A DNA stretch of 64,000 nucleotides from the NCBI GenBank assembly GCA_030429705.1, contig JAUIES010000002.1, forward strand, positions 374,001 through 438,000, given 5' to 3'. This DNA comes from Phycisphaerae bacterium. Lineage in GTDB: Bacteria; Planctomycetota; Phycisphaerae; Phycisphaerales; UBA1924. The translations under genes and the position numbers were made by a program. The notes beneath the pieces were generated by a model, which was given only the letters and a program-made list of their open reading frames with translations, made no database searches and was not told the DNA's origin. Of this stretch, positions 1 to 64,000 are shown piece after piece (the stretch's first letter is position 1; each line of letters begins with the position of its first letter).

Positions 1-800
1 GCGGGATCGCCGACATCAGCAAGGCACGCAGGATCCTCAAGTCCAGTACGCTGCATAAGGGCGAGAGCACGCTCGCACGATGACCGCCGATCGGCGTAGG
101 CACTCGAAGCAAGGTTGTGCCGAACCATCGAGTTCACCACCAGAACCACGGCGTCGTCTGGCTGCAATTCCACCTGCGATGTTGATTTGTCCTTGCATCT
201 CAGCAACATCGCCTTGCCGGATTGCGCGAACACGCTGATCGCCTGATCCATGAAACCACAGGGAACATGGGCAAACCTCTGCTCAGCCCGCTGGCACAAC
301 AAGACTATGCTCCATGGTTCAAGTCGAGCGCCCACGACCGCCTCGATCGTTGTCGCCGCCGCGACCTCCAGAGCCGCCGAACTCGACAGCCCCGCGCCAA
401 CAGGAACATCACTCGCAACCGCCACACACAGCGGATCAACTGTGAAACCAGCCTCGACGAAGCCCGTAATCACGCCACGAATGTACGATGTCCATTCTCT
501 TCGCAGCGGATCATTGATCTTCTTCGCATCAACCGATATCTGCGCGGCATCGGCGTGCTCACTCACAAAATGCCACTGTTGATCGGAACTGGGTCCAACG
601 ACGACAGCCGTTCGGTGCTCGATCGCCATCGGGAGCACATACCCACCGTTGTAGTCGGTATGGTCGCCGATCAAGTTGACACGCCCCGGAGCGCTGGCTG
701 CGTGCGTCGGGGCCGATCCAAATCGTTGTCGAAACAGTCGGCACGCCCGAATCACTGGCCCGGCACACTCACGCTTGGTGTTCGTCGAGGAGGTCGCCAT
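1..800 (-). CDS. galK: Galactokinase, 5' part (runs off the left edge)
   Basis: Galactokinase phosphorylates galactose to galactose-1-phosphate in the Leloir pathway; it is a cytosolic GHMP-family kinase. The frame reads from an ATG at 800 down through position 1 with no stop, giving about 266 residues of a family that is usually 350-400 long, so the C-terminal third is outside the window. Visible signatures are the N-terminal galactokinase motif APGRVNLIGDHTDYNGGYVL (residues about 38-57) and the GHMP ATP-binding loop VPVGAGLSSSAALEVAAA. The start at 800 is chosen because the signature then lies at the usual distance from the N terminus; no strong ribosome binding site is evident. The gene is divergent from the next one. 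Identification is firm; its partners are not visible. Confidence 0.93.
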   Translation of the reverse strand, partial: MATSSTNTKRECAGPVIRACRLFRQRFGSAPTHAASAPGRVNLIGDHTDYNGGYVLPMAIEHRTAVVVGPSSDQQWHFVSEHADAAQISVDAKKINDPLRREWTSYIRGVITGFVEAGFTVDPLCVAVASDVPVGAGLSSSAALEVAAATTIEAVVGARLEPWSIVLLCQRAEQRFAHVPCGFMDQAISVFAQSGKAMLLRCKDKSTSQVELQPDDAVVLVVNSMVRHNLASSAYADRRSSCERALALMQRTGLEDPACLADVGDP

Positions 801-953
801 TCGCTACACAGCCACCCTTGTAAGTTGCCTGCACTGCAGCGATAGAACCCGCGCAACCAGATCGAATCTCAGAAATCCGTCGGTCTTGTTCGCTGCGTTC
901 ATGCTCGCTCCTTCGCGTCCAAGTATGATCGTGCGATCGCGAAAGTCTAGCCT

Positions 954-1925
954 ATGTGCCCGTCTGCCCGAGGACCGACTATTCAGGGACCACCCGAACC
1001 ATCGCAGACCAACCCAAACGCGGCACAACCAGAACCGCCGGCTGCCATCGGTGCATCACTATTGCTTCCAGCGGGTGTCAACTGCGCCCACTGTGGCTAT
1101 GAACTGCAAGGACTCAATCGTCATTCGTGCTGTCCCGAATGCGCCACGCCAATTGAACAATCGTTGCGTGGCGATGCGTTGATCTTTGCTGACCCGCAGC
1201 GGTTGCGCAGGCTCCGATTGGGTGCCGAGTGCCTTGCCTGGGGCGGGTTCGCCTGGGTCTTTTTGGCATTTCTGGGTTGGGCGATCCGAGCGTTCCTGTC
1301 CATGCTCATCCCAAGCGACCCATTTTTCGCGACAGCTCTTGTATTGATTGTGCATGTCGCTGTTGTGTCAGTTCTCTGTTTCGGAGTCTGCATCGTCACG
1401 AGCGAAGATGAAACAGACCCACATACACACCATCGGCGCTGGTTGAAACCCGCCACCCGTTGGATCATGCTCCCAGGGTATGTTATTCAGGAACTGTCAG
1501 TTCTGATGTTCTTCGCCAGCACTGGTGGCGGTGGAATCGGGGGGACGATCATCATGTTCACGCTGACCACGAGTGTGTTCGGCTGGGCACTGATGTTCAA
1601 GTGTGTCGGCAACCTCTATCGAAGGGGGCGTGTCCGGCGCCTCGCGCAATGGGCTGACTTCGTTTCGGTTTCGCTGTTCTTGAGTTTCGGTCTTGCGTGT
1701 TTCTTTTGGCTGATCATCGGGATGCTCGCGCTTGTGCCGCCGAGTGCAGCGATGGGTCTGGGCGTGCTTCTTGGTCTTCTGCCAATCGGGATCGCCGTTC
1801 TGCTCGTCGCCACGCTCCTCGCTGCATTTGTTGTGCTGGTTGAACTCGGCTCGTGGATTCAAAAAGCGCGTCAGCGTTCTGAAGCCATTCACAACGCCGC
1901 CAAAAACGCAACGAGTTTGTTCTAG
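954..1925 (+). CDS. Multi-pass membrane protein with N-terminal zinc ribbon
   Basis: This 323-residue protein is unrecognised by function. After a Pro-rich start it carries a treble-clef-like zinc ribbon, CAHCGYELQGLNRHSCCPEC (residues about 45-64), with two CxxC pairs, followed by long hydrophobic segments (about six, between residues 95 and 300). The combination of a CGYxLxGL...CPEC ribbon with membrane helices recurs in this window at 45834-46493, where the ribbon is C-terminal instead. The ribbon probably faces the cytoplasm, but its ligand or partner cannot be inferred. The start codon at 954 lacks a clear Shine-Dalgarno; an internal start is possible because the first 40 residues are low complexity. 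Confidence 0.75.
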   Translation: MCPSARGPTIQGPPEPSQTNPNAAQPEPPAAIGASLLLPAGVNCAHCGYELQGLNRHSCCPECATPIEQSLRGDALIFADPQRLRRLRLGAECLAWGGFAWVFLAFLGWAIRAFLSMLIPSDPFFATALVLIVHVAVVSVLCFGVCIVTSEDETDPHTHHRRWLKPATRWIMLPGYVIQELSVLMFFASTGGGGIGGTIIMFTLTTSVFGWALMFKCVGNLYRRGRVRRLAQWADFVSVSLFLSFGLACFFWLIIGMLALVPPSAAMGLGVLLGLLPIGIAVLLVATLLAAFVVLVELGSWIQKARQRSEAIHNAAKNATSLF

Positions 1926-1995
1926 ACAACGAGCAATGACAGATGCTCACTGAATCTTCAACGCTGCAGTTGCTGACGAACCTGCGCTGTTTGCT

Positions 1996-2691
1996 CTATG
2001 CCGCCCGAGCGAGCAAGCAGTCTTCAGGGCGGAGTCCCGCCTGAAACGCGATCAGCCCGATGTCCATCCGGTCTCGAACACCGAGTTTTTTGCCGATCGC
2101 GATGCGGTGGTTTTCAATCGTTTTGATGGACCGATTTAATTGCTCGCTGATCTGCCGAACACTCATGCCCATCCCAAGCCACGCGGTGACCTCGATTTCA
2201 CGAGGGGTCAAAAGCGACAACGGGCCGAGCCCCACCATTGGCACGAACTGAACCGGCATGCCGGCCCAGTTCTCGGGAATCATGCCTGGCTGCCTCTGAA
2301 CAATGCTCAGAAAGCCCGCGTCAGGTCCTCGAGAAGATCTCGTTATCAGCAACTGCCAGCCGAACAGAACGACACGATTCACCTCACACACATCCGGCGA
2401 CAATGGACTCGACAGCACATCCGCGAGTGTCTGAGGCAAAACTTCCTCAAGTTTGTGCTCTTCGAGATGCTCTGCTTCCGTATGCGTCAGCATCTCGGCA
2501 GCTGCGTGATCGGCGTACACGATGTGATCGTTGCCGCTGGTGACGATCAATCCGACGAATGGCGAAGACTCGATCAAAGAGACCACCGGACCAAAGTGAA
2601 ACACCGGGCAGTTGGTTGATGCTCCGGGCTGCATGTCATCCCGCTCAAACGCAGGTGGCTCTGGCGTTGCCTTTTTTGGCACTCGTGTCAT
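1996..2691 (-). CDS. PAS-like sensor with C-terminal LuxR-type HTH
   Basis: This is a predicted cytosolic transcription regulator of 231 residues. Residues about 30-150 look like a PAS-type sensor domain (LIESSPFVGLIVTSGNDHIV followed by a typical D-x-A-A-A-E-M helix). Residues about 165-225 form a LuxR/NarL helix-turn-helix, with LTPREIEV at the start and IKTIENHRIAIGKKLGV as the recognition region. There is no receiver domain with a phosphorylatable Asp, so it probably responds to a ligand or to another protein. It stands alone between a converging membrane-protein gene and a long intergenic stretch; its targets are unknown. Residues 1-25 are Pro-rich and could be trimmed if a later start is used. 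Confidence 0.82.
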   Translation of the reverse strand: MTRVPKKATPEPPAFERDDMQPGASTNCPVFHFGPVVSLIESSPFVGLIVTSGNDHIVYADHAAAEMLTHTEAEHLEEHKLEEVLPQTLADVLSSPLSPDVCEVNRVVLFGWQLLITRSSRGPDAGFLSIVQRQPGMIPENWAGMPVQFVPMVGLGPLSLLTPREIEVTAWLGMGMSVRQISEQLNRSIKTIENHRIAIGKKLGVRDRMDIGLIAFQAGLRPEDCLLARAA

Positions 2692-3284
2692 CGCGATCTC
2701 CTATAGGCGATTCCCCTACACGCGGCCCTGTCTATCTCGCCCCGTTCGTCACCTTGAGATCGGTTTCGCAGGTCATTCAAATCCACCCAAGATCTCTTGT
2801 TTATCAGGCAAAACCGTCAATGAGTCTCGTGCCTCGATTGCTGGGCATTTGGGAGCGTTTTCTCCGTTCGACCACTCATTTTTTAGGGCTATCCCACCCC
2901 CACCTCACAGGGGTCAATGTCTAAAGGAGAACCACCCTCGCCCTGCCCATCGCTGCTTGGATGGGGTAAACGCCGGAGTTTTCCTGAGTGTCCCGCACAC
3001 CCAACTACAACACAGGGCTGATGTCTTGAGGTGGAATCGGCAGAGTTTATCGATGGCCGAATTGTCGTACTCCGACCGAAGGCGCGACCTCTTGCGATCC
3101 GCCTGGCATCGATCGATTTGCGTGCCAAAACTTTCAAAGCCCTCGACCCGGGCAACTCTGGGTGTCCCTGAACGGGTCAGGCGACTAAGGTTCACTCCCC
3201 CGTGAATTTGACATCGAGGGGTACTGACCGAACAAATCAGAAACACAGATTCTGATAGTACACCTAGAAAGGCAGGACACACCA
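2692..3284. other. 593-bp intergenic region before the Bat operon
   Basis: No convincing gene is seen. The open frames that cross it have no domain, no ribosome binding site and overlap one another. It must contain the promoter of the operon that starts at 3285 and that of the divergent regulator. A TTGACA hexamer at 3208-3213 is a possible -35 box, but the hexamer 17 bp downstream (AACAAA) matches the -10 consensus poorly. The composition is otherwise unremarkable. Confidence 0.4.
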
Positions 3285-3596
3285 ATGGCAGAAAACGAAG
3301 GACAACAGCAAATTCAACTCCGCATCGACGAATCCAAGATGCACAACTCGTACGCCAACACGATCCGGACGACAACCACCATGGACGAAGTGGTGCTTGA
3401 CTTCGGGCTCAACATCCCGATGCAGGCTCCCAATCAGCAGCCAACCGTTGTGTTCAATGTGGGCAGCCGCGTGGTCATGAACTGGTCAGGCGCCAAGCGT
3501 CTCGCGATGTCGCTCGGCCAGTTGATTCGGCAGTACGAAGAGCAAAACGGTGAAATCCAGATCCAGCGAGGCAATCCGGCACCCCCGGCGGAATGA
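3285..3596 (+). CDS. DUF3467 family protein
   Basis: This small 103-residue soluble protein matches the DUF3467 pattern: an Arg-Ile-Asp-Glu start, then YANTIRTTTTMDEVVLDFGL, then the conserved VVMNWSGAKRLAMSLGQLI stretch. The family has no established function. It begins with ATG at 3285 after a purine-rich AAAGGCAGGA ribosome binding site. It lies 88 bp upstream of the MoxR ATPase and on the same strand, so it is probably the first gene of the Bat operon or a separate short unit just before it. Confidence 0.85.
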   Translation: MAENEGQQQIQLRIDESKMHNSYANTIRTTTTMDEVVLDFGLNIPMQAPNQQPTVVFNVGSRVVMNWSGAKRLAMSLGQLIRQYEEQNGEIQIQRGNPAPPAE

Positions 3597-3684
3597 TCAA
3601 CTTCGGATCGCACAATCACGCTATTTTCTCGTCGAGGGGTGACGGCTGACACATCCGGGCGCATCCGGAACAGTGGAGGTATCG

Positions 3685-4686
3685 ATGCCCGACAACGGCT
3701 TGCAGGAAGCCTCAATCGAGGCTGCACAGGTTGAAGCCCATGCGCACACGCTGCAGACACTGACAGAGTCGGTGTCCCGTGTTGTTGTGGGTCAACGCAA
3801 CATGGTCGAACGACTGCTCATCGGTTTGTTGACCAATGGACACATTCTGCTCGAAGGCGTCCCTGGTCTTGCCAAGACCTTGACCGTTTCGACCCTTGCC
3901 AGCGCCATTCATGCGCGGTACGCGAGGCTTCAGTTCACACCCGATCTCTTGCCCGCCGATCTCATCGGAACACTGATCTATCGCCAGAATACTGGTGAGT
4001 TTCAAGTCCGCAAGGGCCCGATCTTCGCAAACATCGTGCTCGCCGATGAGATCAACCGAGCCCCTGCAAAAGTGCAGAGTGCCTTGCTGCAAGCGATGCA
4101 GGAACGAGCGGTCACCATCGGCGACGAAACCCATAAACTAGACGACCCGTTTCTGGTCCTCGCGACCCAGAACCCAATCGAACAGGAAGGCACCTATCCG
4201 CTGCCCGAAGCACAGATGGACCGATTCATGCTCAAGATTCGCGTCGAGTACCCGACGCGCGAAGATGAACTCGAAATCGTCAACCGCATGGCAACGAGTC
4301 TTCCTGATGTAACCGTCGAACCCGTCGTCACGCTCGACCAACTCCGCGATGCTCGCGCCATGGTGAACCGTGTGTACATGGATGACAAGATCAAGTCATA
4401 CATCGTTGACATTGTCCAGGCAACGCGACATCCTGAGTTGGTGGACGGACAACTCTCTCGGCTCATCGAGTTCGGCGGCTCACCGCGTGCGTCGATCGCA
4501 TTGGCGCTGGCGTCACGGGCTCATGCGTTCATGCAAGGCCGGGCGTTCGTCACACCGAGTGATGTGAAGGGAATTGCCATCGATGTTCTGCGGCACCGCG
4601 TACTCGTCAGTTACGAGGCAGAGGCCGAAGACATGACCAGCGACCAGATCGTCAAGCGGATTCTGGATCAGTTGCCGATTCCTTGA
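3685..4686 (+). CDS. MoxR-type AAA+ ATPase
   Basis: This is a cytosolic AAA+ chaperone-like ATPase that in other bacteria works on von Willebrand A (VWA) proteins encoded beside it. Visible motifs are Walker A GVPGLAKT (about residues 58-65), Walker B VLADEINRAP (about 118-127) and sensor 1 LATQNPIEQEGTYPLPEAQM, the classic MoxR signature. The length of 333 residues is normal. The frame is open from a GTG at 3673, but GGAGG at 3676-3680 sits five bases before the ATG at 3685, so that start is preferred. It is followed after 27 bp by the DUF58 gene, the usual MoxR neighbour, and is expected to act on the VWA proteins downstream. Confidence 0.94.
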   Translation: MPDNGLQEASIEAAQVEAHAHTLQTLTESVSRVVVGQRNMVERLLIGLLTNGHILLEGVPGLAKTLTVSTLASAIHARYARLQFTPDLLPADLIGTLIYRQNTGEFQVRKGPIFANIVLADEINRAPAKVQSALLQAMQERAVTIGDETHKLDDPFLVLATQNPIEQEGTYPLPEAQMDRFMLKIRVEYPTREDELEIVNRMATSLPDVTVEPVVTLDQLRDARAMVNRVYMDDKIKSYIVDIVQATRHPELVDGQLSRLIEFGGSPRASIALALASRAHAFMQGRAFVTPSDVKGIAIDVLRHRVLVSYEAEAEDMTSDQIVKRILDQLPIP

Positions 4687-4713
4687 TCCCTGTAGCGAGG
4701 CGTTCAGCAAACA

Positions 4714-5604
4714 ATGCTCACCGAAGAACTCATGCGCGAGGTCCGCAGACTTGAGATTCGTGCCAAACGCCGCGTTGACGATTTGTTCAGCGGCGAATAT
4801 CACGCAGCATTCAAGGGTCAGGGTGTCGAGTTTGCAGAAGTCCGCGAGTATGAGCCGGGTGACGACATTCGATCGATCGACTGGAATGTCACCGCACGGG
4901 CCGGACGCCCCTTCGTCAAACGATTTATCGAAGAACGACAACTGACCGTCCTGCTGTGCATCGATGCCAGCGCTTCCACACGATTTGGAACGACCGGCCG
5001 AACCAAAGCCCGACTCGCCGCCGAAGTCGCATCCGTCCTGGCTATGGTGGCTTCACGGAACAACGACCGTGTCGGTCTGGTGCGGTATACCGAACAAGTC
5101 GATCTGTTCCTGCCACCACGCAAAGGGCGATCGCATCTGCAGCGTGTGATACGAGAGTGCCTCGATACCAAGCCTCGAGGAACCGACATTGGTGCGCTGC
5201 AAATGCTCGAAGTTGTGCGCACTGCTGTGCGCAAGCACTCGATCATATTCATGCTCAGCGACTTTCAAATCAGTACCAGCGAACACGACGCCTTTACACA
5301 GGCGCTTCGCATGGCGTCGCACAAGCATGAGATGATCGCGATTCGGACGAGTGATCCTCGAGAACTGCAGATCCCAAAGATGGGCCTCGTCGAAATGCTC
5401 GACCCGGAAACGGGCCGTCGAACCATCGTCGATACTTCGTCCGCACGCGCAAGGCAGCGATTTGAAGAAGCAGCGCAAGGCGAGCGCGAGTCTTTTGAAC
5501 ATGTCTTGCGTCGAGCAAAAACGGACCTCGTTGATGTGTCAACGGATCGTGCGATCGGGACGGACCTGCTCCGCTATTTTCACGCGAGGGAGCAGCGACG
5601 ATGA
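4714..5604 (+). CDS. DUF58 domain protein (VWA-like, MoxR partner)
   Basis: This 296-residue soluble protein has the DUF58 signature EFAEVREYEPGDDIRSIDWN (about residues 37-56), followed by KRFIEERQLTVLLCIDASAS, where DASAS is a VWA-like DxSxS metal-site motif (about residue 82). DUF58 proteins are regularly encoded with MoxR ATPases and Bat proteins and are thought to act together at the envelope. The stop overlaps the next start by 4 bp (ATGA), which indicates translational coupling. The exact role is not established in any planctomycete. Confidence 0.9.
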   Translation: MLTEELMREVRRLEIRAKRRVDDLFSGEYHAAFKGQGVEFAEVREYEPGDDIRSIDWNVTARAGRPFVKRFIEERQLTVLLCIDASASTRFGTTGRTKARLAAEVASVLAMVASRNNDRVGLVRYTEQVDLFLPPRKGRSHLQRVIRECLDTKPRGTDIGALQMLEVVRTAVRKHSIIFMLSDFQISTSEHDAFTQALRMASHKHEMIAIRTSDPRELQIPKMGLVEMLDPETGRRTIVDTSSARARQRFEEAAQGERESFEHVLRRAKTDLVDVSTDRAIGTDLLRYFHAREQRR

Positions 5605-6539
5605 GCCGCTCGTTCGGTCTGCTGTTCGGACTACTCTTGACTGCAGGTTTGCTCATCGGTTGCAGCCAGCGTGATCCATCCGATCCTGATCAAACACTTG
5701 CAGCAACTGCGCGCGCCGAGTCACCCCTCGGTTCTCTCGAGGTCATACTTGATCAGACAACGATGCGCACGGTCGACACGCTCACCGTCACGATTCGAGT
5801 CATTCGAAATGAGGGTGTCACGGACGGGAATTTCGTGTTTACCCCCACCGCACATGGCTGGACAGAGTATCAGCGAACGCCGGCAATCATGTCACTCGAT
5901 CATGCTGGTTCGACCATCTCAACATGGGTGTACAAGCTCGAACCATTCCTGGATGGTGCATACGCTGTCCCCTCGGCTTCCATCAACCTCACACCCATAG
6001 GAGGTGAGCCCGTCACGCTCTCGACCGAACCGCTGTCTGTCGAAGTCCGCTCGGTCTTTACTGCCGACGACGAACAAGCGTTGGCCGAGCCGAGACCCGT
6101 CGTCAAGCCGCCACCACCAACTGACAATCGGCCCTGGGCTTTTGCGGGTGCACTTGCCAGCATCTTTGTGCTGGTGGTCGTTGCGTTGGTTGTGACGAGC
6201 CGAATCCGTCGAGCCGAGCGACTTGAAGCAATCGACGCGACCCCGCCGTCGCCGCGCGAGACAATCGGACAATTGCGTCAGCAGTTGGTTTCGACGATCG
6301 CCAACCGCTGTGAGCTTGACGACCGTCAGTGGCTGACGGATGAACTCGTACCGGTGCTCCAAACACACGACGCTATCAAACAGCCAGCCCCCATACTGAA
6401 TCTTCTTCATAAACTCGATGCCACACTGTATGGGCCGAACGAAATCGACGACTCCGCGATGGCAGACCTCAAAGGGCTGGTCGCACAGGCACTGCAATCA
6501 CTCGAACCTTCTCAAGCCAAAACGGAGGGTTCGGGATGA
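5601..6539 (+). CDS. Predicted lipoprotein with one membrane helix, Bat operon
   Basis: This 312-residue protein starts with a signal sequence ending in the lipobox LLIGC (Cys at about residue 21). It then has a beta-rich extracytoplasmic region (about 40-155), a Pro-rich linker, a single transmembrane helix (about 178-200) and a helical cytoplasmic tail. The order, exported beta domain then one helix then soluble tail, resembles the DUF4381/BatD-like partners found between DUF58 and BatA genes, but I cannot assign a family with certainty. It overlaps both neighbours by 4 bp and so is certainly co-expressed with them. Confidence 0.78.
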   Translation: MSRSFGLLFGLLLTAGLLIGCSQRDPSDPDQTLAATARAESPLGSLEVILDQTTMRTVDTLTVTIRVIRNEGVTDGNFVFTPTAHGWTEYQRTPAIMSLDHAGSTISTWVYKLEPFLDGAYAVPSASINLTPIGGEPVTLSTEPLSVEVRSVFTADDEQALAEPRPVVKPPPPTDNRPWAFAGALASIFVLVVVALVVTSRIRRAERLEAIDATPPSPRETIGQLRQQLVSTIANRCELDDRQWLTDELVPVLQTHDAIKQPAPILNLLHKLDATLYGPNEIDDSAMADLKGLVAQALQSLEPSQAKTEGSG

Positions 6540-7594
6540 TCGAACGATTTGCGTGGCCTTGGGTGTTTGCGCTTATGTTGTTGATCCCTCTGATGGTCTG
6601 GAAGCCCTGGTCGCGCAGGCGGGGAGGGCTGGTGTACACGAGGACAACACTATTGAAGGGCCCAGGCCAATCGTGGCGCACACGGCTCCAATTTCTACCG
6701 GCACTCGCTCGGTCGGCCTCGTGCGCGTTACTCATCGTTGCGCTCGCCCGGCCGCAAGAGATCATGGGTGACACACGCACGAGCACCGAGGGGGTCGCCA
6801 TTGAAATCGTGGTGGATCGTTCGTCGAGCATGGAACAACCCATGGCGTTCGATCGGCAACAACTCAGTCGCCTTGAGGTTGTCAAACGCGTCGCTCGAGA
6901 GTTTGTTCTCGGCAACGACGAATCGTCGCCGCCTCTGCCGGGCCGAACCGGCGACCTGGTCGGGCTGGTCGCATTCGCAGGATTTGCAGACACCATCTGC
7001 CCTTTGGTCCGTGGACACGCAGCACTCGACAATCTGCTGGGGCAGATACAAACCGCCCAGTTTCGAGGCGAAGACGGCACCGCGATCGGCGACGCATTGC
7101 TCCTGGCGGCGGCTCGCCTGAAAGACGCTGAGGAAGGCATTCAGCGAAGCATCAGACCGGGCGATCGCTTGCCTGATTTCACGATCGCGAGCAAGGTGAT
7201 TATCCTGCTCACAGACGGCCAGAACAATGGCGAACGCGACCCCATGCAGGCAGCCCAACTCGCGAGCGATTGGGGTATTCGCATCTATACCATCGGGATC
7301 GGTGACGGAGCAGCCAACGCAAACGTGTTTCCTTCGATCTTCTCGCGGCAGGGGGTGGACAGGGATCTGCTCACGCGAATTGCCCGCCTGACGGGGGGGC
7401 AATACTTTGGTGCAGATGATGCAGACGCTCTTCGCCGTGTGTACGAACGAATCGATGAAATGGAGAAAACACGAATTGAGACTCAGGACTTGACAGACTA
7501 CCGAGACCTGTTTACCCCCTTTGCCATGTGGGGGTTGATCCTGCTGATGTTTGATATTGCACTACGGACCGTGGTCTTGCGGAGGACCGCATAA
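6536..7594 (+). CDS. batA: BatA-like VWA-domain membrane protein
   Basis: BatA proteins carry a periplasmic von Willebrand A domain held by helices at each end. The 352-residue protein shows an N-terminal helix pair (residues about 5-25 and 55-75), a VWA metal-ion-dependent adhesion site VVDRSSSM (DxSxS at about residue 93), EDGTAIGDALLLA supplying the Thr, and LLTDGQNNG supplying the second Asp. A C-terminal helix lies near residues 325-345. It overlaps the preceding gene by 4 bp and shares a TAATG junction with batB. Confidence 0.9.
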   Translation: MIERFAWPWVFALMLLIPLMVWKPWSRRRGGLVYTRTTLLKGPGQSWRTRLQFLPALARSASCALLIVALARPQEIMGDTRTSTEGVAIEIVVDRSSSMEQPMAFDRQQLSRLEVVKRVAREFVLGNDESSPPLPGRTGDLVGLVAFAGFADTICPLVRGHAALDNLLGQIQTAQFRGEDGTAIGDALLLAAARLKDAEEGIQRSIRPGDRLPDFTIASKVIILLTDGQNNGERDPMQAAQLASDWGIRIYTIGIGDGAANANVFPSIFSRQGVDRDLLTRIARLTGGQYFGADDADALRRVYERIDEMEKTRIETQDLTDYRDLFTPFAMWGLILLMFDIALRTVVLRRTA

Positions 7595-8619
7595 TGCACT
7601 TCGGCTCAGCCCAATGGATGCATGCACTCTGGCTCGTCCCGATCGTTGCCTGCTTGTGCGTCTATGCGCATGATGCACGGCGTCGCCTCTTGATGCGTTT
7701 TGCTGAAGACTCGGCGATGTTCGCTCTCACGCCCAGACGCCGCCCGTTCATCGGTATCGCAAAAATCGTCTTGTTGACGGCAGGCATTGCAGGATTGGTC
7801 CTTTCGTTGATGCGGCCGCAATGGAACGAACGCGAAATTCCACTCACGCGTCGAGGACGAGAGATCGTGTTCGTGATTGATGTATCGCGAAGCATGCTGG
7901 CCCGCGATCTGGCACCCAACAGACTCGAGCGATCAAAGTTGTGGATTCGTGATCTGGCTGCTTCGTTGCACGGTGATAGCGTTGGTCTGGTCGCGTTCGC
8001 TGGTGTCGCCGTCGTCAAGAGTCCGCTCACACGCGACCTCGGGTTCTTTGAAATGGCGGTTGAAGAACTCGGTCCGGATGCGGTTCCGCGTGGTGGTACG
8101 ATGATCGGTGACGCCATTCGCAAGGCTGTCAGTCAGGTGTTCGAGCGCTCACCCGATGACGACGCTGACCAGAATCTGTTTCGAGATATCATTTTGATTA
8201 CGGATGGCGAAGACCAGGGCAGTCTGCCGATCGAAGCAGCCAAAGCGGCAGCCGACGCAGGTATTCGGATTCTTGCGATTGGCATCGGCTCAGAGACTGA
8301 CGGTTCGCTGGTCCCCACGAATGAAAATGAGCAGGATTTCGTGACATTTGACGGGCAGCAGGTTCGCTCGAAGCTCGATGCGGCCACGCTCGTCCAGGTC
8401 GCACAGGCATCCCCTGGCGGCGTGTTTCTCAATGTCGGTACCGGCGATCTCAATCTCGATGATGTGTATCGAGACTTGATTGCGTCTGCCGATCAAGCGG
8501 ATCTTGAAACTGAAGCATCCGTACGATACGACGAAATGTTCTGGGTCTTCCTGGCAGGGTCCATTGCTTGTTTGATGGCTGAGTCGCTGCTGGAAGACCG
8601 CAGGAGGATGACGGCATGA
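7594..8619 (+). CDS. batB: BatB-like VWA-domain membrane protein
   Basis: This is the second VWA protein of the operon, 341 residues. It has N-terminal membrane helices (about 10-25 and 50-70), a MIDAS site VIDVSRSMLARD (DxSxS at about residue 96), the Thr loop PRGGTMIGDAI and the second Asp in ITDGEDQG. A C-terminal helix lies near residues 310-330. BatA and BatB usually form a complex with the TPR protein BatC, which is encoded next. The start overlaps the batA stop by one base and the end overlaps batC by 4 bp. Confidence 0.9.
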   Translation: MHFGSAQWMHALWLVPIVACLCVYAHDARRRLLMRFAEDSAMFALTPRRRPFIGIAKIVLLTAGIAGLVLSLMRPQWNEREIPLTRRGREIVFVIDVSRSMLARDLAPNRLERSKLWIRDLAASLHGDSVGLVAFAGVAVVKSPLTRDLGFFEMAVEELGPDAVPRGGTMIGDAIRKAVSQVFERSPDDDADQNLFRDIILITDGEDQGSLPIEAAKAAADAGIRILAIGIGSETDGSLVPTNENEQDFVTFDGQQVRSKLDAATLVQVAQASPGGVFLNVGTGDLNLDDVYRDLIASADQADLETEASVRYDEMFWVFLAGSIACLMAESLLEDRRRMTA

Positions 8620-9659
8620 TTACTCCATTATTCATCGTGGCGTTCATTGCATCGCCACCCGCGCTCTCGATCGATGACGGGTTGCGTCTCTATTCGGAGG
8701 GCATGTATCCGGAAGCCGCCGAGGTTTTTGCGGCGCATGACACGAGCGGTTTGGCGCAGTTCAATCGAGCCTGTGCGCTGTTCGAAGCCGGTGAGTTCGA
8801 TGCTTCGATTGATGGATTCCGTGCGGTCGATCGCAGGTTCCCTGAGTACGCGGCCGCTGCCCGGTTCAATCTCGGGCATGCGTTAATGCGAAAGGCACAA
8901 GCACCCCCCGCTGCGGTCGCCGAAGACGAGAACCCGCCGCCGCCACCGGATGTCATGGGGCTGTTGCGTCAGAGCGCTTCGGCATTTCAATCCGTCTTGC
9001 GCGTCGAACCGAGCGATCTTGATGCGGCCAGAAACACTGAACTCGTGCGCAGGATGATCCAACAACTCCAGCAACAACAGGAAGAGCAAGCCCGACGGCA
9101 GCAGCAGCTCAATGAGGCTGCAGACAAGCTCGATCAACTTGCCGACGAACAGGAACGGCAAGCAGAACAGAGTCAATCGACACCTCCGAGTCGGGCCGAG
9201 CAAAGCCGCGAAGAGCAACAGGAACTTCTCGAAGAAACCGCAGAACAACTCAGCGAGATGGCCGAGCAACTCGAAAATTCGCCCGAGACGCAGGAAGCAC
9301 AAGAGCAGGTTCGTCAAGCAATGAAAGAGCAGGCAGAAGCACTCGATGACCTGAATCAGCAGCGACCAGATAAAGCCAGTGAAGATCAAAGGGAAGCCAC
9401 GGATCAACTTCGAGAGGCTGCATCAAAACTCCGAGAAGCAGCCGGGAAGGGTGAGCCCCAGCAAGGTGAATCGCAGGACACGCCGCCAGAGAACAGCGAA
9501 CCACAGGAAGCCAACGAATCGGGAGAGCAAGAACCTGAAAAATCGCAAGACGAGCAACTGGCCGAACGCATCATCGATATGGAACAAGACCAACGCGAAG
9601 CCCGCGATCGCATGCGACGGATGCTGGCGCGCCCGGTCCCCGTGGAGAGAGACTGGTGA
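8616..9659 (+). CDS. batC: BatC-like TPR and Gln/Glu-rich coiled-coil protein
   Basis: This 347-residue exported protein has a short signal-like N terminus (about residues 1-18), TPR-type helices in residues about 20-150 (for example AVFRAVDRRFPEY-like turns and an ARFNLGHAL helix), and then a long, very acidic Gln/Glu-rich helical stretch up to residue 300 that should form a coiled coil. This domain order fits BatC, the TPR partner of BatA/BatB. The charged tail is unusually long. It overlaps its neighbours by 4 bp on each side. Confidence 0.83.
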   Translation: MITPLFIVAFIASPPALSIDDGLRLYSEGMYPEAAEVFAAHDTSGLAQFNRACALFEAGEFDASIDGFRAVDRRFPEYAAAARFNLGHALMRKAQAPPAAVAEDENPPPPPDVMGLLRQSASAFQSVLRVEPSDLDAARNTELVRRMIQQLQQQQEEQARRQQQLNEAADKLDQLADEQERQAEQSQSTPPSRAEQSREEQQELLEETAEQLSEMAEQLENSPETQEAQEQVRQAMKEQAEALDDLNQQRPDKASEDQREATDQLREAASKLREAAGKGEPQQGESQDTPPENSEPQEANESGEQEPEKSQDEQLAERIIDMEQDQREARDRMRRMLARPVPVERDW

Positions 9660-11416
9660 ACAGCATCGAACGCTTTATTCAATGTGCGGTCCTGGTCGTG
9701 CTGACACTTGCTCCAGTGGTGCGCGCTCAAACCGAGATTCAGGTGCAGGCTCAGATCGAGCCGCCGAATGCTTATCTGGGGAGCACACTCACCTACACCG
9801 TCAGCGTCCAAACGATCGGCCAACACGACATCTCAAGTCCTGATCTCGATCTGCCCGCTGGATTGCGCTTGCTGGGCAACTCAACTTCGTTTGAATCGCG
9901 CACCCGCCCGGTGCGCCAACCTGATGGCACCTTCCAACTCAACATGGTGATGCGTCGGTCATTTCACTATACACTCTCAGCCGACCGCATCGGTGTGTTT
10001 TCCATTCCCCCCGCAAGGGTACTCGTCGATGGATCACCACACGAATCAGACGCAACAACTGTCAATGTGCGCGAGCCCCAATCGGTCGATGGCTTTGAAC
10101 TGGAATCGCGGCTGTCCAAAACGAGGGTGTATGTTGGCGAGCCGTTCACCTTGTTTGTCACCTGGTTCGTTGGTCAGGATGTCCGGGATTTCTCGTTCGT
10201 AGGACCGGATCTGCCCAACTTCGTGCGTGCGCAGCCTGTGTTTAGTGCGTCCGCACCACAGGACCGCGCCGGGCGATATCCGGCGACAACCTTGTACGGA
10301 CAGCGGATCTATGGCACGCGCGGCGAAGCAACGCTCAACAACCGTCGCGTGTCAACGGTGACCTTTCGAGTGCAGTACATCGCCAGCCAGGCGGGCACAC
10401 TCGAACTCGGGCCGCTCGCGATGATTTTTGACGCTGTCGAAGGGCGATCGGTCACGCGGGGTGTCGCTCGCACCGGTCCGATTTCGGTCGAGGTGCTTCC
10501 TCTTCCGTCCGTTGGTCGTCCTGCAGGTTTCGACGGGCTTATTGGTCGCTACGACATCTCGGCGGCTGCAACACCCACCGCGGTAAATGTGGGCGACCCG
10601 ATCAATCTGGTGGTTCGTATTGATGGCCCGGACGCGCGTCTCGTCAACGACGGACCGAATCTCGCGGCCATGCCAGCGTTTGCTGAACAATTCAAGTTTG
10701 ACCCGGCCGGCTGGGAACGCGAACAGGGAACCACCACACAGGCTGTCTTTCAGACAACCGTGCGAGCGCTCGACGAGTCGATCATCGAGATCCCGCCTGT
10801 CGAACTGCCTTACTTTGACACTGATGCCGGTGTCTACCAGATCGCTCGGTCGGCGCCAATCCCGATGACCGTTCGTCCATCGCGCGTGGTCTCGTTGGAT
10901 GATGCCATCGTCTCGCCCGGTTCATCACCTTCGATCGCTCGACAGGAACTGGGCGACGCTCGGGGCGGTATCTGGGCGATTGCCCCGATCGAGGTGTTAG
11001 CGAATGACCCCATTCATCGTTCATTGTCATCGTGGTGGATGGTGCCCATCGTGGCAATCCCCCCGCTGCTGTGGCTCGGTTTGGTCGTGCGAGATTGGCG
11101 GGCGACACGATCCGCACACCCTTCCATCATCCATCAACGACAATATCGCCGTGCGTTGCGGCTTGCTCGGTCGGGCCGATCGGAAGACGCGGTCCGTTCA
11201 TACCTGGGCACCCTGACTGGTCAGCGGCCAGAAGCGGTGACGGCTGCCGATTGTCACGCAGCGATTGAAGATCGAGACATCGCGCAGCAAGCAGCGAGTT
11301 TGCTCGGGGCCAATGAGGCTTCTCGGTTCGGGCAGACCTCGCAACAGACCTCAAAGCCTGTCAACATCGAGCCGCTCCTTCGGGCGATGCACAAGAATCT
11401 GCGAGGTCAGGCATGA
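9656..11416 (+). CDS. batD: BatD-like exported protein
   Basis: BatD proteins are large periplasmic proteins anchored by one helix near the C terminus. Here a signal peptide ending in VVRAQ is followed by about 400 residues of beta-sandwich-like sequence. One repeat starts with VQAQIEPPNAYLGSTLTYTV and another with LSKTRVYVGEPFTLFVTWFV, both typical of the BatD family. A transmembrane helix lies at about residues 455-480, before a cytoplasmic tail. The start is a GTG at 9656 that overlaps the batC stop in a GTGA. The length of 586 residues is in the family range. Confidence 0.87.
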   Translation: MNSIERFIQCAVLVVLTLAPVVRAQTEIQVQAQIEPPNAYLGSTLTYTVSVQTIGQHDISSPDLDLPAGLRLLGNSTSFESRTRPVRQPDGTFQLNMVMRRSFHYTLSADRIGVFSIPPARVLVDGSPHESDATTVNVREPQSVDGFELESRLSKTRVYVGEPFTLFVTWFVGQDVRDFSFVGPDLPNFVRAQPVFSASAPQDRAGRYPATTLYGQRIYGTRGEATLNNRRVSTVTFRVQYIASQAGTLELGPLAMIFDAVEGRSVTRGVARTGPISVEVLPLPSVGRPAGFDGLIGRYDISAAATPTAVNVGDPINLVVRIDGPDARLVNDGPNLAAMPAFAEQFKFDPAGWEREQGTTTQAVFQTTVRALDESIIEIPPVELPYFDTDAGVYQIARSAPIPMTVRPSRVVSLDDAIVSPGSSPSIARQELGDARGGIWAIAPIEVLANDPIHRSLSSWWMVPIVAIPPLLWLGLVVRDWRATRSAHPSIIHQRQYRRALRLARSGRSEDAVRSYLGTLTGQRPEAVTAADCHAAIEDRDIAQQAASLLGANEASRFGQTSQQTSKPVNIEPLLRAMHKNLRGQA

Positions 11417-12225
11417 AGATTTTGTTTATGCTCATCACCTTGTTTGTTGGCACCTCAATCGCCGCCGCGCAATCTGCAACCGACCATCGTGATCAACTAT
11501 CGCACGCAGCGCAGCGTTATGCCGAAGCCATGCGATTGGTGGACGACGATCCGGCTGCCGCTCGTGTGCTGTTTGCGGATGCGGCGGTGACTTTCGAAGA
11601 GGCTCGTCGCGTGCGAGCGGCCAACGCCGAGGTCCTTCGCGCTCAAGGCAATGCATGGTACTTCGCGGGCGATATCGGCCGGGCGATTGTTGCGTATCAA
11701 CGATCGCTGTCAGTCGATCCCGGTGATACGCGCACGATTGATGCACTCGCCGAGGCGCGGCAGTCCGTGCGTACGACGACGACGCAGATGCCAGGCGCAT
11801 CGTTGATTGATGTGCTCTCTGACTGGCGGCGGTATGTATCACCCGTGCTGGTGGCTGCCGTATTCGCGATCTCGTGGATCGCAGTCTGGGGATTGCTTGT
11901 CCGTGCCCGGCTCGCGGGTGTGCGGCCGTCGAAAACGATGCTCGTCGCCGTGTTTGCTGTGGCGGGTGTCACCGCCACCGCTCTGATCGGCGAACAGTGG
12001 CGACTTGCACAGTCGATGCCAGTTGTCGTGATCGACGAAACCACTGGCTACAACGGCCCGAGCGACGCGGTCTATCAGCCATCGTTTGAATCTACGCTGT
12101 CACCCGGTGTCGAAGCACACGAGATCGAATCACGACTGGGCTGGACCCACATTCGGCTTTCGTCTGAAGCCGAGACCTGGGTGCCCTCAGATTCACTCAT
12201 GTGGATCCACCCGCGATCGCCTTAA
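11413..12225 (+). CDS. batE: BatE-like TPR/SH3-like membrane protein
   Basis: This 270-residue protein has a signal peptide (residues 1-20, ending IAAAQ), TPR helices including ANAEVLRAQGNAWYFAGDIG and AIVAYQRSLSVDPGD (about 75-110), two transmembrane helices (about 136-160 and 177-197) and a C-terminal SH3-like module (about 205-268) with the motif SRLGWTHIRLSSEAETWVP. This is the layout of BatE, the last Bat component. It overlaps batD by 4 bp. Its product probably completes the BatA-E envelope complex. Confidence 0.85.
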   Translation: MKILFMLITLFVGTSIAAAQSATDHRDQLSHAAQRYAEAMRLVDDDPAAARVLFADAAVTFEEARRVRAANAEVLRAQGNAWYFAGDIGRAIVAYQRSLSVDPGDTRTIDALAEARQSVRTTTTQMPGASLIDVLSDWRRYVSPVLVAAVFAISWIAVWGLLVRARLAGVRPSKTMLVAVFAVAGVTATALIGEQWRLAQSMPVVVIDETTGYNGPSDAVYQPSFESTLSPGVEAHEIESRLGWTHIRLSSEAETWVPSDSLMWIHPRSP

Positions 12226-12276
12226 GTTTTGTATCGTGGTGTCACGCTTGTGCTGAACTGATCCGGAGGAACTGTC

Positions 12277-12849
12277 ATGACCGAACCGGCCATTATCTGG
12301 GAAGCGACCTTTGACGATCGCATCAAGCCGTACACGATGTGGTCCACGCTGCTGATCTGCACGGTGACGGTTGTGCTGATTCCGGTTGGCATCTTGTATT
12401 TGATCATTGGCAACTGGTTCATCACACGGCATCTGGCGAATCTCGGCTGCACGCTGACCGAGCGGACGCTGGAGATCAAGAAAGGCATCCTCAACAAGAC
12501 CGAGTCGACGATTCCGCTGGAAAAGATCACGGATCTGCAGATGTTTCAGGGCCCGATCATGCGGCACTTCGGGCTCCACGGGTTCAAGGTCGAAACCGCG
12601 GGCCAGTCATCGACAACGGGATCGCTGGTGAACATGATCGGGATTGTCGATGCGGTCAAGTTTCGCAAGGCGGTGCTCGATCAACGGGACCGTTTGGCGA
12701 GCGGATCAAAGAACGCTCAGTCAGCTGCCCAGCCCACACCTTCACACGAAGCATCGCTCTCGGATGCTGGTGTCGCCGAGATTCTTACGGATATCCGCGA
12801 CACACTGGGGCGCATCGAAGCGAAGCTGGGCGACTCCAACCTTCTGTAG
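12277..12849 (+). CDS. Bacterial PH-domain (YdbS-type) membrane protein
   Basis: This 190-residue protein has one long hydrophobic hairpin (about residues 22-50), followed by a bPH2-type domain: ITRHLANLGCTLTERTLEIK, KGILNKTESTIPLEKITDLQ and VDAVKFRKAVLDQ. The C-terminal 50 residues are Ser/Ala-rich with a final amphipathic helix. YdbS/YdbT-like proteins are membrane-associated and mostly uncharacterised. The start follows a good ribosome binding site (CGGAGGAAC). It lies 51 bp after batE on the same strand and may be the last gene of the operon. Confidence 0.85.
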   Translation: MTEPAIIWEATFDDRIKPYTMWSTLLICTVTVVLIPVGILYLIIGNWFITRHLANLGCTLTERTLEIKKGILNKTESTIPLEKITDLQMFQGPIMRHFGLHGFKVETAGQSSTTGSLVNMIGIVDAVKFRKAVLDQRDRLASGSKNAQSAAQPTPSHEASLSDAGVAEILTDIRDTLGRIEAKLGDSNLL

Positions 12850-12996
12850 CCAGCGGACGGCATTGAAGATGCCCAGCCGGTCATGATTCTCCGCCCGTCG
12901 TTCACAGAAAGGCACACAGCGAGTGCCTCGACCGCGCGGAGTGAATTGGCTACGAACGCAGACGGAGGCTTGCGTTCATCGTTGCTCGTCTGCAGC

Positions 12997-14430
12997 TCAC
13001 CTCGCCGCAGGCTCGATCGTCAATGCGAGTTGCTCGACCAGCTGCCGGAGTTGAGCGATCTCGTCTCGCAGTTCACCGATCTGAACATCCTTGCTTTGAA
13101 GATCCCGCTCCAGTCGCACGATGCGTTCGTTGTTCTGGCGGCGCAGCGTGTTGACTGCTTCGACGAGCAGTGGCGTCATCTTGCTGTAGTCCAATCCCAT
13201 CGCGTCTTTGCCGTTGTCTTCGTAGATCACGATCTCGGGCAGCACCATGCCGACCTCCTCGGCGATGAAACCGATGTCATGGCCGCCGCCGTGATCCTGG
13301 TCCCAGTCAAAGGTGACACCGCGGAGCCGCGCGAGCTTGTCGAGCGGATCTTCGATATTGGCGATGCTGGACTTCCAGCGGCGTGACGATGCTGAGCCGT
13401 AATCCTGTCCGGCACCCTCGGCGTAGAAATCGTATCCAAGCGGGCTGTTGCATTTGGAACGAACGCCATACGCGATCCCCCCACCGGCAGTGCCGGCAGA
13501 TGCCCGCACACCCGCACCATCTGCGAATGCCTGACCAAACACGCCGGTTCCTTCATAGGTATTCCCCCAGACTCCATTGCCAGAGTGACCGTTGCACTCG
13601 CCAAATACACCGGTGCCCAGCGCCGACTCGGCGGTGCCATAGATCGCGGCCTCGATACCTGGTCCTCCGGCACCCATGTTGCGTACCCAGAGTGTGCGGT
13701 GTGCATCTGAGCCGACAATGTGCAGCGGGTGCTCGGGGGTTGTGGTGCCGATACCGACGCTGCCATCGTGGAGTATGCGCAGCAACGACGCGTTGCCCGT
13801 GCGCTGGATATCGAGCCCGCCGCTGGCACCCGGGCCAGCGCCGCCAATACGCAGTCGGGCGACATCGTTGAGCCAGCCGAGTGAGAACGATGCGTTGTCG
13901 TTGTTGGGGTTGCGGGTGGAGAATGCGCCGCCGCCCAAACCCTGTGATGTGAAAGAGCCGTAGATACTCAGCCCGACCGGCAGTTTTGGCGCGCCCATGC
14001 TCACATTGCCGTTTTCATCGACCGTGATACCCCGGGTTTGCATCGCATAGGGCGTGCGGGTGATCGGCTGGAGCGGCGTGAGAGCCGTCCCTTCGACGAT
14101 GACGCGCAGCCAGCGGGGCCCGTTGTCGAATGCGGTCGGGCCGAAGTCGATCGCGACATTGAAAAGCCCGTTCACCACCGGCACATCTGCAATGCTCGCG
14201 GTCAGACCAATTTGCTTCCCCCCCTCTGCTGCGTCGTAGAGCTCAAACGACATGTCGTACGGCCCGTCGGCGGCAGCTCCCCCATCGCCCAGTCGCCCCT
14301 GGTAGGTCAGCGTGGTATCGGTCTGCGCGGCCGCGGGCAGAGCGAACAGAACTGTGAGCAGCAGGATGACAAGTGACTGCCCGCGTGATTGGCGTGATGT
14401 TCGATGTGCATACAAGATTCTTTGAATCAT
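12997..14430 (-). CDS. Tail-fibre-like surface protein with S74 chaperone-like C terminus
   Basis: This 477-residue secreted protein begins at an ATG preceded by GAGGAGTTGAAC, which fixes the start well inside a longer open frame. After a signal peptide (ending PAAAQT) comes a LTYQGRLGDGG...YDMSFELYDAAEGG domain (about residues 38-140) that recurs in the broken gene at 60096-61679. A Gly-rich region follows, with GIGTTTPEHPLHIVG-type repeats typical of phage tail fibres. The C-terminal 120 residues (SSRRWKSSIANIEDPLDKLA, then DIGFIAEEVG, ending in a coiled coil) match the intramolecular chaperone/peptidase S74 module that trims itself after trimerisation. It is probably a trimeric cell-surface fibre; the ligand is unknown. 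Confidence 0.85.
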   Translation of the reverse strand: MIQRILYAHRTSRQSRGQSLVILLLTVLFALPAAAQTDTTLTYQGRLGDGGAAADGPYDMSFELYDAAEGGKQIGLTASIADVPVVNGLFNVAIDFGPTAFDNGPRWLRVIVEGTALTPLQPITRTPYAMQTRGITVDENGNVSMGAPKLPVGLSIYGSFTSQGLGGGAFSTRNPNNDNASFSLGWLNDVARLRIGGAGPGASGGLDIQRTGNASLLRILHDGSVGIGTTTPEHPLHIVGSDAHRTLWVRNMGAGGPGIEAAIYGTAESALGTGVFGECNGHSGNGVWGNTYEGTGVFGQAFADGAGVRASAGTAGGGIAYGVRSKCNSPLGYDFYAEGAGQDYGSASSRRWKSSIANIEDPLDKLARLRGVTFDWDQDHGGGHDIGFIAEEVGMVLPEIVIYEDNGKDAMGLDYSKMTPLLVEAVNTLRRQNNERIVRLERDLQSKDVQIGELRDEIAQLRQLVEQLALTIEPAAR

Positions 14431-14590
14431 GTTCAACTCCTCCAGCAGCCTCAAGCGGCCTGCTTTAACCCGAGTATAAACTGGCGCACCCCGGGGGCAA
14501 TGCAATTTTTCTTTGTCAGAATGGCTTGCACGGTCGGATGAGCGGGCACGGTTGTCGTTCGATGTGCTATAGCCACGATCCACTTTCGCT

Positions 14591-15230
14591 GCGGTTCACC
14601 TCGTCGTTCATTTCGCAAGCCTTCCACCCCACTTCGGCGAGGTCAGTGCGCCGGTTGGGTTCTGGGGCAGGGTGGCATGGTCATGACCCTGCACGGCCCT
14701 GATCGGAATTGTTCGAACTTCTCGGACATTGTTGTCCCGACATCGCAATTGTGAAGTTCTGACTCGGCAGACGGTCATCGGCACTTGGCAAGCGGCAGAC
14801 GGAAGTTGGCAAGTTCGTTGCCCCCCCTTTGGGCGATGCTGGGTAGCCCTTCACATTCTCGAGCGTGGCCAACAAGGTGCACGAAGACGGCGATCGAGCC
14901 GCGCGAGCGTGAGTTTGGGTCGCGCGGAAGCCGTTCCGAACCGCTAGGACGCTCGTCTGCGTCGTTCTGCCACGCGTCTGAGCCGTTCGGAAGCGGTGCT
15001 GCGCCGCTTCGAACCGCGTTTGCGCCGCGCGGAAGTGGTGCTCAGCCGCTCGGACGCCCGTCCGCGCGGCGCGGGAGCGGTGCCGAGTCACGCGGGAGCG
15101 CTCCCGAATGACGCTGCAGCGCGCAATTCCCGCGCGGCATCGCTGCTCAGAGCCAGGTAACGCGATCGGACCCGCACAAACTGACCTTTGTATCCGGACG
15201 CTACCCGCCCGCACAGACGGACCAGGGCCG
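14591..15230. repeat. Composite non-coding element, copy 1 (flank block - 21-bp array - flank block)
   Basis: This 640-bp intergenic element has three parts. A left block at 14591-14643 (53 bp, GCGGTTCA...CGAGGT) aligns without gaps to 17937-17989, with roughly 70% identity by eye. A 21-bp tandem array fills 14880-15152. A right block runs from GTAACGC at 15157 to GGACCAGGGCCG ending at 15230 and aligns without gaps to 18543-18616. No gene is supported inside. The block between the left flank and the array (14644-14879) is unique and contains an inverted repeat CAGGGTGGCATG/CATGACCCTG. The whole region lies between the tail-fibre-like gene and the metzincin gene. Confidence 0.6.
14880..15152. 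repeat. 21-bp imperfect tandem repeat array A (13 units)
   Basis: Thirteen consecutive units of exactly 21 bp can be laid out without gaps. The clearest ones begin at 14922, 14985, 15027 and 15069, with a consensus close to GCGCGGAAGCGGTGCTGAGC plus C. Units differ from one another at several positions, so this is an old or rapidly diverging array. Because 21 is a multiple of three, the frames across it stay open and give seven-residue periodic translations; I do not regard these as genes. Confidence 0.8.
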
Positions 15231-15307
15231 AGAACTAGACGGATTCGTTCAGCAAAGCGATCTGAAGACAGTTTCAACGACAAAAACAAAACAGTTGAAC
15301 CTGAGCA

Positions 15308-17707
15308 CTACGAACAGCCTTCAGCAAACGCCTGCAGGAACGCTTGGACATCGAAGAAGTCGAGAATGCCATCGGCGACGAAATCTGCCCGTTGATCAAC
15401 GCCTGCATACAAGTTCAGAAAAGCCTGCACATCGAAGAAGTCAAGCGCGTTGTCGTCGTTCAGGTCTGCAAGACACCAGCCGCCGGGCGGGGGGAAGTTC
15501 TCATCCATCCACGCTTGTTCTGCCCAAGTCAGTTCTCCCGGCGGATAACTGATACCGGGCGCGCCCGCACCAGCGGCGGCATGTAACTGCAATCGGATCG
15601 CTCCCCAGTCATCGTGCGGTCGAAGCAACTGATATGGCAAGAGGACGCTCGGAAAACAAGGATCCGTTGAATGGGCGTTCAAGTAGTTGAGGTCCTGTTC
15701 AATACCCGCATCGTGGTCACGACCATCCTGATACAACGAGCCGTCCTGATGTCCAAAATCGGTCGGCCGACCATCCAGATAGACATACCTGATCTCCCGT
15801 TCTTCTCGACCCACCCACCAATTATATACGGTCACACCAAATGGCAATTTAAAACTGCTGTATTGTCCGCCTGCGGAAGCGACCCCCTGATTCTCATTGA
15901 GGTTTCCTTCGTCGAGAATCGGAAATGTCGCAGCATCTGCTCTTGCGTAGTCCAGTTCACGAAACCCCATACTCCAATCGGCCGGGTTCTGCAACGCGTA
16001 GTTCATCACGCTTGGGTAGTTGGGCTTGTAGTTCATGTCATCTCCGCCGCCGTGCTGCAAGCCGAGATTGTGCCCAAGTTCATGCATGAAGATGCCCGCT
16101 TGCTCGGCATCATTGAGACCACGGCCAAAGAACAACACGAAATTATCACCGTTGAGCTGTCCGCACCCGCCAATTGAGCAGGGTGCAGATGAATCAGCAA
16201 TGATGCAATAGCGATAGGCCAGTGCCTTGGCCACGAGCAGGGCAGTGTGACTCGGTTGATTGCGTTCGGTCTCGGTGCCAAAGAACGCATCGCGTCCGGC
16301 TTCGAATCCCCATGGCCAGCACCGATCCGCTCGGAGTTCCCAGAACTCGACATGATCCACCGTTGCATCGTCGCGCAGGATGTGCAGTCGAATACCGTCA
16401 GAGTTTGGTACACCATCAACTGCAAGCGGCGCGTCATCGAAGGCCGCGACCAGCATGTCAACCGCACCGTCACTCAGACTGAACCCCGCCATCGCGTCAA
16501 CTTCGACATACAGATCCTTGTGCAGCGGGTCGGCACCCGGCAGTGTGTAGCGCTGCGACGCACCGTTGATATCCACATAGGGAATCCCGTTCTTCTCCCA
16601 GTCATCGAGCAGGCCGTCGCCATCCGTATCGATCGGACCACAGTCGCTGCACTGCCATCGGAATGCATGCGCCTGGTTCGCCGCGTTGACACCAGTGCCG
16701 ACAGCGGTGTATCCGTCTGCAGAGAGTCCGTACCCGATGATTGGATTCGTGCTGCCGCTCGTCACGCCCAGTTCGGTCATGCCGTCCATCTCGGTCCAGC
16801 GAAACGCGGTGGTCAGCCCTGACGGCAAGGCTGAATAACCAGTGACGACCAGTCCATCCGCGGACACACCATGTGCGATGGCCATGCCTCCGCCGAGGGT
16901 ACCGAGGTCTGCCATACCATCGGCTGCCGTCCAGCGAAAGGCTCGAGTCAACCCAGATCCATTGATCAGCCAACCCACCACAACTGACCCGTCGGCAGAA
17001 ATGCCGGTGGCGATCGAAAGCAGTCCACCCATCGCACCAAGGTCTTGCATCCCGCCCGCTTGTGTCCAGTGAAAAGCATGGTTTTGGGATGTCGCCGTAA
17101 ACGAACTTCCGACCACAACTGATCCGTCGGCAGAAACATCTATCGCTTCCGCACTCGGCCCGCCCAGCGTACCCAGGTCCTGCATCCCGCCGCCCAGCGT
17201 CCAGCGAAAGGCTCGAGTGAATCCTGAGGCGTCGTTCGATTTGCCGACAATAACCGAACCATCGGCCGACACGCCGAAGGCCTCGGCGTGGAGCCCCCCC
17301 AAAGTCTCCAAATCGATCATGCCGCTGGCCTGGCTCCAGCGAAACGCACGGGTGCGCCCAACTTCATTCGCGCTGTGCCCGACAATGATGAGCCCATCCG
17401 CTGAAACATCGAGCGCCTCCGCATACCCGCCGCCCAGCGTCCCAAGATCCTGCATGCCTTCTCCCAAGACCCAGCGGAACGCATGCGTTTCACCCGTGGC
17501 GACCTCTGAACGCCCGACGACCACTTGCCCATCGGACGACACGGCAAGCGCTTCCGACTCAGATCCACCGAGAGTCCCCAGATCCTCCGTCGTGCCATCG
17601 GTCTGGGCATGCACAACTGCGGCAGCAATACCCAGCCAAAACACCGCTCGAAGCATTGCTCCGCGGGTGACATCCCCCCCGTTGTTCCGTCTTCGAATGA
17701 ACCCCAT
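15308..17707 (-). CDS. Secreted metzincin-type protease with HAF repeats and GC-type dockerin tail
   Basis: This protein of about 799 residues starts at ATG 17707 with GGGAG ten bases upstream; an in-frame ATG at 17737 is less likely. A signal peptide is followed by about eight HAF repeats of the form HAFRW...GMQDLGTLGG...AxDVSADGSVVVG (residues about 40-355), probably a beta-propeller. A Ca-binding DTDGDGLLDDWEKNG segment follows. Next is a zincin domain with HELGHNLGLQH, a full metzincin HExxHxxGxxH site, and a downstream PSVMNYA that can serve as the Met-turn. The end is a GC-type dockerin with two LDFFDVQAFL repeats and a terminal GCS. It is probably a surface-anchored endopeptidase; the substrate is unknown. 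A paralogous HAF gene begins at 62473. Confidence 0.88.
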   Translation of the reverse strand: MGFIRRRNNGGDVTRGAMLRAVFWLGIAAAVVHAQTDGTTEDLGTLGGSESEALAVSSDGQVVVGRSEVATGETHAFRWVLGEGMQDLGTLGGGYAEALDVSADGLIIVGHSANEVGRTRAFRWSQASGMIDLETLGGLHAEAFGVSADGSVIVGKSNDASGFTRAFRWTLGGGMQDLGTLGGPSAEAIDVSADGSVVVGSSFTATSQNHAFHWTQAGGMQDLGAMGGLLSIATGISADGSVVVGWLINGSGLTRAFRWTAADGMADLGTLGGGMAIAHGVSADGLVVTGYSALPSGLTTAFRWTEMDGMTELGVTSGSTNPIIGYGLSADGYTAVGTGVNAANQAHAFRWQCSDCGPIDTDGDGLLDDWEKNGIPYVDINGASQRYTLPGADPLHKDLYVEVDAMAGFSLSDGAVDMLVAAFDDAPLAVDGVPNSDGIRLHILRDDATVDHVEFWELRADRCWPWGFEAGRDAFFGTETERNQPSHTALLVAKALAYRYCIIADSSAPCSIGGCGQLNGDNFVLFFGRGLNDAEQAGIFMHELGHNLGLQHGGGDDMNYKPNYPSVMNYALQNPADWSMGFRELDYARADAATFPILDEGNLNENQGVASAGGQYSSFKLPFGVTVYNWWVGREEREIRYVYLDGRPTDFGHQDGSLYQDGRDHDAGIEQDLNYLNAHSTDPCFPSVLLPYQLLRPHDDWGAIRLQLHAAAGAGAPGISYPPGELTWAEQAWMDENFPPPGGWCLADLNDDNALDFFDVQAFLNLYAGVDQRADFVADGILDFFDVQAFLQAFAEGCS

Positions 17708-18047
17708 GCCCTGCTCCCGATTACATGCATCCGGCATCGTGAGCCTGCCGCTTTTGATTCACACAGAGTATCGCTTCGACCGCTACGGCACAAGCCTCTT
17801 TAGATTGACCATGAGCGGCGATCGCCTGCAGGACTGTCTTATTGAATACTTCTGAGGGCATAGAGGCTCCCGGTTCGTCATGGGTCGTTGTGTTGACGAA
17901 TGGCTGGAATGTGGAGTGTCTCGGTCCGCATTCGTCGCGGTTCATCATGCCAACCATTGCACACGCCATCCACCCCATTGGAGCGAGGTGTGATCGACGG
18001 TCGTTTTCTCGGACGCGGCCGACGGGTTGATCGGTTAGAGCCATGAT

Positions 18048-18173
18048 GCGACGCCAGCGCGGTCTTGCGCCGCGTGAGAGGGCTTCCGCGCGGCGCGAGC
18101 GCGGTCATTCGTCGCGCGAACGCGGTTGTGCGCGGCGCGAGCGCGGTGTGGCGCCGCGCGAAGAAGGCCGGGC
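18048..18173. repeat. 21-bp imperfect tandem repeat array B (6 units)
   Basis: Six 21-bp units run without gaps from 18048, the best being GCGGCGCGAGCGCGGTCATTC (18090), GTCGCGCGAACGCGGTTGTGC (18111) and GCGGCGCGAGCGCGGTGTGGC (18132), each shown here in full. After a phase shift of two bases the consensus overlaps that of array A. No gene is supported across it. Confidence 0.75.
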
Positions 18174-18334
18174 GAGGCACTTCCCCACCACGATGCAACC
18201 GGATTGAACCTGACGCGACCGCAATCGGGCGAACCCACCATACAAAACTCCCGCCCGCGACGCAAGGACAAATCATGCCCTTCATGGCACCCTGACAACT
18301 CAACCCAACTTACGCGTTGCGGCCGCCTGCACGA

Positions 18335-18424
18335 CTACGGGCATCCCGCCGTAAAGGCGTTGAGGAACTCAAGTACATCGAAGAAGTCGAGCAGACCGTC
18401 GCCGTTGAGATCGGCGGCGCAAAG
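18335..18424 (-). pseudogene. Orphan GC-type dockerin tail (gene remnant)
   Basis: The last 29 codons of an open frame read AADLNGDGLLDFFDVLEFLN and end in TAGCP plus stop, which is the C-terminal half of a GC-type dockerin as seen at the ends of four intact genes in this window. Upstream of it, the frame runs straight into the 21-bp repeat array at 18436-18540 and shows no signal peptide, catalytic domain or ribosome binding site. It is therefore read as the 3' remnant of a surface-protein gene whose body was deleted or displaced by the repeat element. Only one of the two usual dockerin repeats remains. Confidence 0.7.
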
Positions 18425-18435
18425 CACATCCTGCA

Positions 18436-18540
18436 GCTCGAACCGATGTCGCACGCAGCCCCGAACGGGCGCGGCTCGCCGCGCGGACGCGGTGCTGAGC
18501 CGTTCGGCTGCCCGTCCGCGCGGCACTGCTGCTCCTGGAC
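18436..18540. repeat. 21-bp imperfect tandem repeat array C (about 5 units)
   Basis: Units of 21 bp begin at 18436, 18457, 18478, 18499 and 18520. GCCGCGCGGACGCGGTGCTG plus A (18478) and GCCGTTCGGCTGCCCGTCCG plus C (18499) closely match units of array A. It sits directly upstream of the orphan dockerin fragment and two bases before the conserved right-hand block that begins at 18543. Confidence 0.7.
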
Positions 18541-18867
18541 GCGTAACGCCCTCGGACCTGAATATCCCTACTTTTTTGTCAGGCCTTTTTCCGTCCTCAC
18601 AAATGGACCAGGGCCGTAGGCTTTTACACAGCTCCCTCCAACCCAACTTGAGTTGCCGTCTGTCAATGGCTCATTCTTTTGTCTGCAATGAGACGGGCAC
18701 TCGCCTGAACTGGCTTGAATTTCGCCGAACACTTCGAAGAAATCGCAAACAGCATGGTTGCCAAGATCTTATGGCCGGCGCGGTATCGACACCGTTCGGC
18801 TGGCCGATAACCCGCGATTGTGCAGATTTGATACACGGCATCTCAAATCCTCGGTAAACTCGACCGC

Positions 18868-19476
18868 ATGAGTTCGACGGAGGTAACCAAGATACTGGAT
18901 GACCCCGCGCTGAGTTCAGATGCGCGTGCAGAGTTGATCCTGCCTCATGTGTATGCTCAACTGCGTGGAGCAGCCCAGCGAGCCATGGCCGCAGAAGACG
19001 CCGGTCATACTCTCCAGGCGACTGCCCTGGTGCATGAAGCTTTCATCAAATTGACCGGCAACCGCCAGATTCCATGGGGAAGCCGCGCTCATTTCTATGT
19101 AGCCGCGGCTGAAGCCATACGCCAGATCCTGCTCGATCACGCCAAGTCGAAAGGCCGAATCAAACGCGGAGGAGGAGTGAATCGGGTCTCGCTCGATTTT
19201 TCAAACATTGCCGAACTTTCTGAGACGAACTCGGACACCATGCTGTCGGTTGATGATGCGTTCCGTCGCTTGGAGAGCGTTGACGATCGCGCCGCTGTCA
19301 TCGCTCGGCTGCGCGTGTTTGCTGGGTTGACCAACGGCGATGTCGGTCGAATGCTCGATCTGAGCACGAGAACTGTTGAACGAGATTGGGCGTTTGCCAG
19401 ACGCTTCATGGCCAGGGCTTTACTGGAGATCGAACCCGAGGATGGATTGGGACAGGATCAAAACTGTTCTCGATGA
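18868..19476 (+). CDS. ECF-type RNA polymerase sigma factor (kinase-linked)
   Basis: This 202-residue sigma factor of the planctomycete ECF group has region 2 around ALVHEAFIKLTGN...HFYVAAAEAIRQILLDHA and region 4 around RLRVFAGLTNGDVGRMLDLS followed by TRTVERDWAFARRFM. It directs RNA polymerase to its own set of promoters. The last 35 bp overlap the start of a Ser/Thr kinase gene in another frame. That arrangement is typical of ECF groups controlled by phosphorylation instead of an anti-sigma factor. No anti-sigma gene is present nearby. Confidence 0.92.
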   Translation: MSSTEVTKILDDPALSSDARAELILPHVYAQLRGAAQRAMAAEDAGHTLQATALVHEAFIKLTGNRQIPWGSRAHFYVAAAEAIRQILLDHAKSKGRIKRGGGVNRVSLDFSNIAELSETNSDTMLSVDDAFRRLESVDDRAAVIARLRVFAGLTNGDVGRMLDLSTRTVERDWAFARRFMARALLEIEPEDGLGQDQNCSR

Positions 19477-22400
19477 GGCGTTGCAGCGGCCGACTCATGA
19501 TCAGCAGTCGTTTGTAGAGACAGCCTGCGCAGACGATGAGTCCGTTTTGCGCGAAGTCAAGAGCTTGTTGGATGTGGGTGAACGAGCGTCAGGATTTTTC
19601 GACGCGCCGTCGATCGATGGGCTTCATGAAGCTGGCCCCTCAACCGATTCGCCTCTTCTTTCAGGTGACACCATCGGACCGTACACCCTGCTCAAGCAGA
19701 TCGGTGTTGGCGGATTCGGCGTGGTGTATCTGGCCGAGCAGACGCATCCGGTTCGCCGCCAAGTCGCACTGAAAGTCATCAAACCAGGGGTTGATACCAA
19801 GCAGGTCTTGGCGCGCTTCTCGGCCGAGCGGCAGGCCCTCGCCATGATGGATCATCCAAACATCGCTTCTGTTTTCGACGCCGGGACGACTTCATCTGGG
19901 AGTCCGTACTTTTGCATGGAGCTCGTCGACGGCGAACCGATTACTGACTTCTGTGATCGGATGAATCTGACCACCAAAGACCGACTCGAGATCTTCAGAG
20001 TCGTCTGTGCAGCTGTGCAGCACGCGCACGGGCGAGGTGTCATCCACCGCGATCTCAAGCCGACCAACATTCTCGTTGGGATGAACGATGGAAAACCATT
20101 GCCGAAGATCATCGATTTCGGCGTCGCCAAAGCGACCGATGAGCCATTGACCGATCACACCATGGTCACGGAGTCATTTCAACTGATCGGCACGCCCGAG
20201 TACATGAGCCCCGAGCAAGCCGATACATCTTCATGCGTGGATATCGACACCAGGACCGATGTGTACGCGCTCGGGGTCGTGCTTTATGAGCTTCTCACGG
20301 GGGGGCCGCCATTTACAGCGCGGCAACTGCGTGAAGCTGGCTTCGGTGAAATGATTCGGCTGATTCGAGAGACCGAACCACAAAAGCCGTCAACGCGACT
20401 CAGTTCGATGGGCGATGAGCTCGCGGAGGTTGCACGCCACCGACGCGTTCAACCCGAGCGACTCGGCACGCTCGTTCGCGGCGATCTCGACTGGATCGTT
20501 ATGAAATCGCTTGAGAAAGATCGCAGTCGGCGGTATGAAACTGCGGACGCGTTCGCGCGCGATATCAAACGCTATCTGGCCGATGAAACCGTCGAAGCAA
20601 CGCCGCCGTCGCCTCTGTATTTGACGCGCAAGTTTATCAAGCGGAATCGAGGCGTGGTTTCAGCTGCTGTGGTCATTCTCCTCCTGCTTGTGTTAGGCGT
20701 CTCGAGCACAACATCAGCCATGTTCTGGGCGCTCGGCGAACGCTCAACAGCCCGAATAGCTCGCGACAATGCGGTCGAGAGTGAGGGGATTGCCCGCGAA
20801 GCCGCCTTTGAAGCGCTCATGATTTCCGCCGGTCAAACGATGCGAGATCGCAAACTTGAAGAGACGGCGGCGCTCCTCGACCGAATCAATCCGGCGGACC
20901 GCACGCATTGGTGGGCGGTCGCGCGAGCGATGGCCTCGACACGATACGAAGTCCTTTCAGGGACAGGACGATTCACATGGAACAGCGATCGATCATTGCT
21001 GATGGCCAATCTCACAAGTGAGATACAGATTCGAGATGGAGAAACACTCGAAGTCATCAACTCGCGACCCAGCGGGGGTGATCATCGTGCGTATGGGCGA
21101 CTGAAATGGACGAGCGATCCGAATCTCTTCGTCGCGCTTGGAGGCGGGGCTCAACTGTTCAGTGCACCGGACATGAAACCCGCTGGCCCACTGATTGAGA
21201 CTGGGGGCGAAAATTCTCGTCCCGTTGGCGATTCCTTCATTGTTCGCATGCATCTCGAACAAGATGATGCGTTTGTTCGAGTGTTCAACCTTCACACCGG
21301 CGACATCATCTCTGAACGACGATTCGAGGGAGCTTCTCGATTTCTGTCAGCTGGGAGGCCTGTTGGCAATCGCTGGGCGAGTTTTTCCAGAGAAGGTGCC
21401 GAGAAACTCATCGTGTCTGTGCCAGATCTCGAAAAGCAGGTGATTCTGGATCAACGAACGCAAAGACACGAACCCGATCAAGCGTCAACACAGAGTGCTG
21501 TGTTTCGATACGAAGAGCAAACCATCGAGTGCTGGCAGATTGACGATTCTGGTCATCTGTCATTTGCGTGGAGCCAATCGGTCTCAGGCCGTATTCACGG
21601 AGTCCACCAAGCGCAAGACCTCGTGTGCGTTCGTGCCGGCCGACATATTATTCTGTTTTCTGTCAACGACGGCACACCACTGACCATGCCAATGGATGTC
21701 GGCGGTAACTGCAGCGCAGCGTCGATCGATCTTGATCGCAACAAACTCATTGCTGAGTTGAGTAATAAAACTGAGTCGAGACTGTTCTCGATTGCTGACT
21801 GGACATTCCCGTACGCTGTGCCGGTCGCAAGAACTTCGTGTAGGACGCTGAGCTTGTCGGCTGATGCCTCTTTGGCTGCAATCTCAAACTGGGACGGTTA
21901 CTTTGAAGGCTCCGCCGGTTCGCTCAGACTCGTCGATACTGCCACTGGTCTGGAAATCGCCCGTCTGCTTGAACCGGGGCGAATTGTCGGCTCTGTTGCA
22001 CTGAGCGGAGACGGCGATCTGTTGGCGGTGTCGAGTTTCATCCCGAGTCGAAGAGATACATCCCGAACGGTGCGTGCGTGGTCCTTGCGCTCAGGTCGGT
22101 TGCTCTGGGAAGTCAGTCGACCTCACGCAAAAGACCAACTTCGATTCAGTCAGGACGGTCAGCGCCTCCATGCTGGCTTCACAACATTTGATGTGTTGAG
22201 CGGATTGATCGCGGACGAATCTGTCGAAACCGATCCGGACGACTTGGTGACGCCCGACATACGGACAGTCATCAGATTTTCGGGACCACGAAGCCAGACC
22301 ATCACGGTTCTCGATCGCGCCTCCGGGGGTGAGACAACTTCCCTTTTCAGCTCGCGTCCATTCAATGGCGTGAATTCAACGGCAGTGTCACCGGACTCCA

Positions 22401-22921
22401 CACGATTGATTGCACCAGAACGAGCAGGTACCGTTGGTGTATTCGACCTCGTCACCGGTGAGCGAATCGGCACTCTGCCAGACGCGATTACCGATACAAT
22501 GGCGACCGCGTGGAGTCCTGACGGCACAACCATCGCGACAGCTGGTGAAGACGCGGTCATTCGCCTTTGGGATGCAAACTCGCTTGATCTGATCGGCGTG
22601 CTCTGCGGCCACGACGCGTATGTGCGTGCTATCGAGTTTTCACCCGATGGCAAATCGCTGTTCACGATATCTGCGGACGGCACCTTCCGAGTCTGGAACG
22701 ACCGCACGCCATGGGAACAAGCAGCGGAGACCGAGCGCCGCCGAGCCATCGCCGATCAAATTCGTCCGACGACGGAACGCATCGCTTTGGAGTCCGTGTT
22801 TGAAGACGCCTCTGATGCCTGGACCGCGTTTGAGGCTCTAGACCTGCAGGCGGAAGAACACGACATCGGCGAGTTACTTCTTAAAGGTGCGCTGCTCACT
22901 CGTTTCGCTACTTCCGACTAA
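19442..22921 (+). CDS. Membrane Ser/Thr protein kinase with C-terminal WD40-like domain
   Basis: This protein of about 1159 residues has a Hanks-type kinase domain at about residues 80-380: GVGGFGVVYLAE glycine loop, VALKVIKPG lysine, IHRDLKPTNILV catalytic loop, IDFGVAK metal-binding loop and GTPEYMSPEQA activation end. One transmembrane helix follows (about 403-430), then a long extracytoplasmic beta-propeller with clear WD repeats near the C terminus (MATAWSPDGTTIATAGEDAV, then RAIEFSPDGKSLFTISADGT). The ATG at 19442 (MDWDRIKTVL) is the expected start; the frame is open further upstream but only inside the sigma-factor gene. It probably phosphorylates the co-encoded ECF sigma factor in response to an envelope or external signal. 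Confidence 0.92.
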   Translation: MDWDRIKTVLDEALQRPTHDQQSFVETACADDESVLREVKSLLDVGERASGFFDAPSIDGLHEAGPSTDSPLLSGDTIGPYTLLKQIGVGGFGVVYLAEQTHPVRRQVALKVIKPGVDTKQVLARFSAERQALAMMDHPNIASVFDAGTTSSGSPYFCMELVDGEPITDFCDRMNLTTKDRLEIFRVVCAAVQHAHGRGVIHRDLKPTNILVGMNDGKPLPKIIDFGVAKATDEPLTDHTMVTESFQLIGTPEYMSPEQADTSSCVDIDTRTDVYALGVVLYELLTGGPPFTARQLREAGFGEMIRLIRETEPQKPSTRLSSMGDELAEVARHRRVQPERLGTLVRGDLDWIVMKSLEKDRSRRYETADAFARDIKRYLADETVEATPPSPLYLTRKFIKRNRGVVSAAVVILLLLVLGVSSTTSAMFWALGERSTARIARDNAVESEGIAREAAFEALMISAGQTMRDRKLEETAALLDRINPADRTHWWAVARAMASTRYEVLSGTGRFTWNSDRSLLMANLTSEIQIRDGETLEVINSRPSGGDHRAYGRLKWTSDPNLFVALGGGAQLFSAPDMKPAGPLIETGGENSRPVGDSFIVRMHLEQDDAFVRVFNLHTGDIISERRFEGASRFLSAGRPVGNRWASFSREGAEKLIVSVPDLEKQVILDQRTQRHEPDQASTQSAVFRYEEQTIECWQIDDSGHLSFAWSQSVSGRIHGVHQAQDLVCVRAGRHIILFSVNDGTPLTMPMDVGGNCSAASIDLDRNKLIAELSNKTESRLFSIADWTFPYAVPVARTSCRTLSLSADASLAAISNWDGYFEGSAGSLRLVDTATGLEIARLLEPGRIVGSVALSGDGDLLAVSSFIPSRRDTSRTVRAWSLRSGRLLWEVSRPHAKDQLRFSQDGQRLHAGFTTFDVLSGLIADESVETDPDDLVTPDIRTVIRFSGPRSQTITVLDRASGGETTSLFSSRPFNGVNSTAVSPDSTRLIAPERAGTVGVFDLVTGERIGTLPDAITDTMATAWSPDGTTIATAGEDAVIRLWDANSLDLIGVLCGHDAYVRAIEFSPDGKSLFTISADGTFRVWNDRTPWEQAAETERRRAIADQIRPTTERIALESVFEDASDAWTAFEALDLQAEEHDIGELLLKGALLTRFATSD

Positions 22922-23180
22922 TCGAGATTAGACCAGTTCACTGCACGAGAGCCCGTTTCCTGCGTGTCTCGCGGCACTCTCGCCAGGCCCAAGTTGTTCG
23001 GCGCGTCGCAATCGATTTCGGCGAGATTCCACATTTTTCCCGAGCGTGTGTCGGCCTCACCCAAATCCGTCGCTCTGAGGCGGGAGCCCGTTGAGCATCT
23101 GGATGTGCGCGGGCCTGCGGGTGGTTACCCGCCCAAACACCTGTGAACCAATGGCAATTTCGAGAATAGAGGAGACCAAA

Positions 23181-25988
23181 ATGTTGAAGAATCGCACTTA
23201 TTTGAAGTCTTTAACAAACGGCAACATGCGATCCGCGTGCATCCTGCTCGCCCTCGCAGCGGGATCGACTAATGCGCGAACCGGTATCGACGATGTGTAT
23301 TGCTTCGAAGCGAGCAATTCTTGGGCTGTCGGTACTTCACCTCTGGGAATTGCAATCGGCGATTTGAACAACGACGGCTATATCGATCAGGTGACAGCGG
23401 ACTCCGCCAATGGGGAAGTGATGATTCTACTGGGCATTGGCGATGGCACATTCTTCGCGTGGACGACGGAGCCGGCCAACAGTGATCCTCAGAGTGTCGC
23501 GCTTGGAGATCTCAATGGCGATGGGTTCCTTGACATCGTAACCGCGAACCTGCGAACCGCTGCTCCAGATCAGGTGAATGTCCTCCTGTATCAAGGCGGC
23601 GGTTACACCAACCCCACCTCGTTCGGAACCGGCGATGGCACGCGCTGCGTCAAACTAGGCGATGTCAATGGCGACGGCGATCTTGACATCGTGGCCTCGA
23701 ACGTTTTTCAAGACACCGTCAGCGTGCTTCTGGGCAACGGCGACGGGACCTTCGCGGCTCAACAGGTTGTGAGTACGGGAGCAGGACCGAACCGCCTCGT
23801 TCTCGATGATCTGGATAACGACGGTGATCTTGACATAGCGACCGCCAATCAATCCGACGATACCGCGAGTGTGCTCCTCAACAATGGCGATGGGACCTAC
23901 GCCGCGGCGACGCATGTGGCTGTTGGTGATCTGCCCAGAGACATTGCGGCTGGCGATTACAACAACGATGGTTTGCTTGATCTTGTCACAGCCAACACCG
24001 CGGATGGCACGGTCAGTGTGCTTGCCAACAACGGCGGTGGTTCGTTTGGTGTCTTTGATACCTTTGCTGTCGGTACCGCTCCGAGCGGTATCGCTATGGC
24101 TGACCTTGATGAGAATGGCCATGCCGAAGTGGTCGTTGCCAACCGGGACGACAACACGGCCTCGATCTACGCTTTCAGCCTCAACCAGTTCTCACTCGTG
24201 CAGACCAAATCCGTCGGTTCCGAGCCCATCGCGATCGCAACTGGCGATCTCGATGGTGATGGCGACCTCGACATTGCAACGGCGAACCGTGATGGCGACT
24301 CGACAAGCACGGTCATCAACTCGACGGGCGAATGCGTGCAATACCTTGGCTCGTTCGAAGGCAGGGACTACTTTACCACGATCGTTCCGCTCGACATGCC
24401 GACCACCACCGCGCTGCTCGGGTCATTTGCGTCGGATCGCGGGATGACCGCTGGCGACCACCTTTCATTGGCTTCGCTCAACAGCGCGGCCGAAGAGTCG
24501 TACCTGATCGGGCTGGGTGCCGACAACTGGTGGATAGGCTTCAATGATGCCGATGTCGAAGGAGATTTCGTCTGGAGCAATGGTGACCCGGTTGGCTACA
24601 CGAACTGGCTCGACGGCGAACCAAACGACGATGGCATCGGCGAAGACTTCGCCGTGATGAACTGGGCCGGCACAGGCAGTTGGAACGACCTGCCGGGCTC
24701 GGTTGAGCGCCGGGCGGTCTTTGAGTTGGAAACTGATGTGGCTTGCTTCGGACAGTCAACTGTGCTTGATACAGTCGGCCGCTCTGCACGAGATGTCGTC
24801 TTTGCTGATGTTGATGACGATGGCAACATGGATGTCATCGCAGGTGGCAATAGCAATGATGGCCGCGGCGTTTCACTCCTTCGCGGCAACGGCGACGGTT
24901 CGTTCCAGGCGTTTGAACTGCTCTCGTCAAGAGGCGTTTCAACAGTGTCGGTTGCTGATATGGACGACGATGGTGACCTCGACATTGCAGCCCTTGATCC
25001 TGCGGATGAGGTCATCGTCTTGCTCAATGATGGCGGTGGCAACTTCTCCGCCGCGCCTGTCCACGATCTTGGAAGTTTTTTCGCGACCCAGATCGCATTG
25101 GGTGATCTGAATGAAGACGGTTTCGCCGACCTCATCGGCGCAGGTCACACGACCGGTGGCGGCGGGATCATCAGATATGTCGCTGTGTGGCTTGGAAACG
25201 GCGATGGTACATTTGCCGCTCTGCAAACCTATAGCGGAGGTGTGAACGATGGAAGAGACATCGAGGTCGCAGATATCAACGGCGATGGCTTTCTCGATGT
25301 GAGCGTCCTGCGAAACGGTGGCGTGAGGATCTTGTACGGCCTTGGCGATGGCACGCTTCCGCAGTGGTACTCCCCCGGCGGGACCTTTGGTGAAGACGAT
25401 TCGTTCACCTTTGCCGATATCGATGGTGATGGCGACCTCGACATGATTGCAGGCGGCGATGATCGGTTCGTGCGGGTTCGCCGGCAACTGGCGACCGGAG
25501 CCTTCATGCCGGCCGAAGAGTTTGATCTCGGTGCAAACCTGAGTCCCCTCGACCTGATGGCGGCGGATGTCGATGGCGATGGTGATCTGGACATCATCAG
25601 TGCCAGTAAGAAAGGGAGTACCGCGGAGGGCTTCCTGACGGTGCTGCCGGGCGTGGGCGATGGATCGTTCCATGCACCCCGTTCATTCGGCCCAACGATT
25701 GACTCGCCGATCCAGATGGCGATGGCCGATATCGATGGCGACGGCGATCTGGATGTCGCGCTGGCCAACCTCGATGAAGACAATCAGGATGTCGCGATCA
25801 TCCGCAACCGCACGGGCGAGTGCCCCGCCGATGTCAACGGCGACTGCACGCTCGACTTCTTTGATGTGCTCGCATTCCTGAGCGATTGGTCGGCGATCAG
25901 CGACCGTGCCGATTTCAACAGCGACAGCCTCGTGGACTTCTTCGATGTGTTGTCGTTCCTCGAAGCGTTCAGCGTTGGCTGCTCCTAA
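23181..25988 (+). CDS. Large secreted FG-GAP/VCBS-repeat protein with C-type lectin domain and dockerin tail
   Basis: The start ATG at 23181 follows GAGGAGACC. After a signal peptide (residues about 1-32) come about eight FG-GAP/VCBS repeats (LGDVNGDGDLDIVASN and similar, each with a Ca-binding DxDGDGxxD loop) up to residue 375. A C-type lectin-like domain follows (about 380-515; motifs LGSFEGRDYF, WWIGFNDADVEGDFVWSNG, TNWLDGEPND, WND). More FG-GAP repeats continue to about 870, and a GC-type dockerin closes it (CPADVNGDCTLDFFDVLAFL ... VGCS). The propeller-lectin design suggests carbohydrate or surface adhesion; no catalytic motif is visible. A hairpin pair follows the stop. Confidence 0.9.
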   Translation: MLKNRTYLKSLTNGNMRSACILLALAAGSTNARTGIDDVYCFEASNSWAVGTSPLGIAIGDLNNDGYIDQVTADSANGEVMILLGIGDGTFFAWTTEPANSDPQSVALGDLNGDGFLDIVTANLRTAAPDQVNVLLYQGGGYTNPTSFGTGDGTRCVKLGDVNGDGDLDIVASNVFQDTVSVLLGNGDGTFAAQQVVSTGAGPNRLVLDDLDNDGDLDIATANQSDDTASVLLNNGDGTYAAATHVAVGDLPRDIAAGDYNNDGLLDLVTANTADGTVSVLANNGGGSFGVFDTFAVGTAPSGIAMADLDENGHAEVVVANRDDNTASIYAFSLNQFSLVQTKSVGSEPIAIATGDLDGDGDLDIATANRDGDSTSTVINSTGECVQYLGSFEGRDYFTTIVPLDMPTTTALLGSFASDRGMTAGDHLSLASLNSAAEESYLIGLGADNWWIGFNDADVEGDFVWSNGDPVGYTNWLDGEPNDDGIGEDFAVMNWAGTGSWNDLPGSVERRAVFELETDVACFGQSTVLDTVGRSARDVVFADVDDDGNMDVIAGGNSNDGRGVSLLRGNGDGSFQAFELLSSRGVSTVSVADMDDDGDLDIAALDPADEVIVLLNDGGGNFSAAPVHDLGSFFATQIALGDLNEDGFADLIGAGHTTGGGGIIRYVAVWLGNGDGTFAALQTYSGGVNDGRDIEVADINGDGFLDVSVLRNGGVRILYGLGDGTLPQWYSPGGTFGEDDSFTFADIDGDGDLDMIAGGDDRFVRVRRQLATGAFMPAEEFDLGANLSPLDLMAADVDGDGDLDIISASKKGSTAEGFLTVLPGVGDGSFHAPRSFGPTIDSPIQMAMADIDGDGDLDVALANLDEDNQDVAIIRNRTGECPADVNGDCTLDFFDVLAFLSDWSAISDRADFNSDSLVDFFDVLSFLEAFSVGCS

Positions 25989-25998
25989 CTAGACCGCT

Positions 25999-26015
25999 GG
26001 CTCTTCTCGAGAGCC
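25999..26015 (+). terminator. Hairpin after the FG-GAP gene
   Basis: GGCTCT-TCTCG-AGAGCC forms a six-pair stem starting 10 bp after the stop codon at 25988. There is no T-run, so it is a weak terminator candidate that may act together with the stronger palindrome at 26047. Confidence 0.45.
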
Positions 26016-26046
26016 GGCACGCACCTTGTTGCGTGTTGGCGCCATC

Positions 26047-26082
26047 ATCCCCCCGCACGAGCATCTGCTCGTGCGGGGGGAT
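26047..26082. terminator. 36-bp perfect palindrome, probable transcription terminator
   Basis: ATCCCCCCGCACGAGCA is followed by TC and then by its exact reverse complement, giving 17 possible pairs with a very short loop. It lies 59 bp after the FG-GAP gene. No T-tract follows on the plus strand, so an alternative role (protein-binding site or insertion footprint) cannot be excluded. The gene-free interval 25989-26337 otherwise holds no recognisable feature. Confidence 0.55.
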
Positions 26083-26333
26083 GTCTCTTATGTGGGTTTG
26101 GAAAGTAAGCAAGCAAGACTTCTGCGCAGACACTCCCAGACCAGCCACAACTTGGTGCTCTCTGAGCCGTCTGTGGTGAAATTCAAGAAGACGCGCAAAA
26201 ACTGCACCGCCTCAGCGATCGCAATAGCACGATTTATGAAAAGTCTTCCATTTTCCTGCAGCACCTCCCCCAACCCCCCGATACCCGGCTCATCGGCCAC
26301 AAAGGGTGGCTCGACACGCAACAGCAATGCGCC

Positions 26334-26351
26334 CTGCATGTCGACATGCAG
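26334..26351. promoter_or_regulatory. 18-bp perfect palindrome at the start of the following gene
   Basis: CTGCATGTC followed by GACATGCAG is a perfect 18-bp inverted repeat with no spacer. It overlaps the in-frame ATG at 26338 and lies 14 bp before a possible ACG start at 26365. Its position fits an operator, or a small RNA hairpin blocking translation. This is an observation from sequence only. Confidence 0.4.
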
Positions 26352-27015
26352 AAAGGACTGCACTACGACCACCGTTCCCAAAACAATCGCCGGCAGACTC
26401 CAGTTCTTTGAGCAGCACCTGCCAACTTGGGCCAAAGATCCAGTCGCCATCGGGTTGACCGCACCCGAACTCGTTTCATTGGCCAACGCCACCGCTCAAG
26501 CAAGATCTGACTACGACGCTGTCGTCAATATTCGCGTCACCGCACAAGCACTCACCGAAGCGCAGCACAACAGTGTCGCCGAGATGTACGACATCGGCTC
26601 ATCCTTCATCAAAACCATCCGGGCCTTCGCCGAAAAAACCAACGACCCCAATGTCTATGTCCTCGCCGAGATCCCGGCGCCGCAGGCCCCCACCCCCGCA
26701 GGCCCGCCCGAAAAGCCGACCGAACTCGAAGCGAACCTCCTCCTCCCATTCGGCATCAAACTGACCTGGAAGGGTACCGTCTCGCAAAACGCCTCGTTCG
26801 GCATCTATCGCAAACTGCCCGGCGAGTCAGCGTTCTCGTTCATCGAAACCACCCGCGACAAGTTCTGGGAAGACACCAGCCTCCCCGCGGGCGTCGCCAG
26901 CGTCGAGTACTACATCGCCGCCATCCGCGATTCGTTCCAGGTCAACTCAAATGGCATCGGCCTCCAGTTCGGACCCGATGGCGTCAGCACGACCGCCCTG
27001 TCCATGGCTGCATAG
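26338..27015 (+). CDS. Small protein with helical N terminus and FnIII-like C terminus (paralogue of 41819-42505)
   Basis: This protein of about 225 residues aligns along its whole length with the product of 41819-42505. Both start with a QFFExHxPxWAKDPxxIGLT segment, followed by an Ala-rich helical region, a conserved IPAPxxPTPAGPP linker and a beta-sandwich, FnIII-like domain (LTWKGTVSQNASFGIYRK onwards). Its function is unknown; I recall similar uncharacterised proteins in other bacteria, but that is memory and not a search. The start is uncertain. In the paralogue the ATG aligns with ACG at 26365, seven bases after AAAGGA, whereas the first upstream in-frame ATG is at 26338 inside a palindrome. 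A terminator follows at 27086. Confidence 0.75.
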   Translation: MSTCRKDCTTTTVPKTIAGRLQFFEQHLPTWAKDPVAIGLTAPELVSLANATAQARSDYDAVVNIRVTAQALTEAQHNSVAEMYDIGSSFIKTIRAFAEKTNDPNVYVLAEIPAPQAPTPAGPPEKPTELEANLLLPFGIKLTWKGTVSQNASFGIYRKLPGESAFSFIETTRDKFWEDTSLPAGVASVEYYIAAIRDSFQVNSNGIGLQFGPDGVSTTALSMAA

Positions 27016-27085
27016 AAAGGGATTGGGCAATAGGGATCAGGGACTAGGCGTTGGTCTGATCTTGCTTTGCAATCAATCACCACAT

Positions 27086-27110
27086 GGGCTCGGGCGACCG
27101 GGTCCTTTTT
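27086..27110 (+). terminator. Intrinsic terminator with GCGA loop
   Basis: GGGCTCGG-GCGA-CCGGGTCC (two G-U pairs) is followed by TTTTT. It lies 71 bp after the stop of the FnIII-like gene. The same CCGG-GCGA-CCGG core recurs in the hairpins at 43521 and, in part, at 42531 and 44089. Confidence 0.8.
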
Positions 27111-27245
27111 CATGCGCCGACTCGGCCACACGCGAGTCCTCATCCAGATTCGCACCCCGCTCGTCTTTTTTACAACGCCGTTGCAATACGCCGCTCGACC
27201 CGTCGTTTCGCGGACGGACAGTCAAAGACAGGGGAGTATCAACAG

Positions 27246-29096
27246 ATGAAGATCATGCGTACTGCAAGCCGCACTCGCCGCGGCGTCGCTATTCGTTCGG
27301 CCCTCGGTGCCCTCGTATGTATTGCAGCCGGTACTGCCGGAGCCTTCGCGTTCTTCGGCGGCGGCAGCAACCTGCCGCCCGTGCCATTCCCCTCCGAGAA
27401 TCAGTTCTCAGAAGCCAAACGGGTGCTCGGCAAAGCACTGTTCTGGGACGAACAACTCTCCACCGACAACACCATGGCGTGCGGTACCTGCCACATCCCC
27501 GGCAGCGGCGGCACCGACCCACGCATCGCGATCAACCCCGGCCTCGACGGCATCACCCCGTCCGCTGACGACAAACGAGCGTCACCCGGCATGATCGGTC
27601 AGGACAGCTCCCTCAACTACGCCAGCATGGACTTCTTTGGTCTTTCGCCGCAGGTCACCAGCCGACGCGCCAATCCGTCAGTCATGGCGATGTACGCACC
27701 CAATCTGTTCTGGGATGGACGCGCGACCTCGGAGTTCCGCGATCCGCAGACCGGCGAAGTCGTCATCGCGGTTGGTGGCGCGCTCGAAAGTCAGGCCGCC
27801 GGACCAGTTCTCAGCGATGTCGAAATGGCACATCAAAACCGAGACTGGGACCATGTCACCGAAAAACTGTCAACCGCGATACCGCTCAACCTTGCATTCA
27901 ACCTGCCAGCCGATCTGCAAACCGCAGTCGATGAAGCGGGCGACTACCCAGCGTTGTTCGAAGCGGCTTTCGGGGATGGTGAAATCACCGCTGCCCGCAT
28001 CGCCATGGCGATCGCCACTTATGAGCGCACACTCGTGCCAGATCAGACGCCTTGGGATGCATTCATGCAAGGTGACAACACCGCAATGACGGCCGCACAA
28101 GTCCGAGGCTGGAACGCGTTCCAGGGCTCGCGATGTAACCAGTGTCATACGGCTCCGCTCTTCACCGATCTTTCGTTCCGCAATGTCGGCTTGCGTCCGA
28201 TCAACGAAGACTCCGGCCGACAGGAAGTCACCGGGAACTTCAATGACCGAGGCAAGTTCAAGGTGCCATCACTGCGCAATGTCGGGCTCGAGAGCGGGTA
28301 TATGCACAACGGGCAGTTTAACTCGATCGGACAGGTGCTTGCGTTCTATCGCAATGCGGGCGGCCAACAGTTCCCGCCCAACCGCGACCCATTGCTCAAC
28401 AACCCGATCGCCTTCCCGCCCAATGTCAACACCGATGTCATCGATTTTCTGAACAACGCGCTCACCGACGCGCGTGTGGCGAATGAGCAGTTCCCGTTCG
28501 ACCGCCCGAGCCTGCACTCAGAACGCACACCCGGCAACCCGAGGCTTCAGAACGGTGGCACGCCCGGTTCCGGCGGATTCATCCCGGCGATGGTCGCCAA
28601 CATGCCCCCCCTTATCGGCGACGAGACATTCAAGGTCGGCATCGACTTTGGTCTGCCTGGCGCAAACGCCTGGCTCGCGGTGTCTCAGTCGGCCCCGGTC
28701 AATGGCGTGGTCGCTCGTGACGAAATGCTCGGCCCGATCACGCTGGGCGGCCTGCTCACCGGTGAAGGGTTTGGCACCATGCGTTGGCCGATCCCTGCAG
28801 GCGCCGCAATGGACGGCGAGCGATACTTCATGCAGTGGATCGTTGAAGATCCGGCAGGCATCAGCGGCGAAGCGCTCTCACGCGTTGCTCGCGTGACATT
28901 GATCTGTGGTGATTGCTCAGAACCAGCCTGCCCGGCAGACATGAATAGCGATGAAGTGCTCGACTTCTTTGATGTCGCGGCATTCCTTCAGGCGTTCACG
29001 GATCAAGAAGCCGCTGCCGATTTCAACAGCAACGGCGTATTCGACTTCTTCGATGTGCAACTTTTCCTGCAGGCGTTCAGTTCCGGTTGTCCGTGA
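27246..29096 (+). CDS. Dihaem cytochrome c peroxidase/MauG-family protein with GC-type dockerin tail
   Basis: This 616-residue exported haem protein has an ATG at 27246 preceded by GGGGAGTATCAACAG. After a signal peptide (residues about 1-38) come two haem c sites, MACGTCHIPG (about residue 80) and CNQCHTAPLF (about residue 298). The conserved CcpA/MauG segments WDEQLSTDNT, NPSVMAMYAP, FWDGRA and KVPSLRNVGLESGYMHNGQF are also present. The enzyme class reduces peroxides or oxidises protein residues in the periplasm. Residues about 560-616 are a two-repeat GC-type dockerin (LDFFDVAAFLQAF, FDFFDVQLFLQAF, SGCP), unusual on a peroxidase and suggesting attachment to the cell surface. Confidence 0.92.
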   Translation: MKIMRTASRTRRGVAIRSALGALVCIAAGTAGAFAFFGGGSNLPPVPFPSENQFSEAKRVLGKALFWDEQLSTDNTMACGTCHIPGSGGTDPRIAINPGLDGITPSADDKRASPGMIGQDSSLNYASMDFFGLSPQVTSRRANPSVMAMYAPNLFWDGRATSEFRDPQTGEVVIAVGGALESQAAGPVLSDVEMAHQNRDWDHVTEKLSTAIPLNLAFNLPADLQTAVDEAGDYPALFEAAFGDGEITAARIAMAIATYERTLVPDQTPWDAFMQGDNTAMTAAQVRGWNAFQGSRCNQCHTAPLFTDLSFRNVGLRPINEDSGRQEVTGNFNDRGKFKVPSLRNVGLESGYMHNGQFNSIGQVLAFYRNAGGQQFPPNRDPLLNNPIAFPPNVNTDVIDFLNNALTDARVANEQFPFDRPSLHSERTPGNPRLQNGGTPGSGGFIPAMVANMPPLIGDETFKVGIDFGLPGANAWLAVSQSAPVNGVVARDEMLGPITLGGLLTGEGFGTMRWPIPAGAAMDGERYFMQWIVEDPAGISGEALSRVARVTLICGDCSEPACPADMNSDEVLDFFDVAAFLQAFTDQEAAADFNSNGVFDFFDVQLFLQAFSSGCP

Positions 29097-29154
29097 GTGA
29101 CTCGTGTTCGGCTTTGCGAACCACTGACTCCCAACAGGATCGATGGGATTCAGA

Positions 29155-29829
29155 CTAAGGTTCATCAGAAGACGAATAACCCTTCACGACGAGATCGACC
29201 GAACCAACGAGCGTTCCATCCTGCCTCTGTTGGAGGTCAATGACCATCGCTTGGGAACTTCTCTTCGCCCACCGCGCCAGACCGGCGTTCATGTATTGCT
29301 TGAAAAAAAGGTCATAGGCATCTGGTGCGGCGCCCTCGATCTTGGTGTGCATATGTCGATTGTCAGATGTTGACCCATAGTCCCCGGGCAAGACTGTTTG
29401 CACAATGAAACGACCCTGCGCATCGGTCACCACAACACCCGACAAACGAGCAGATGATTCGTCACCGGCAATCTGTTCATCGTAAGATCCCGTGTCGTCT
29501 GCTTGATACACCTCGATTGCCTTGTCGGCGATCGGTTGACCGTCCTCAGATCGGATGAGTCGCCCGATTACCCAGAGCGTTTGGCCTGGTTCACCCACCG
29601 GCGCCAGGCGGACATGGTGCTCAAGTCCAACTCCTTCGACCGAATCGAGCAAGTGTTCGATCTCGGCATGCGCGGGAAGAATGGTCCTATCAGGCGGACC
29701 GAAATATGCGCGCTGAAACGCCATGATCGCTCCAGCTGCAGCCATGAAGATCACCAACGAGAGCAGTGCACATTTCTTGATCACAGTTTGCACTCCAGCC
29801 CCGTCCACGGATCCGTCCACGATCCGCAC
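29155..29829 (-). CDS. Intradiol ring-cleavage dioxygenase-like protein, membrane-anchored
   Basis: This protein of about 224 residues has an N-terminal hydrophobic helix (about residues 20-40) and a domain resembling the intradiol dioxygenase fold: GQPIADKAIEVYQADDTGSY, DAQGRFIVQTVLPGDYG and RHMHTKIEG. The Tyr, Tyr and HxH positions correspond to the iron ligands of protocatechuate 3,4-dioxygenase, but the protein is exported and small, so an aromatic substrate is not assured. It starts with GTG six bases after the purM stop and is likely co-transcribed with purM. No strong ribosome binding site supports this start; translation could begin further inside, before the membrane helix. Confidence 0.7.
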   Translation of the reverse strand: MRIVDGSVDGAGVQTVIKKCALLSLVIFMAAAGAIMAFQRAYFGPPDRTILPAHAEIEHLLDSVEGVGLEHHVRLAPVGEPGQTLWVIGRLIRSEDGQPIADKAIEVYQADDTGSYDEQIAGDESSARLSGVVVTDAQGRFIVQTVLPGDYGSTSDNRHMHTKIEGAAPDAYDLFFKQYMNAGLARWAKRSSQAMVIDLQQRQDGTLVGSVDLVVKGYSSSDEP

Positions 29830-29835
29830 CGGACT

Positions 29836-30933
29836 TCATCGGAATCGAACGCGTCCCCTGCCGCGGGTGACTTTGCCCAAGGTGTACACCGTCTCGCCCG
29901 CTTTACGCAGTCTGCGAGCGACTGACTCAGCAAACGACGGACGGACGATTAGACAATAGCCAATGCCCATGTTAAACACACGCCACATCTCGGCTTCATC
30001 GACGCCCCCCTTCGATTGAAGGAATCGAAACACCGGCGGTACATCCCAGACGCGCCGATCGACGACTGCGTCCACTTCATTGTGAAGAGCACGATTCAGA
30101 TTCCCTTCAAGCCCCCCACCCGTGATGTGGGCCATACCCGTCACAACTTTTTTGACCTTGTAGGCTCGTTGTAGTCGCACAATTGAATCAACATAGATGC
30201 GTGTAGGTTCGAGCAGGACTTCGCCGAGTGTTCGTTGCGAGCACACCTGCGGGTAGATCTTGTCGAGCTTCAGCCGAGCACGCTTGACGATCTTTCGGAC
30301 CAGCGTGTACCCATTTGAATGAACACCGCTCGATGCGAGCCCGAGCACGACATCGCCCGGTTCGACGCGGGTCGTGTCGGTCGCTCGGGACAACTCGACC
30401 ACACCGACTGCGAATCCTGCGAGATCGAAGTCACCCGGTTGATACAGGTCGCTCATTTCTGCCGTTTCGCCGCCGAGGAGCGCACATCGAGACAACTCGC
30501 ATCCCCTGCTGATGCCTTTGACGATATCGAGAAGCATGGCTTGCTCAACTTTGTTGACAGCGATGTAATCAAGAAAAATCAAGGGCTCGGCGCCCTGCAC
30601 GATCAGGTCATTGACACTCATCGCCACGAGGTCGATGCCAACGGTGTCGAACCGACTCATATCGCGCGCAAGGTGCACTTTTGTGCCGACGCCGTCCGTA
30701 CACGCCACGAGCACGGGCTCGCGGTAGTTGTGCCGAAAGAGGGCTTCGTTGTAGTCAAGCCGAAACATGCCCGCAAACCCGCCGGGGTTGTCGATGACGC
30801 GCTGGCCTTGCGTGCGGCGCAGGAGCGACCCGATGGCACCGACAAATCGATCACCGGCCTCGATATTGACACCGGCGTCGGCGTAGGTCAGCCCCTTCGA
30901 TCGAGCACTCGATTTATTGCGTTTGGATGCCAT
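29836..30933 (-). CDS. purM: Phosphoribosylformylglycinamidine cyclo-ligase (AIR synthetase)
   Basis: PurM closes the imidazole ring to form aminoimidazole ribonucleotide, the fifth step of purine synthesis, in the cytosol. The 366-residue protein shows LTYADAGVNIEAGDRFV at the N terminus, the VACTDGVGTKVHLA loop, the SVNDLIVQGAEPLIFLDYIA motif, ALLGGETAEM, GLASSGVHSNGYTLVRKIV and ITGGGLEGNLNRAL. Length and motif order are typical. The frame is open to 31074, but ATG 30933 (MASKRNKSS) gives the family N terminus. It is divergent from metK, with about 170 bp between them. Confidence 0.95.
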   Translation of the reverse strand: MASKRNKSSARSKGLTYADAGVNIEAGDRFVGAIGSLLRRTQGQRVIDNPGGFAGMFRLDYNEALFRHNYREPVLVACTDGVGTKVHLARDMSRFDTVGIDLVAMSVNDLIVQGAEPLIFLDYIAVNKVEQAMLLDIVKGISRGCELSRCALLGGETAEMSDLYQPGDFDLAGFAVGVVELSRATDTTRVEPGDVVLGLASSGVHSNGYTLVRKIVKRARLKLDKIYPQVCSQRTLGEVLLEPTRIYVDSIVRLQRAYKVKKVVTGMAHITGGGLEGNLNRALHNEVDAVVDRRVWDVPPVFRFLQSKGGVDEAEMWRVFNMGIGYCLIVRPSFAESVARRLRKAGETVYTLGKVTRGRGRVRFR

Positions 30934-31106
30934 GCCGGGAGGATAAGTCAACAGCAGACAGCGTGCAGCGTTGCTTCGATAATTGGGGATGAACTGACCG
31001 AGCCGACGGGCAGGGTCAGCCGGTATACAATCGGTCCGCTCTCGCGGCATCGACCGAAGTTCGCATCGGTTCATGCCATCAACGCTCGTCTCTTTGAGAG
31101 GTTTCC

Positions 31107-32258
31107 ATGTCGCAAACGCAGCTATTCACCAGCGAATCCGTGTCAATGGGCCACCCTGACAAAGTCGCCGACCAGATCTCCGATGCAATCCTCGATGAGA
31201 TGCTCGCGCAGGACCCCTTCAGCCGCGTGGCCTGCGAAACGCTCGTTTCGACAGGACTCGTCGTGATCGCCGGCGAAGTCACGACCAAGGCGTATGTCGA
31301 GATTCCCAAAGTTGTCCGCGAAACGATCGAAGAGATCGGCTACACCGACGCAGAAATGCGGTTCGATTCTGACTCATGTGCCGTCCTTGTGACACTCGAC
31401 CAGCAATCCGGCGACATCGCACAAGGCGTGGACCGCGAAGGCGCAGGCGACCAGGGCATGATGTTTGGTTTCGCCTGCCGCGAGACCGACGACCTCATGC
31501 CACTTCCCATTCAACTTGCCCACGAGTTGGTCGCTCGGCAGGCCGAAGTCCGCCGACAAGGCATCATTCCCGGTTTGCGACCCGATGCCAAGAGCCAGGT
31601 CTCGGTCGAATATGACGGCCGATCACCCACGGCGATCGACACCGTCGTCCTGTCAACTCAGCATGACAAAACCTGGAACGAACGACAGGGCGAACTCCAC
31701 CGAGAAGTGATTGAACACATCATCAAGCCTGTCCTCGGCGATCGGTGGAACCAGAGCATTCAGACACACATCAATCCAACAGGCATCTTTGAAATCGGTG
31801 GACCACATGGCGATTGTGGACTGACCGGACGCAAGATCATCGTTGACACCTATGGCGGCCGAGGGCGTCACGGCGGCGGTGCATTCTCGGGCAAGGATCC
31901 GACCAAAGTCGACCGCTCGGCAGCGTACATGGCTCGATACATCGCAAAGAACATTGTCGCAGCCGAACTCGCTGACCAGTGTGAGATTCAGTTGTCGTAT
32001 GCGATCGGTGTCGCAGAGCCCACAAGCGTCTATGTTGATTGCGCCGGGACAGACCGGGTCGATCCTGTCAAGATCAGCCAGGCGGTCCGCGAAGTGTTTT
32101 CGTTGACCCCCAAAGGCATCATCGAATCACTCGCTCTCCGCAAGCCGATCTACCGCAAGACTGCATCACACGGGCACTTCGGTCGTCGGCCACATGGCGA
32201 CTTGTTTACATGGGAAAAGACCGACAAGGTCGAAGCCCTGCGTAGCGCCGTCAAGTAA
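31107..32258 (+). CDS. metK: S-adenosylmethionine synthetase
   Basis: MetK makes S-adenosylmethionine from methionine and ATP in the cytosol. The 383-residue protein begins with [20 protein letters not shown], the methionine/ATP-binding N terminus, and contains [10 protein letters not shown], the [16 protein letters not shown] loop (which binds triphosphate and metal), [20 protein letters not shown] and [17 protein letters not shown]. All signature motifs are intact. Its ribosome binding site is GAGAGGTTTCC. The stop is only 3 bp before the next gene, so the two are probably co-transcribed. Confidence 0.97.
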
Positions 32259-32261
32259 GAG

Positions 32262-33455
32262 ATGTCACGACCGGAATCATCGTCGCCTGCGTTTGGTGCT
32301 CCTGCGGGAGTCTGGGCAGCCTTCCTCGCGTGTTCATGGACATGGTGCATCGGGATGTTCCTGCCGATCGTGCTGCTGCGCGATTTTGGCATCTGGGGTT
32401 TTATTGCGTTCGCTGTTCCAAATGTCATCGGAGCAGCGAGTGTCGGCTGGGTAATTCGAACGCAGAACTCAGCGAAAAATCTACTTCAAAAGCATGCGCT
32501 CGCCATCGGTCTCTTTTCGGCTGTAACCATTGCATTTCATGTGTACTGGCTCGCATGGATCGGGACTTGGGTACCCGGCGTCCTCGGGCTCGAACGATCG
32601 GTTGTTGCGCTCATGCTTGGTCTCGCGGTCCTCCTGTTGGCTGCATTCAATCTCGTCGCAAACCGCAGCCTGGTTGCGGCGAGTGTGCCGCTGTGGTTGC
32701 TTTCTGCCACGCTCTTTGGCACTTTACTTGGGACAGGAACTGTGGACGGCTCGATACCAACCACGCCTGACAACAACGGCCTCGCACTGCTCGCACCGGT
32801 CATGGTGTTCGGTTTTGCGCTGTGTCCTTATCTGGATGGGACATTCCTCACGGCGCGAGCATCGCTCAATGCGAAACAGGCACGATTCGCATTTGGGTTC
32901 GGATTCGGCGTTCTGTTTCTGTGCATGATTGTCGGGACTGTTCTTTATGCTCCGCTCCTATCGACAGCCTTTGACGGAAAGGTCGCTGCACAGTGGATCG
33001 GTGGTTTTTTGCTATGCCATCTTCTGATTCAAGCAGCGTTCAGTATCACCGTCCATCGTCGTCTGTCGCCTCTGCGAGCCGTCCCGGCACCGATCTTGTG
33101 CGGCTTTCTATTGGTCGCGGCGGCGGCTGCCGTCGGCACTCGATTTGTGCCGATGCACGCTGGACTCGATGCCGGAGAAATTGGCTATCGCGCGTTTCTC
33201 GGTTTCTATGGCCTTGCGTTTCCGGCCTATGTGTGGTTGGTCATGATCCCTGCACGGCACACGATCCATGACCATAAGAAACTGATTCGCATCTGGGCGG
33301 CTTCGGTCGGTTTAGCAACGCCGATGTTCTGGATGGGCTTTGTCGAGCGGCAAGAGTTGTGGCTTGCGATCGGACTCTTCGTAGTCTTGGCCGCTCGTCT
33401 TTTTAGTCTGCAGCCCAAACGCGAATCAAGTGTTGATCAATCTGTGGGACAGTAA
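32262..33455 (+). CDS. Polytopic membrane protein, about 12 helices, unknown function
   Basis: This 397-residue protein is almost entirely hydrophobic. I count about 12 transmembrane segments, for example VWAAFLACSWTWCIGMFLPI, FAFGFGFGVLFLCMIVGTVL and YRAFLGFYGLAFPAYVWLVM. The layout, with paired Trp and Gly-rich helices, is transporter-like, but no diagnostic motif of a named family is evident. It starts 3 bp after metK and lies 18 bp before the photolyase gene, so the three probably form an operon. Whether it moves methionine or another metabolite is speculation from position alone. Confidence 0.8.
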   Translation: MSRPESSSPAFGAPAGVWAAFLACSWTWCIGMFLPIVLLRDFGIWGFIAFAVPNVIGAASVGWVIRTQNSAKNLLQKHALAIGLFSAVTIAFHVYWLAWIGTWVPGVLGLERSVVALMLGLAVLLLAAFNLVANRSLVAASVPLWLLSATLFGTLLGTGTVDGSIPTTPDNNGLALLAPVMVFGFALCPYLDGTFLTARASLNAKQARFAFGFGFGVLFLCMIVGTVLYAPLLSTAFDGKVAAQWIGGFLLCHLLIQAAFSITVHRRLSPLRAVPAPILCGFLLVAAAAAVGTRFVPMHAGLDAGEIGYRAFLGFYGLAFPAYVWLVMIPARHTIHDHKKLIRIWAASVGLATPMFWMGFVERQELWLAIGLFVVLAARLFSLQPKRESSVDQSVGQ

Positions 33456-33473
33456 GTTGGAGTCGACTCGGAC

Positions 33474-34898
33474 ATGCGCGCACTGATGTGGTTCCGGGCT
33501 GATCTTCGGCTCGGAGATAATCCGGCGTTGCACGAAGCTACTCGACGCTCTGAGAACGGTGTCGTCGCTGTCTTCGTGATGTGCCCCGCGCAGTGGAAAC
33601 TGCATGATGATGCCCCAGTCAAGATTGACTTTCTCGCCCGCAATCTGCGTGCGTTGTCTGCTTCACTCCAGGAAGTTAACATTGCGTTGCGCATCCTGAC
33701 GGCGGACCTCTTCGAGCATGTGCCTGATGCACTCCTCAAATTTGCCAAGAGCCAAAAGTGTAATGCGTTGTTCTTCAACGATCAGTACGAGTTTAACGAG
33801 CAACGGCGAGACGAACAGGTCGTCGATACATTTGAGAACGCGCAAATTCCGTGTTTTCGTTCGACCGATCAGTGTATTTTTGAACCGGGAGCGATCCGCA
33901 CGGGCAAGGGCTCCTACTACACCGTGTTCACACCGTTCAAGAACAACTGGCGCAATCAAGTTGCGACAAATGTTCGTGCGATGGCCGCACTCCGTTCGCC
34001 TCGTCGGCAGCTGCAGATCGTCGGAATGCCCGACTCGATTCCATCGAACCCGTTGGACACGCCAATCGCGAATGCGAGTAGAGATTGGGCTGCAGGTGAG
34101 TCGGCAGCTCAGACTCGATTGACGACCTTCATCGATACGCGTATTCATGCGTACAAGCGAGATCGTGACATCCCGAGTATCGAAGGCACAAGCATGCTCT
34201 CGCCGTACCTGACTGCGGGTGTGCTTTCCGTTCGACAATGTGCTGCCGCTGCTATCGAAGCCAACGACGGACAACTCGATGGAGGTCACGAAGGAATCGT
34301 TCAGTGGATTGATGAACTCGTTTGGCGTGAGTTCTACAAACACATCCTCGTCGGATTTCCGCGTGTTTCAATGCATCGGGCATTCAAGTTGGAAACCGAA
34401 CGGCTTGTGTGGACCGACAACGATTCGCAATTTGAGGCATGGTGCCATGGTCAAACTGGCGTTCCCATTGTCGATGCGGCAATGCGTCAACTGACAACAA
34501 CAGGCTGGATGCACAATCGACTGCGCATGATCACCGCCATGTATCTCTCGAAGAACCTGTTTATCGATTGGCGGCGCGGCGAGCGGTTCTTCATGCAGCA
34601 CTTGATCGACGGCGACCTTGCGGCGAACAACGGCGGATGGCAATGGGCGGCCTCGACGGGAACCGATGCAGCCCCGTATTTCCGGATCTTCAATCCCGTC
34701 TCGCAATCGAAACGACTTGACCCTGAAGGCGCGTTCATTCGGCAATTCGTGCCAGAACTTGCTGATCTGGATGACTCAGAGATTCATGATCCGAGTTGCT
34801 TGCCGTCGCTCGTTCGATCTCGGTTAGATTATCCTGAGCCGTTGGTCGATCTGTCTGTGAGTAGAAAGAAGGCAATCGATGCCTTCAAAGCACTTTGA
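33474..34898 (+). CDS. phrB: Deoxyribodipyrimidine photolyase (class I CPD type)
   Basis: This is a light-driven DNA repair enzyme of 474 residues. The N-terminal antenna domain begins MWFRADLRLGDNPALHEATR. The C-terminal FAD domain contains WIDELVWREFYKHIL, MRQLTTTGWMHNRLRMITAM, the SKNLFIDWRRGERFF segment, DGDLAANNGGWQWAASTGTD and APYFRIFNPVSQSKRLDP, almost exactly the sequence of E. coli PhrB. That places it among CPD photolyases and not cryptochromes. Length is normal. It follows a membrane-protein gene by 18 bp. Confidence 0.95.
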   Translation: MRALMWFRADLRLGDNPALHEATRRSENGVVAVFVMCPAQWKLHDDAPVKIDFLARNLRALSASLQEVNIALRILTADLFEHVPDALLKFAKSQKCNALFFNDQYEFNEQRRDEQVVDTFENAQIPCFRSTDQCIFEPGAIRTGKGSYYTVFTPFKNNWRNQVATNVRAMAALRSPRRQLQIVGMPDSIPSNPLDTPIANASRDWAAGESAAQTRLTTFIDTRIHAYKRDRDIPSIEGTSMLSPYLTAGVLSVRQCAAAAIEANDGQLDGGHEGIVQWIDELVWREFYKHILVGFPRVSMHRAFKLETERLVWTDNDSQFEAWCHGQTGVPIVDAAMRQLTTTGWMHNRLRMITAMYLSKNLFIDWRRGERFFMQHLIDGDLAANNGGWQWAASTGTDAAPYFRIFNPVSQSKRLDPEGAFIRQFVPELADLDDSEIHDPSCLPSLVRSRLDYPEPLVDLSVSRKKAIDAFKAL

Positions 34899-34961
34899 CT
34901 CGGGCTGAAGTCAATCGTGAAGTACAACTCGAAGCGTTCGATTGGGGCATACCCTCCTTCT

Positions 34962-36326
34962 ATGAGTACCACGACATCGCATGCGCTCGCGTCTATCAAT
35001 CCATCGACCAACGAAACCGTTGGCGTTGTTCCGGTCACACCTGTTGAAGATATTCCTCAGATCGTCGCACGCGCCGCAGATGCGCAAGCCAAGTGGAGGC
35101 GATTTAGTCCCGAGCAACGAGCGGATGTACTTCGCCCCGCCGGGCAAGCACTTCAGGATCGATCCGAAGAACTCGGCACGCTGTTAACCAAGGAGCAGGG
35201 CAAGCCGCTTGCGGAGGGGATCGGCGAGGTGAATGGCTGTGGAGCAAGACTGAGCGACGAGGTCGATGAGATCGCCCAAGCCATCCAGCCCGTCACACTC
35301 GAAGGCGACGGAGTCACGAGCACCGTTCGATATGACCCGTTGGGTGTCTGCGCAGCGATCACCCCGTGGAACTTTCCGATCCTGATGCCTCACTGGATGG
35401 TGTTACCCGCTCTCGTGACTGGGAATACGGTTGTACTCAAGCCAAGTGAACAGACGCCGTTGATCGCGCAAGCGTATGCCGATGTGCTTAATGCGTTCTT
35501 ACCGCCGGATGTGCTGCAAGTTATCCACGGCGAAGATGAACAGGGAAAAGCCCTCGTCGATGCCGATGTTCAACTGATTGCATTTACCGGATCGAAAGCG
35601 GTCGGTCAGAAGATCATGGCTGCGGCTGCGAGCGGGCTCAAGCGACTTATTCTCGAACTGGGTTCCAAGGATCCGCTGATCGTGCTCGAAGGCGCCGACC
35701 TCGATGAAGCCGCTCAGTTTGCAGCACGCAACTCGTTCCGCAACTGCGGACAGGTGTGTGTCTCGACCGAACGCATCTATGTGCAGGACTCGGTCAAGGA
35801 GACCTTCCTCAACAAACTGATCGAGCACACCAAGGGCTATTGCGTCGGTGATGGCATGGACGAGTGTTCGACGCTTGGCCCGATGATCCACACACAACAG
35901 AAATCCCATGTGGTCGCACAGATCGCAGACGCAACCCGCGCGGGTGCAAAGCTGATCTTCAATGGCAAAAGCGATGACGGTGCGTTTCTGTCCCCCACCA
36001 TCCTCGATGGCGTAACACATGACATGGACATCATGCGCACCGAAACATTCGGCCCGGTCGCATGTGTCGCGGGTGTCGCGAACGCCGACGAAGCCGTCCA
36101 CCTGGCGAACGAATCCGAATATGGACTCGGCGCGGTTGTGTTCGGTGAGCCCAGCGAGGCAGCGCGCGTTGCGAGCCAACTGACAGCAGGGATGATTGGT
36201 GTCAATCGAGGGATCGGCGGGGCGCCGGGCACGCCCTGGGTTGGCGCTCGGCACAGCGGCATCGGATTCCACGGCGGTCCGATGGGTCATCGGCAGTTCT
36301 GTCAGGTTCGCGTCATCAGCCAGTGA
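34962..36326 (+). CDS. NAD(P)-dependent aldehyde dehydrogenase
   Basis: This 454-residue protein belongs to the aldehyde dehydrogenase superfamily. Motifs are the AAITPWNFPILMPHWMVLPA cofactor region, GNTVVLKPSEQTP, FTGSKAVGQKI, LILELGSKDPLIVL (general-base Glu), and NCGQVCVSTERIYV with the catalytic Cys. The usual LELGGK is LELGSK here. The C-terminal ETFGPVACVAG and NESEYGLGAVVFG segments are also present. The substrate is not evident; the sequence is closest in feel to succinate-semialdehyde-type enzymes. A GTG at 34917 is in frame, but MSTTTSHALASINPSTNETV from 34962 gives the normal family N terminus. Confidence 0.9.
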   Translation: MSTTTSHALASINPSTNETVGVVPVTPVEDIPQIVARAADAQAKWRRFSPEQRADVLRPAGQALQDRSEELGTLLTKEQGKPLAEGIGEVNGCGARLSDEVDEIAQAIQPVTLEGDGVTSTVRYDPLGVCAAITPWNFPILMPHWMVLPALVTGNTVVLKPSEQTPLIAQAYADVLNAFLPPDVLQVIHGEDEQGKALVDADVQLIAFTGSKAVGQKIMAAAASGLKRLILELGSKDPLIVLEGADLDEAAQFAARNSFRNCGQVCVSTERIYVQDSVKETFLNKLIEHTKGYCVGDGMDECSTLGPMIHTQQKSHVVAQIADATRAGAKLIFNGKSDDGAFLSPTILDGVTHDMDIMRTETFGPVACVAGVANADEAVHLANESEYGLGAVVFGEPSEAARVASQLTAGMIGVNRGIGGAPGTPWVGARHSGIGFHGGPMGHRQFCQVRVISQ

Positions 36327-36380
36327 CAATCGCCGTGCAACGCATTGCGGGCTGACCGGGACTCACCGCCCCACGAACAA

Positions 36381-36400
36381 GCGGCCCGTAAACGGGCCGC
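36381..36400. terminator. Hairpin terminator between aldehyde dehydrogenase and tRNA-Gly
   Basis: GCGGCCCGT-AA-ACGGGCCGC is a perfect nine-pair stem. It lies 54 bp after the aldehyde dehydrogenase stop (plus strand) and 15 bp after the 3' end of the tRNA gene (minus strand), where a TTGTTCG tail follows. It can serve both converging transcripts. Confidence 0.7.
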
Positions 36401-36414
36401 TGGTCGTCATCAAA

Positions 36415-36486
36415 AGCGGGCGAACGGACTCGAACCGTCAACATTCAGCTTGGAAGGCTGACGCTCTACCATTGAGCTACGCCCGC
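36415..36486 (-). tRNA. tRNA-Gly (anticodon TCC)
   Basis: The minus strand reads GCGGGCG as the acceptor 5' strand, a D arm GTAGCTCAATGGTAGAGC, an anticodon arm with CTTCCAA (anticodon TCC, read from the tRNA as UCC), the T loop GGTTCGAGTCC and the 3' acceptor strand CGCCCGC with discriminator T. All arms pair. The CCA end is not encoded. It decodes GGA/GGG glycine codons. Confidence 0.96.
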
Positions 36487-36568
36487 AGCGATGCCCATTG
36501 TAGCCGCCTGTGGGCGTGCGATCAGGATTCTCGCCGCTGGTGGCTGGCGAACTGTTTTGGGCACCAAA

Positions 36569-37150
36569 TCACATCGTGCGGCGACGGCGGACGACCATCA
36601 AGCCGCTGAGGCCGAGCAGCGCGGCCGAGCCAGGGGCGGGGACGAATGTCAGTGTGAAGGTGTCGCGTTCGCTGCTGGCCGTATCCCACGACCAGATATA
36701 AGTGTCACCGACCGAGGCACCCATATCGCCGAAAGATTTGCCAGCAAGTGTCGAAGAGCCCGCGAGCGGGTCGCCCGAAGCATACCCACTTTGCATATGT
36801 ATCCCCGCGTATGCAGTTGCGAATATAAACATGACTGTATCGCCCGCTCCGGTCGTGGTGCCGTGATGTCCCAAGCCCAGTGGCGCATCTGGTCCGGCCC
36901 ACCCGACAGGCGCTGTATAGTAAGCAAAACCTCCCCCCGTCGGGCCGACCGCGATGTAATCGTTAGAGATTCCTGTAAGATTGACACTCGATGAAGACGA
37001 GGAATCGAGAGTCCACAGCGAAACATCGAGTGAGCCTGCTCCGGTCAGGATGACATCACCGCCCACCTCGGCCGCCTCGACGGTGAAGTTCGCAGATGCT
37101 GCGGTGGTGATGGCGGCGGTCAGAAGAACGGCGATTGATGTCTTTATCAT
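36569..37150 (-). CDS. PEP-CTERM-type secreted protein (array member 1)
   Basis: This 193-residue exported protein has a signal peptide (LLTAAITTAASA) and a C-terminal sorting tail VPAPGSAALLGLSGLMVVRR with a final Arg-rich cluster; this is the VPAPG variant of PEP-CTERM. The mature part is a Gly/Ser/Thr-rich beta protein without a recognised domain. PEP-CTERM tails are normally cut by an exosortase and the protein linked to the outer surface; no exosortase is in this window. The start ATG at 37150 follows AAAGAAAGACTCACC. A 27-nt block identical to one before the gene at 39500-40171 lies 30 bp upstream. Confidence 0.85.
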   Translation of the reverse strand: MIKTSIAVLLTAAITTAASANFTVEAAEVGGDVILTGAGSLDVSLWTLDSSSSSSVNLTGISNDYIAVGPTGGGFAYYTAPVGWAGPDAPLGLGHHGTTTGAGDTVMFIFATAYAGIHMQSGYASGDPLAGSSTLAGKSFGDMGASVGDTYIWSWDTASSERDTFTLTFVPAPGSAALLGLSGLMVVRRRRTM

Positions 37151-37180
37151 GGTGAGTCTTTCTTTCTCTCTAAACGAACT

Positions 37181-37207
37181 TGAACAGATGAGCACGGAAA
37201 TGCTCGG
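37181..37207 (-). promoter_or_regulatory. 27-nt block shared upstream of two PEP-CTERM genes (copy 1)
   Basis: The 27 bases here are identical to those at 40202-40228 and begin the same distance, 31 bp, from the start codon. They contain an imperfect inverted repeat GAGCA...TGCTC and a TGAAC end. A promoter, a 5'-UTR element or a regulator site are all possible. Confidence 0.5.
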
Positions 37208-37225
37208 AACGATGTAAATCAAACC

Positions 37226-37252
37226 GACGGCCGCCCGGGTGGGGCGGCCGTC
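37226..37252 (-). terminator. Repeat terminator H1 after the gene at 37277-37894
   Basis: GACGGCCGCCC-GGGTG-GGGCGGCCGTC (written on the plus strand) has a perfect 11-pair stem. On the minus strand it is followed by GGTTTGATTT. Nearly the same hairpin with the same flanks follows four neighbouring genes. Confidence 0.8.
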
Positions 37253-37276
37253 AGCACATGACGCTTGAAAGAGAGA

Positions 37277-37894
37277 TCAGTTGCGGCGACGGCGAGCGGC
37301 GATCAGGCCGCCGAAGCCGAGCAGGGCGGCCGAGCTGGGGGTGGGAATGAGAACCAGTGCGTGACCAAAAAAGGAACTTTCAGTTGCGTCACCCACATTC
37401 TGGTACCTCAGACTGATTGAGCCGGAGGTCGTAAATGCAGTCCCCAGGTGATGCGGCCCTGAACCAAAGTCACCATATAACGTCGGGATTTCAGCGTTCG
37501 ATCCGACTTGCTCATAAATTGCGTTGGTTTGTCCAGGGTATACCGATCCAAGAAAACTGATCAGGTCGGTCAACGGGTTTCCGTAGGCCGGATTGGTGGT
37601 GACCAGCGGGTCCACGACCGGAGCTCCGGCGTTGGCGTACAACTGACTCACCTCGGCTTCGGTCGCGTACCGAAACCCTTCGAACTCACCGCCCGCGCCA
37701 AGTTGGCTGGAGACATCGTTGTATGAACGATTCGCGGTGTGGCTCCAATCGAGCCATTGCAGGCCGGAGATTGCGTCGTTGGTGAGCAGGCCGTCACCGG
37801 CGGCAAGCCAGTCGGCTTCGGTCAGGACCGGACCGGCTGTTGCAACGGCTGTCAGTGCGGCGGTCAGGAGGACGGCGGTTGTTGTCTTGGTCAT
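37277..37894 (-). CDS. PEP-CTERM-type secreted protein, array paralogue group (member 2)
   Basis: This 205-residue exported protein has a signal peptide MTKTTTAVLLTAALTAVATA. Its mature domain is shared with the genes at 38015, 38756 and 40299: ADWLAAGDGLLT, LQWLDWSHTANRSYNDVSSQ, LGAGGEFEGFRYATEAEVSQ and LYANAGAPVV. This 'WLDW...SYNDVSSQ' module is familiar from PEP-CTERM proteins of other bacteria but has no known activity. The tail is IPTPSSAALLGFGGLIAARR plus RRN. The ATG at 37894 follows AGAGAAACAAG. Confidence 0.87.
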   Translation of the reverse strand: MTKTTTAVLLTAALTAVATAGPVLTEADWLAAGDGLLTNDAISGLQWLDWSHTANRSYNDVSSQLGAGGEFEGFRYATEAEVSQLYANAGAPVVDPLVTTNPAYGNPLTDLISFLGSVYPGQTNAIYEQVGSNAEIPTLYGDFGSGPHHLGTAFTTSGSISLRYQNVGDATESSFFGHALVLIPTPSSAALLGFGGLIAARRRRN

Positions 37895-37963
37895 CTTGTT
37901 TCTCTCTTGTCTTGCGAAGAGCATGTCCGAATCGGAAATGAAACTGCGATTGTGACTCAAACC

Positions 37964-37990
37964 GACGGCCGCCCGGGTGGGGCGGCCGTC
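37964..37990 (-). terminator. Repeat terminator H2 after the gene at 38015-38635
   Basis: This has the same 27-base hairpin as H1 with no change in the stem. It is followed on the minus strand by GGTTTGAG. It separates the second and third array genes. Confidence 0.8.
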
Positions 37991-38014
37991 AGCACATGAC
38001 GCTTGTAAAAGAGA

Positions 38015-38635
38015 TCAGTGACGGCGACGGCGGGCGGCGATCAGGCCGCCGAGGCCGAGTAAGGCTGCCGAGCCGGGGGCGGGGATGAGGACCAGAGCGT
38101 GCCCAGCATTGCTGTAGGAAACTTCATCCGAAGCATTGGCATAGCGCAAGGAGACCAATCCCGCTTGAGTAAAAAGAGTCACCATGTGGTGAGGCCCTTG
38201 TTGTAAATCGCCAATGAGAGATGGCGTATCAGCATTTGATCCAGCAAGGTCGTAAAATGCGAGTGTACTGCCAGAACCATTGGTATCACCAATGAAACTC
38301 ATGAGGTCGGCCAGCGGGCTTGCGTATGCCGGATCGGTCGTATCCAGTGGATCCACCACCGGCGTTCCGGCGTTGGCGTACAACTGGATCATCTCTGCTT
38401 CCGTCGCGTAACGGAAGCCCTCAAACTCGCCGCCCGCGCCGAACTGGCTGGAGATGTCGTTGAAAGAACGGCTGGTGGTCACGGTCCAATCGAGCCAGGT
38501 GTTGCCGTTGGCGTCGACCGTCAGCAGGTTGTCGCCCGCGGACTGCCAGTCCGCATTGGTGAAGCCAGTCAGGCCGGCTGATGCGGCTGCGGTGAGTGCG
38601 GCGGTCAGAAGCACGGCGGTTGTTGTCTTGGTCAT
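38015..38635 (-). CDS. PEP-CTERM-type secreted protein, array paralogue group (member 3)
   Basis: This 206-residue paralogue of the gene at 37277 has the same signal peptide and the modules FTNADWQSAGDNLLTVDANG, TWLDWTVTTSRSFNDISSQF and GAGGEFEGFRYATEAEMIQL. The middle region is more divergent (SFIGDTNGSGSTLAFYDLAG). The tail is IPAPGSAALLGLGGLIAARR. The best start is ATG 38635 after AAGAGAGAACCACA. It is probably surface-exposed; the role is unknown. Confidence 0.87.
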   Translation of the reverse strand: MTKTTTAVLLTAALTAAASAGLTGFTNADWQSAGDNLLTVDANGNTWLDWTVTTSRSFNDISSQFGAGGEFEGFRYATEAEMIQLYANAGTPVVDPLDTTDPAYASPLADLMSFIGDTNGSGSTLAFYDLAGSNADTPSLIGDLQQGPHHMVTLFTQAGLVSLRYANASDEVSYSNAGHALVLIPAPGSAALLGLGGLIAARRRRH

Positions 38636-38704
38636 TGTGGTTCTCTCTTGGCTTGTGAACAGTGTGAACGAATCGGAAACGAAACTGCGATTGTGATGCA
38701 AACC

Positions 38705-38731
38705 GACGGTCGCCCGGGTGGGGCGGCCGTC
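38705..38731 (-). terminator. Repeat terminator H3 after the gene at 38756-39382
   Basis: This is a copy of the H1 hairpin with one substitution in the left arm (GACGGTCGCCC), otherwise identical. It is followed on the minus strand by GGTTTGCATC. Confidence 0.75.
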
Positions 38732-38755
38732 AGCACATGACGCTTGAAAGAGATG

Positions 38756-39382
38756 TCAGTTACGGCGGCGGCGAGCAGCGATCAGGCCGCTGAGGCCGAG
38801 GAGGGCAGCCGAGCCGGGGGCGGGGATCAGAATGAGCGCGTGGCCAGTACTGGCGATTGTTGCGTTGTCATCAGCATTGTGCCAACGCATCGATACAGCG
38901 CCGCCAGGACCCGCAAATGCTGTCATCATATGAAACGGACCGGGACCGCCAAGTTCGCCATTCGCCGATGGGACATCACTCGCCGAACCAGGCAGGTCAT
39001 ACAGGGCATTGGCTTGGAACCCACTGGCGATCCCAAGCAATGAGCCAAGTGCTGTCAGTGGACCAATATACGCAGCATCGATGGTGAACAACGGATTCAC
39101 GACGGGCGCCCCGGCGTTGGCATACAGTTGGCTCAACTCCGCTTCTGTGGCGTAGCGAAAGCCTTCAAATTCACCACCCACGCCCAATTGGCTTGAAACA
39201 TCGTTGTACGAACGGTTCTCGGTGTGCGCCCAGTCGAGCCAGGTGTTGCCGTTGGCATCGACAGTGAGCAGGCCGTCGCCTGCAGACTGCCAGTCGGCGC
39301 TGCTAAACCCTGCAAGGCCGGCCGAAGAAACTGTGGTGATGGCGGCGGTCAGAAGGACGGCGGTCAGTGTCTTGGTTCTCAT
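38756..39382 (-). CDS. PEP-CTERM-type secreted protein, array paralogue group (member 4)
   Basis: This 208-residue member of the same paralogue group has FSSADWQSAGDGLLTVDANG, TWLDWAHTENRSYNDVSSQL and GVGGEFEGFRYATEAELSQL. Its first half is most similar to the products of 37277 and 38015, while the middle (GIASGFQANALYDLPGSA) differs. The tail is IPAPGSAALLGLSGLIAARR. ATG 39382 follows a good ribosome binding site, CGGAGAGATTC. Confidence 0.87.
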   Translation of the reverse strand: MRTKTLTAVLLTAAITTVSSAGLAGFSSADWQSAGDGLLTVDANGNTWLDWAHTENRSYNDVSSQLGVGGEFEGFRYATEAELSQLYANAGAPVVNPLFTIDAAYIGPLTALGSLLGIASGFQANALYDLPGSASDVPSANGELGGPGPFHMMTAFAGPGGAVSMRWHNADDNATIASTGHALILIPAPGSAALLGLSGLIAARRRRN

Positions 39383-39448
39383 GAATCTCTCCGTGTGTGT
39401 GAACAGTGTGAACGAATCGGAAACGACTGTGAGCCTGTGATTCAAACC

Positions 39449-39475
39449 GACGGCCGCCCGGGTGGGGCGGCGGTC
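39449..39475 (-). terminator. Repeat terminator H4 after the gene at 39500-40171
   Basis: This is a copy of the H1 hairpin with one substitution in the right arm (GGGCGGCGGTC). It lies after a gene that is not a member of the paralogue group, so the terminator has been copied independently of the coding sequence. Confidence 0.75.
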
Positions 39476-39499
39476 AGCACATGACGCTTGAAAGAGATG

Positions 39500-40171
39500 T
39501 CAGTTACGGCGACGGCGTGTGGCGAAGAGGCCGCCGAGGCCGAGGAGAGCGGCGGCACCTGGCGCGGGGACGGCGAAGGCCACATTGTCGATGCCAAAGT
39601 AGGCGCCGTTGGACAAAGTGGCATGAGTGATGACATCGGAATCTGAGAAGGCACCGAAGAAGGTGCCCCCGCCGCTGCCAACAACCGCATAGTTGCCGAG
39701 TGAGACTGCACCATTGAACAGTTCAATGTTCACGGTGTTCCCATTGGGGTTGGAGGTCACATCGAAGGCAACGGCCTGAGCGTTCCCATTGGTGAAGGCG
39801 ATGGTGATCTGCGGCAAGTCAGTACCGGGCTGGTTGAATGAAATGGCGTGCGATGTGTAGTTGGCAAACCCGGGACCGCTCACAAACATATTGTCGCCAG
39901 GGTTATTGGTATCTTCCGCGACGCGGACTTCAAGGCCAGCCACGATTTCGCCGGGCAAGAAGATCGCGTTGCTCGTCGCGGCATTGAGCACATTTTCCAT
40001 CGCAGAGGCTTGTCCGTCGAGCACTCGAGCCTCTTCAAAGTCTTCGAATGATGCGGTGGGGTTGGCGAGGTCGAAGGCGGTTCGATCAGCGTAGGTGCTG
40101 ACCGCCGCTGCTGCGATGGAAGCCACTCCGGCGAAGGTGATGAGTGTGATAGCGGCAGTTGTCTTGTTCAT
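39500..40171 (-). CDS. PEP-CTERM-type secreted protein (array member 5, unrelated mature domain)
   Basis: This 223-residue exported protein has a signal peptide (FAGVASIAAAAV) and a mature part unlike the SYNDVSSQ group: SFEDFEEARVLDGQASAMEN, LPGEIVAGLEVRVAEDTNNP and AFDVTSNPNGNTVNIELFNG. It ends with the motif GAYFGIDNVAFAVPAPGAAA and the sorting helix. The pattern resembles secreted PEP-CTERM beta-sandwich proteins with an 'IDNVxF' C-terminal strand, as does the product of 42662. ATG 40171 follows AGAGAAAGAGACATC. Confidence 0.85.
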   Translation of the reverse strand: MNKTTAAITLITFAGVASIAAAAVSTYADRTAFDLANPTASFEDFEEARVLDGQASAMENVLNAATSNAIFLPGEIVAGLEVRVAEDTNNPGDNMFVSGPGFANYTSHAISFNQPGTDLPQITIAFTNGNAQAVAFDVTSNPNGNTVNIELFNGAVSLGNYAVVGSGGGTFFGAFSDSDVITHATLSNGAYFGIDNVAFAVPAPGAAALLGLGGLFATRRRRN

Positions 40172-40201
40172 GATGTCTCTTTCTCTTGATTGGGATGAGT
40201 G

Positions 40202-40228
40202 TGAACAGATGAGCACGGAAATGCTCGG
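40202..40228 (-). promoter_or_regulatory. 27-nt block shared upstream of two PEP-CTERM genes (copy 2)
   Basis: This is identical over 27 bases to 37181-37207 and at the same 31-bp distance from the start codon. The downstream genes are not homologous outside the signal and sorting sequences, so the match probably reflects shared expression signals. Confidence 0.5.
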
Positions 40229-40246
40229 GGTGATTTGAACCAAACC

Positions 40247-40269
40247 GGCCGCCGCCTTGGGGGGCGGCC
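40247..40269 (-). terminator. Terminator H5 after the gene at 40299-40883
   Basis: GGCCGCC...GGCGGCC forms a seven-pair stem related to H1-H4 but with a different loop. It has the same outer context (AAACC on the left and GTCAG on the right, plus strand). Confidence 0.7.
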
Positions 40270-40298
40270 GTCAGTACTTGACGCGTGAATGAGAGAAC

Positions 40299-40883
40299 TC
40301 AGTTGGTGCGGTGACGGCGAGAAGCGATCAGGCCGCCAATGCCGAGCAGGGCGACCGAGCCCGGTGCGGGGACCCGGACGAGGGCGCTCCCAGCAGCAAA
40401 AAATGCACTTGAATCCACCAACTCAAACCACTCCATCGCGCTGTGCCCGTCATTGAAGTTGAAGGCTGTCACCATATGGTTGCCCGCGGTATGTGCATGG
40501 TCGTAGATGGCTTCTGCACCAGTGGCGAATGTCGTCCCGAGCAAATCCGCCAAGAAGAGAAGAGCCGGATTGTTGGCGGTATCGTGCGTCGATGGCTCAC
40601 CGATGGACACAACCCCAGCATGGTCATAAAGGTCGAACACCTCTGCATAAGTCGCGTAGCGAAACCCTTCGAACTCGCCGCCCGCGCCAAGTTGGCTCGA
40701 CACATCGTCGTATGAACGATTGATTGTGTATTCCCAATCGAGCCATTGCAGGCCGGAGATTGCGTCGGTGGTGAGCAGGCCGTCACCGGCGGCAAGCCAG
40801 TCGGCTTCGGTCAGGACAGGGCCTGCTGCTGAAGCGGCGGTGAGTGCGGCTGTGAACAGGATGGCAGTCGAATATTTCATCAT
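40299..40883 (-). CDS. PEP-CTERM-type secreted protein, array paralogue group (member 6)
   Basis: This 194-residue paralogue of the 37277 product has TEADWLAAGDGLLTTDAISG, LQWLDWEYTINRSYDDVSSQ and GAGGEFEGFRYATYAEVFDL. The middle part is shorter (LADLLGTTFATGAEAIYDHA). The tail is VPAPGSVALLGIGGLIASRR. The start ATG at 40883 follows GAGAGGAGACTCG. It is the first gene of the array in the direction of transcription. The first half is nearly identical in DNA to the gene at 37277, which suggests recent duplication or gene conversion. Confidence 0.86.
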   Translation of the reverse strand: MMKYSTAILFTAALTAASAAGPVLTEADWLAAGDGLLTTDAISGLQWLDWEYTINRSYDDVSSQLGAGGEFEGFRYATYAEVFDLYDHAGVVSIGEPSTHDTANNPALLFLADLLGTTFATGAEAIYDHAHTAGNHMVTAFNFNDGHSAMEWFELVDSSAFFAAGSALVRVPAPGSVALLGIGGLIASRRHRTN

Positions 40884-41409
40884 CGAGTCTCCTCTCGCTC
40901 GGCCGTGGGCCGGACGCTGGTTGAATGCATGCGAGCGTCCTCCTATAGACCGCTCCCACGCCCAAACTGGTGTGTGTATCCCCACACAAGAACCCTTTAT
41001 AAACCAGAACATCAGGTTGTGCAAACGGATTTACGGTTTTTCCTGATGTTTTTAAGGCAGTATTGGGCCACCACCCGATTGAGGACCTGACTGGTCCATA
41101 ACATGCCCACAATTGGGGGACTTTCCCCTACGGAGAGGCCAGAAACCCGCATGCAAACCAGTGAGGTCACCGTCCGCTCCGTCACGAACGCACGGCCAGG
41201 CTCTCAGCCGGGGCGGGTCGCACACTGCGTCGCTGCTGACGCGCTGGCGATGCAGGTTCGGCGAAAGCGATCAACGGCCGCAAAAGGGAACAGACCCAAG
41301 AGATGACGGCAGCCGGGCAAATCTCAACGCCGGACCAATATATGGATGCACCGATCAGTCGAGCGGCCGACCAGATGGACCACCGCTTCCGCGCCAAACG
41401 CGACCACAC

Positions 41410-41598
41410 GCAGCCGATCGCCGGCGATCTGCCTGCAAATTGTCGCGCACTGCAGGCAGAACCTCGCGTTCTGCAGCCAGAACCTGCCGTTGTGCAGCCA
41501 AAACCCACCGTTGTGCAGCCAAATTGTGGCGCGCTGCAGGCAGAACGCCGCGTTATGCCGCCAAATTGTGGCGCGCTGCCGCCAGAACGCCGCGTTCG
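41410..41598. repeat. 21-bp imperfect tandem repeat array D (9 units)
   Basis: Nine ungapped 21-bp units run from 41410, alternating between two subtypes: GCAGCCAAATTGTGGCGCGC plus T and GCAGGCAGAACGCCGCGTTA plus T. Units at 41515 and 41557 are almost identical, as are those at 41536 and 41578. The array lies in the 935-bp gene-free interval 40884-41818 between the PEP-CTERM array and the FnIII-like gene. The rest of that interval shows no gene. The flanking blocks seen around arrays A and C are not obvious here. Confidence 0.75.
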
Positions 41599-41818
41599 TT
41601 AGCCCCATAACCATGTTTTCACACCCGAACAGGTGAGAATAACCCCCCCATCGCGCAGATCCTGCCGCTCAGGGGGGAAGCCTGCACACATGCTTCTCCT
41701 CTGCACCACCACCCCCGCACTCGACGATATCCCCCCCGAGCGGCGTGCGCTGTGCACGCCCAGACAACCCTGGCGCCGTGGGTGAGCCGGCGCAGCAGCC
41801 AGCACACGGAGGTGCACC

Positions 41819-42505
41819 ATGGCAATCTTGCCTGACTCACGCGAACAGATGGTTCAGTTCTTCGAGGCCCATATCCCCGTCTGGGCCAAAGACCCGCCGT
41901 CCATCGGACTCACCGCAGCCCAGATCGTTGATCTGGATTCAAGAATCACCGCGGCCCGCGCGGCCCTGACCGCGCAGACCGCGGCAATCAACACCAAACT
42001 CGCAGCCACCGAAGTCATGCACACGCAGACCTCGGACCTGCGCGGCTTTGGCAGCGATCTGGTCAAGGTCATCAAGGCTTTCGCTGAATCAACCGACGAC
42101 CCGGGCGTGTACGCCGCCGCCGAGATCCCGGCGCCAGCGCCCCCCACCCCGGCCGGCCCGCCCGACATGCCGACCGATGTGACGGCTACGCTCGACAACT
42201 TCGGGCAGGTCAAGGTCGAATGGAAAGGCTCGCGTGCCTTCAACACGCAGTTCATCCTGCAGCGTCAACTGGTCCCGGTCGGTGGCTCACCGACCGCATG
42301 GACTTATGCCGGCAGTAGCGCGACCAACGACTACACCGACAATGCCCTGCCCACCGGCTACGCGTCCGCCAGTTACCGCGTCTACGCCCAGCGTTCGTCG
42401 GGCGCAAGCGACGCCTCGACCCCCACCACCCTCACCTTTGGCACCGAGGGCAGCGGGCAACAGGCAAGCAGCGGTAGTGGCGATAACATCGCGCTGGCTG
42501 CGTGA
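41819..42505 (+). CDS. Small protein with helical N terminus and FnIII-like C terminus (paralogue of 26338-27015)
   Basis: This 228-residue protein has a strong ribosome binding site (CGGAGGTGCACC) before ATG 41819. It shares with the product of 26338 the FFEAHIPVWAKDPPSIGLTA start, the Ala-rich helix (residues about 30-90), the AEIPAPAPPTPAGPP linker (about 100-115) and a C-terminal FnIII-like sandwich (about 118-215). No signal peptide is seen. Function is unknown. It is probably monocistronic, with a terminator at 42531. Confidence 0.82.
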   Translation: MAILPDSREQMVQFFEAHIPVWAKDPPSIGLTAAQIVDLDSRITAARAALTAQTAAINTKLAATEVMHTQTSDLRGFGSDLVKVIKAFAESTDDPGVYAAAEIPAPAPPTPAGPPDMPTDVTATLDNFGQVKVEWKGSRAFNTQFILQRQLVPVGGSPTAWTYAGSSATNDYTDNALPTGYASASYRVYAQRSSGASDASTPTTLTFGTEGSGQQASSGSGDNIALAA

Positions 42506-42530
42506 GTGATCAGATAATATATCCCCCTCA

Positions 42531-42555
42531 CGGCCCGGCGACCCCGGGTCGTTTT
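42531..42555 (+). terminator. Intrinsic terminator after the FnIII-like gene
   Basis: CGGCCCGG-CGACC-CCGGGTCG (one G-U pair) is followed by TTTT. It lies 25 bp after the stop at 42505. Confidence 0.8.
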
Positions 42556-42592
42556 CATGCGCTTCGTCTACTGGGTTGAACACCCAATGAAC

Positions 42593-42620
42593 AAGGGGCC
42601 AGCCTTGCGGCCAGCCCCTT
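42593..42620 (-). terminator. Terminator with TTGC core after the PEP-CTERM gene at 42662
   Basis: AAGGGGC CA GCC-TTGC-GGC CA GCCCCTT forms outer and inner stems around a two-base internal loop. The same design with the same GCC-TTGC-GGC core is found at 49962-49989. It lies 42 bp after the minus-strand stop at 42662. Confidence 0.65.
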
Positions 42621-42661
42621 CTATTCATCTCGCAAAACTGAGTCAGTTGGCCAAAGCCAAA

Positions 42662-43288
42662 TCAGCGACGACGACGCATCATCAGTCCGCCAAGGCCCAG
42701 GAGTGCCATCGCGCCCGGAGCCGGAACCGTATTGATGTTGTCCACACCGAATGCCCGATTCGGCGCACCGGTCGCCTCAACGCCATTGAACTCAAAGGCA
42801 ATGAGGTTTGTGAAGCCCGTCAGGTTGAAGGTCTCGAAATCCGCAATGCCGCCAGCACCGTCGAGCAGCCCATCGAGTTGAAGGACCGCATTGATCGACC
42901 CGCCACCATCAAAATAGCCAGTGACGCTTACGCCCCAAGCGTTCGGGTATGTCGTGTTGTCACCAATCCATGTCTCAGCAGCGTCGAGCGAATACACACT
43001 GAATGTTCCACCGCCCGTCTTGGTCATGGTGATCGCACGACCAAGGTTGCCTCCCTCGTGACCGATATACACGCGTGAACCGTTCTCTGCCAACCCATTC
43101 GCGATTGCAAAGTTATCCATCGTATGAAAATGCTCACCAATGAACTCAAATCCACTGGAGTCAAGATACGACACATTCTGGTACTGCGGGTTGCCGGAGC
43201 CCGGCGCGTTCTCAAAGTCCACAACATTACCGTTGGCCGCGGCGACACCCGCACCCAACACCAATGCGATTCCCAATTGCGTGTTCAT
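42662..43288 (-). CDS. PEP-CTERM-type secreted protein
   Basis: This 208-residue exported protein has a signal peptide (MNTQLGIALVLGAGVAAANG) and a mature beta-rich domain. A VDFENAPGSGNPQYQNVSYL start, DSSGFEFIGEHFHTMDNFAI, NLTGFTNLIAFEFNGVEATG and FGVDNINTVPAPGAMALLGL all fit the common PEP-CTERM carbohydrate-binding-like sandwich, but no activity is known. The tail ends GLGGLMMRRRR. ATG 43288 follows AAGAAAGAGAGACAGATC. Confidence 0.86.
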   Translation of the reverse strand: MNTQLGIALVLGAGVAAANGNVVDFENAPGSGNPQYQNVSYLDSSGFEFIGEHFHTMDNFAIANGLAENGSRVYIGHEGGNLGRAITMTKTGGGTFSVYSLDAAETWIGDNTTYPNAWGVSVTGYFDGGGSINAVLQLDGLLDGAGGIADFETFNLTGFTNLIAFEFNGVEATGAPNRAFGVDNINTVPAPGAMALLGLGGLMMRRRR

Positions 43289-43608
43289 GATCTGTCTCTC
43301 TTTCTTGAATACAAACCCAAAGCCTCTGCAACGGCTGGAATAGCCGCTGTGTCTCTATTAGAGCGACTTCGACGACCAGATTCAACGGTTATTTTGAAAA
43401 ATAAGTGGCAAATTCCTGTTGTTGTACTACGCGACCTGGATGGCGTGTGATACTGGGCTGTTTAGGCACGGTGCGTCAACCTGACTGGAAGGAACATGAC
43501 GCTTGTGCAGACAAAAGCACACAGGCCCGGGCGACCGGGCCTGTTTCATACGCTCGTCGGTGCGGCTGTCCAGCGTGAGCCTTGCTTGTTTTCACGAAGC
43601 ATACCATC
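43289..43608. other. 320-bp divergent intergenic region
   Basis: This stretch separates a minus-strand PEP-CTERM gene from a plus-strand membrane-protein gene, so it should hold both promoters. The only clear structure is the hairpin at 43521-43544. An A/T-rich segment near 43390-43410 may be part of a promoter. No gene is seen. Confidence 0.4.
43521..43544. terminator. Perfect hairpin with GCGA loop upstream of a membrane-protein gene
   Basis: ACAGGCCCGG-GCGA-CCGGGCCTGT has ten pairs and a GNRA-type loop. On the minus strand it is followed by GTGCTTTTG, on the plus strand by TTCAT. Both neighbouring genes read away from it, so it is misplaced for a terminator of either. A near copy lies at 44089-44112, with the same preceding AAAAGCAC. 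Confidence 0.55.
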
Positions 43609-44043
43609 ATGGTCATGAAGCCCTCGCCATCAGACGCGCCGGCCCGGAAAGATGGAGCAGGTCCGACCGCGGCGACACAGACCGTGCGTCGCACGATGGT
43701 GACGCTCGTGTGTTCGCTGGTCGTCATGCTGCCGTGGCCAGTGCTCGGCATCCTGTTGACGCAATCGCAGTTTGATGAGCCCGAAGAAGCCGCGATCTCC
43801 TTTGGCGGCGTGACCATGCTGGTACTGATCATCCCCGCGGCCATCATCGGCGGAGACTGGGGAGACGCATTCATCGTGCTGATCGCGCTCACCTGGGGAC
43901 TGGCCTGGTTGGTGCCGCCAATGGTGCTCCGGCGTCGATTGCGCCAACGAAACACCTGGCTGGCCTTGCTCGGCAGCCAGTGTGTCTTTGCCTTTGCGCA
44001 GGCCGCACTGGGCGCCATGATGGTCATCGGTAAGAATGTGTGA
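43609..44043 (+). CDS. Small membrane protein, unknown function
   Basis: This 144-residue protein has about four hydrophobic segments: TMVTLVCSLVVMLPWPVLGI, VTMLVLIIPAAIIGG, FIVLIALTWGLAWLVPPMVL and LALLGSQCVFAFAQAALGAM. An N-terminal charged stretch precedes them. No family is recognised. ATG 43609 (MVMKPSPSD) is chosen over an in-frame TTG at 43582; ATG 43615 is also possible. It is flanked on both sides by similar GCGA-loop hairpins. Confidence 0.65.
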   Translation: MVMKPSPSDAPARKDGAGPTAATQTVRRTMVTLVCSLVVMLPWPVLGILLTQSQFDEPEEAAISFGGVTMLVLIIPAAIIGGDWGDAFIVLIALTWGLAWLVPPMVLRRRLRQRNTWLALLGSQCVFAFAQAALGAMMVIGKNV

Positions 44044-44088
44044 AACTGCCAACACAGTTGAACCCGATGGACAGTCGTACAAAAGCAC

Positions 44089-44112
44089 ACAGGCCCGAGC
44101 GACCGGGCCTGT
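44089..44112. terminator. Bidirectional terminator between converging genes
   Basis: ACAGGCCCG-AGCGAC-CGGGCCTGT has a nine-pair stem. It lies 46 bp after the small membrane-protein gene and 36 bp after the minus-strand tail-fibre-like gene. On the minus strand it is followed by GTGCTTTTGTACG. Confidence 0.75.
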
Positions 44113-44147
44113 GGTGTCTTGATGAACCATCGTTCGCTCTGCGCGTC

Positions 44148-45548
44148 CTACCGATTGGCCATCTGCTCGACCAGGGCTTCGAGCCGCGCCATCCGGTCGC
44201 GCAGTTCGTCGTTGTCAGCGCGTAACGACGCGATCTGCTCATCTTTCTCGGAACGGACTGACGCGATCTCGGCATCTTGCTCGGCCCGTAACTCTCGCAG
44301 AGCCTCGACGGTCAGGGCTTCAAAGCCGGATATGCTCAAACCCTTCAGATCTTCGTGTGTGTCTGTGCCAGGGATTTTTGTAATCCACTCGGGAAAGATG
44401 CTCTCAACCTCCTGGGCAACAAACCCGGTCTTGAGTCCGGGGGATGTTCCGGGCGCGGTCAAGTTGGTGTAGTAGAAGTGAACGCCGCGCAATTGCAGGA
44501 GGCGGTCGAGCGAGCCCGAAAGGGTCTTGATGTCGCGCTTGATGCGGCGATCGGACGAGTTTGCCCAACTCCCCCCGCCGGTTTTATATGCGACACCGTC
44601 GCTTGCGAACCAGAAGGTCTGGTTTGCGCTGGCAGAGTTTCGGATACGGAAGTAATCGAGGCTTGATGATGGATCATCACCGATCACCACATCGAGAAAT
44701 GTACCGTTGGTCGAGTTGTTGATCCGTTCGATGTAGACTGTATCCGTGTTTTCGCCTACGGCCCCGAAGTAGAGGTTGTCGCCGGTACGCAGTTTCATAT
44801 CGCCCGCGACATCGAGCGTGTAGGCCGGATCTGAGGTGCCAATGCCCACATTTCCACCCGCTTCCCAGGTCATGATGTCGCGCTGCCCGCTGATGCTGGA
44901 TGAAAAGGTCACTGCATTGTTCGAGCCGGTAGGGGCAAAGATGCTGCCGAAGTAGAACTCGCTGGTGGCACCCTCGCCGAAGCCGAGCATCTCGACCCCA
45001 TTCAAGCCTCCGACATTGCCGATCGTGACCATGGCGTCGGATATCGTGGTGCCGACACCAATATTGCCCTCGAAGTAGTTGCGGCCTCCAACGAAGTACC
45101 CTGCGTAGCCGTTGGCGTGGGTGTTCTGGCCGTAAATGCCTGCCCCCCCGCTGCTGTTGGCCTTGCCATAAACACCGTAACTGGCACCGTCGCGGTTGTC
45201 GGTGGCGAAGCCATAGACCCCGCGGCCGATATAGCCGTTGGAGACCCCGAAGACCCCCGAGCCGTTGCCCTGGACATTCTGGGCGATGCCGTAGACACCG
45301 CGTCCGTTGTTGCTGAGGCTGGTGCCGTGGACGGCGTAGTTGTAGCCGGTGGTCGCGTTGTTGAACGCGCTGATGGTGCGCGTGCCGTTCGAGCGGACAT
45401 CGAGTCTGCCAACGGGGTTGGAGGCGGTCCCGATGCCGACATTGCCCGAGGCGTAATAGATCCGGCCGCTCGCCGCGGTCCACTGGGCAGAAGCAGAACC
45501 GGCAATCGCGGAAATCGCCGCAACGATGAGGGTCTTTGACACGGGCAT
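44148..45548 (-). CDS. Tail-fibre-like surface protein with S74 chaperone-like C terminus
   Basis: This 466-residue secreted protein has ATG 45548 after GGAGTACTCGAT and a signal peptide ending GSASA. It has GNVGIGTASNPVGRLDV-type repeats and a YGIAQNVQGNGSGVFGVSNG/YGFATDNRDGASYGVYGKAN series that should form a beta-helix. Its C terminus (SSDRRIKRDIKTLSGSLDRL, LLQLRGVHFYY, TGFVAQEVESIFPEWI, then a coiled coil of about 50 residues) matches the S74 intramolecular chaperone module. It lacks the N-terminal YQGRL domain of its two relatives. It is probably a trimeric surface fibre. Confidence 0.85.
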   Translation of the reverse strand: MPVSKTLIVAAISAIAGSASAQWTAASGRIYYASGNVGIGTASNPVGRLDVRSNGTRTISAFNNATTGYNYAVHGTSLSNNGRGVYGIAQNVQGNGSGVFGVSNGYIGRGVYGFATDNRDGASYGVYGKANSSGGAGIYGQNTHANGYAGYFVGGRNYFEGNIGVGTTISDAMVTIGNVGGLNGVEMLGFGEGATSEFYFGSIFAPTGSNNAVTFSSSISGQRDIMTWEAGGNVGIGTSDPAYTLDVAGDMKLRTGDNLYFGAVGENTDTVYIERINNSTNGTFLDVVIGDDPSSSLDYFRIRNSASANQTFWFASDGVAYKTGGGSWANSSDRRIKRDIKTLSGSLDRLLQLRGVHFYYTNLTAPGTSPGLKTGFVAQEVESIFPEWITKIPGTDTHEDLKGLSISGFEALTVEALRELRAEQDAEIASVRSEKDEQIASLRADNDELRDRMARLEALVEQMANR

Positions 45549-45833
45549 ATCGAGTACTCCGATGTTGATCGCGTTTGGAAAAGTCTCGGCGCGCATACGC
45601 GGACAGACGCGCCGATGATCACCCTCCGCGTCCACACCCCGCCTTCTTGGCCCTGATGGTGCTCCGTGCTTTAGCAATCAAGATGGAACTTACCAGAAGC
45701 GTACACGCGGCACAAGCAGATCTGGCGGCACCGCAAGAGCTCGATGCCACGATGTTGACCTGTTTGCTCAGCTCGCCACGGCTCGGCAGCCGGTCTGTCT
45801 TCACGCTCCATCCCTGGGCAGAGCGTTCACACG

Positions 45834-46493
45834 CTAGTCAGCGAGGTTTGTGCATCGCCCACACTCGGGGCACACGCCAATCGCAATCCCCGTCAGGTCA
45901 TAGCCGCAGCCGATGCACTGGTTCCCCCGCGCTCGCCGCCAGCGCCGCGTCAGCCGCTGCACTCCAACGCACGCCGCGCACCACGCCAAGAGGAACACGA
46001 TCGTCCACACGACCAGATTGCCGAACAGCCCAGACAGAATCGGCTTGAGAGGTATCCGACCGTTCGTACCGCTCACGCCGCGTACCCAGATTGATTCGAA
46101 AGCGGCAGGCCGAAAGAACCCAGACCGATGCTGTTGATCATCGGGCGACATGCGTGAACCACCATAAAGCGCGAACACGCAGGACCCGGAACGAAACGGA
46201 AATCCCGATCGATACTCGCCCGTCATACAGTAGTGGGTCTGATCGAGCTCGCCGAACCAATCGGTCATTTCGATGGAGCCGAACACCGATTGCTGGAGCA
46301 TACCGTTTTTCGGGGGCGGCCACCAGTCCGGCACGCCTGATGGCCACGCGGGAGCGGCAATCGGCGTGATGATTGGTGGAGCTTGCTCAGACGCCAACCA
46401 TATGATCGCCCGGTCCATAACCAAGGCCGCCGCGACACACGCAGCGAGCAGCATCAATTTGCCGTTTCTTGATCGTGGCACAGACCCAGTCAT
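45834..46493 (-). CDS. Membrane protein with C-terminal zinc ribbon
   Basis: This 219-residue protein has an N-terminal helix (residues about 13-32), an extracytoplasmic region of about 110 residues with several Trp, Tyr and Cys, a second helix (about 155-180) and a C-terminal zinc ribbon CIGCGYDLTGIAIGVCPECG. The ribbon matches the CGYxLxG...CPECG type at the N terminus of the 954-1925 product. Topology therefore places the ribbon in the cytoplasm. Function is unknown. No clear ribosome binding site precedes the ATG at 46493. Confidence 0.7.
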   Translation of the reverse strand: MTGSVPRSRNGKLMLLAACVAAALVMDRAIIWLASEQAPPIITPIAAPAWPSGVPDWWPPPKNGMLQQSVFGSIEMTDWFGELDQTHYCMTGEYRSGFPFRSGSCVFALYGGSRMSPDDQQHRSGFFRPAAFESIWVRGVSGTNGRIPLKPILSGLFGNLVVWTIVFLLAWCAACVGVQRLTRRWRRARGNQCIGCGYDLTGIAIGVCPECGRCTNLAD

Positions 46494-46579
46494 GACGAAA
46501 TGGTACGGGCGGATTACCCGATGCGCCGAAGATGACGCATCAGGTCACCGACTGACCACTAGATCGCGCGCGTGAACCA

Positions 46580-48247
46580 TCAGCCCCACATGTAATGCCA
46601 GTTTGACTCGAGCTCGATCTTCTCGCCCGGCTCCAACTCAATCTCCCATTCAAACTTGGCGGCTCCGTTGAGTTGGCTCCACCACCACGGCCAGCCGTAC
46701 CAGCGATACCACTGAAAGGTCGGATCCGTCCAATCGAGATCAGTAAAGAAATCGATCTGACTCACCTCACCGTCGTGACTTGCGCCATCCGCCAGACCGA
46801 GCACAAATCGCGTGACTTCCAGCGTGATGGACTTGGTCTTGTAGTTCGTGATCTCGGCCAGCCCGGTCAGGTCGATGCGGGCGTAGGTATGGCCGTTCCA
46901 TTCGAGTGACCGCTCATCGCGCCCGCCTTCTTTTGAACTTGCCTCGACGCGAATATCGACCGCCTTGGTCACCTCAAGATCTACCTCCGCTTTCTTGGCG
47001 GTGTACCGCATCATGTTCTGCGCCAGCGGTCGGCCATCGCGCATGATTAAAGCAGGAGCCGTGGTGAACGGATGCTCACTCGTGTTGGTGATGCGGAGCA
47101 CATGCGTCGCGCTCGGTTGGCTGAGCATCTGGGCGATCTGCCGCTGCTGATCAGTGTTGAAGTGCCGCCATGTCTCGGTCGGGGGGGCAATGGGCAGTTC
47201 AAGCGTGTAGACGGGTTCATACGGCACCTCGGCGACGGCGATCGGCACGACAAGCCGCTCTCCCTTGGCAAGTGTGACATGGTCGACATGAAACACATAC
47301 AGATCTTCATTGCTCTCTGACCCGCCGACCTCGATGTCTGGCTGATTGCCGCTGTGAGCCGGCCCCGACCAGTCGCGCGACTCGTTCATGCGGGCACTCT
47401 GGGCCATAAGCGCGTTCGAGAACATCCCCGCAGCCTGGTCCTGACGGCGGAAATACTGACCAAGTTCGGCGATCTGATCCTGCAGCCCGATCGGGTCAAG
47501 CGTGTGTTCGAACGCGAACATCGGCACGCCGACGACCAGATGTGTGCTGACATCTTCCAGATCGGCCAGTTCGTTGACAAGAGTGGCCTGCAACTCGATG
47601 CGCGCCGTGTTGTCATCAAGCAGCGTCACACGATACGACGGGATCCAACGCAACCCTTTCTGTATGTAAGCCATGCCGACATCTGCTTCCGCCGCAGGTG
47701 CGGTCTCCCAACCGAGATCGATCGTCAATCTCTCTTCCTGGCGGATGACTTCGCGAGTCCGCTCGGCAACTTCGGTGTTCTGGAAATTCACGCGTTGAAT
47801 GTGACCCATGGGTACCGCCACGAGCCCGTCTTCGTTCGAGACAAGTGCGGTACCGCCCCCGCCGCCGACGACTTTGGTCAACGCGCCGCTCAGTTCCGTT
47901 CCACCCGACAGTTGCAAAGCGACCTGCTCGCCAATCGCAAGGAGCAGCAAATCCTGCACCGAGCCAGGCTCGACCTGCGATACCTCTTCAACTCGTCCGG
48001 CTCGTACGCTGCGGAGAGACGCTCGATCCGTATTCTCAAATGCCCAAAAGGTTCCGAGCACGGGCAAAGGCAGCTCTTCGAGCACAACATCGCCTGCTTC
48101 ATTTGTTGCAGCGACACCGGATCGAATCACCATCGCGTGGCCGTCCTTGAAGACGGTGACTTCGCGAATGGGCAGATCAGTCTCGCCAGACGCGAATCCG
48201 GACAGCAGAGCAAGCGAGCACACAGCGAGTCGACGAGTGTTCATCAT
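46580..48247 (-). CDS. Exported DUF4139-like protein
   Basis: This 555-residue protein has a signal peptide (AVCSLALLSGFASG) and the start ATG 48247 after AAGGAGACTCATC. It begins with LPIREVTVFKDGHAMVIRSG. The middle section, GMAYIQKGLRWIPSYRVTLL ... ARIELQATLVNELADLEDVS ... HLVVGVPMF, has the pattern of DUF4139 proteins (MuiA-like). The C-terminal part (KSITLEVTRFVLGLADGASH, KFEWEIELEPGEKIELESNW) is consistent with that. Its cellular role is unknown. It is divergent from the secreted hydrolase gene, with about 190 bp between them. Confidence 0.7.
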   Translation of the reverse strand: MMNTRRLAVCSLALLSGFASGETDLPIREVTVFKDGHAMVIRSGVAATNEAGDVVLEELPLPVLGTFWAFENTDRASLRSVRAGRVEEVSQVEPGSVQDLLLLAIGEQVALQLSGGTELSGALTKVVGGGGGTALVSNEDGLVAVPMGHIQRVNFQNTEVAERTREVIRQEERLTIDLGWETAPAAEADVGMAYIQKGLRWIPSYRVTLLDDNTARIELQATLVNELADLEDVSTHLVVGVPMFAFEHTLDPIGLQDQIAELGQYFRRQDQAAGMFSNALMAQSARMNESRDWSGPAHSGNQPDIEVGGSESNEDLYVFHVDHVTLAKGERLVVPIAVAEVPYEPVYTLELPIAPPTETWRHFNTDQQRQIAQMLSQPSATHVLRITNTSEHPFTTAPALIMRDGRPLAQNMMRYTAKKAEVDLEVTKAVDIRVEASSKEGGRDERSLEWNGHTYARIDLTGLAEITNYKTKSITLEVTRFVLGLADGASHDGEVSQIDFFTDLDWTDPTFQWYRWYGWPWWWSQLNGAAKFEWEIELEPGEKIELESNWHYMWG

Positions 48248-48438
48248 GATGAGTCTCCTTCTATTTACTTGTACCATTCAAATCGATCTTCGGCCGTCAC
48301 GAGTGTGTCACAGCGCTCGACCCGAAGTGTGTGCAGCGGCTCAATCGGGGGGGACAGTCACCCGTTCAGCCTCACTCGGGATTGCCGACCGGTGATCAGA
48401 ACAGACACTCGACTGGATTTTGCGGTATCATCGGGCCC

Positions 48439-49899
48439 ATGAACGCCAACTTTTTGCCCATGATGCTCGCAAGCGTACTGTGTGTACTTGCGCCCGCCCA
48501 GACGATCGAGCCAGAAATCGGGCTCACGATGCGCGATGTGCTCGATTCCGCGAACAACACAACCGTTCGCGCCGGCACAATGCGCGTGTGGGAAGACCGG
48601 GCGGCCCGCGAAGGCAAGATCATTTCGCTGGATGTCATTGTCCTTCCGGCCACCGGCGACAAGCGTGTGCCCGACCCCGTGTTCGTGTTCACGGGGGGGC
48701 CCGGCCAGAGTGCGGCGACCACGGCCAGTGTCTGGCGAAACCACTGGATGCGCGATCAACGCGACATCGTGCTCATCAGTCAGCGAGGCACGGGCGGCGA
48801 CAACCGCCTGTCGTGTGACCTGCCTGGTTCGGACGACAATCTGCAATGCTATCTCGAACCGCTCTTTCAGGAAGAACCGTTTCGAGACTGTCTCGAGCAA
48901 CTGGCAAAACAGTTTGACCTGACGCAATATGGCACCGCCATCGCGATGGACGACATTAACGATGTACGCGCGGCACTCGGGTATGAACAGATCAACCTGT
49001 ACGGCGGGTCATATGGCTCACGGGCTGAACTCGAATACATTCGGCGCCATCCGTCCACCGTGCGGACCGCCATCCTCAACAGCGTCGCGCCCGTGTCCTT
49101 CATCAATCCGCTGTATCACGCATGGGGGGCGCAGCATGCGCTCGACATGATCCTCGCAGACTGCGCGGCAGACCCGGCGTGTGCAAACGCGTACGGCGAT
49201 CTGCGTGCGAACTTCGCTGAACTACAAGCGCGGCTTGAAAAGGGACCGGTGACTACGGCCGTGACACACCCGCAAACAGGCGAACGGGTCACCATTGCGC
49301 TCGATAAAGAATCATTCGGCGAAGGGCTTCGCGTGATGATGTACTTTGATCGTTCGCAGATCCCGTTCCTGCTCCATCGAGCATACCAGGGCGACTACAC
49401 CCCGTTCGCTGAGCGTGCGATCCAGGTTTCGCGTGGCATCCGTGGCATACTTTCGTTTGGAATGCTGCTGTGCGTGACCTGCGCTGAAGATGTCGATCGA
49501 ATCACCGAAGAGATGATCGTTGCGGAGACGGCGAACACATTCCTTGGCGACGGACGCATCCGGCGGCAAATGGCGGTGTGCGCGTTCTGGCCAAGATCCA
49601 AACTGCCCGCTGACGCAGCCGATCCGGTGACGCGTGATGTACCCGTCCTGCTGCTGAGTGGTCGGTACGACCCAGTGACGCCTCCGCGATGGGGGGAAGA
49701 GGCTGCACAACATCTCCCGAGCAGCCTGCATGTTGTGGGCCCGGGTTCGCACGGGCAGAGCGGCGGCTGTATCGATTCGATTATGGCGGAAGTGCTCGAA
49801 CGAGGAACGGTTGACGGAATCGATGTTGCCTGCGTCGAAGGTCTTAAACCCGCAGCATTCCGCCTTCCTCAGAACGATCCAGCGAACGACCCAGATTAA
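48439..49899 (+). CDS. Secreted alpha/beta hydrolase (tripeptidyl aminopeptidase-like)
   Basis: This 486-residue protein has a signal peptide (MLASVLCVLAPAQT) and an alpha/beta hydrolase domain: VFVFTGGPGQSAATTASVWR (oxyanion HGG-like region), DIVLISQRGTGGDNRLSCDL, the nucleophile elbow NLYGGSYGSRAELEY, the acid in LLLSGRYDPVTPPRWGEEAA and the His in VVGPGSHGQSGGC. The C-terminal 'TAP-like' section is typical of secreted proline or tripeptidyl peptidases. The substrate is not certain. ATG 48439 gives a proper signal peptide, although no strong ribosome binding site precedes it. Confidence 0.87.
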   Translation: MNANFLPMMLASVLCVLAPAQTIEPEIGLTMRDVLDSANNTTVRAGTMRVWEDRAAREGKIISLDVIVLPATGDKRVPDPVFVFTGGPGQSAATTASVWRNHWMRDQRDIVLISQRGTGGDNRLSCDLPGSDDNLQCYLEPLFQEEPFRDCLEQLAKQFDLTQYGTAIAMDDINDVRAALGYEQINLYGGSYGSRAELEYIRRHPSTVRTAILNSVAPVSFINPLYHAWGAQHALDMILADCAADPACANAYGDLRANFAELQARLEKGPVTTAVTHPQTGERVTIALDKESFGEGLRVMMYFDRSQIPFLLHRAYQGDYTPFAERAIQVSRGIRGILSFGMLLCVTCAEDVDRITEEMIVAETANTFLGDGRIRRQMAVCAFWPRSKLPADAADPVTRDVPVLLLSGRYDPVTPPRWGEEAAQHLPSSLHVVGPGSHGQSGGCIDSIMAEVLERGTVDGIDVACVEGLKPAAFRLPQNDPANDPD

Positions 49900-49961
49900 A
49901 GGCGGGTTCTCGTACACGGCTTGTGATTCGAATTTTGGGAAGGTTCAATCCAACAATGAAA

Positions 49962-49989
49962 ACGGGGTCAGCCTTGCGGCCAACCCCGT
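49962..49989. terminator. Hairpin with TTGC core between converging genes
   Basis: ACGGGGT CA GCC-TTGC-GGC CA ACCCCGT has a seven-pair outer stem, a mismatch pair and a three-pair inner stem. It lies between the hydrolase stop (49899) and the minus-strand dockerin gene stop (50086). It is the same architecture as 42593-42620. Confidence 0.65.
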
Positions 49990-50085
49990 GTCAATGAGTT
50001 TGATAACTGAATCACCGTACCACTTCATGATTAGCGAGATCGATCGAGGTCGATCAATAACGCGTAGCAATTTCAGCGCGAACCC

Positions 50086-51321
50086 TTACGGGCAGCCAGC
50101 CGAGAAAAGACCGAGATACTGAAGCACATCGGCAAAGTCGAGCACATCGTCATCAATGAAGTCGGCTCGCAGATCACCCGCAGCGAAGTACCCGAGGAAG
50201 ATCTGGACATCGAAGAAGTCCAACATGTCATCGGTGTTCAGATCTGCAGGACAGTCCACAATGCACGAGCCACTAAAGATGATGTCGGCAATCTGCATCG
50301 AGTTGGCCGCCCCCTCGTCACGAAGAGTCGGGAACACCATCTTGTATGCGGCATAGGCGGTTGCATTGTCAACAGCGACTGACGGTGCCATGGTCTGGCG
50401 ATCGACGGGCAGATCAATGATGTCACTGTCAACCAGCGTCCAATTCTCGCCGTCGCCGGGGCTGTTGTCTTCGCTGACGATTGCGTCATTCGTGCCATAG
50501 AGCTCCCAACTGCTCGGGTCACGCTCGGGTGAATCGTTTGCTGTGGTCATTCTGAATGACTCGATGATGGGGCTCTGGCCATCTGCACGCCACACGATGA
50601 AACCAGTATTCGCCCGGCCAAAATTGAGGTACTTGGAGTTTGAATCGTCATCAAGCGCAAACCCGGGTGCTTCGCCGCCGGGGTAACTACTTTCTGACTG
50701 CAAACGCCCCACCGCGAGCGCCGGATCGCCACTCGCAAGAATCTGGTCGCCGCTTCCTGCTGAACCGGTGAACAGACTGATGTCGGCGACCTGCATCGAA
50801 TTAGCCGCAGGGCCGTTCTTGAGTGTCGGGAACAAAACTTTGTACGAGGTGTACGAATTGCCGTTGGCGAAATCGTACACCGGGCCTTCGACCTGACGAT
50901 CGTCAGGCAGATTGCCGTCGCCCGTTGCAATGAGCGTCCAGTTCTCAGCAAAACCATCACTGTTGTCGCCGCTGGCGATCGCATCGTTCGTGCCATAAAG
51001 CTCCCAAGAGCCGGGATCACGCTCTGGAGAATCGTTCGCCGTCGTCATGCGCATGCTCTGCACCGTCGATGAGCCGAAGCTTGGCGTCATGATCAAACCG
51101 GTGCCTTCTTTACCGAAGTTGAGGTATTTGGATCCGGCGTTCTGGTCAAGTGCAGATCCAGGAGCTTCGCCGCCGGGGTAATTGCTGGCGACCGATACAT
51201 CCGAATCGACCGCCAGGATCGGGTCGCCGAACGCGAAGACCTGGGCGGAGGCACTCGCCGCACTCAGACCGGCCACAGCCGTCATCATCACGGCAGTCGT
51301 CATCACACTTCGTTGTTTCAT
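50086..51321 (-). CDS. Secreted protein with two discoidin-like repeats and GC-type dockerin tail
   Basis: This 411-residue protein has ATG 51321 with GAGAGGTGATCC upstream and a signal peptide ending ASASAQ. It contains an internal duplication (residues about 28-190 and 195-350). Each half has a SNYPGGEAPGSALDQNAGSK-type start, YLNFG, SMRMTTANDSPERDPGSWEL and YGTNDAI, a pattern close to the F5/8-type (discoidin) galactose-binding module. Residues about 355-411 are a GC-type dockerin (DMLDFFDVQIFLGYF, VLDFADVLQYLGLF, SAGCP), where the second repeat has DFADV in place of DFFDV. It is probably a surface carbohydrate- or polymer-binding protein. Confidence 0.88.
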   Translation of the reverse strand: MKQRSVMTTAVMMTAVAGLSAASASAQVFAFGDPILAVDSDVSVASNYPGGEAPGSALDQNAGSKYLNFGKEGTGLIMTPSFGSSTVQSMRMTTANDSPERDPGSWELYGTNDAIASGDNSDGFAENWTLIATGDGNLPDDRQVEGPVYDFANGNSYTSYKVLFPTLKNGPAANSMQVADISLFTGSAGSGDQILASGDPALAVGRLQSESSYPGGEAPGFALDDDSNSKYLNFGRANTGFIVWRADGQSPIIESFRMTTANDSPERDPSSWELYGTNDAIVSEDNSPGDGENWTLVDSDIIDLPVDRQTMAPSVAVDNATAYAAYKMVFPTLRDEGAANSMQIADIIFSGSCIVDCPADLNTDDMLDFFDVQIFLGYFAAGDLRADFIDDDVLDFADVLQYLGLFSAGCP

Positions 51322-51655
51322 GGATCACCTCTCTCTTTCAAAAAACTGACTTCAACTTCCACTGCCGAGCCACGGGACAGCCGCGACCAACAATCACTCA
51401 AAAAACAGATGGTTATTGAGACTAGCAGGCAGTTTATCGACCACCAAGGATGAATCACAAAACGACCGAGAACCTTGTGCAAACCTGTGTCTCGACCCTC
51501 TCGAAATTCGAACGAAGACTGAGCGTTTTGGAGACAACGGAGTTTCTCAAGCCCTCTGGTGACAGAAGCCGAATCACTCCGTCTTCGGCTACGATGACCA
51601 TGAGACCGATTCACGGTCCATTCCAGACTGTTCTCCAGCTCACGAGGGCTCGTCC
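51322..51655. other. 334-bp divergent intergenic region
   Basis: This lies between the minus-strand dockerin gene and the plus-strand halogenase-like gene and should contain both promoters. I see no hairpin, repeat or small open frame with a ribosome binding site that would support another gene. Open frames crossing it have no recognisable domain. Confidence 0.4.
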
Positions 51656-53410
51656 ATGTCAGATTTTTTCGATGTTGCCATCGTCGGCGGCGGACCAGCG
51701 GGCACGACCTGCGCGTCACTCCTCCGCAAATACAACCCCGAACTTCGCGTCGGTATCTTCGAGAAAGAGAAGTTTCCGCGCGAACATGTCGGCGAGAGCC
51801 AGTTGCCTCTCATTGGCACCATCCTCAACGAGATGGGCTGCTGGGACAAGGTCGAAGCCGCTGACTTTCCGGTGAAGCTCGGCGCGACCTACCGCTGGGG
51901 CTCGAGCCCGGAGATGTGGGATTTCGAGTTTATCCCGTTCAGCGAATTCCGAGATGACCCGCGCCCCGCCACTTTCAGCGGGCAACGCCAATGGACCGCA
52001 TTCCAGGTCGACCGATCCATCTATGACAAGATTCTTCTAGACCACGCTGCCGAACTCGGAACTGAAGTCTTTGAAGAAACACTCGTCACTTCGGTCAATC
52101 GAAACGAAGTCAACGCCGATCGAATCGAAAGCCTGACGCTGAGCGACGGCCGGTCTGTAACCGCGACCACTTTTGTCGATGCTTCTGGACATGTTGGCAT
52201 CATCCGCCGTGCGATGGATGTTGATGTGACCTATCCGGGCAATATCAAGAATGTCGCGTTCTGGGATTATTGGGACAACGCCGAGTGGGCCGTATCAATC
52301 GGCACCGGCGGTACGCGTGTGTTCGTGCTCTCGATCGGGAGCGGCTGGATCTGGTTCATTCCGATTCGTAAGGACCGCGTGTCGATCGGGTATATCTGCC
52401 CAAGCCAATTCTATAAAGACAGTGGCAAAAGCCCGGAGGAAATCTACAACTGGGCCATCGAGCAAGAGCCTTTTGTCCAGCAGCACATTCAGAACGCCTC
52501 GCGAGACGGCACCGTTCACGCAACCAAGGATTGGTCATTCCTCTCAAAACGAATGACGGGCGACAACTGGTACATCGTTGGTGAAGCCGCCGGATTTGCA
52601 GACCCGATCCTCGCGGGGGGGATGATGCTGGCCCACGCTGGCGCCCGTGAACTGGCATATATCATTCTCGAAGAACATCGTGGCAATCACGATGCCAAGT
52701 GGCTTCGCCAGCACTATGAGCATGTGCAAACGCGCCGCATCAACCAGCACATCCAGTTCGCTGATTTCTGGTACGCGGGCAACGGGCAGTTTACCGACCT
52801 CGAAGAACACACCAAAGCCATCGCACGCAAGGCGGGAATCAAGATGAACGCAAAATCCGCCTTCCAGTGGCTCGCCAATGGTGGGTTCCTCGATGATGTG
52901 CCCGGTCGCGCGGGTGTCGGTGGACTCGATATTGCTGCGACCAAAGAAATCACCGGTCTCTTCACCGGTGAGCAGACCTCGGCTGGCTGGAAACTCAACG
53001 ATTTCAACTCGTTCAGACTGAACCTCTCGCGGGCAACCAAAGAGAAGTTCCCGCTCTTTTACGACGGTCGTATCGAGGAAGCAGTCGGCTATCGTCGTGG
53101 CGTGAAGTGGTTGCCACTTGTCACGCACAATGCCATTCTCGTTGAACTTCTCCAAAAACACAACGATGTGCATGACCTCATTGATGGTTTGCGCAAGTTC
53201 TACACCTCGCGGCGCGGCAAGACCGCCGACCGGGCGGCGGTCAATGTGCAGCAGGCGATGGCCACGCTCGAAGTTCTGCTCGTTGATGGATGGGTTGAAG
53301 GCAAGTTCAACCCCAAGAGGCCGAAGTTCTCAATTCAATCAAAGGGTGAAGACGGGATGATCCACGCCAATCGCGATGTTCAGAAAAACGCGGTCGATAC
53401 GAACAACTAG
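51656..53410 (+). CDS. Flavin-dependent halogenase-like oxidoreductase
   Basis: This 584-residue protein has an FAD-binding Rossmann start (VAIVGGGPAGTTCASLLRK, residues 8-26), the GESQLP motif (46-51) and a Lys in FPVKLGATYRWG (Lys74) where halogenases carry their catalytic lysine. The sequence SGWIWFIPIR (about 229-238) holds the WxWxIP motif considered diagnostic of flavin-dependent halogenases. GEAAGFADPILAGGM (309-323) is the second FAD motif. The length and motif set resemble phenol/pyrrole-type halogenases (CmlS/PltA-like). A role in halogenating a small molecule is inferred; no biosynthetic cluster surrounds it, and the related geranylgeranyl-reductase family is an alternative. No separate flavin reductase gene is seen. 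Confidence 0.8.
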   Translation: MSDFFDVAIVGGGPAGTTCASLLRKYNPELRVGIFEKEKFPREHVGESQLPLIGTILNEMGCWDKVEAADFPVKLGATYRWGSSPEMWDFEFIPFSEFRDDPRPATFSGQRQWTAFQVDRSIYDKILLDHAAELGTEVFEETLVTSVNRNEVNADRIESLTLSDGRSVTATTFVDASGHVGIIRRAMDVDVTYPGNIKNVAFWDYWDNAEWAVSIGTGGTRVFVLSIGSGWIWFIPIRKDRVSIGYICPSQFYKDSGKSPEEIYNWAIEQEPFVQQHIQNASRDGTVHATKDWSFLSKRMTGDNWYIVGEAAGFADPILAGGMMLAHAGARELAYIILEEHRGNHDAKWLRQHYEHVQTRRINQHIQFADFWYAGNGQFTDLEEHTKAIARKAGIKMNAKSAFQWLANGGFLDDVPGRAGVGGLDIAATKEITGLFTGEQTSAGWKLNDFNSFRLNLSRATKEKFPLFYDGRIEEAVGYRRGVKWLPLVTHNAILVELLQKHNDVHDLIDGLRKFYTSRRGKTADRAAVNVQQAMATLEVLLVDGWVEGKFNPKRPKFSIQSKGEDGMIHANRDVQKNAVDTNN

Positions 53411-53428
53411 CAGGCACAAAAGGTGCTC

Positions 53429-54388
53429 TTACCCCCCGTCAGCGATCGCTGCCCGCAGGCGTTCGATATTCTGCTGCATTCGTGTAATGAAGTCACCTTG
53501 GTCCGAGCCCGATTCGCACGGATCAAAAACGATGCTCTCCGCTCCGACTTGCTCGCGAACTGCCTCGATGTTTGCAACAATGGGCATCGACTCCCACAAC
53601 ATGATGCGTGTTCGGCCCGCCAGTTCATCCGAATCGATCGAACGCAACTGCTCTGTCTGTTCTGCACTGATCGGCTCGTCGGGAGCAAAGTCAAAGTTTT
53701 TGAGCGACCAGTCATACCGTCTTGCGAGATAGTTGTACGCCGGATGGTTCGCCATCAAGATGACCTTTTGCATCTCGTCGTTCAGCTTGCGCAAGTCTTG
53801 ATCGAGATCCCGCAAGTCGCGTTCGAGTTGAGCGAAACCGGTATCAAACTGCGATGCAGACTGAGGGAACGCACGCTTAAGTCCTTCATGAACTGCATGA
53901 GCCTGTTGCAGCGCCAACACCGGGTCGAGCCAGGTGTGGCCATCAATGCCTTCGTGCGAGTGACTCCCCGCAGGGCCGTGGCTGTGCGTTGTCGCGGTTT
54001 CATACTTCAGGTATTTGTCCGCAAACGAACGCGAGGTATCGACCAGTCGACTCCTTGTTAACGGGGCCGTGACAACCCACGACTCAAAAGATGCGCCGTT
54101 TACAAACACAACGGTCGCCTGTTGCATCAGCCGAATATCGTTGGAAGAAGGATGCCAGGTCGCCGGGTCTGCATCATTTGAAACCGGGCAGACGACATCA
54201 ACCTGCCCGCCTCCAATGCGTTCGGCAAAGTATGTGAGGGGGTAAAACGAAGTGACGGCCGTCTGCGACTCGGCGGACTGCTCTGGTTTGTCTGCGTCCG
54301 GTCCTTCGCTGTGCCCACACGACACCAACGCCATTCCGACAACGACTCCCAACAGGGCTATACCAAGTGATCTCTTCAAAGCGAGCAC
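53429..54388 (-). CDS. ZnuA-type metal ABC transporter substrate-binding lipoprotein
   Basis: This 319-residue lipoprotein has a lipobox LVSC (Cys about 24) and the cluster A-I metal-binding fold: SFYPLTYFAERIGG, ATWHPSSNDI (first His ligand), a His-rich loop (SHGPAGSHSHEGIDGH), TWLDPVLALQQAHAV and MANHPAYNYLARRY (third His). FDPCESGSD supplies the acidic ligand. Such proteins bind zinc or manganese outside the membrane. GTG 54388 is chosen because GGAGG lies seven bases upstream; a TTG at 54394 would be too close. It is the last gene of a four-gene operon whose permease and ATPase are not of the ZnuBC type. Confidence 0.88.
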   Translation of the reverse strand: MLALKRSLGIALLGVVVGMALVSCGHSEGPDADKPEQSAESQTAVTSFYPLTYFAERIGGGQVDVVCPVSNDADPATWHPSSNDIRLMQQATVVFVNGASFESWVVTAPLTRSRLVDTSRSFADKYLKYETATTHSHGPAGSHSHEGIDGHTWLDPVLALQQAHAVHEGLKRAFPQSASQFDTGFAQLERDLRDLDQDLRKLNDEMQKVILMANHPAYNYLARRYDWSLKNFDFAPDEPISAEQTEQLRSIDSDELAGRTRIMLWESMPIVANIEAVREQVGAESIVFDPCESGSDQGDFITRMQQNIERLRAAIADGG

Positions 54389-54407
54389 GCACAATCCTCC
54401 AAATTCA

Positions 54408-55586
54408 TTAGATCAAAGCCATCAACTCAGGCGCCAGCGCTCGTGCTGCGAATGACAGTGCAATCGCAAGCACGATACCGACACACGCTAAACCGCCAAA
54501 CTCGGCTGCGAACATGCACGGTATCGTCCACTGAGCACACCCTATTCTAGTCATGGTCTGCCGTTCGCGGGCTCTCATACGATACGACAACGCCAGAATG
54601 AGGAGTGCAAGCATGAGATTTGTCGCAACAAACGCGACCGACACCGCATCGATCACCGACTTGATGCGCACGACATACGCCAATAGTTCATCCGTCACTC
54701 GCGACGGTGAGACCACCTGGTTCAACTTCGACAAATTGATCTCGGTTTTGAGGAGTGTCTCTGCCCGCTGATCATCAGGGATGATCAGCACACTGGTCAG
54801 CGGCAACGACCGTGGATCATCATGCAAGTGGTACGCATTAAGCGCCCCCTGCTCGACTTCCTGATATTCGATCACGGCACCACTGAGTGCCGTATCTGCT
54901 CCTTGTCTGTTCAAGACCATGGATGGATCATCTTGAGCGATCGCAGCAGCCTCATCATGTCCATGCACAATACCGTCAAGCAGCCACGCCGTCGAGATGT
55001 CGACAAAAACGACATCGTCATCAGGGCTGTCCGTTGTTTCGAGTACACCGACAATCTTTAAACGAATCGCGGGCGCTTTCGAGATATCGTACAAATCCTC
55101 TTGATCTGAGAAGATGGATTCGCCGACAGCAAGACCTTCCTTCTGAGCGACACGCGACCCGAGCACGCACGCACCCAGCCCCGTAGGCCATCCCCCCTCC
55201 GCATATTCGAATGATCGCAAGGTGGTATATTCATATCCGGTTCCGACGACGACAGAGCCGCGTGCCGTGTGCCGGATGTGCATCGGAATCGCTATGCCGA
55301 GCCCCTGATCCTGCACATCCATCGCGAAGCCCATTGTTGTCGGCACCACCGAAGCCTGCCGAAAGTGCGTCGTCGCCAGCACAAGGTCGAACCGCGACCC
55401 GCGTGACCCCGCCACCAATGGCGTGCGTTCGGCCCGGTCGCGCAGTGACTGGTCATAGCGGCTCATCAACATCGAGGTCGTGAGCGGCAACGCCGTTGCA
55501 ATCAATAAACACAGCGTGAGAATCACACTCTGTACGCCATGCGAGCGCGCATGCATGAACGCAAGATAAATCGGCCCAACGATCAT
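54408..55586 (-). CDS. FtsX/MacB-type ABC transporter permease
   Basis: This 392-residue protein has one N-terminal helix (VQSVILTLCLLIATALPLTT), a long extracytoplasmic domain (about residues 45-300) and C-terminal helices (SVAFVATNLMLALLILALSY and EFGGLACVGIVLAIALSF). This is the layout of FtsX/MacB/LolC permeases and not of ZnuB, which is entirely transmembrane. It overlaps the ATPase gene by 4 bp and lies 19 bp before the binding-protein gene, so all three are expected to be one transporter. Confidence 0.82.
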   Translation of the reverse strand: MIVGPIYLAFMHARSHGVQSVILTLCLLIATALPLTTSMLMSRYDQSLRDRAERTPLVAGSRGSRFDLVLATTHFRQASVVPTTMGFAMDVQDQGLGIAIPMHIRHTARGSVVVGTGYEYTTLRSFEYAEGGWPTGLGACVLGSRVAQKEGLAVGESIFSDQEDLYDISKAPAIRLKIVGVLETTDSPDDDVVFVDISTAWLLDGIVHGHDEAAAIAQDDPSMVLNRQGADTALSGAVIEYQEVEQGALNAYHLHDDPRSLPLTSVLIIPDDQRAETLLKTEINLSKLNQVVSPSRVTDELLAYVVRIKSVIDAVSVAFVATNLMLALLILALSYRMRARERQTMTRIGCAQWTIPCMFAAEFGGLACVGIVLAIALSFAARALAPELMALI

Positions 55587-56278
55587 GGGCTGGGCTCCGC
55601 AACGCTTTGCTGATTCAAAGTGTCCAGGTGGATCACCCGATCAAACAACTTGAGTAACTCATGATTGTGCGTCACAACCAGCATGGCGGCACCGGATGTC
55701 GTCACATGCTCAAGCAAAAGTTCGATGACACCAGATGCATTCTTCGGATCAAGATTTCCGGTTGGTTCGTCGGCAATAACAAGTTCCGGCTGGGTCACAA
55801 GTGCACGGCACACCGCCACCCGCTGGCGTTCACCTTGCGACAACCGAGTCGGTTTTCGATTGAGAAGATGACCGACACCCAGTGTTGAAGCCAACGCACG
55901 ACTTCGCCTTCGGGCTGCCACCATGTCGCCGGTGGCTGGAGAAAGCCGGTACGGCAACAGGATGTTGTCCAGAGCGCTCAAGTAATCGAGCAACTCGAAC
56001 TCCTGAAACACCATGCCGATGCGCCGGATGCGTTGAGCGCGCCGCTCGGGCTCACTCAGTCTGCTCATGACCACATCACCGACGCGAACCTCACCGCGCT
56101 GCGGCACGAGCACGCCCGACAGCAGGTTGATGAGCGTTGTCTTGCCACATCCGCTGTGACCGACACACGCCACGCGTTCACTCGGCGCAATCTCGAGTGA
56201 TGGAACGGCCAACGCGAACCCGTCTCGCTCGGGGTATGTGAATGCAACATCGGCAAAGGACGCAGCCGGTGCTGTCAT
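55583..56278 (-). CDS. LolD/MacB-type ABC transporter ATPase
   Basis: This 231-residue cytoplasmic ATPase has Walker A GHSGCGKTTLINLLSG (about residues 39-54), a Q-loop in GMVFQEFELLDYLSALDNIL, signature LSQGERQRVAVCRAL, Walker B LVIADEPTGNLDP and switch His in VVTHNHELLKLFD. The motif set is typical of the MacB/LolD group that serves FtsX-like permeases. It overlaps both neighbouring genes by 4 bp. Confidence 0.93.
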   Translation of the reverse strand: MTAPAASFADVAFTYPERDGFALAVPSLEIAPSERVACVGHSGCGKTTLINLLSGVLVPQRGEVRVGDVVMSRLSEPERRAQRIRRIGMVFQEFELLDYLSALDNILLPYRLSPATGDMVAARRRSRALASTLGVGHLLNRKPTRLSQGERQRVAVCRALVTQPELVIADEPTGNLDPKNASGVIELLLEHVTTSGAAMLVVTHNHELLKLFDRVIHLDTLNQQSVAEPSP

Positions 56279-57585
56279 ATCTCCCCATCCAAAAACTGAG
56301 GCGGTGCCTTGGTCTCAGGGTCCAGGCGAACCTGGCTGAGCATTCGATTGCCGGTGATACGCCAGCCGTCGGTCAGTTGGGCGACCGTGTACTCAGCGGT
56401 GTACTCATTCGATCGTTCATGTGAATGGCCGTAGTGATAGACAACGCCATCGACTTGCCACTTGGCTCGAACGGAAAATGCCGGAACATCATCTTCACCG
56501 ATCATGCCTGTCGAGAGGACCTCGACTTCCATCAAGCGTACAGCAGACACCCGGCTGACCGCGCCACCTTCGTCGTACATGATCAGGCTGCGATAGATCT
56601 CATCGTACAGCGTCTCCAGCAGATCACCCGAGACACTGCGGGCGAGTGCGTCATATATCTCGCCTCGCTGTTCGTAGTCAAACGCTCGATAGATATTGGC
56701 GTGCAACGGTTCAAAGATGGCTCGGGCCTCTGCTTCTGTCAACTGCCCGCCGCCGATCGGAGCCAGTTCGACGACCCCCACCGTTCGAAATGCGGGAGCA
56801 ACGGCAAACAGAAACACGCCGCCCGCTATCCAGCCGAACCGCTTGCCTGACTTGGCGATCCCGCTGGCCAGCAACGCCAAGCCGGTGATGGCAAGACTGA
56901 ACGCAAACATCGGCAATCGCACGGTGCCGGTTGTACTGGCGAACGCACCGTCCGGTACCGGCTCGAATCGTTCTTCGCGTGTCTTACCAGTCCCGTGCCA
57001 GATCTGCTCGGGCTCGGTTGGTGTAAAACTGAGGATCGACACACGACCCTCCGCGCTCAACTGGGCTTGGATGGTCATCGGAGGGAAGTTACCCTCGCTG
57101 TCAGGCAACGCCAAGACATCCGGTGGAAACACGCTCCACACGAACCGCACATTGCGAGGCAGCGACTTGCCTGGGTAGGTGATCTCGAGTTTGGCGCGAA
57201 GGAGCCCACGCATGCCCGAGTTCGGGAACAGCGGCAAGTTCTCAAGCCCCGGTCGAATCATCTCAAACGCGTCGAAGACTGGCTCAACCTCGACGCCATC
57301 GATCTCGACAAGAAACTGATTGCGGAAGAACGCCTCGAGTGCATCCTTCAGCATGGGCTCTTCGATCACATCAAGTGCGTCGGGCGACTCACGATTGATC
57401 TCGACAATCTCATCGACGAACGCCAGATTGATCATCATCCCGAACTGAACGCCTGATTCGTCAATCTCTGCCCGAATATCCGCGTGAGGTCCGTCCTGAG
57501 GGTGAACTACTTCGCCCGCAGACCCCACCGAAAGACCGAACACCACCAGCAGCACCATGAGTTTGACGAGCACCAACTGTCGCAC
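56275..57585 (-). CDS. Exported membrane protein of the metal ABC operon, unknown function
   Basis: This 436-residue protein has a signal peptide (LVLVKLMVLLVVFGLSVGSA) and an extracytoplasmic domain of about 190 residues. That domain starts HADIRAEIDESGVQFGMMIN and includes LRAKLEITYPGKSLPRNVRF. Two helices follow (about residues 228-245 and 252-272), then a second exported domain ending in a VAQLTDGWRITGNRMLSQVR fold that resembles small SnoaL/Tim44-like modules. I do not recognise the family. It is the first gene of the operon and overlaps the ATPase by 4 bp, so it is likely a dedicated accessory of this transporter. Confidence 0.72.
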   Translation of the reverse strand: MRQLVLVKLMVLLVVFGLSVGSAGEVVHPQDGPHADIRAEIDESGVQFGMMINLAFVDEIVEINRESPDALDVIEEPMLKDALEAFFRNQFLVEIDGVEVEPVFDAFEMIRPGLENLPLFPNSGMRGLLRAKLEITYPGKSLPRNVRFVWSVFPPDVLALPDSEGNFPPMTIQAQLSAEGRVSILSFTPTEPEQIWHGTGKTREERFEPVPDGAFASTTGTVRLPMFAFSLAITGLALLASGIAKSGKRFGWIAGGVFLFAVAPAFRTVGVVELAPIGGGQLTEAEARAIFEPLHANIYRAFDYEQRGEIYDALARSVSGDLLETLYDEIYRSLIMYDEGGAVSRVSAVRLMEVEVLSTGMIGEDDVPAFSVRAKWQVDGVVYHYGHSHERSNEYTAEYTVAQLTDGWRITGNRMLSQVRLDPETKAPPQFLDGEI

Positions 57586-57725
57586 GGGCGGTATCCTTTT
57601 CTATCAACGGCTCGTCAGGGGCGGTATTCGGCCGCATTCAATCCGACGAGTTGTAGGCGATTCATCATAGAGTCGCTACACTATTCGGGTCAGGACTCAC
57701 GAAGAGAACATGCCAAGGAGAACCC

Positions 57726-59654
57726 ATGAAGAAATCGTCAATGCCCGGTTGGGCTGCATGTCTGGCCGTTTGCTCGGCTTTCACCGCTCACGCCAACGAA
57801 CCCGGCGACGCGCCCATCGCGGATGCGCTCGCCTCGGTCTCTGAGCAGGTTCGAATCTATAACGACCACCTGACAATCCTCGCCAGTCCGTGGATGGAGG
57901 GTCGTGTACCCGGCTCGCGCGGCATGGAACTTGCGCGCGAATATGTCGAAGTGCACATGATGCAGACCGGTCTGCTCCCGGCGTTCCCGGAGACCGCAAC
58001 CGGTGCTGATGGGTCAGAGGTCATCACACCCAACGCGACCTACCGCCAACAGTTCCCCCTTGGTGGCACCAGCAAGGTCACCGCCGAGTCGATAACCACC
58101 AACATCAACGGCAAGCAGTCCGAACTCGTCGCGGGCACCGACTTCTCGGTACTCGGTCTCGGTTCAAACGGCGCGGCGCAAGGCGGACTCGTGTTTGTTG
58201 GTTATTCAGTCAACGACGGGCCGGACGGTTACTCCAGTTTCAATGACGACGATGACCTGACGGGCAAGATCGCTGTCATGCTGCGGTTTGAACCGGTCGA
58301 TGACGACGGCTCGAGCCGGTGGGCAGATGGCAACGGCTGGTCCAACCGCGCTTCGTTTGCAACGAAGATGGCGGCTATCCGCGACCGCAACCCGGCAGCG
58401 GTGATCATCGTCAACACACCCGGCACCAATGACCCTCGAGCCGGCCAGTTGATGGGTGCCAACAGTGCGGGGGGGCGAACCCTTGATTGCCCTGTCCTGA
58501 TGATGTCAACCGAAGCGGGCGACAAGTTGGTCTCACAGGCTGATGCTGAAGGCCGCTCACTGCTCCAGCTGCGTCAACTCGCCGACGAAGGCCGCGCGAT
58601 TGTTCCGCTCAACGGCTCGATGTCGCTTGAAGCCAAGATCGAACGCGAATCACTCATCGCGGAAAATGTTGCAGGTATCCTCCCTGGCAAGGGCGACCTT
58701 GCCGATGAATACATCGTCGTCGGTGGCCACCTCGACCACCTCGGCATGGGTTACTTCGGTTCCCGCAGCGGCCCGGGCGAACTGCACCCCGGCGCTGACG
58801 ACAACGCCTCGGGTGCTGCTGGCATTCTGATCTTCGCTGACAACATGAAGCGGACCTATGACGCATTGCCCGCGGATGCCGACGCCCGGTCGATTATCTT
58901 CATGTGCTTTGATGCGGAAGAATCGGGGCTCAACGGCTCGCGTTACTACACCAACAACCCGATCGTCCCGATTGACGATCACATCTTCATGGTCAACTTT
59001 GACATGATCGGTCGCCTGGAGAACAAACGACTGAGTGTGTCTGGTTACACAACTGCGGAAGGTTTCAAGGAATGGCTTCAGCCTTACTTTGCCGACACGC
59101 CGTTGACAGTCGTGCAGAACGACCGGATCAATGGCGCGAGTGATCACACGCCATTCATGCAGAAGCAGGTTCCCGTGCTCTTTGGTATCTGTGCCGATTT
59201 CCACGCCGATTATCACACCCCGAGCGATGTGAGTTCGCTCATCAACCGCGTCGGTGCGGTCGAGACCATTGATCTGTTCTCGAACATCGTCACCGGCGTT
59301 GCGACGCGGCCCGAACGACTGACCTGGGCAAGTACAGATCGCGGCGACAACGCACGACAGGGCGGTCAGCAGCGCGGCGGCGAGAGCGGCATCAAGGTCC
59401 GCGTCGGTGTCATGCCCGGCTACAACGCCGAGGGCGAAGGCGTGCCGATCGAAGAGGTCACGCCCGAGAGTTCAGCTGCGCGTGCGGGCGTCGTTGCCGG
59501 CGACAAGTTGATCCGCTGGGACGGGCAGAAGATCGAAGACATCTACGCCTGGATGGACATGCTCGGTAAAGCCAACCCGGGCGACAAGATCAAGATCGGC
59601 GTGCTGCGTGATGGCAAGGAAGTCACGCTCGACATCGAACTCGACGGCCGATGA
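57726..59654 (+). CDS. Secreted M28-family metallopeptidase with PA insert and C-terminal PDZ domain
   Basis: This 642-residue exported zinc aminopeptidase-like enzyme starts at ATG 57726 with AAGGAGAACCC upstream. A signal peptide ends TAHAN. A protease-associated region lies at about residues 140-270. The catalytic M28 domain shows HLDHLGMG (first His, about 335), HPGADDNASGAAGIL (bridging Asp, about 356), CFDAEESGLNGSRYY (Glu base and ligand), VNFDMIGRL (Asp ligand) and ADYHTPSD (last His). Residues about 545-642 form a PDZ domain (SSAARAGVVAGDKLIRWDGQ, LGKANPGDKIKIGVLRDGKE). It probably degrades peptides outside the cell. A clear terminator follows. Confidence 0.92.
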   Translation: MKKSSMPGWAACLAVCSAFTAHANEPGDAPIADALASVSEQVRIYNDHLTILASPWMEGRVPGSRGMELAREYVEVHMMQTGLLPAFPETATGADGSEVITPNATYRQQFPLGGTSKVTAESITTNINGKQSELVAGTDFSVLGLGSNGAAQGGLVFVGYSVNDGPDGYSSFNDDDDLTGKIAVMLRFEPVDDDGSSRWADGNGWSNRASFATKMAAIRDRNPAAVIIVNTPGTNDPRAGQLMGANSAGGRTLDCPVLMMSTEAGDKLVSQADAEGRSLLQLRQLADEGRAIVPLNGSMSLEAKIERESLIAENVAGILPGKGDLADEYIVVGGHLDHLGMGYFGSRSGPGELHPGADDNASGAAGILIFADNMKRTYDALPADADARSIIFMCFDAEESGLNGSRYYTNNPIVPIDDHIFMVNFDMIGRLENKRLSVSGYTTAEGFKEWLQPYFADTPLTVVQNDRINGASDHTPFMQKQVPVLFGICADFHADYHTPSDVSSLINRVGAVETIDLFSNIVTGVATRPERLTWASTDRGDNARQGGQQRGGESGIKVRVGVMPGYNAEGEGVPIEEVTPESSAARAGVVAGDKLIRWDGQKIEDIYAWMDMLGKANPGDKIKIGVLRDGKEVTLDIELDGR

Positions 59655-59703
59655 TTCGCCATAGACCGTCGTTTCACTGATCGTAACAACTGAGCACAAT
59701 CAC

Positions 59704-59731
59704 GCGGGCACCCACGAGGGTGCCCGCTTTT
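59704..59731 (+). terminator. Intrinsic terminator after the M28 peptidase
   Basis: GCGGGCACCC-ACGA-GGGTGCCCGC followed by TTTT is a textbook rho-independent terminator, 50 bp after the stop at 59654. The interval from here to 60095 holds no other feature I can support. Confidence 0.92.
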
Positions 59732-60095
59732 CATGGAACCCCCGTCCGACGAGCGACGAGCCGGACGATCGATCGAGGGAGCGCAACCATTGTGAGGCCG
59801 CCGCATTGGGCCCGGTCCGAGCCTTGAATGGCAAGTCGATCCAGATACCGCTCGTTGTTGTCCTGTCCATGGCCAACTTGAAGATCTGAGCTTGGTTCAT
59901 CCTGTGGAATCAATTCTGTTCGAGTCCAAACGGGAGTGTGAGTAGAAGCCGTTTCCAGTGCGACATGCTCGCGAGCATCACATCGACCGTCGCTCGTGAA
60001 TCGACAGTTTCGACAACGCCATAGTGGAAGTTGGCGGCGTCGTCTGATCCTTGGTCGCGGAGCAGTGCACGGAGTTTCCTGTTGCCGTCATTCGG

Positions 60096-61679
60096 TTATG
60101 GCAAGACTGACTGCGTCTGATAGGAAATGCGCACTGAATAAATCGCATGTGATATTGCTTCGAAACTCACGCGTACATAATACACATAGTTTACATTATC
60201 GATGATTGGATTGAATGTGTTCGGCGTTGAGTCACTCCAACGCCCGTCTGCATCCAAGCCTGAACTGACGATTGCCATTGTTTCGCGGCCATCAGGGTCC
60301 AGCTCTTGTCTGTACAGCTGAACAACAAGTTGGTCGGCATCAGAAAGATTGTATCCGGTCGCATACAAGGCAACCACTTCCGCACCGTGTGGGAGATGCA
60401 CGGGCGCCCAGGCAATGATTCTATTTGGGCTGATTGTATGAATGCTCAGATTACCTGAGTTGTCTTCGTAGAGCGTTGCCCCCAAAAAGTCTGCGGCGGA
60501 AAGTGTGTACCATCGAGTCGTTGGGTCAACGGTCACGCTTGCCGCAGTGATATCACCAGCCACCGCCAAGTCACCCGATCCGACTGAAGAGTTATTGCTC
60601 CCCACCGCGACGCCACCGTTTGCGTTCACGCGAAATCGTGTGGTTCCACCCACTTGCACACGGAACGCCGATTCGCCTGCATTTGACGAAACATGCAAAC
60701 GATCGGTCGGTCCGTCTTGACCAATTCCAACTCGTCCCTCGACACCATTACGACCCAAGATCACATTGCCACCCTCAACATTGAGAAACAGCGTTGCCAG
60801 TTCACTATTAAAACGAGCCATGATCTCGTTATTGTCGAACGCCAGGTTGTCGTCTGTCGGTGAACCAAGCACAAGGTACCCCTGTTGGTTCTGCCCGGCA
60901 TCTTGACCGCCAAAGATATGCAAACTGCCCGTCGGCACGCCTCCGATACCGATCCAATTCCCGTCCGAGTTCATCGCCCCGCCAGAGACGCGGAGGAGAC
61001 TCGAGGCTTCATTGGCCAACGCAAAAGTACTATCAAAGAGATGGAGTCCCCCACCCGCTAAATATGTGTTAACATTGTCGATGCCATCGGCGAACCCCGA
61101 CGGCACATTCGTCAGCCCATTCCAACTCGTCGTCCCGGGGGGGCCCATGTTGCCTTGCGGTCCTTGTTCGCCTTGTGGCCCTTCGGGCCCGATCGGTCCT
61201 GTGTCGCCCTGCGGACCTTGTGGTCCTTCTTCGCCTTGCGGTCCTTCGGGTCCGGCCGAACCAACATTCCCATTGATCGCAAACAGCGCCACCGGAGCGG
61301 CCGTGACGGGCTACCGTGTCGTCAGTGTGGTGAACGAGCCAGCACCAGCGGGTGAAGGAACATCAATCTCGATCCAGCGCGGGTCGCCGTCAAACGCGTC
61401 AATGCCGAAGTCGAGCCCCACGGTGAATCGGCCATCGACGACGGTGTGATTGTTGATCGAAACCGGCGTACCAATCAGCGTCCCCCCGGCTGCTGCGTCA
61501 TAGAGCCGGAAGGCGAAATCGGCGGTGCCATTGAGCGGCTCGTCGTTCATGAGCAACTCGCCCTGGTACGAGATCTCGTCGACCATGCCTGCGGACATTC
61601 CGGCTGAAGCTCGGGCGGGCATCGCCGCTGTACACACTGTCAGAGCGGCTGCCGCCACGATCGCACAAACATACTTCAT
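60096..61679 (-). pseudogene. Collagen-like tail-fibre-type surface protein, interrupted by an in-frame amber codon
   Basis: ATG 61679 (after GGAGGATTGAAAG) starts a signal peptide and an ISYQGELLMNDEPLNGTADF/RLYDAAAGG domain homologous to the N terminus of the 12997-14430 product. After 122 residues the frame hits TAG at 61311-61313. The same frame then continues [15 protein letters not shown] into six or more Gly-x-y collagen-like triplets ([16 protein letters not shown]) and a tail-fibre-like body to 60096. The stop stands where the intact relative has Gln (LQPITRTPYAM against R[13 protein letters not shown]), so a single C-to-T change explains it. Unless read through, the product is a short secreted fragment; restart at the GTG at 61292 would lack a signal peptide. 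Confidence 0.8.
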
Positions 61680-61969
61680 CTTTCAATCCTCCACGCTGGC
61701 CAGCATCAGCGGGCAAAGTCCCAGCATCCATCCGGCACCGTTGCCGGGGGGTTTCGACCCAGTATACAGACCCTCGGCGGGCATTCAAGACCCCTTTTGT
61801 GGTTCTGCAGCGTCCCTCGGTCGTGCTCAACATTGCCACCACTTGCGGATTTGGTCATGCCATTGACGAAAGAATAACGGATGGCAGATTCAGCAGAGTT
61901 TGGTCCGCGTTGGCACCCGCGCCGCTTGAACTGACACGGACACTGCTGAAGCGGGCGCCATGTTTGTTT

Positions 61970-62116
61970 GCGATGAAATCATCAACACTCGAGCCGACCG
62001 AGCAAGAGCTTGTGATGCCACGATAAAAGCTCGCGATGAGGAAGCAAATGCTGACGCGGCGGCTCCAAAAGCTTGAGCCGACCAAGCAAAAGCTCGAGCC
62101 GACAGCGCAAAAGCGA
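61970..62116. repeat. 21-bp imperfect tandem repeat array E (7 units)
   Basis: Seven ungapped 21-bp units run from 61970. GAGCCGACCGAGCAAGAGCT plus T (61991), GAGCCGACCAAGCAAAAGCT plus C (62075) and GAGCCGACAGCGCAAAAGCG plus A (62096) are the closest. The consensus is more A-rich than in arrays A-C but the period and intergenic setting are the same. The array lies in the 793-bp gene-free interval 61680-62472; the rest of it shows nothing else I can name. Confidence 0.72.
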
Positions 62117-62472
62117 AAGCTTTTCTCATCGCCGCTCGCGTTATCACGGACCCAGCAGCGGGTCTCCCCCTCGAAACTGCCGCAATATCCGCACATGATC
62201 GAGCCATGTTCGATGCAATTCGCACCTGAATCGACCAATCGGCCGATTCTGCGTTCGTACCTGAGCCTTGTACCACTGCAGCTGCCTTCTGACGCTGTGG
62301 CACGGACTGGTAAGTCATAAGGGGTCGGAGTCCAGTCCCAATTGTCGTGTTCGTATCGTACCCCGGATTTTAATTGTGAGCGAGCGAGCAGGGTTGATAC
62401 AATCGAGGGCTCTCAAAGCGGTAGAAACGCGAAGGACAACCAGTCCTGCCATAGGTTTGCGAGGAGAGATTG

Positions 62473-64000
62473 ATGACTCGGACTTGGGGACAGAAAGTCG
62501 CGTCGTGTGGAGTTTGGCTCGTGATGTGGTTTACGGGGTTCACAGTCTCCGCCACGTCGGCTCAGGACTGTTTTGGCATCGTGGACATGGGCACGATGGG
62601 GGGATTTCACTCTGAAGCTCATGCTGTCTCGGCCGACGGATTCGTCGTGGTTGGGCATGTGATCACCACGTCGGGCGATAGGCACGCCTTTCGTTGGACG
62701 GCGAACGAGGGCGTGCAGGACCTCGGCACGCTGGGGGGAGCCAACTCGTGGGCGAATGCTGTTTCGGCTGATGGATCTGTCGTGGTTGGGTCCTCGAACT
62801 CCGCATCGGGACACGAACACGCCTTCCGCTGGACGGCGGGCGGGGGTATGCAGGACCTCGGCACGCTGGGGGGATTACACTCGGTAGCCCGTGGTGTTTC
62901 GGCTGACGGATCCATCGTGGTTGGGTCCTCGAACACAGCGTCAGGCCCCGGGCATGCCTTCCGATGGACGACGGCAGGGGGCATGCAGGACCTCGGCACG
63001 TTGGCGGGGGGATCCGTATCGGACAGTCATGCTATTTCGGCCGACGGATCTGTCGTGGTTGGGTACTCGAAACCCGCATCGGGCTACGAGCATGCCTTCC
63101 GATGGACGACGGCAGGGGGCATGCAGGACCTCGGCACGCTGGGGGGAGCCAACTCGTGGGCGAATGCTGTTTCGGCTGACGGATCCGTCGTGGTTGGTCG
63201 CTCGTTCGTCTCGCCGACATACAACGCCTTTCGCTGGACGGCGGGCGGGGGTATGGAGGACCTCGGCACGCTGGTTGGATTCTGGACAGATGCTCGTGCT
63301 GTTTCGGCTAGCGGATCCGTGGTGGTTGGTCGCTCATATACCGCATCGGGCGATTACCACGCCTTCCGCTGGACCGCGAGCGGGGGTATGCAGGACCTCG
63401 GCACGCTCGAGGGAGATAACTCCTGGGCTCATGGTGTCTCGGCCGACGGATTCGTCGTGGTTGGGGGTTCGGATACCGATTCGGGCACATTCCACGCCGT
63501 TCGCTGGGGCAGCGACTCAGACGGCGACGGGCTGCTCGACTGCTGGGAGACCAACGGTATCGACATCAATGCTGACGGCATCATCGACCTCGATCTGCCC
63601 GCGATGGGCGCACGGGTAGACCGCAAGGACATCTTCGTCGAGGTTGATGCCATGGTCGGCCGTGCGCCCACCTTGGCTGAACTGCAAGGGGTCACCAACG
63701 CGTTCGATCAGGCACCTGTGCCAGCGCCCTCGAGCGGCGGCCAGGGCGGGATCGCTCTCCATATCCTGATCGACGAAACCAACATCGCACGCGCGCCTTT
63801 CCCTGGCGCGTTCACCGACTTCGACGCCATCAAGGCAGTCCGATACGGTACCGCCGCCGAGCGTGCCAACCCAAACTGGGCGAATATCAAAGCAGCTCGA
63901 GACAAATCCTTCCGCTACTGCATCTTTGCCGACACATACAGCGGCTCGAATAGTTCAGGGCTGGCCGAGTATCCCGGCAATGACTTTATGGTGACGCTCG
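62473..64000 (+). CDS. HAF-repeat secreted protein, 5' part (runs off the right edge)
   Basis: ATG 62473 follows GAGGAGAGATTG. The open frame runs to the window end (509 codons). A signal peptide (WLVMWFTGFTVSATSAQ) is followed by about eight HAF repeats (HAFRWTAGGGMQDLGTLGG, AVSADGSVVVG) over residues about 35-345. A Ca-binding DSDGDGLLDCWETNGIDINA segment and the start of a domain (RKDIFVEVDAMVGRAPTLAE ... LHILIDETNI ... FRYCIFADTYSG) match the region just before the metzincin site of the 15308-17707 product. It is therefore probably a second metzincin, whose catalytic HExxH and dockerin would lie beyond the window. Confidence 0.88.
   Translation, partial: MTRTWGQKVASCGVWLVMWFTGFTVSATSAQDCFGIVDMGTMGGFHSEAHAVSADGFVVVGHVITTSGDRHAFRWTANEGVQDLGTLGGANSWANAVSADGSVVVGSSNSASGHEHAFRWTAGGGMQDLGTLGGLHSVARGVSADGSIVVGSSNTASGPGHAFRWTTAGGMQDLGTLAGGSVSDSHAISADGSVVVGYSKPASGYEHAFRWTTAGGMQDLGTLGGANSWANAVSADGSVVVGRSFVSPTYNAFRWTAGGGMEDLGTLVGFWTDARAVSASGSVVVGRSYTASGDYHAFRWTASGGMQDLGTLEGDNSWAHGVSADGFVVVGGSDTDSGTFHAVRWGSDSDGDGLLDCWETNGIDINADGIIDLDLPAMGARVDRKDIFVEVDAMVGRAPTLAELQGVTNAFDQAPVPAPSSGGQGGIALHILIDETNIARAPFPGAFTDFDAIKAVRYGTAAERANPNWANIKAARDKSFRYCIFADTYSGSNSSGLAEYPGNDFMVTL

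Follow-up and report, generated by a model that had tools for sequence, protein, structure and literature searches.

Gene content of the locus

The window (the whole 64,000-nucleotide stretch of DNA that was analysed) contains a minus-strand run of four contiguous open reading frames (ORFs) at 53429-57585 that encode, from 5' to 3', a protein that we call A, an ABC ATPase, a permease and a ZnuA-like lipoprotein (Table 1). An earlier note had read a hybrid operon here; the ORFs were confirmed and the hybrid gene set is real. The junctions between A and the ATPase and between the ATPase and the permease are 4-base overlaps (ATGA in each case), and a 13-base spacer precedes the binding-protein ORF. 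Translation of the latter probably starts at the GTG at 54388 (319 amino acids), which follows a GGAGG by 7 bases, rather than at the TTG at 54394. No ABC-3 permease lies at the locus: all ABC-3 matches (Pfam) in this genome are on contig C4, as are its two other PF01297 genes, both of which are ABC-3-linked.

Table 1 Coordinates of genes and sequence features at the locus
Feature	Position	Strand	Size or residues	Basis or remark
Protein A	56275..57585	-	436 aa, GTG start	No Pfam or NCBIfam match
HxxHxH of A	56419..56436	-	H384, H387, H389	Invariant in alignment of 25
ABC ATPase, LolD/FtsE type	55583..56278	-	231 aa	ABC_tran 6.8e-31
MacB/LolC-E/FtsX-type permease	54408..55586	-	392 aa	MacB_PCD 1.2e-7
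Permease head HGH	54957..54965	-	H208, H210	Both His in 141/141
Permease head HxH	54822..54830	-	H253, H255	Both His in 141/141
ZnuA-like lipoprotein, lipobox LVSC	53429..54394	-	321 aa ORF	ZnuA (PF01297) 2.9e-45
Canonical metal ligand 1 position	54161..54163	-	Ala78	Alignment of binding-protein clade
His loop HSHGPAGSHSH	53954..53986	-	137-147	Alignment of binding-protein clade
Intergenic region, A to divergent M28 gene	57586..57725	.		Zur-like dyad not found
M28 metallopeptidase with PA and PDZ domains	57726..59654	+		Pfam; often adjoins A in Planctomycetota relatives

Conservation of the gene set

Of 246 genomes from the phylum, 57 have both the permease clade and the binding-protein clade, 4 have only the permease clade and 1 has only the binding-protein clade (Fisher p 7e-50, for genomes that are not independent); 49 pairs lie no more than 1 kb apart. 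Cut-offs were placed at natural gaps in E-value (4.7e-97 versus 4.3e-42 for the permease and 3.4e-49 versus 3.4e-41 for the binding protein), with at most 7 or 9 candidates per genome scored. In the permease-only genomes G362 and G404, a divergent copy of the binding protein adjoins the permease, and in G346 a piece of the binding protein is cut by the contig end; a binding protein is present in 60 of the 61 permease genomes. The gene set also occurs in several other phyla and, judging by the names in the sequence records, appears to extend to eight or more bacterial phyla. Conservation across relatives, on which the earlier note had staked its reading, is thus borne out by co-occurrence, close pairs and other phyla; the note would have been contradicted by a binding protein with its own ZnuBC elsewhere and an adjacency that relatives do not share, and we found instead conserved pairing and a split between clades. 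Chance adjacency or misassembly is ruled out by co-occurrence and repeated adjacency, and a lineage-restricted curiosity by recurrence in other phyla. Our literature searches found no description of this gene set.

Linkage is not complete. A scan for the loop motif described below returned at least 115 stretches, 80 of which were made into loci; among the matches listed, 10 of the 80 have no ZnuA-like ORF and 33 have the binding protein and no permease in the stretch. When 19 were queried, 2 (L163 and L206) proved to be linked to a permease after all. The permease is encoded elsewhere in 12 of the remaining 17 genomes, and no permease of this clade was seen in the other 5, which are drafts; one of the 17 loci, L216, sits at a contig end, where linkage is possible. 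In six genomes of family f6 (completeness only 70-78% in two), A, ATPase and permease occur and no such binding protein is present; a seventh f6 genome (G192) has one.

A remodelled binding protein

The loop HxHGxxGxHxH is near-invariant in the binding-protein clade, with its first and second His present in 138 of 138 proteins. As one set of loci (set 2, L148-L227) was chosen by this motif, loop conservation is given separately for the 73 proteins that were not so chosen, of which 68 have all four His. The canonical site has fared differently: His is found at ligand 1 in none of the 138, at ligand 2 in 55 (and not in 83) and at ligand 3 in 112, and ligand 4 is acidic in 121, so that the clade lacks the three-His-plus-acidic site of cluster A-I importers. 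The protein in the window has Ala, His, His and Glu at the four positions. Seven distinct rows had been dropped before the count of 138, either as short matches (L066, L102 and L345) or for scoring below 150 bits (L103, L149, L320 and L360); L066, L320 and L345 are FtsX-linked, and the divergent L066 has His where ligand 1 aligns. A lipobox-like stretch was present in only 89 of 145 binding proteins.

In 22 relatives outside the clade, His occupies ligands 1-3 in 17, 22 and 22 cases and Glu occupies ligand 4 in 17; ligand 1 is Ala in 5, and its loss alone is therefore not special. All four aligned loop columns are His in seven of these relatives, nine relatives have no loop and none of the 22 has the HxHGxxGxHxH spacing. 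An ABC-3 permease adjoins 20 of them, and no ABC-3 gene was seen in the stretches of the other two (L364 and L376). In a tree of 40 of the 138 clade proteins plus L320 and L378 (two rows of one divergent protein), the clade is separate from the 22 ABC-3-type relatives, with support of 100/100. In L378, the genome copy of L320, ligand 1 is Asp and ligand 2 is Glu; this protein was left out of the outside-relative counts because it is itself FtsX-linked. The description ZnuA-like in the earlier note therefore holds for the family (PF01297) and fails for a standard ZnuA, given a partly dismantled canonical site and a conserved His loop in its stead.

Permease, ATPase and protein A

The permease has four transmembrane helices and a periplasmic head between the first and second. 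Its predicted structure (pLDDT 85.5) matches the folds of LolE, HrtB, MacB and FtsX, with alignments to 5xu1 (Z 17.9, rmsd 7.6 over 309), LolE 9rld (Z 16.0, rmsd 10.4 over 323), the heme exporter HrtB 7w7a (Z 15.5, rmsd 6.8 over 282) and the MacB head 3ftj (Z 14.8, rmsd 3.7 over 186). The His counts in Table 1 are based on 141 distinct permeases of at least 300 bits. In the permease alignment, columns with at least 70% His are confined to the periplasmic head. No column reaches 70% Cys, and the transmembrane helices have no conserved His or Cys column; E362 (94%) is the sole acidic column above 90% within them. The best NCBIfam match of the ATPase is LolD, at 171 bits against a cut-off of 307.75.

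Protein A begins with an N-terminal hydrophobic segment, followed in its AlphaFold model (built from 15 sequences; mean pLDDT 80.7) by a ZrgA/Ang-1-like domain at residues ~30-209, a membrane hairpin at ~226-267 and an NTF2-like domain at ~280-432. The first domain of the model aligns to Ang-1 (9gce) with Z 11.2 and rmsd 3.9 over 147. HxxHxH is present in the whole ORF at 97 of 97 loci and inside the first matched domain stretch in 92 of 95 distinct sequences (the 97 loci yield 95 distinct domain sequences, and some repeat one genome, as L199 repeats the contig of L094). In the alignment of 25, H28 is near-invariant and lies close to the expected mature N terminus.

Of 25 members of A, at most one matched any given Pfam family, and a comparison with three ZrgA proteins, made with a weak profile, gave a probability of 1.7; weak Foldseek/VIA rows were not counted as exclusions. 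The earlier note had called A novel. This stands in that A belongs to no Pfam family; A is, however, not wholly foreign to Zrg, as its first domain is ZrgA-like in the model, a likeness that the sequence does not support. No local copy of A accompanies the permease at 14 of 49 loci in one set and 16 of 65 in another, so A cannot be a universal acceptor. A search of 20 ORFs upstream of the ATPase, at 12 of 16 loci without A, found no hidden homologue.

Neighbouring genes and upstream region

A gene for an M28 zinc peptidase adjoins A in 22 of 49, 2 of 36 and 18 of 67 permease loci (three sets; one of the two cases in the second set is the L199 repeat), and this genome has only five M28 matches. 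The neighbour occurs in both orientations and apparently belongs to two M28 subfamilies, the second of which comes from one family (f23). It was seen beside A in Planctomycetota loci only, many of which are closely related. Control by Zur, for which the earlier note had proposed looking upstream of 57585, is possible, but a simple scan (7-base arms with 6 or more matches and a gap of 3 bases at most) found no dyad to support it in the 140 bases before A. The genome has three Fur-family matches. Some gene neighbourhoods would fit nickel as well: the Methylomagnum copy lies near NikR and a TonB receptor, and the Paracoccus copy adjoins DUF4198 genes.

Proposed function and alternatives

We conclude that the operon encodes an undescribed, widely shared machine that joins a remodelled zinc-binding protein to a force-transmitting ABC transporter. 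The permease, the ATPase, a distinct clade of the ZnuA family and often A form a conserved partnership, and conserved His clusters are found in all three extracytoplasmic parts. Its substrate is probably a metal, with zinc the leading candidate, carried either within the cell envelope or across it. Tentatively, and finding it slightly easier to doubt than to accept, we read the operon as encoding a variant of Zrg among the type VII (MacB/LolC-E/FtsX superfamily) ABC machines, one that works on a divalent transition metal, zinc being the likeliest, at the outer face of the inner membrane by transfer and not conduction. The binding protein would take up metal through its loop and the mostly retained His and Glu; ATP-driven closing of paired permease heads would let HGH and HxH take the metal and, where A is present, hand it to HxxHxH, from which exported metalloproteins, for example the M28 peptidase encoded next to A, may receive it. 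Transfer would occur by mechanotransmission. In favour of this reading are the co-occurrence of the parts, also where they are unlinked, the tree split, the conserved His, the type VII fold and the M28 neighbour. Against it stand the published descriptions of Zrg as an importer and PA4063-4066 as an exporter, the sighting of M28 beside A in Planctomycetota loci only, the loci without A, the f6 and unlinked genomes in which one part was not seen, the neighbours that would fit nickel and the patchy lipobox. The broader proposal, that this 'Lol system for zinc' is a new ABC class spending ATP to move metal between proteins that all lie outside the cytoplasm, and that it loads exported enzymes such as M28 peptidases in at least eight phyla, is possible, although we would sooner question it than assert it.

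Import of the ion deserves the most serious hearing among the alternatives, and we consider it somewhat unlikely. The permease head would receive zinc (or nickel) from the binding protein, and ATP would drive the ion into the cytoplasm, as in Zrg, which the cited part of PMC9820375 describes as a zinc importer needed for normal growth without ZnuA and without zinc. Zrg permeases score 114-123 bits with this permease profile, and a cluster A-I binding protein is usually part of an importer. Nevertheless, two ABC-3-linked PF01297 systems are already present in this genome, the transmembrane helices offer no conserved His or Cys column, the upstream scan shows no Zur-like site and, in the extract cited, type VII permeases show no pore (PMC12646458). 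We favour ATP-driven transfer on the periplasmic side over ion import; of the three mechanisms raised earlier (movement of a chelate, loading of a metalloprotein outside the membrane and a new importer), each is possible, and the balance tips towards metal being transferred outside the membrane.

Expulsion of a metal chelate or metallophore by a MacB-type pair, with the outer proteins receiving the metal, is improbable: a binding protein in nearly every permease genome is unusual for an exporter, and no adaptor, RND or MacA/MacB-like gene was seen to recur directly beside the operon in different families. Genes of these kinds, identified by eye, do lie a few genes away in L222, L163/L286 and family f23, the permease model also matches HrtB, and export of a pyochelin-cobalt complex has been proposed for PA4064/PA4065 (PMC11481552, in the section cited). 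We give still less weight to a switch in which metal on the binding protein or the head gates the ATPase and so controls an exported enzyme such as M28. The recurrent M28 neighbour and the precedent of FtsEX-EnvC, in which FtsEX is described as controlling amidases (PMC12646458), speak for it; that M28 was not seen beside A in the loci outside Planctomycetota speaks against it, and three separate metal-type sites would suggest transfer and not sensing. It is scarcely credible that the genes became neighbours by accident in one lineage and that the lipoprotein works for a ZnuBC encoded elsewhere: some copies are unlinked and ABC-3 permeases exist in the genome, but both parts occur in 57 of the 62 genomes holding either, and the single clean tree split and identical pairing in other phyla already contradict an accident.

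If periplasmic transfer is correct, the operon would provide an energised route for metallating exported enzymes. Four strictly conserved head His and a clear-cut partner make ion handling by a MacB-fold permease testable, and the clade offers a naturally occurring example in which a cluster A-I binding protein serves another type of transporter.

Comparison with known systems

The closest relative is Zrg, or PA4063-PA4066, which consists of ZrgA, a MacB-like permease, a LolD-like ATPase and a DUF3299 protein. As the earlier note had recognized, the likeness is genuine: both have a separate LolD-like ATPase, a homologous four-helix MacB-like permease and a periplasmic metal protein, and the first domain of A models with a ZrgA-like fold. 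The present system differs in its ZnuA-family lipoprotein, in the NTF2-like domain of A, in its four invariant head His and in permease scores of 329-540 bits versus 114-123 for the ZrgB type with the profile of this clade. The ZrgA family (PF10986) has no match in this genome and matched 4 of 25 genomes in the same search; DUF3299 (ZrgE) has no match in this genome and none in the control genomes either. Two genomes, G491 and G484, each carry both kinds of system. Published descriptions of Zrg-type systems disagree on direction, Zrg appearing as an importer (PMC9820375) and PA4063-4066 as an exporter (PMC11481552) in the parts cited.

ZnuABC and other cluster A-I importers share the PF01297 binding protein; here the ABC-3 permease is absent from the locus, ligand 1 is lost in all proteins counted, the His loop is near-invariant and the clade falls on the other side of the tree. 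LolCDE, MacAB, FtsEX and YbbAP-TesA, all type VII, resemble the modelled permease in fold and topology, whereas partners and invariant His are different. None of them, to our knowledge, uses a metal-binding protein. LolCDE differs further in that the ATPase misses the LolD equivalog cut-off and one permease gene replaces the LolC/LolE pair. A periplasmic partner is typical of type VII systems (PMC12646458, as excerpted). Finally, Ang-1, the 'anglerase' of HupE/UreJ-2 (PMC12537917), has the fold predicted for residues 30-209 of A and shares a near-invariant His near the expected mature N terminus; instead of a HupE/UreJ-2 family match, A has the hairpin and the NTF2-like domain.

Gene content and surroundings of the operon

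The open reading frames (ORFs) of the window place the four genes where the earlier note had put them (table). ATGA overlaps join A, the 436-amino-acid exported membrane protein, to the ATPase and the ATPase to the permease, and 13 bases separate the permease from the ZnuA-like binding protein. The latter carries the lipobox LVSC and probably starts at GTG 54388, because GGAGG precedes this codon by seven bases. The closest NCBIfam models for the ATPase are LolD, FtsE and DevA, with scores under every cut-off shown.

Genes of the operon, in order of transcription
Gene	Coordinates	Strand	Basis	Pfam match
A	57585-56275	-	ORF	none
ATPase	56278-55583	-	ORF	ABC_tran 6.8e-31
Permease	55586-54408	-	ORF	MacB_PCD 1.2e-7
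ZnuA-like binding protein	54394-53429	-	ORF	ZnuA 2.9e-45

Two further genes of the ZnuA family (PF01297) occur in the source genome (3.49 Mb), both on contig C4, which holds all matches to ABC-3 (ZnuB-type) permeases; the search of this genome found no ABC-3 permease with the copy in the window. Upstream of a canonical binding-protein gene on C4 (L102, around 7741-7756) lies the palindrome TGTAGCC-TA-TGCTACA, possibly a metal-regulator site. The earlier note had suggested looking for Zur or MntR sites at the present operon; a scan of the region upstream of A detected no dyad of the Zur kind.

Divergent from A lies a gene for an M28 peptidase that also has PA and PDZ domains (Pfam). The source genome has five M28 matches; M28 peptidases use zinc. 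An M28 gene lies beside A in 22 of 49 permease loci from the same order, 2 of 36 loci from a loop-motif scan (one duplicates a locus of the order set) and 18 of another 67 loci, many of the loci being related; none of the cases in these three sets falls outside Planctomycetota. The gene is reversed in L302, and five f23-family loci have, on the same strand, an M28 gene with a much lower profile score. Elsewhere around the operon are a convergent gene for a FAD-dependent tryptophan-halogenase-family protein (51656-53410, plus strand), with no matches in the other set 1 loci; an ORF starting with collagen-like GPxGPxG repeats (60096-61292, minus); and an ORF with two near-repeated domains (50086-51321, minus), the C-terminal segment of which we take to be dockerin-like.

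Distribution and co-occurrence

The ATPase, the type VII permease (MacB/LolC-E/FtsX superfamily) and a rebuilt protein of a metal-binding family form a lasting partnership. Among 246 genomes searched across the phylum, the permease (62 rows from 61 genomes) and the binding protein (59 rows from 58 genomes) are both clearly distinct from weaker matches; 57 genomes have both, 4 the permease alone and 1 the binding protein alone, and in 49 pairs the two genes are less than 1 kb apart. A further 65 permease loci (63 from the phylum scan or from genomes re-queried after the motif scan, and 2 plasmids) include 37 with all four genes, 16 without A and 23 whose stretch has no binding protein; contig ends truncate some of these loci. 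On plasmids, the search recovered the gene set from Methylomagnum ishizawai and also from Paracoccus liaowanqingii, where only the last domain of A is left.

Within its own family, A is present in 13 of 61 genomes. Permease matches (E 1e-3), many of them weak, occur in 87 of the 201 genomes of the order; the 49 loci with a clear permease comprise 22 with all four genes, 14 without A and 13 without the binding protein. A and the binding protein are complementary in these loci (L051-L101), none of which lacks both. Seven of the 13 genomes without a local binding protein encode one elsewhere (E 9e-55 or better); the other six, all of family f6, have none, and another f6 genome, G192, does have one.

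The pattern HxHGPxGxHxH was scanned over GTDB genomes, and 80 loci among the matches listed were examined on stretches of at most 8 kb. At least 70 have a binding protein of the clade and at least 37 also the permease; among the matches listed, the record titles of these 37 name, among others, Planctomycetota, Verrucomicrobiota, Pseudomonadota, Desulfobulbaceae and relatives, Acidobacteriota and Riflebacteria. Further loci add a Cytophagales genome with all four genes (L296) and the cyanobacterium Xenococcus, which has permease, ATPase and A together (L288) and the binding protein separately (L173); a binding protein also occurs in Myxococcota (L188). Among the matches listed, 33 loci have the binding protein in a stretch that lacks the permease. 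Of the 19 that were queried, 2 (L163 and L206) proved linked to the permease on a longer stretch, and 12 of the remaining 17 genomes have the permease elsewhere (L216, at a contig end, may be linked). The motif also occurs in ORFs of Streptomyces and Kitasatospora (L153, L168 and L169) unmatched by the binding-protein profile.

A rebuilt binding protein

By its alignments, the clade's binding protein is a rebuilt member of its metal-binding family. In 138 distinct clade proteins, the canonical cluster A-I site has His at ligand 1 in none, at ligand 2 in 55 and at ligand 3 in 112, and the acidic ligand 4 in 121; the window protein retains ligands 2 to 4. The loop is near-invariant: its first two His are found in all 138, and all four in 68 of 73 clade proteins picked independently of the motif. 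Among 22 outside relatives, ligands 1, 2 and 3 are His in 17, 22 and 22, respectively, and ligand 1 is Ala in 5; the loop is absent from 9, all four aligned loop columns are His in 7, and the HxHGxxGxHxH spacing is seen in none. Three points caution against an oversimple account of the rebuilding: the Ala at ligand 1 in those 5 relatives, the ligands 2 to 4 retained by the window protein, and the His at ligand 1 of one FtsX-linked protein (L066), which was left out of the 138 as a short match.

A tree was built from 64 rows: the 22 outside relatives, 40 of the 138 clade proteins and a divergent FtsX-linked protein represented twice. A 100/100 branch separates the outside relatives from the other 42 rows, with a program warning of long branches and unsettled bootstrap. 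Five ABC-3-adjoining PF01297 proteins (L360, L365, L368, L379 and L381), with Ala for the first His ligand and Gln for the acidic one, form a supported group. A lipobox-like stretch is present in 89 of 145 binding proteins; therefore, not every clade member need be a lipoprotein.

Permease and protein A

The permease model (mean pLDDT 85.5) has four transmembrane helices and a periplasmic head at around residues 57-292. Foldseek and VIA-align matched it to a non-canonical Streptococcus pneumoniae ABC transporter (5xu1, Z 17.9, rmsd 7.6 over 309), LolE (9rld, Z 16.0, rmsd 10.4 over 323), HrtB, which exports heme (7w7a, Z 15.5, rmsd 6.8 over 282), the head of MacB (3ftj, Z 14.8, rmsd 3.7 over 186) and FtsX; a profile search of solved chains returned FtsX, YtrF, YbbP and LolE among its matches. 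Residues 208, 210, 253 and 255 are His in all 141 distinct permeases of at least 300 bits, and columns with at least 70% His are confined to the head; the single acidic column above 90% in the transmembrane segments is E362 (94%). Judging from profile scores of 329-540 bits for the 141, 114-123 for Zrg-type permeases and 110-144 for a His-rich-insert group, these are separate groups of one superfamily. The last group (L346-L352, Planctomycetota) has its inserts, GHDHGHGHDH for example, in the corresponding region of the head. The six permeases of L346-L350 and L352 adjoin an ATPase gene, with no match to the clade's binding protein near them.

No Pfam family fits A. Its model (15 sequences, mean pLDDT 80.7) has two domains. 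Residues 30-209 resemble the Cu-bound Ang-1 of HupE/UreJ-2 (9gce, Z 11.2, rmsd 3.9 over 147), Vibrio ZrgA (8ezw, Z 10.2, rmsd 3.6 over 125) and PA4063 (7amx, Z 9.6, rmsd 3.9 over 132). Residues 280-432 match many NTF2-like folds, among them ARC6 (5had, Z 11.6, rmsd 2.8 over 124). The Z values for both domains are middling, and sequence comparison of A with ZrgA gave no support for the putative link between them. HxxHxH is present in A's ORF at all 97 loci; 92 of 95 distinct sequences have it inside the second domain's first matched stretch. In Paracoccus, the second domain is a separate gene adjoining a DUF4198 gene; DUF4198 also occurs in Ang-1 neighbourhoods (PMC12537917).

Possible function and relation to Zrg

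Conserved histidines are found in each extracytoplasmic part (binding protein, permease and A). Type VII systems are usually paired with periplasmic partners, and no pore has been seen in them (PMC12646458). We suggest that the loop of the binding protein would hand metal over to the permease head, which would pass it to A or to exported enzymes, with ATP driving the passage. Import is possible, as claimed for Zrg (PMC9820375), and so is export, as claimed for PA4063-4066 (PMC11481552). Zinc is the favoured metal because of the binding-protein family, the relation to Zrg and the peptidase neighbour; nickel is a real alternative, because NikR and a TonB receptor lie near the Methylomagnum copy.

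Full-text searches of open-licence literature listed no account of a ZnuA-family protein paired with an FtsX/MacB permease, and passages on PA4063 (PMC8561739), on zinc genes in Paracoccus denitrificans (PMC5387054) and on cable-bacterial nickel (PMC11247825) do not mention this pairing. One Desulfofustis genome has both a system of the present type (L219) and a Zrg operon (L360, 4287-11723) of ZrgA, ATPase, permease and, by eye, a DUF3299-like ORF; the Zrg operon adjoins a ZnuABC cluster and an ORF of Fur-like appearance. The operon in the window is not a member of Zrg, since ZrgA is absent by sequence from the source genome; its permease and the Zrg permease are homologous, and the operon probably works as Zrg does.
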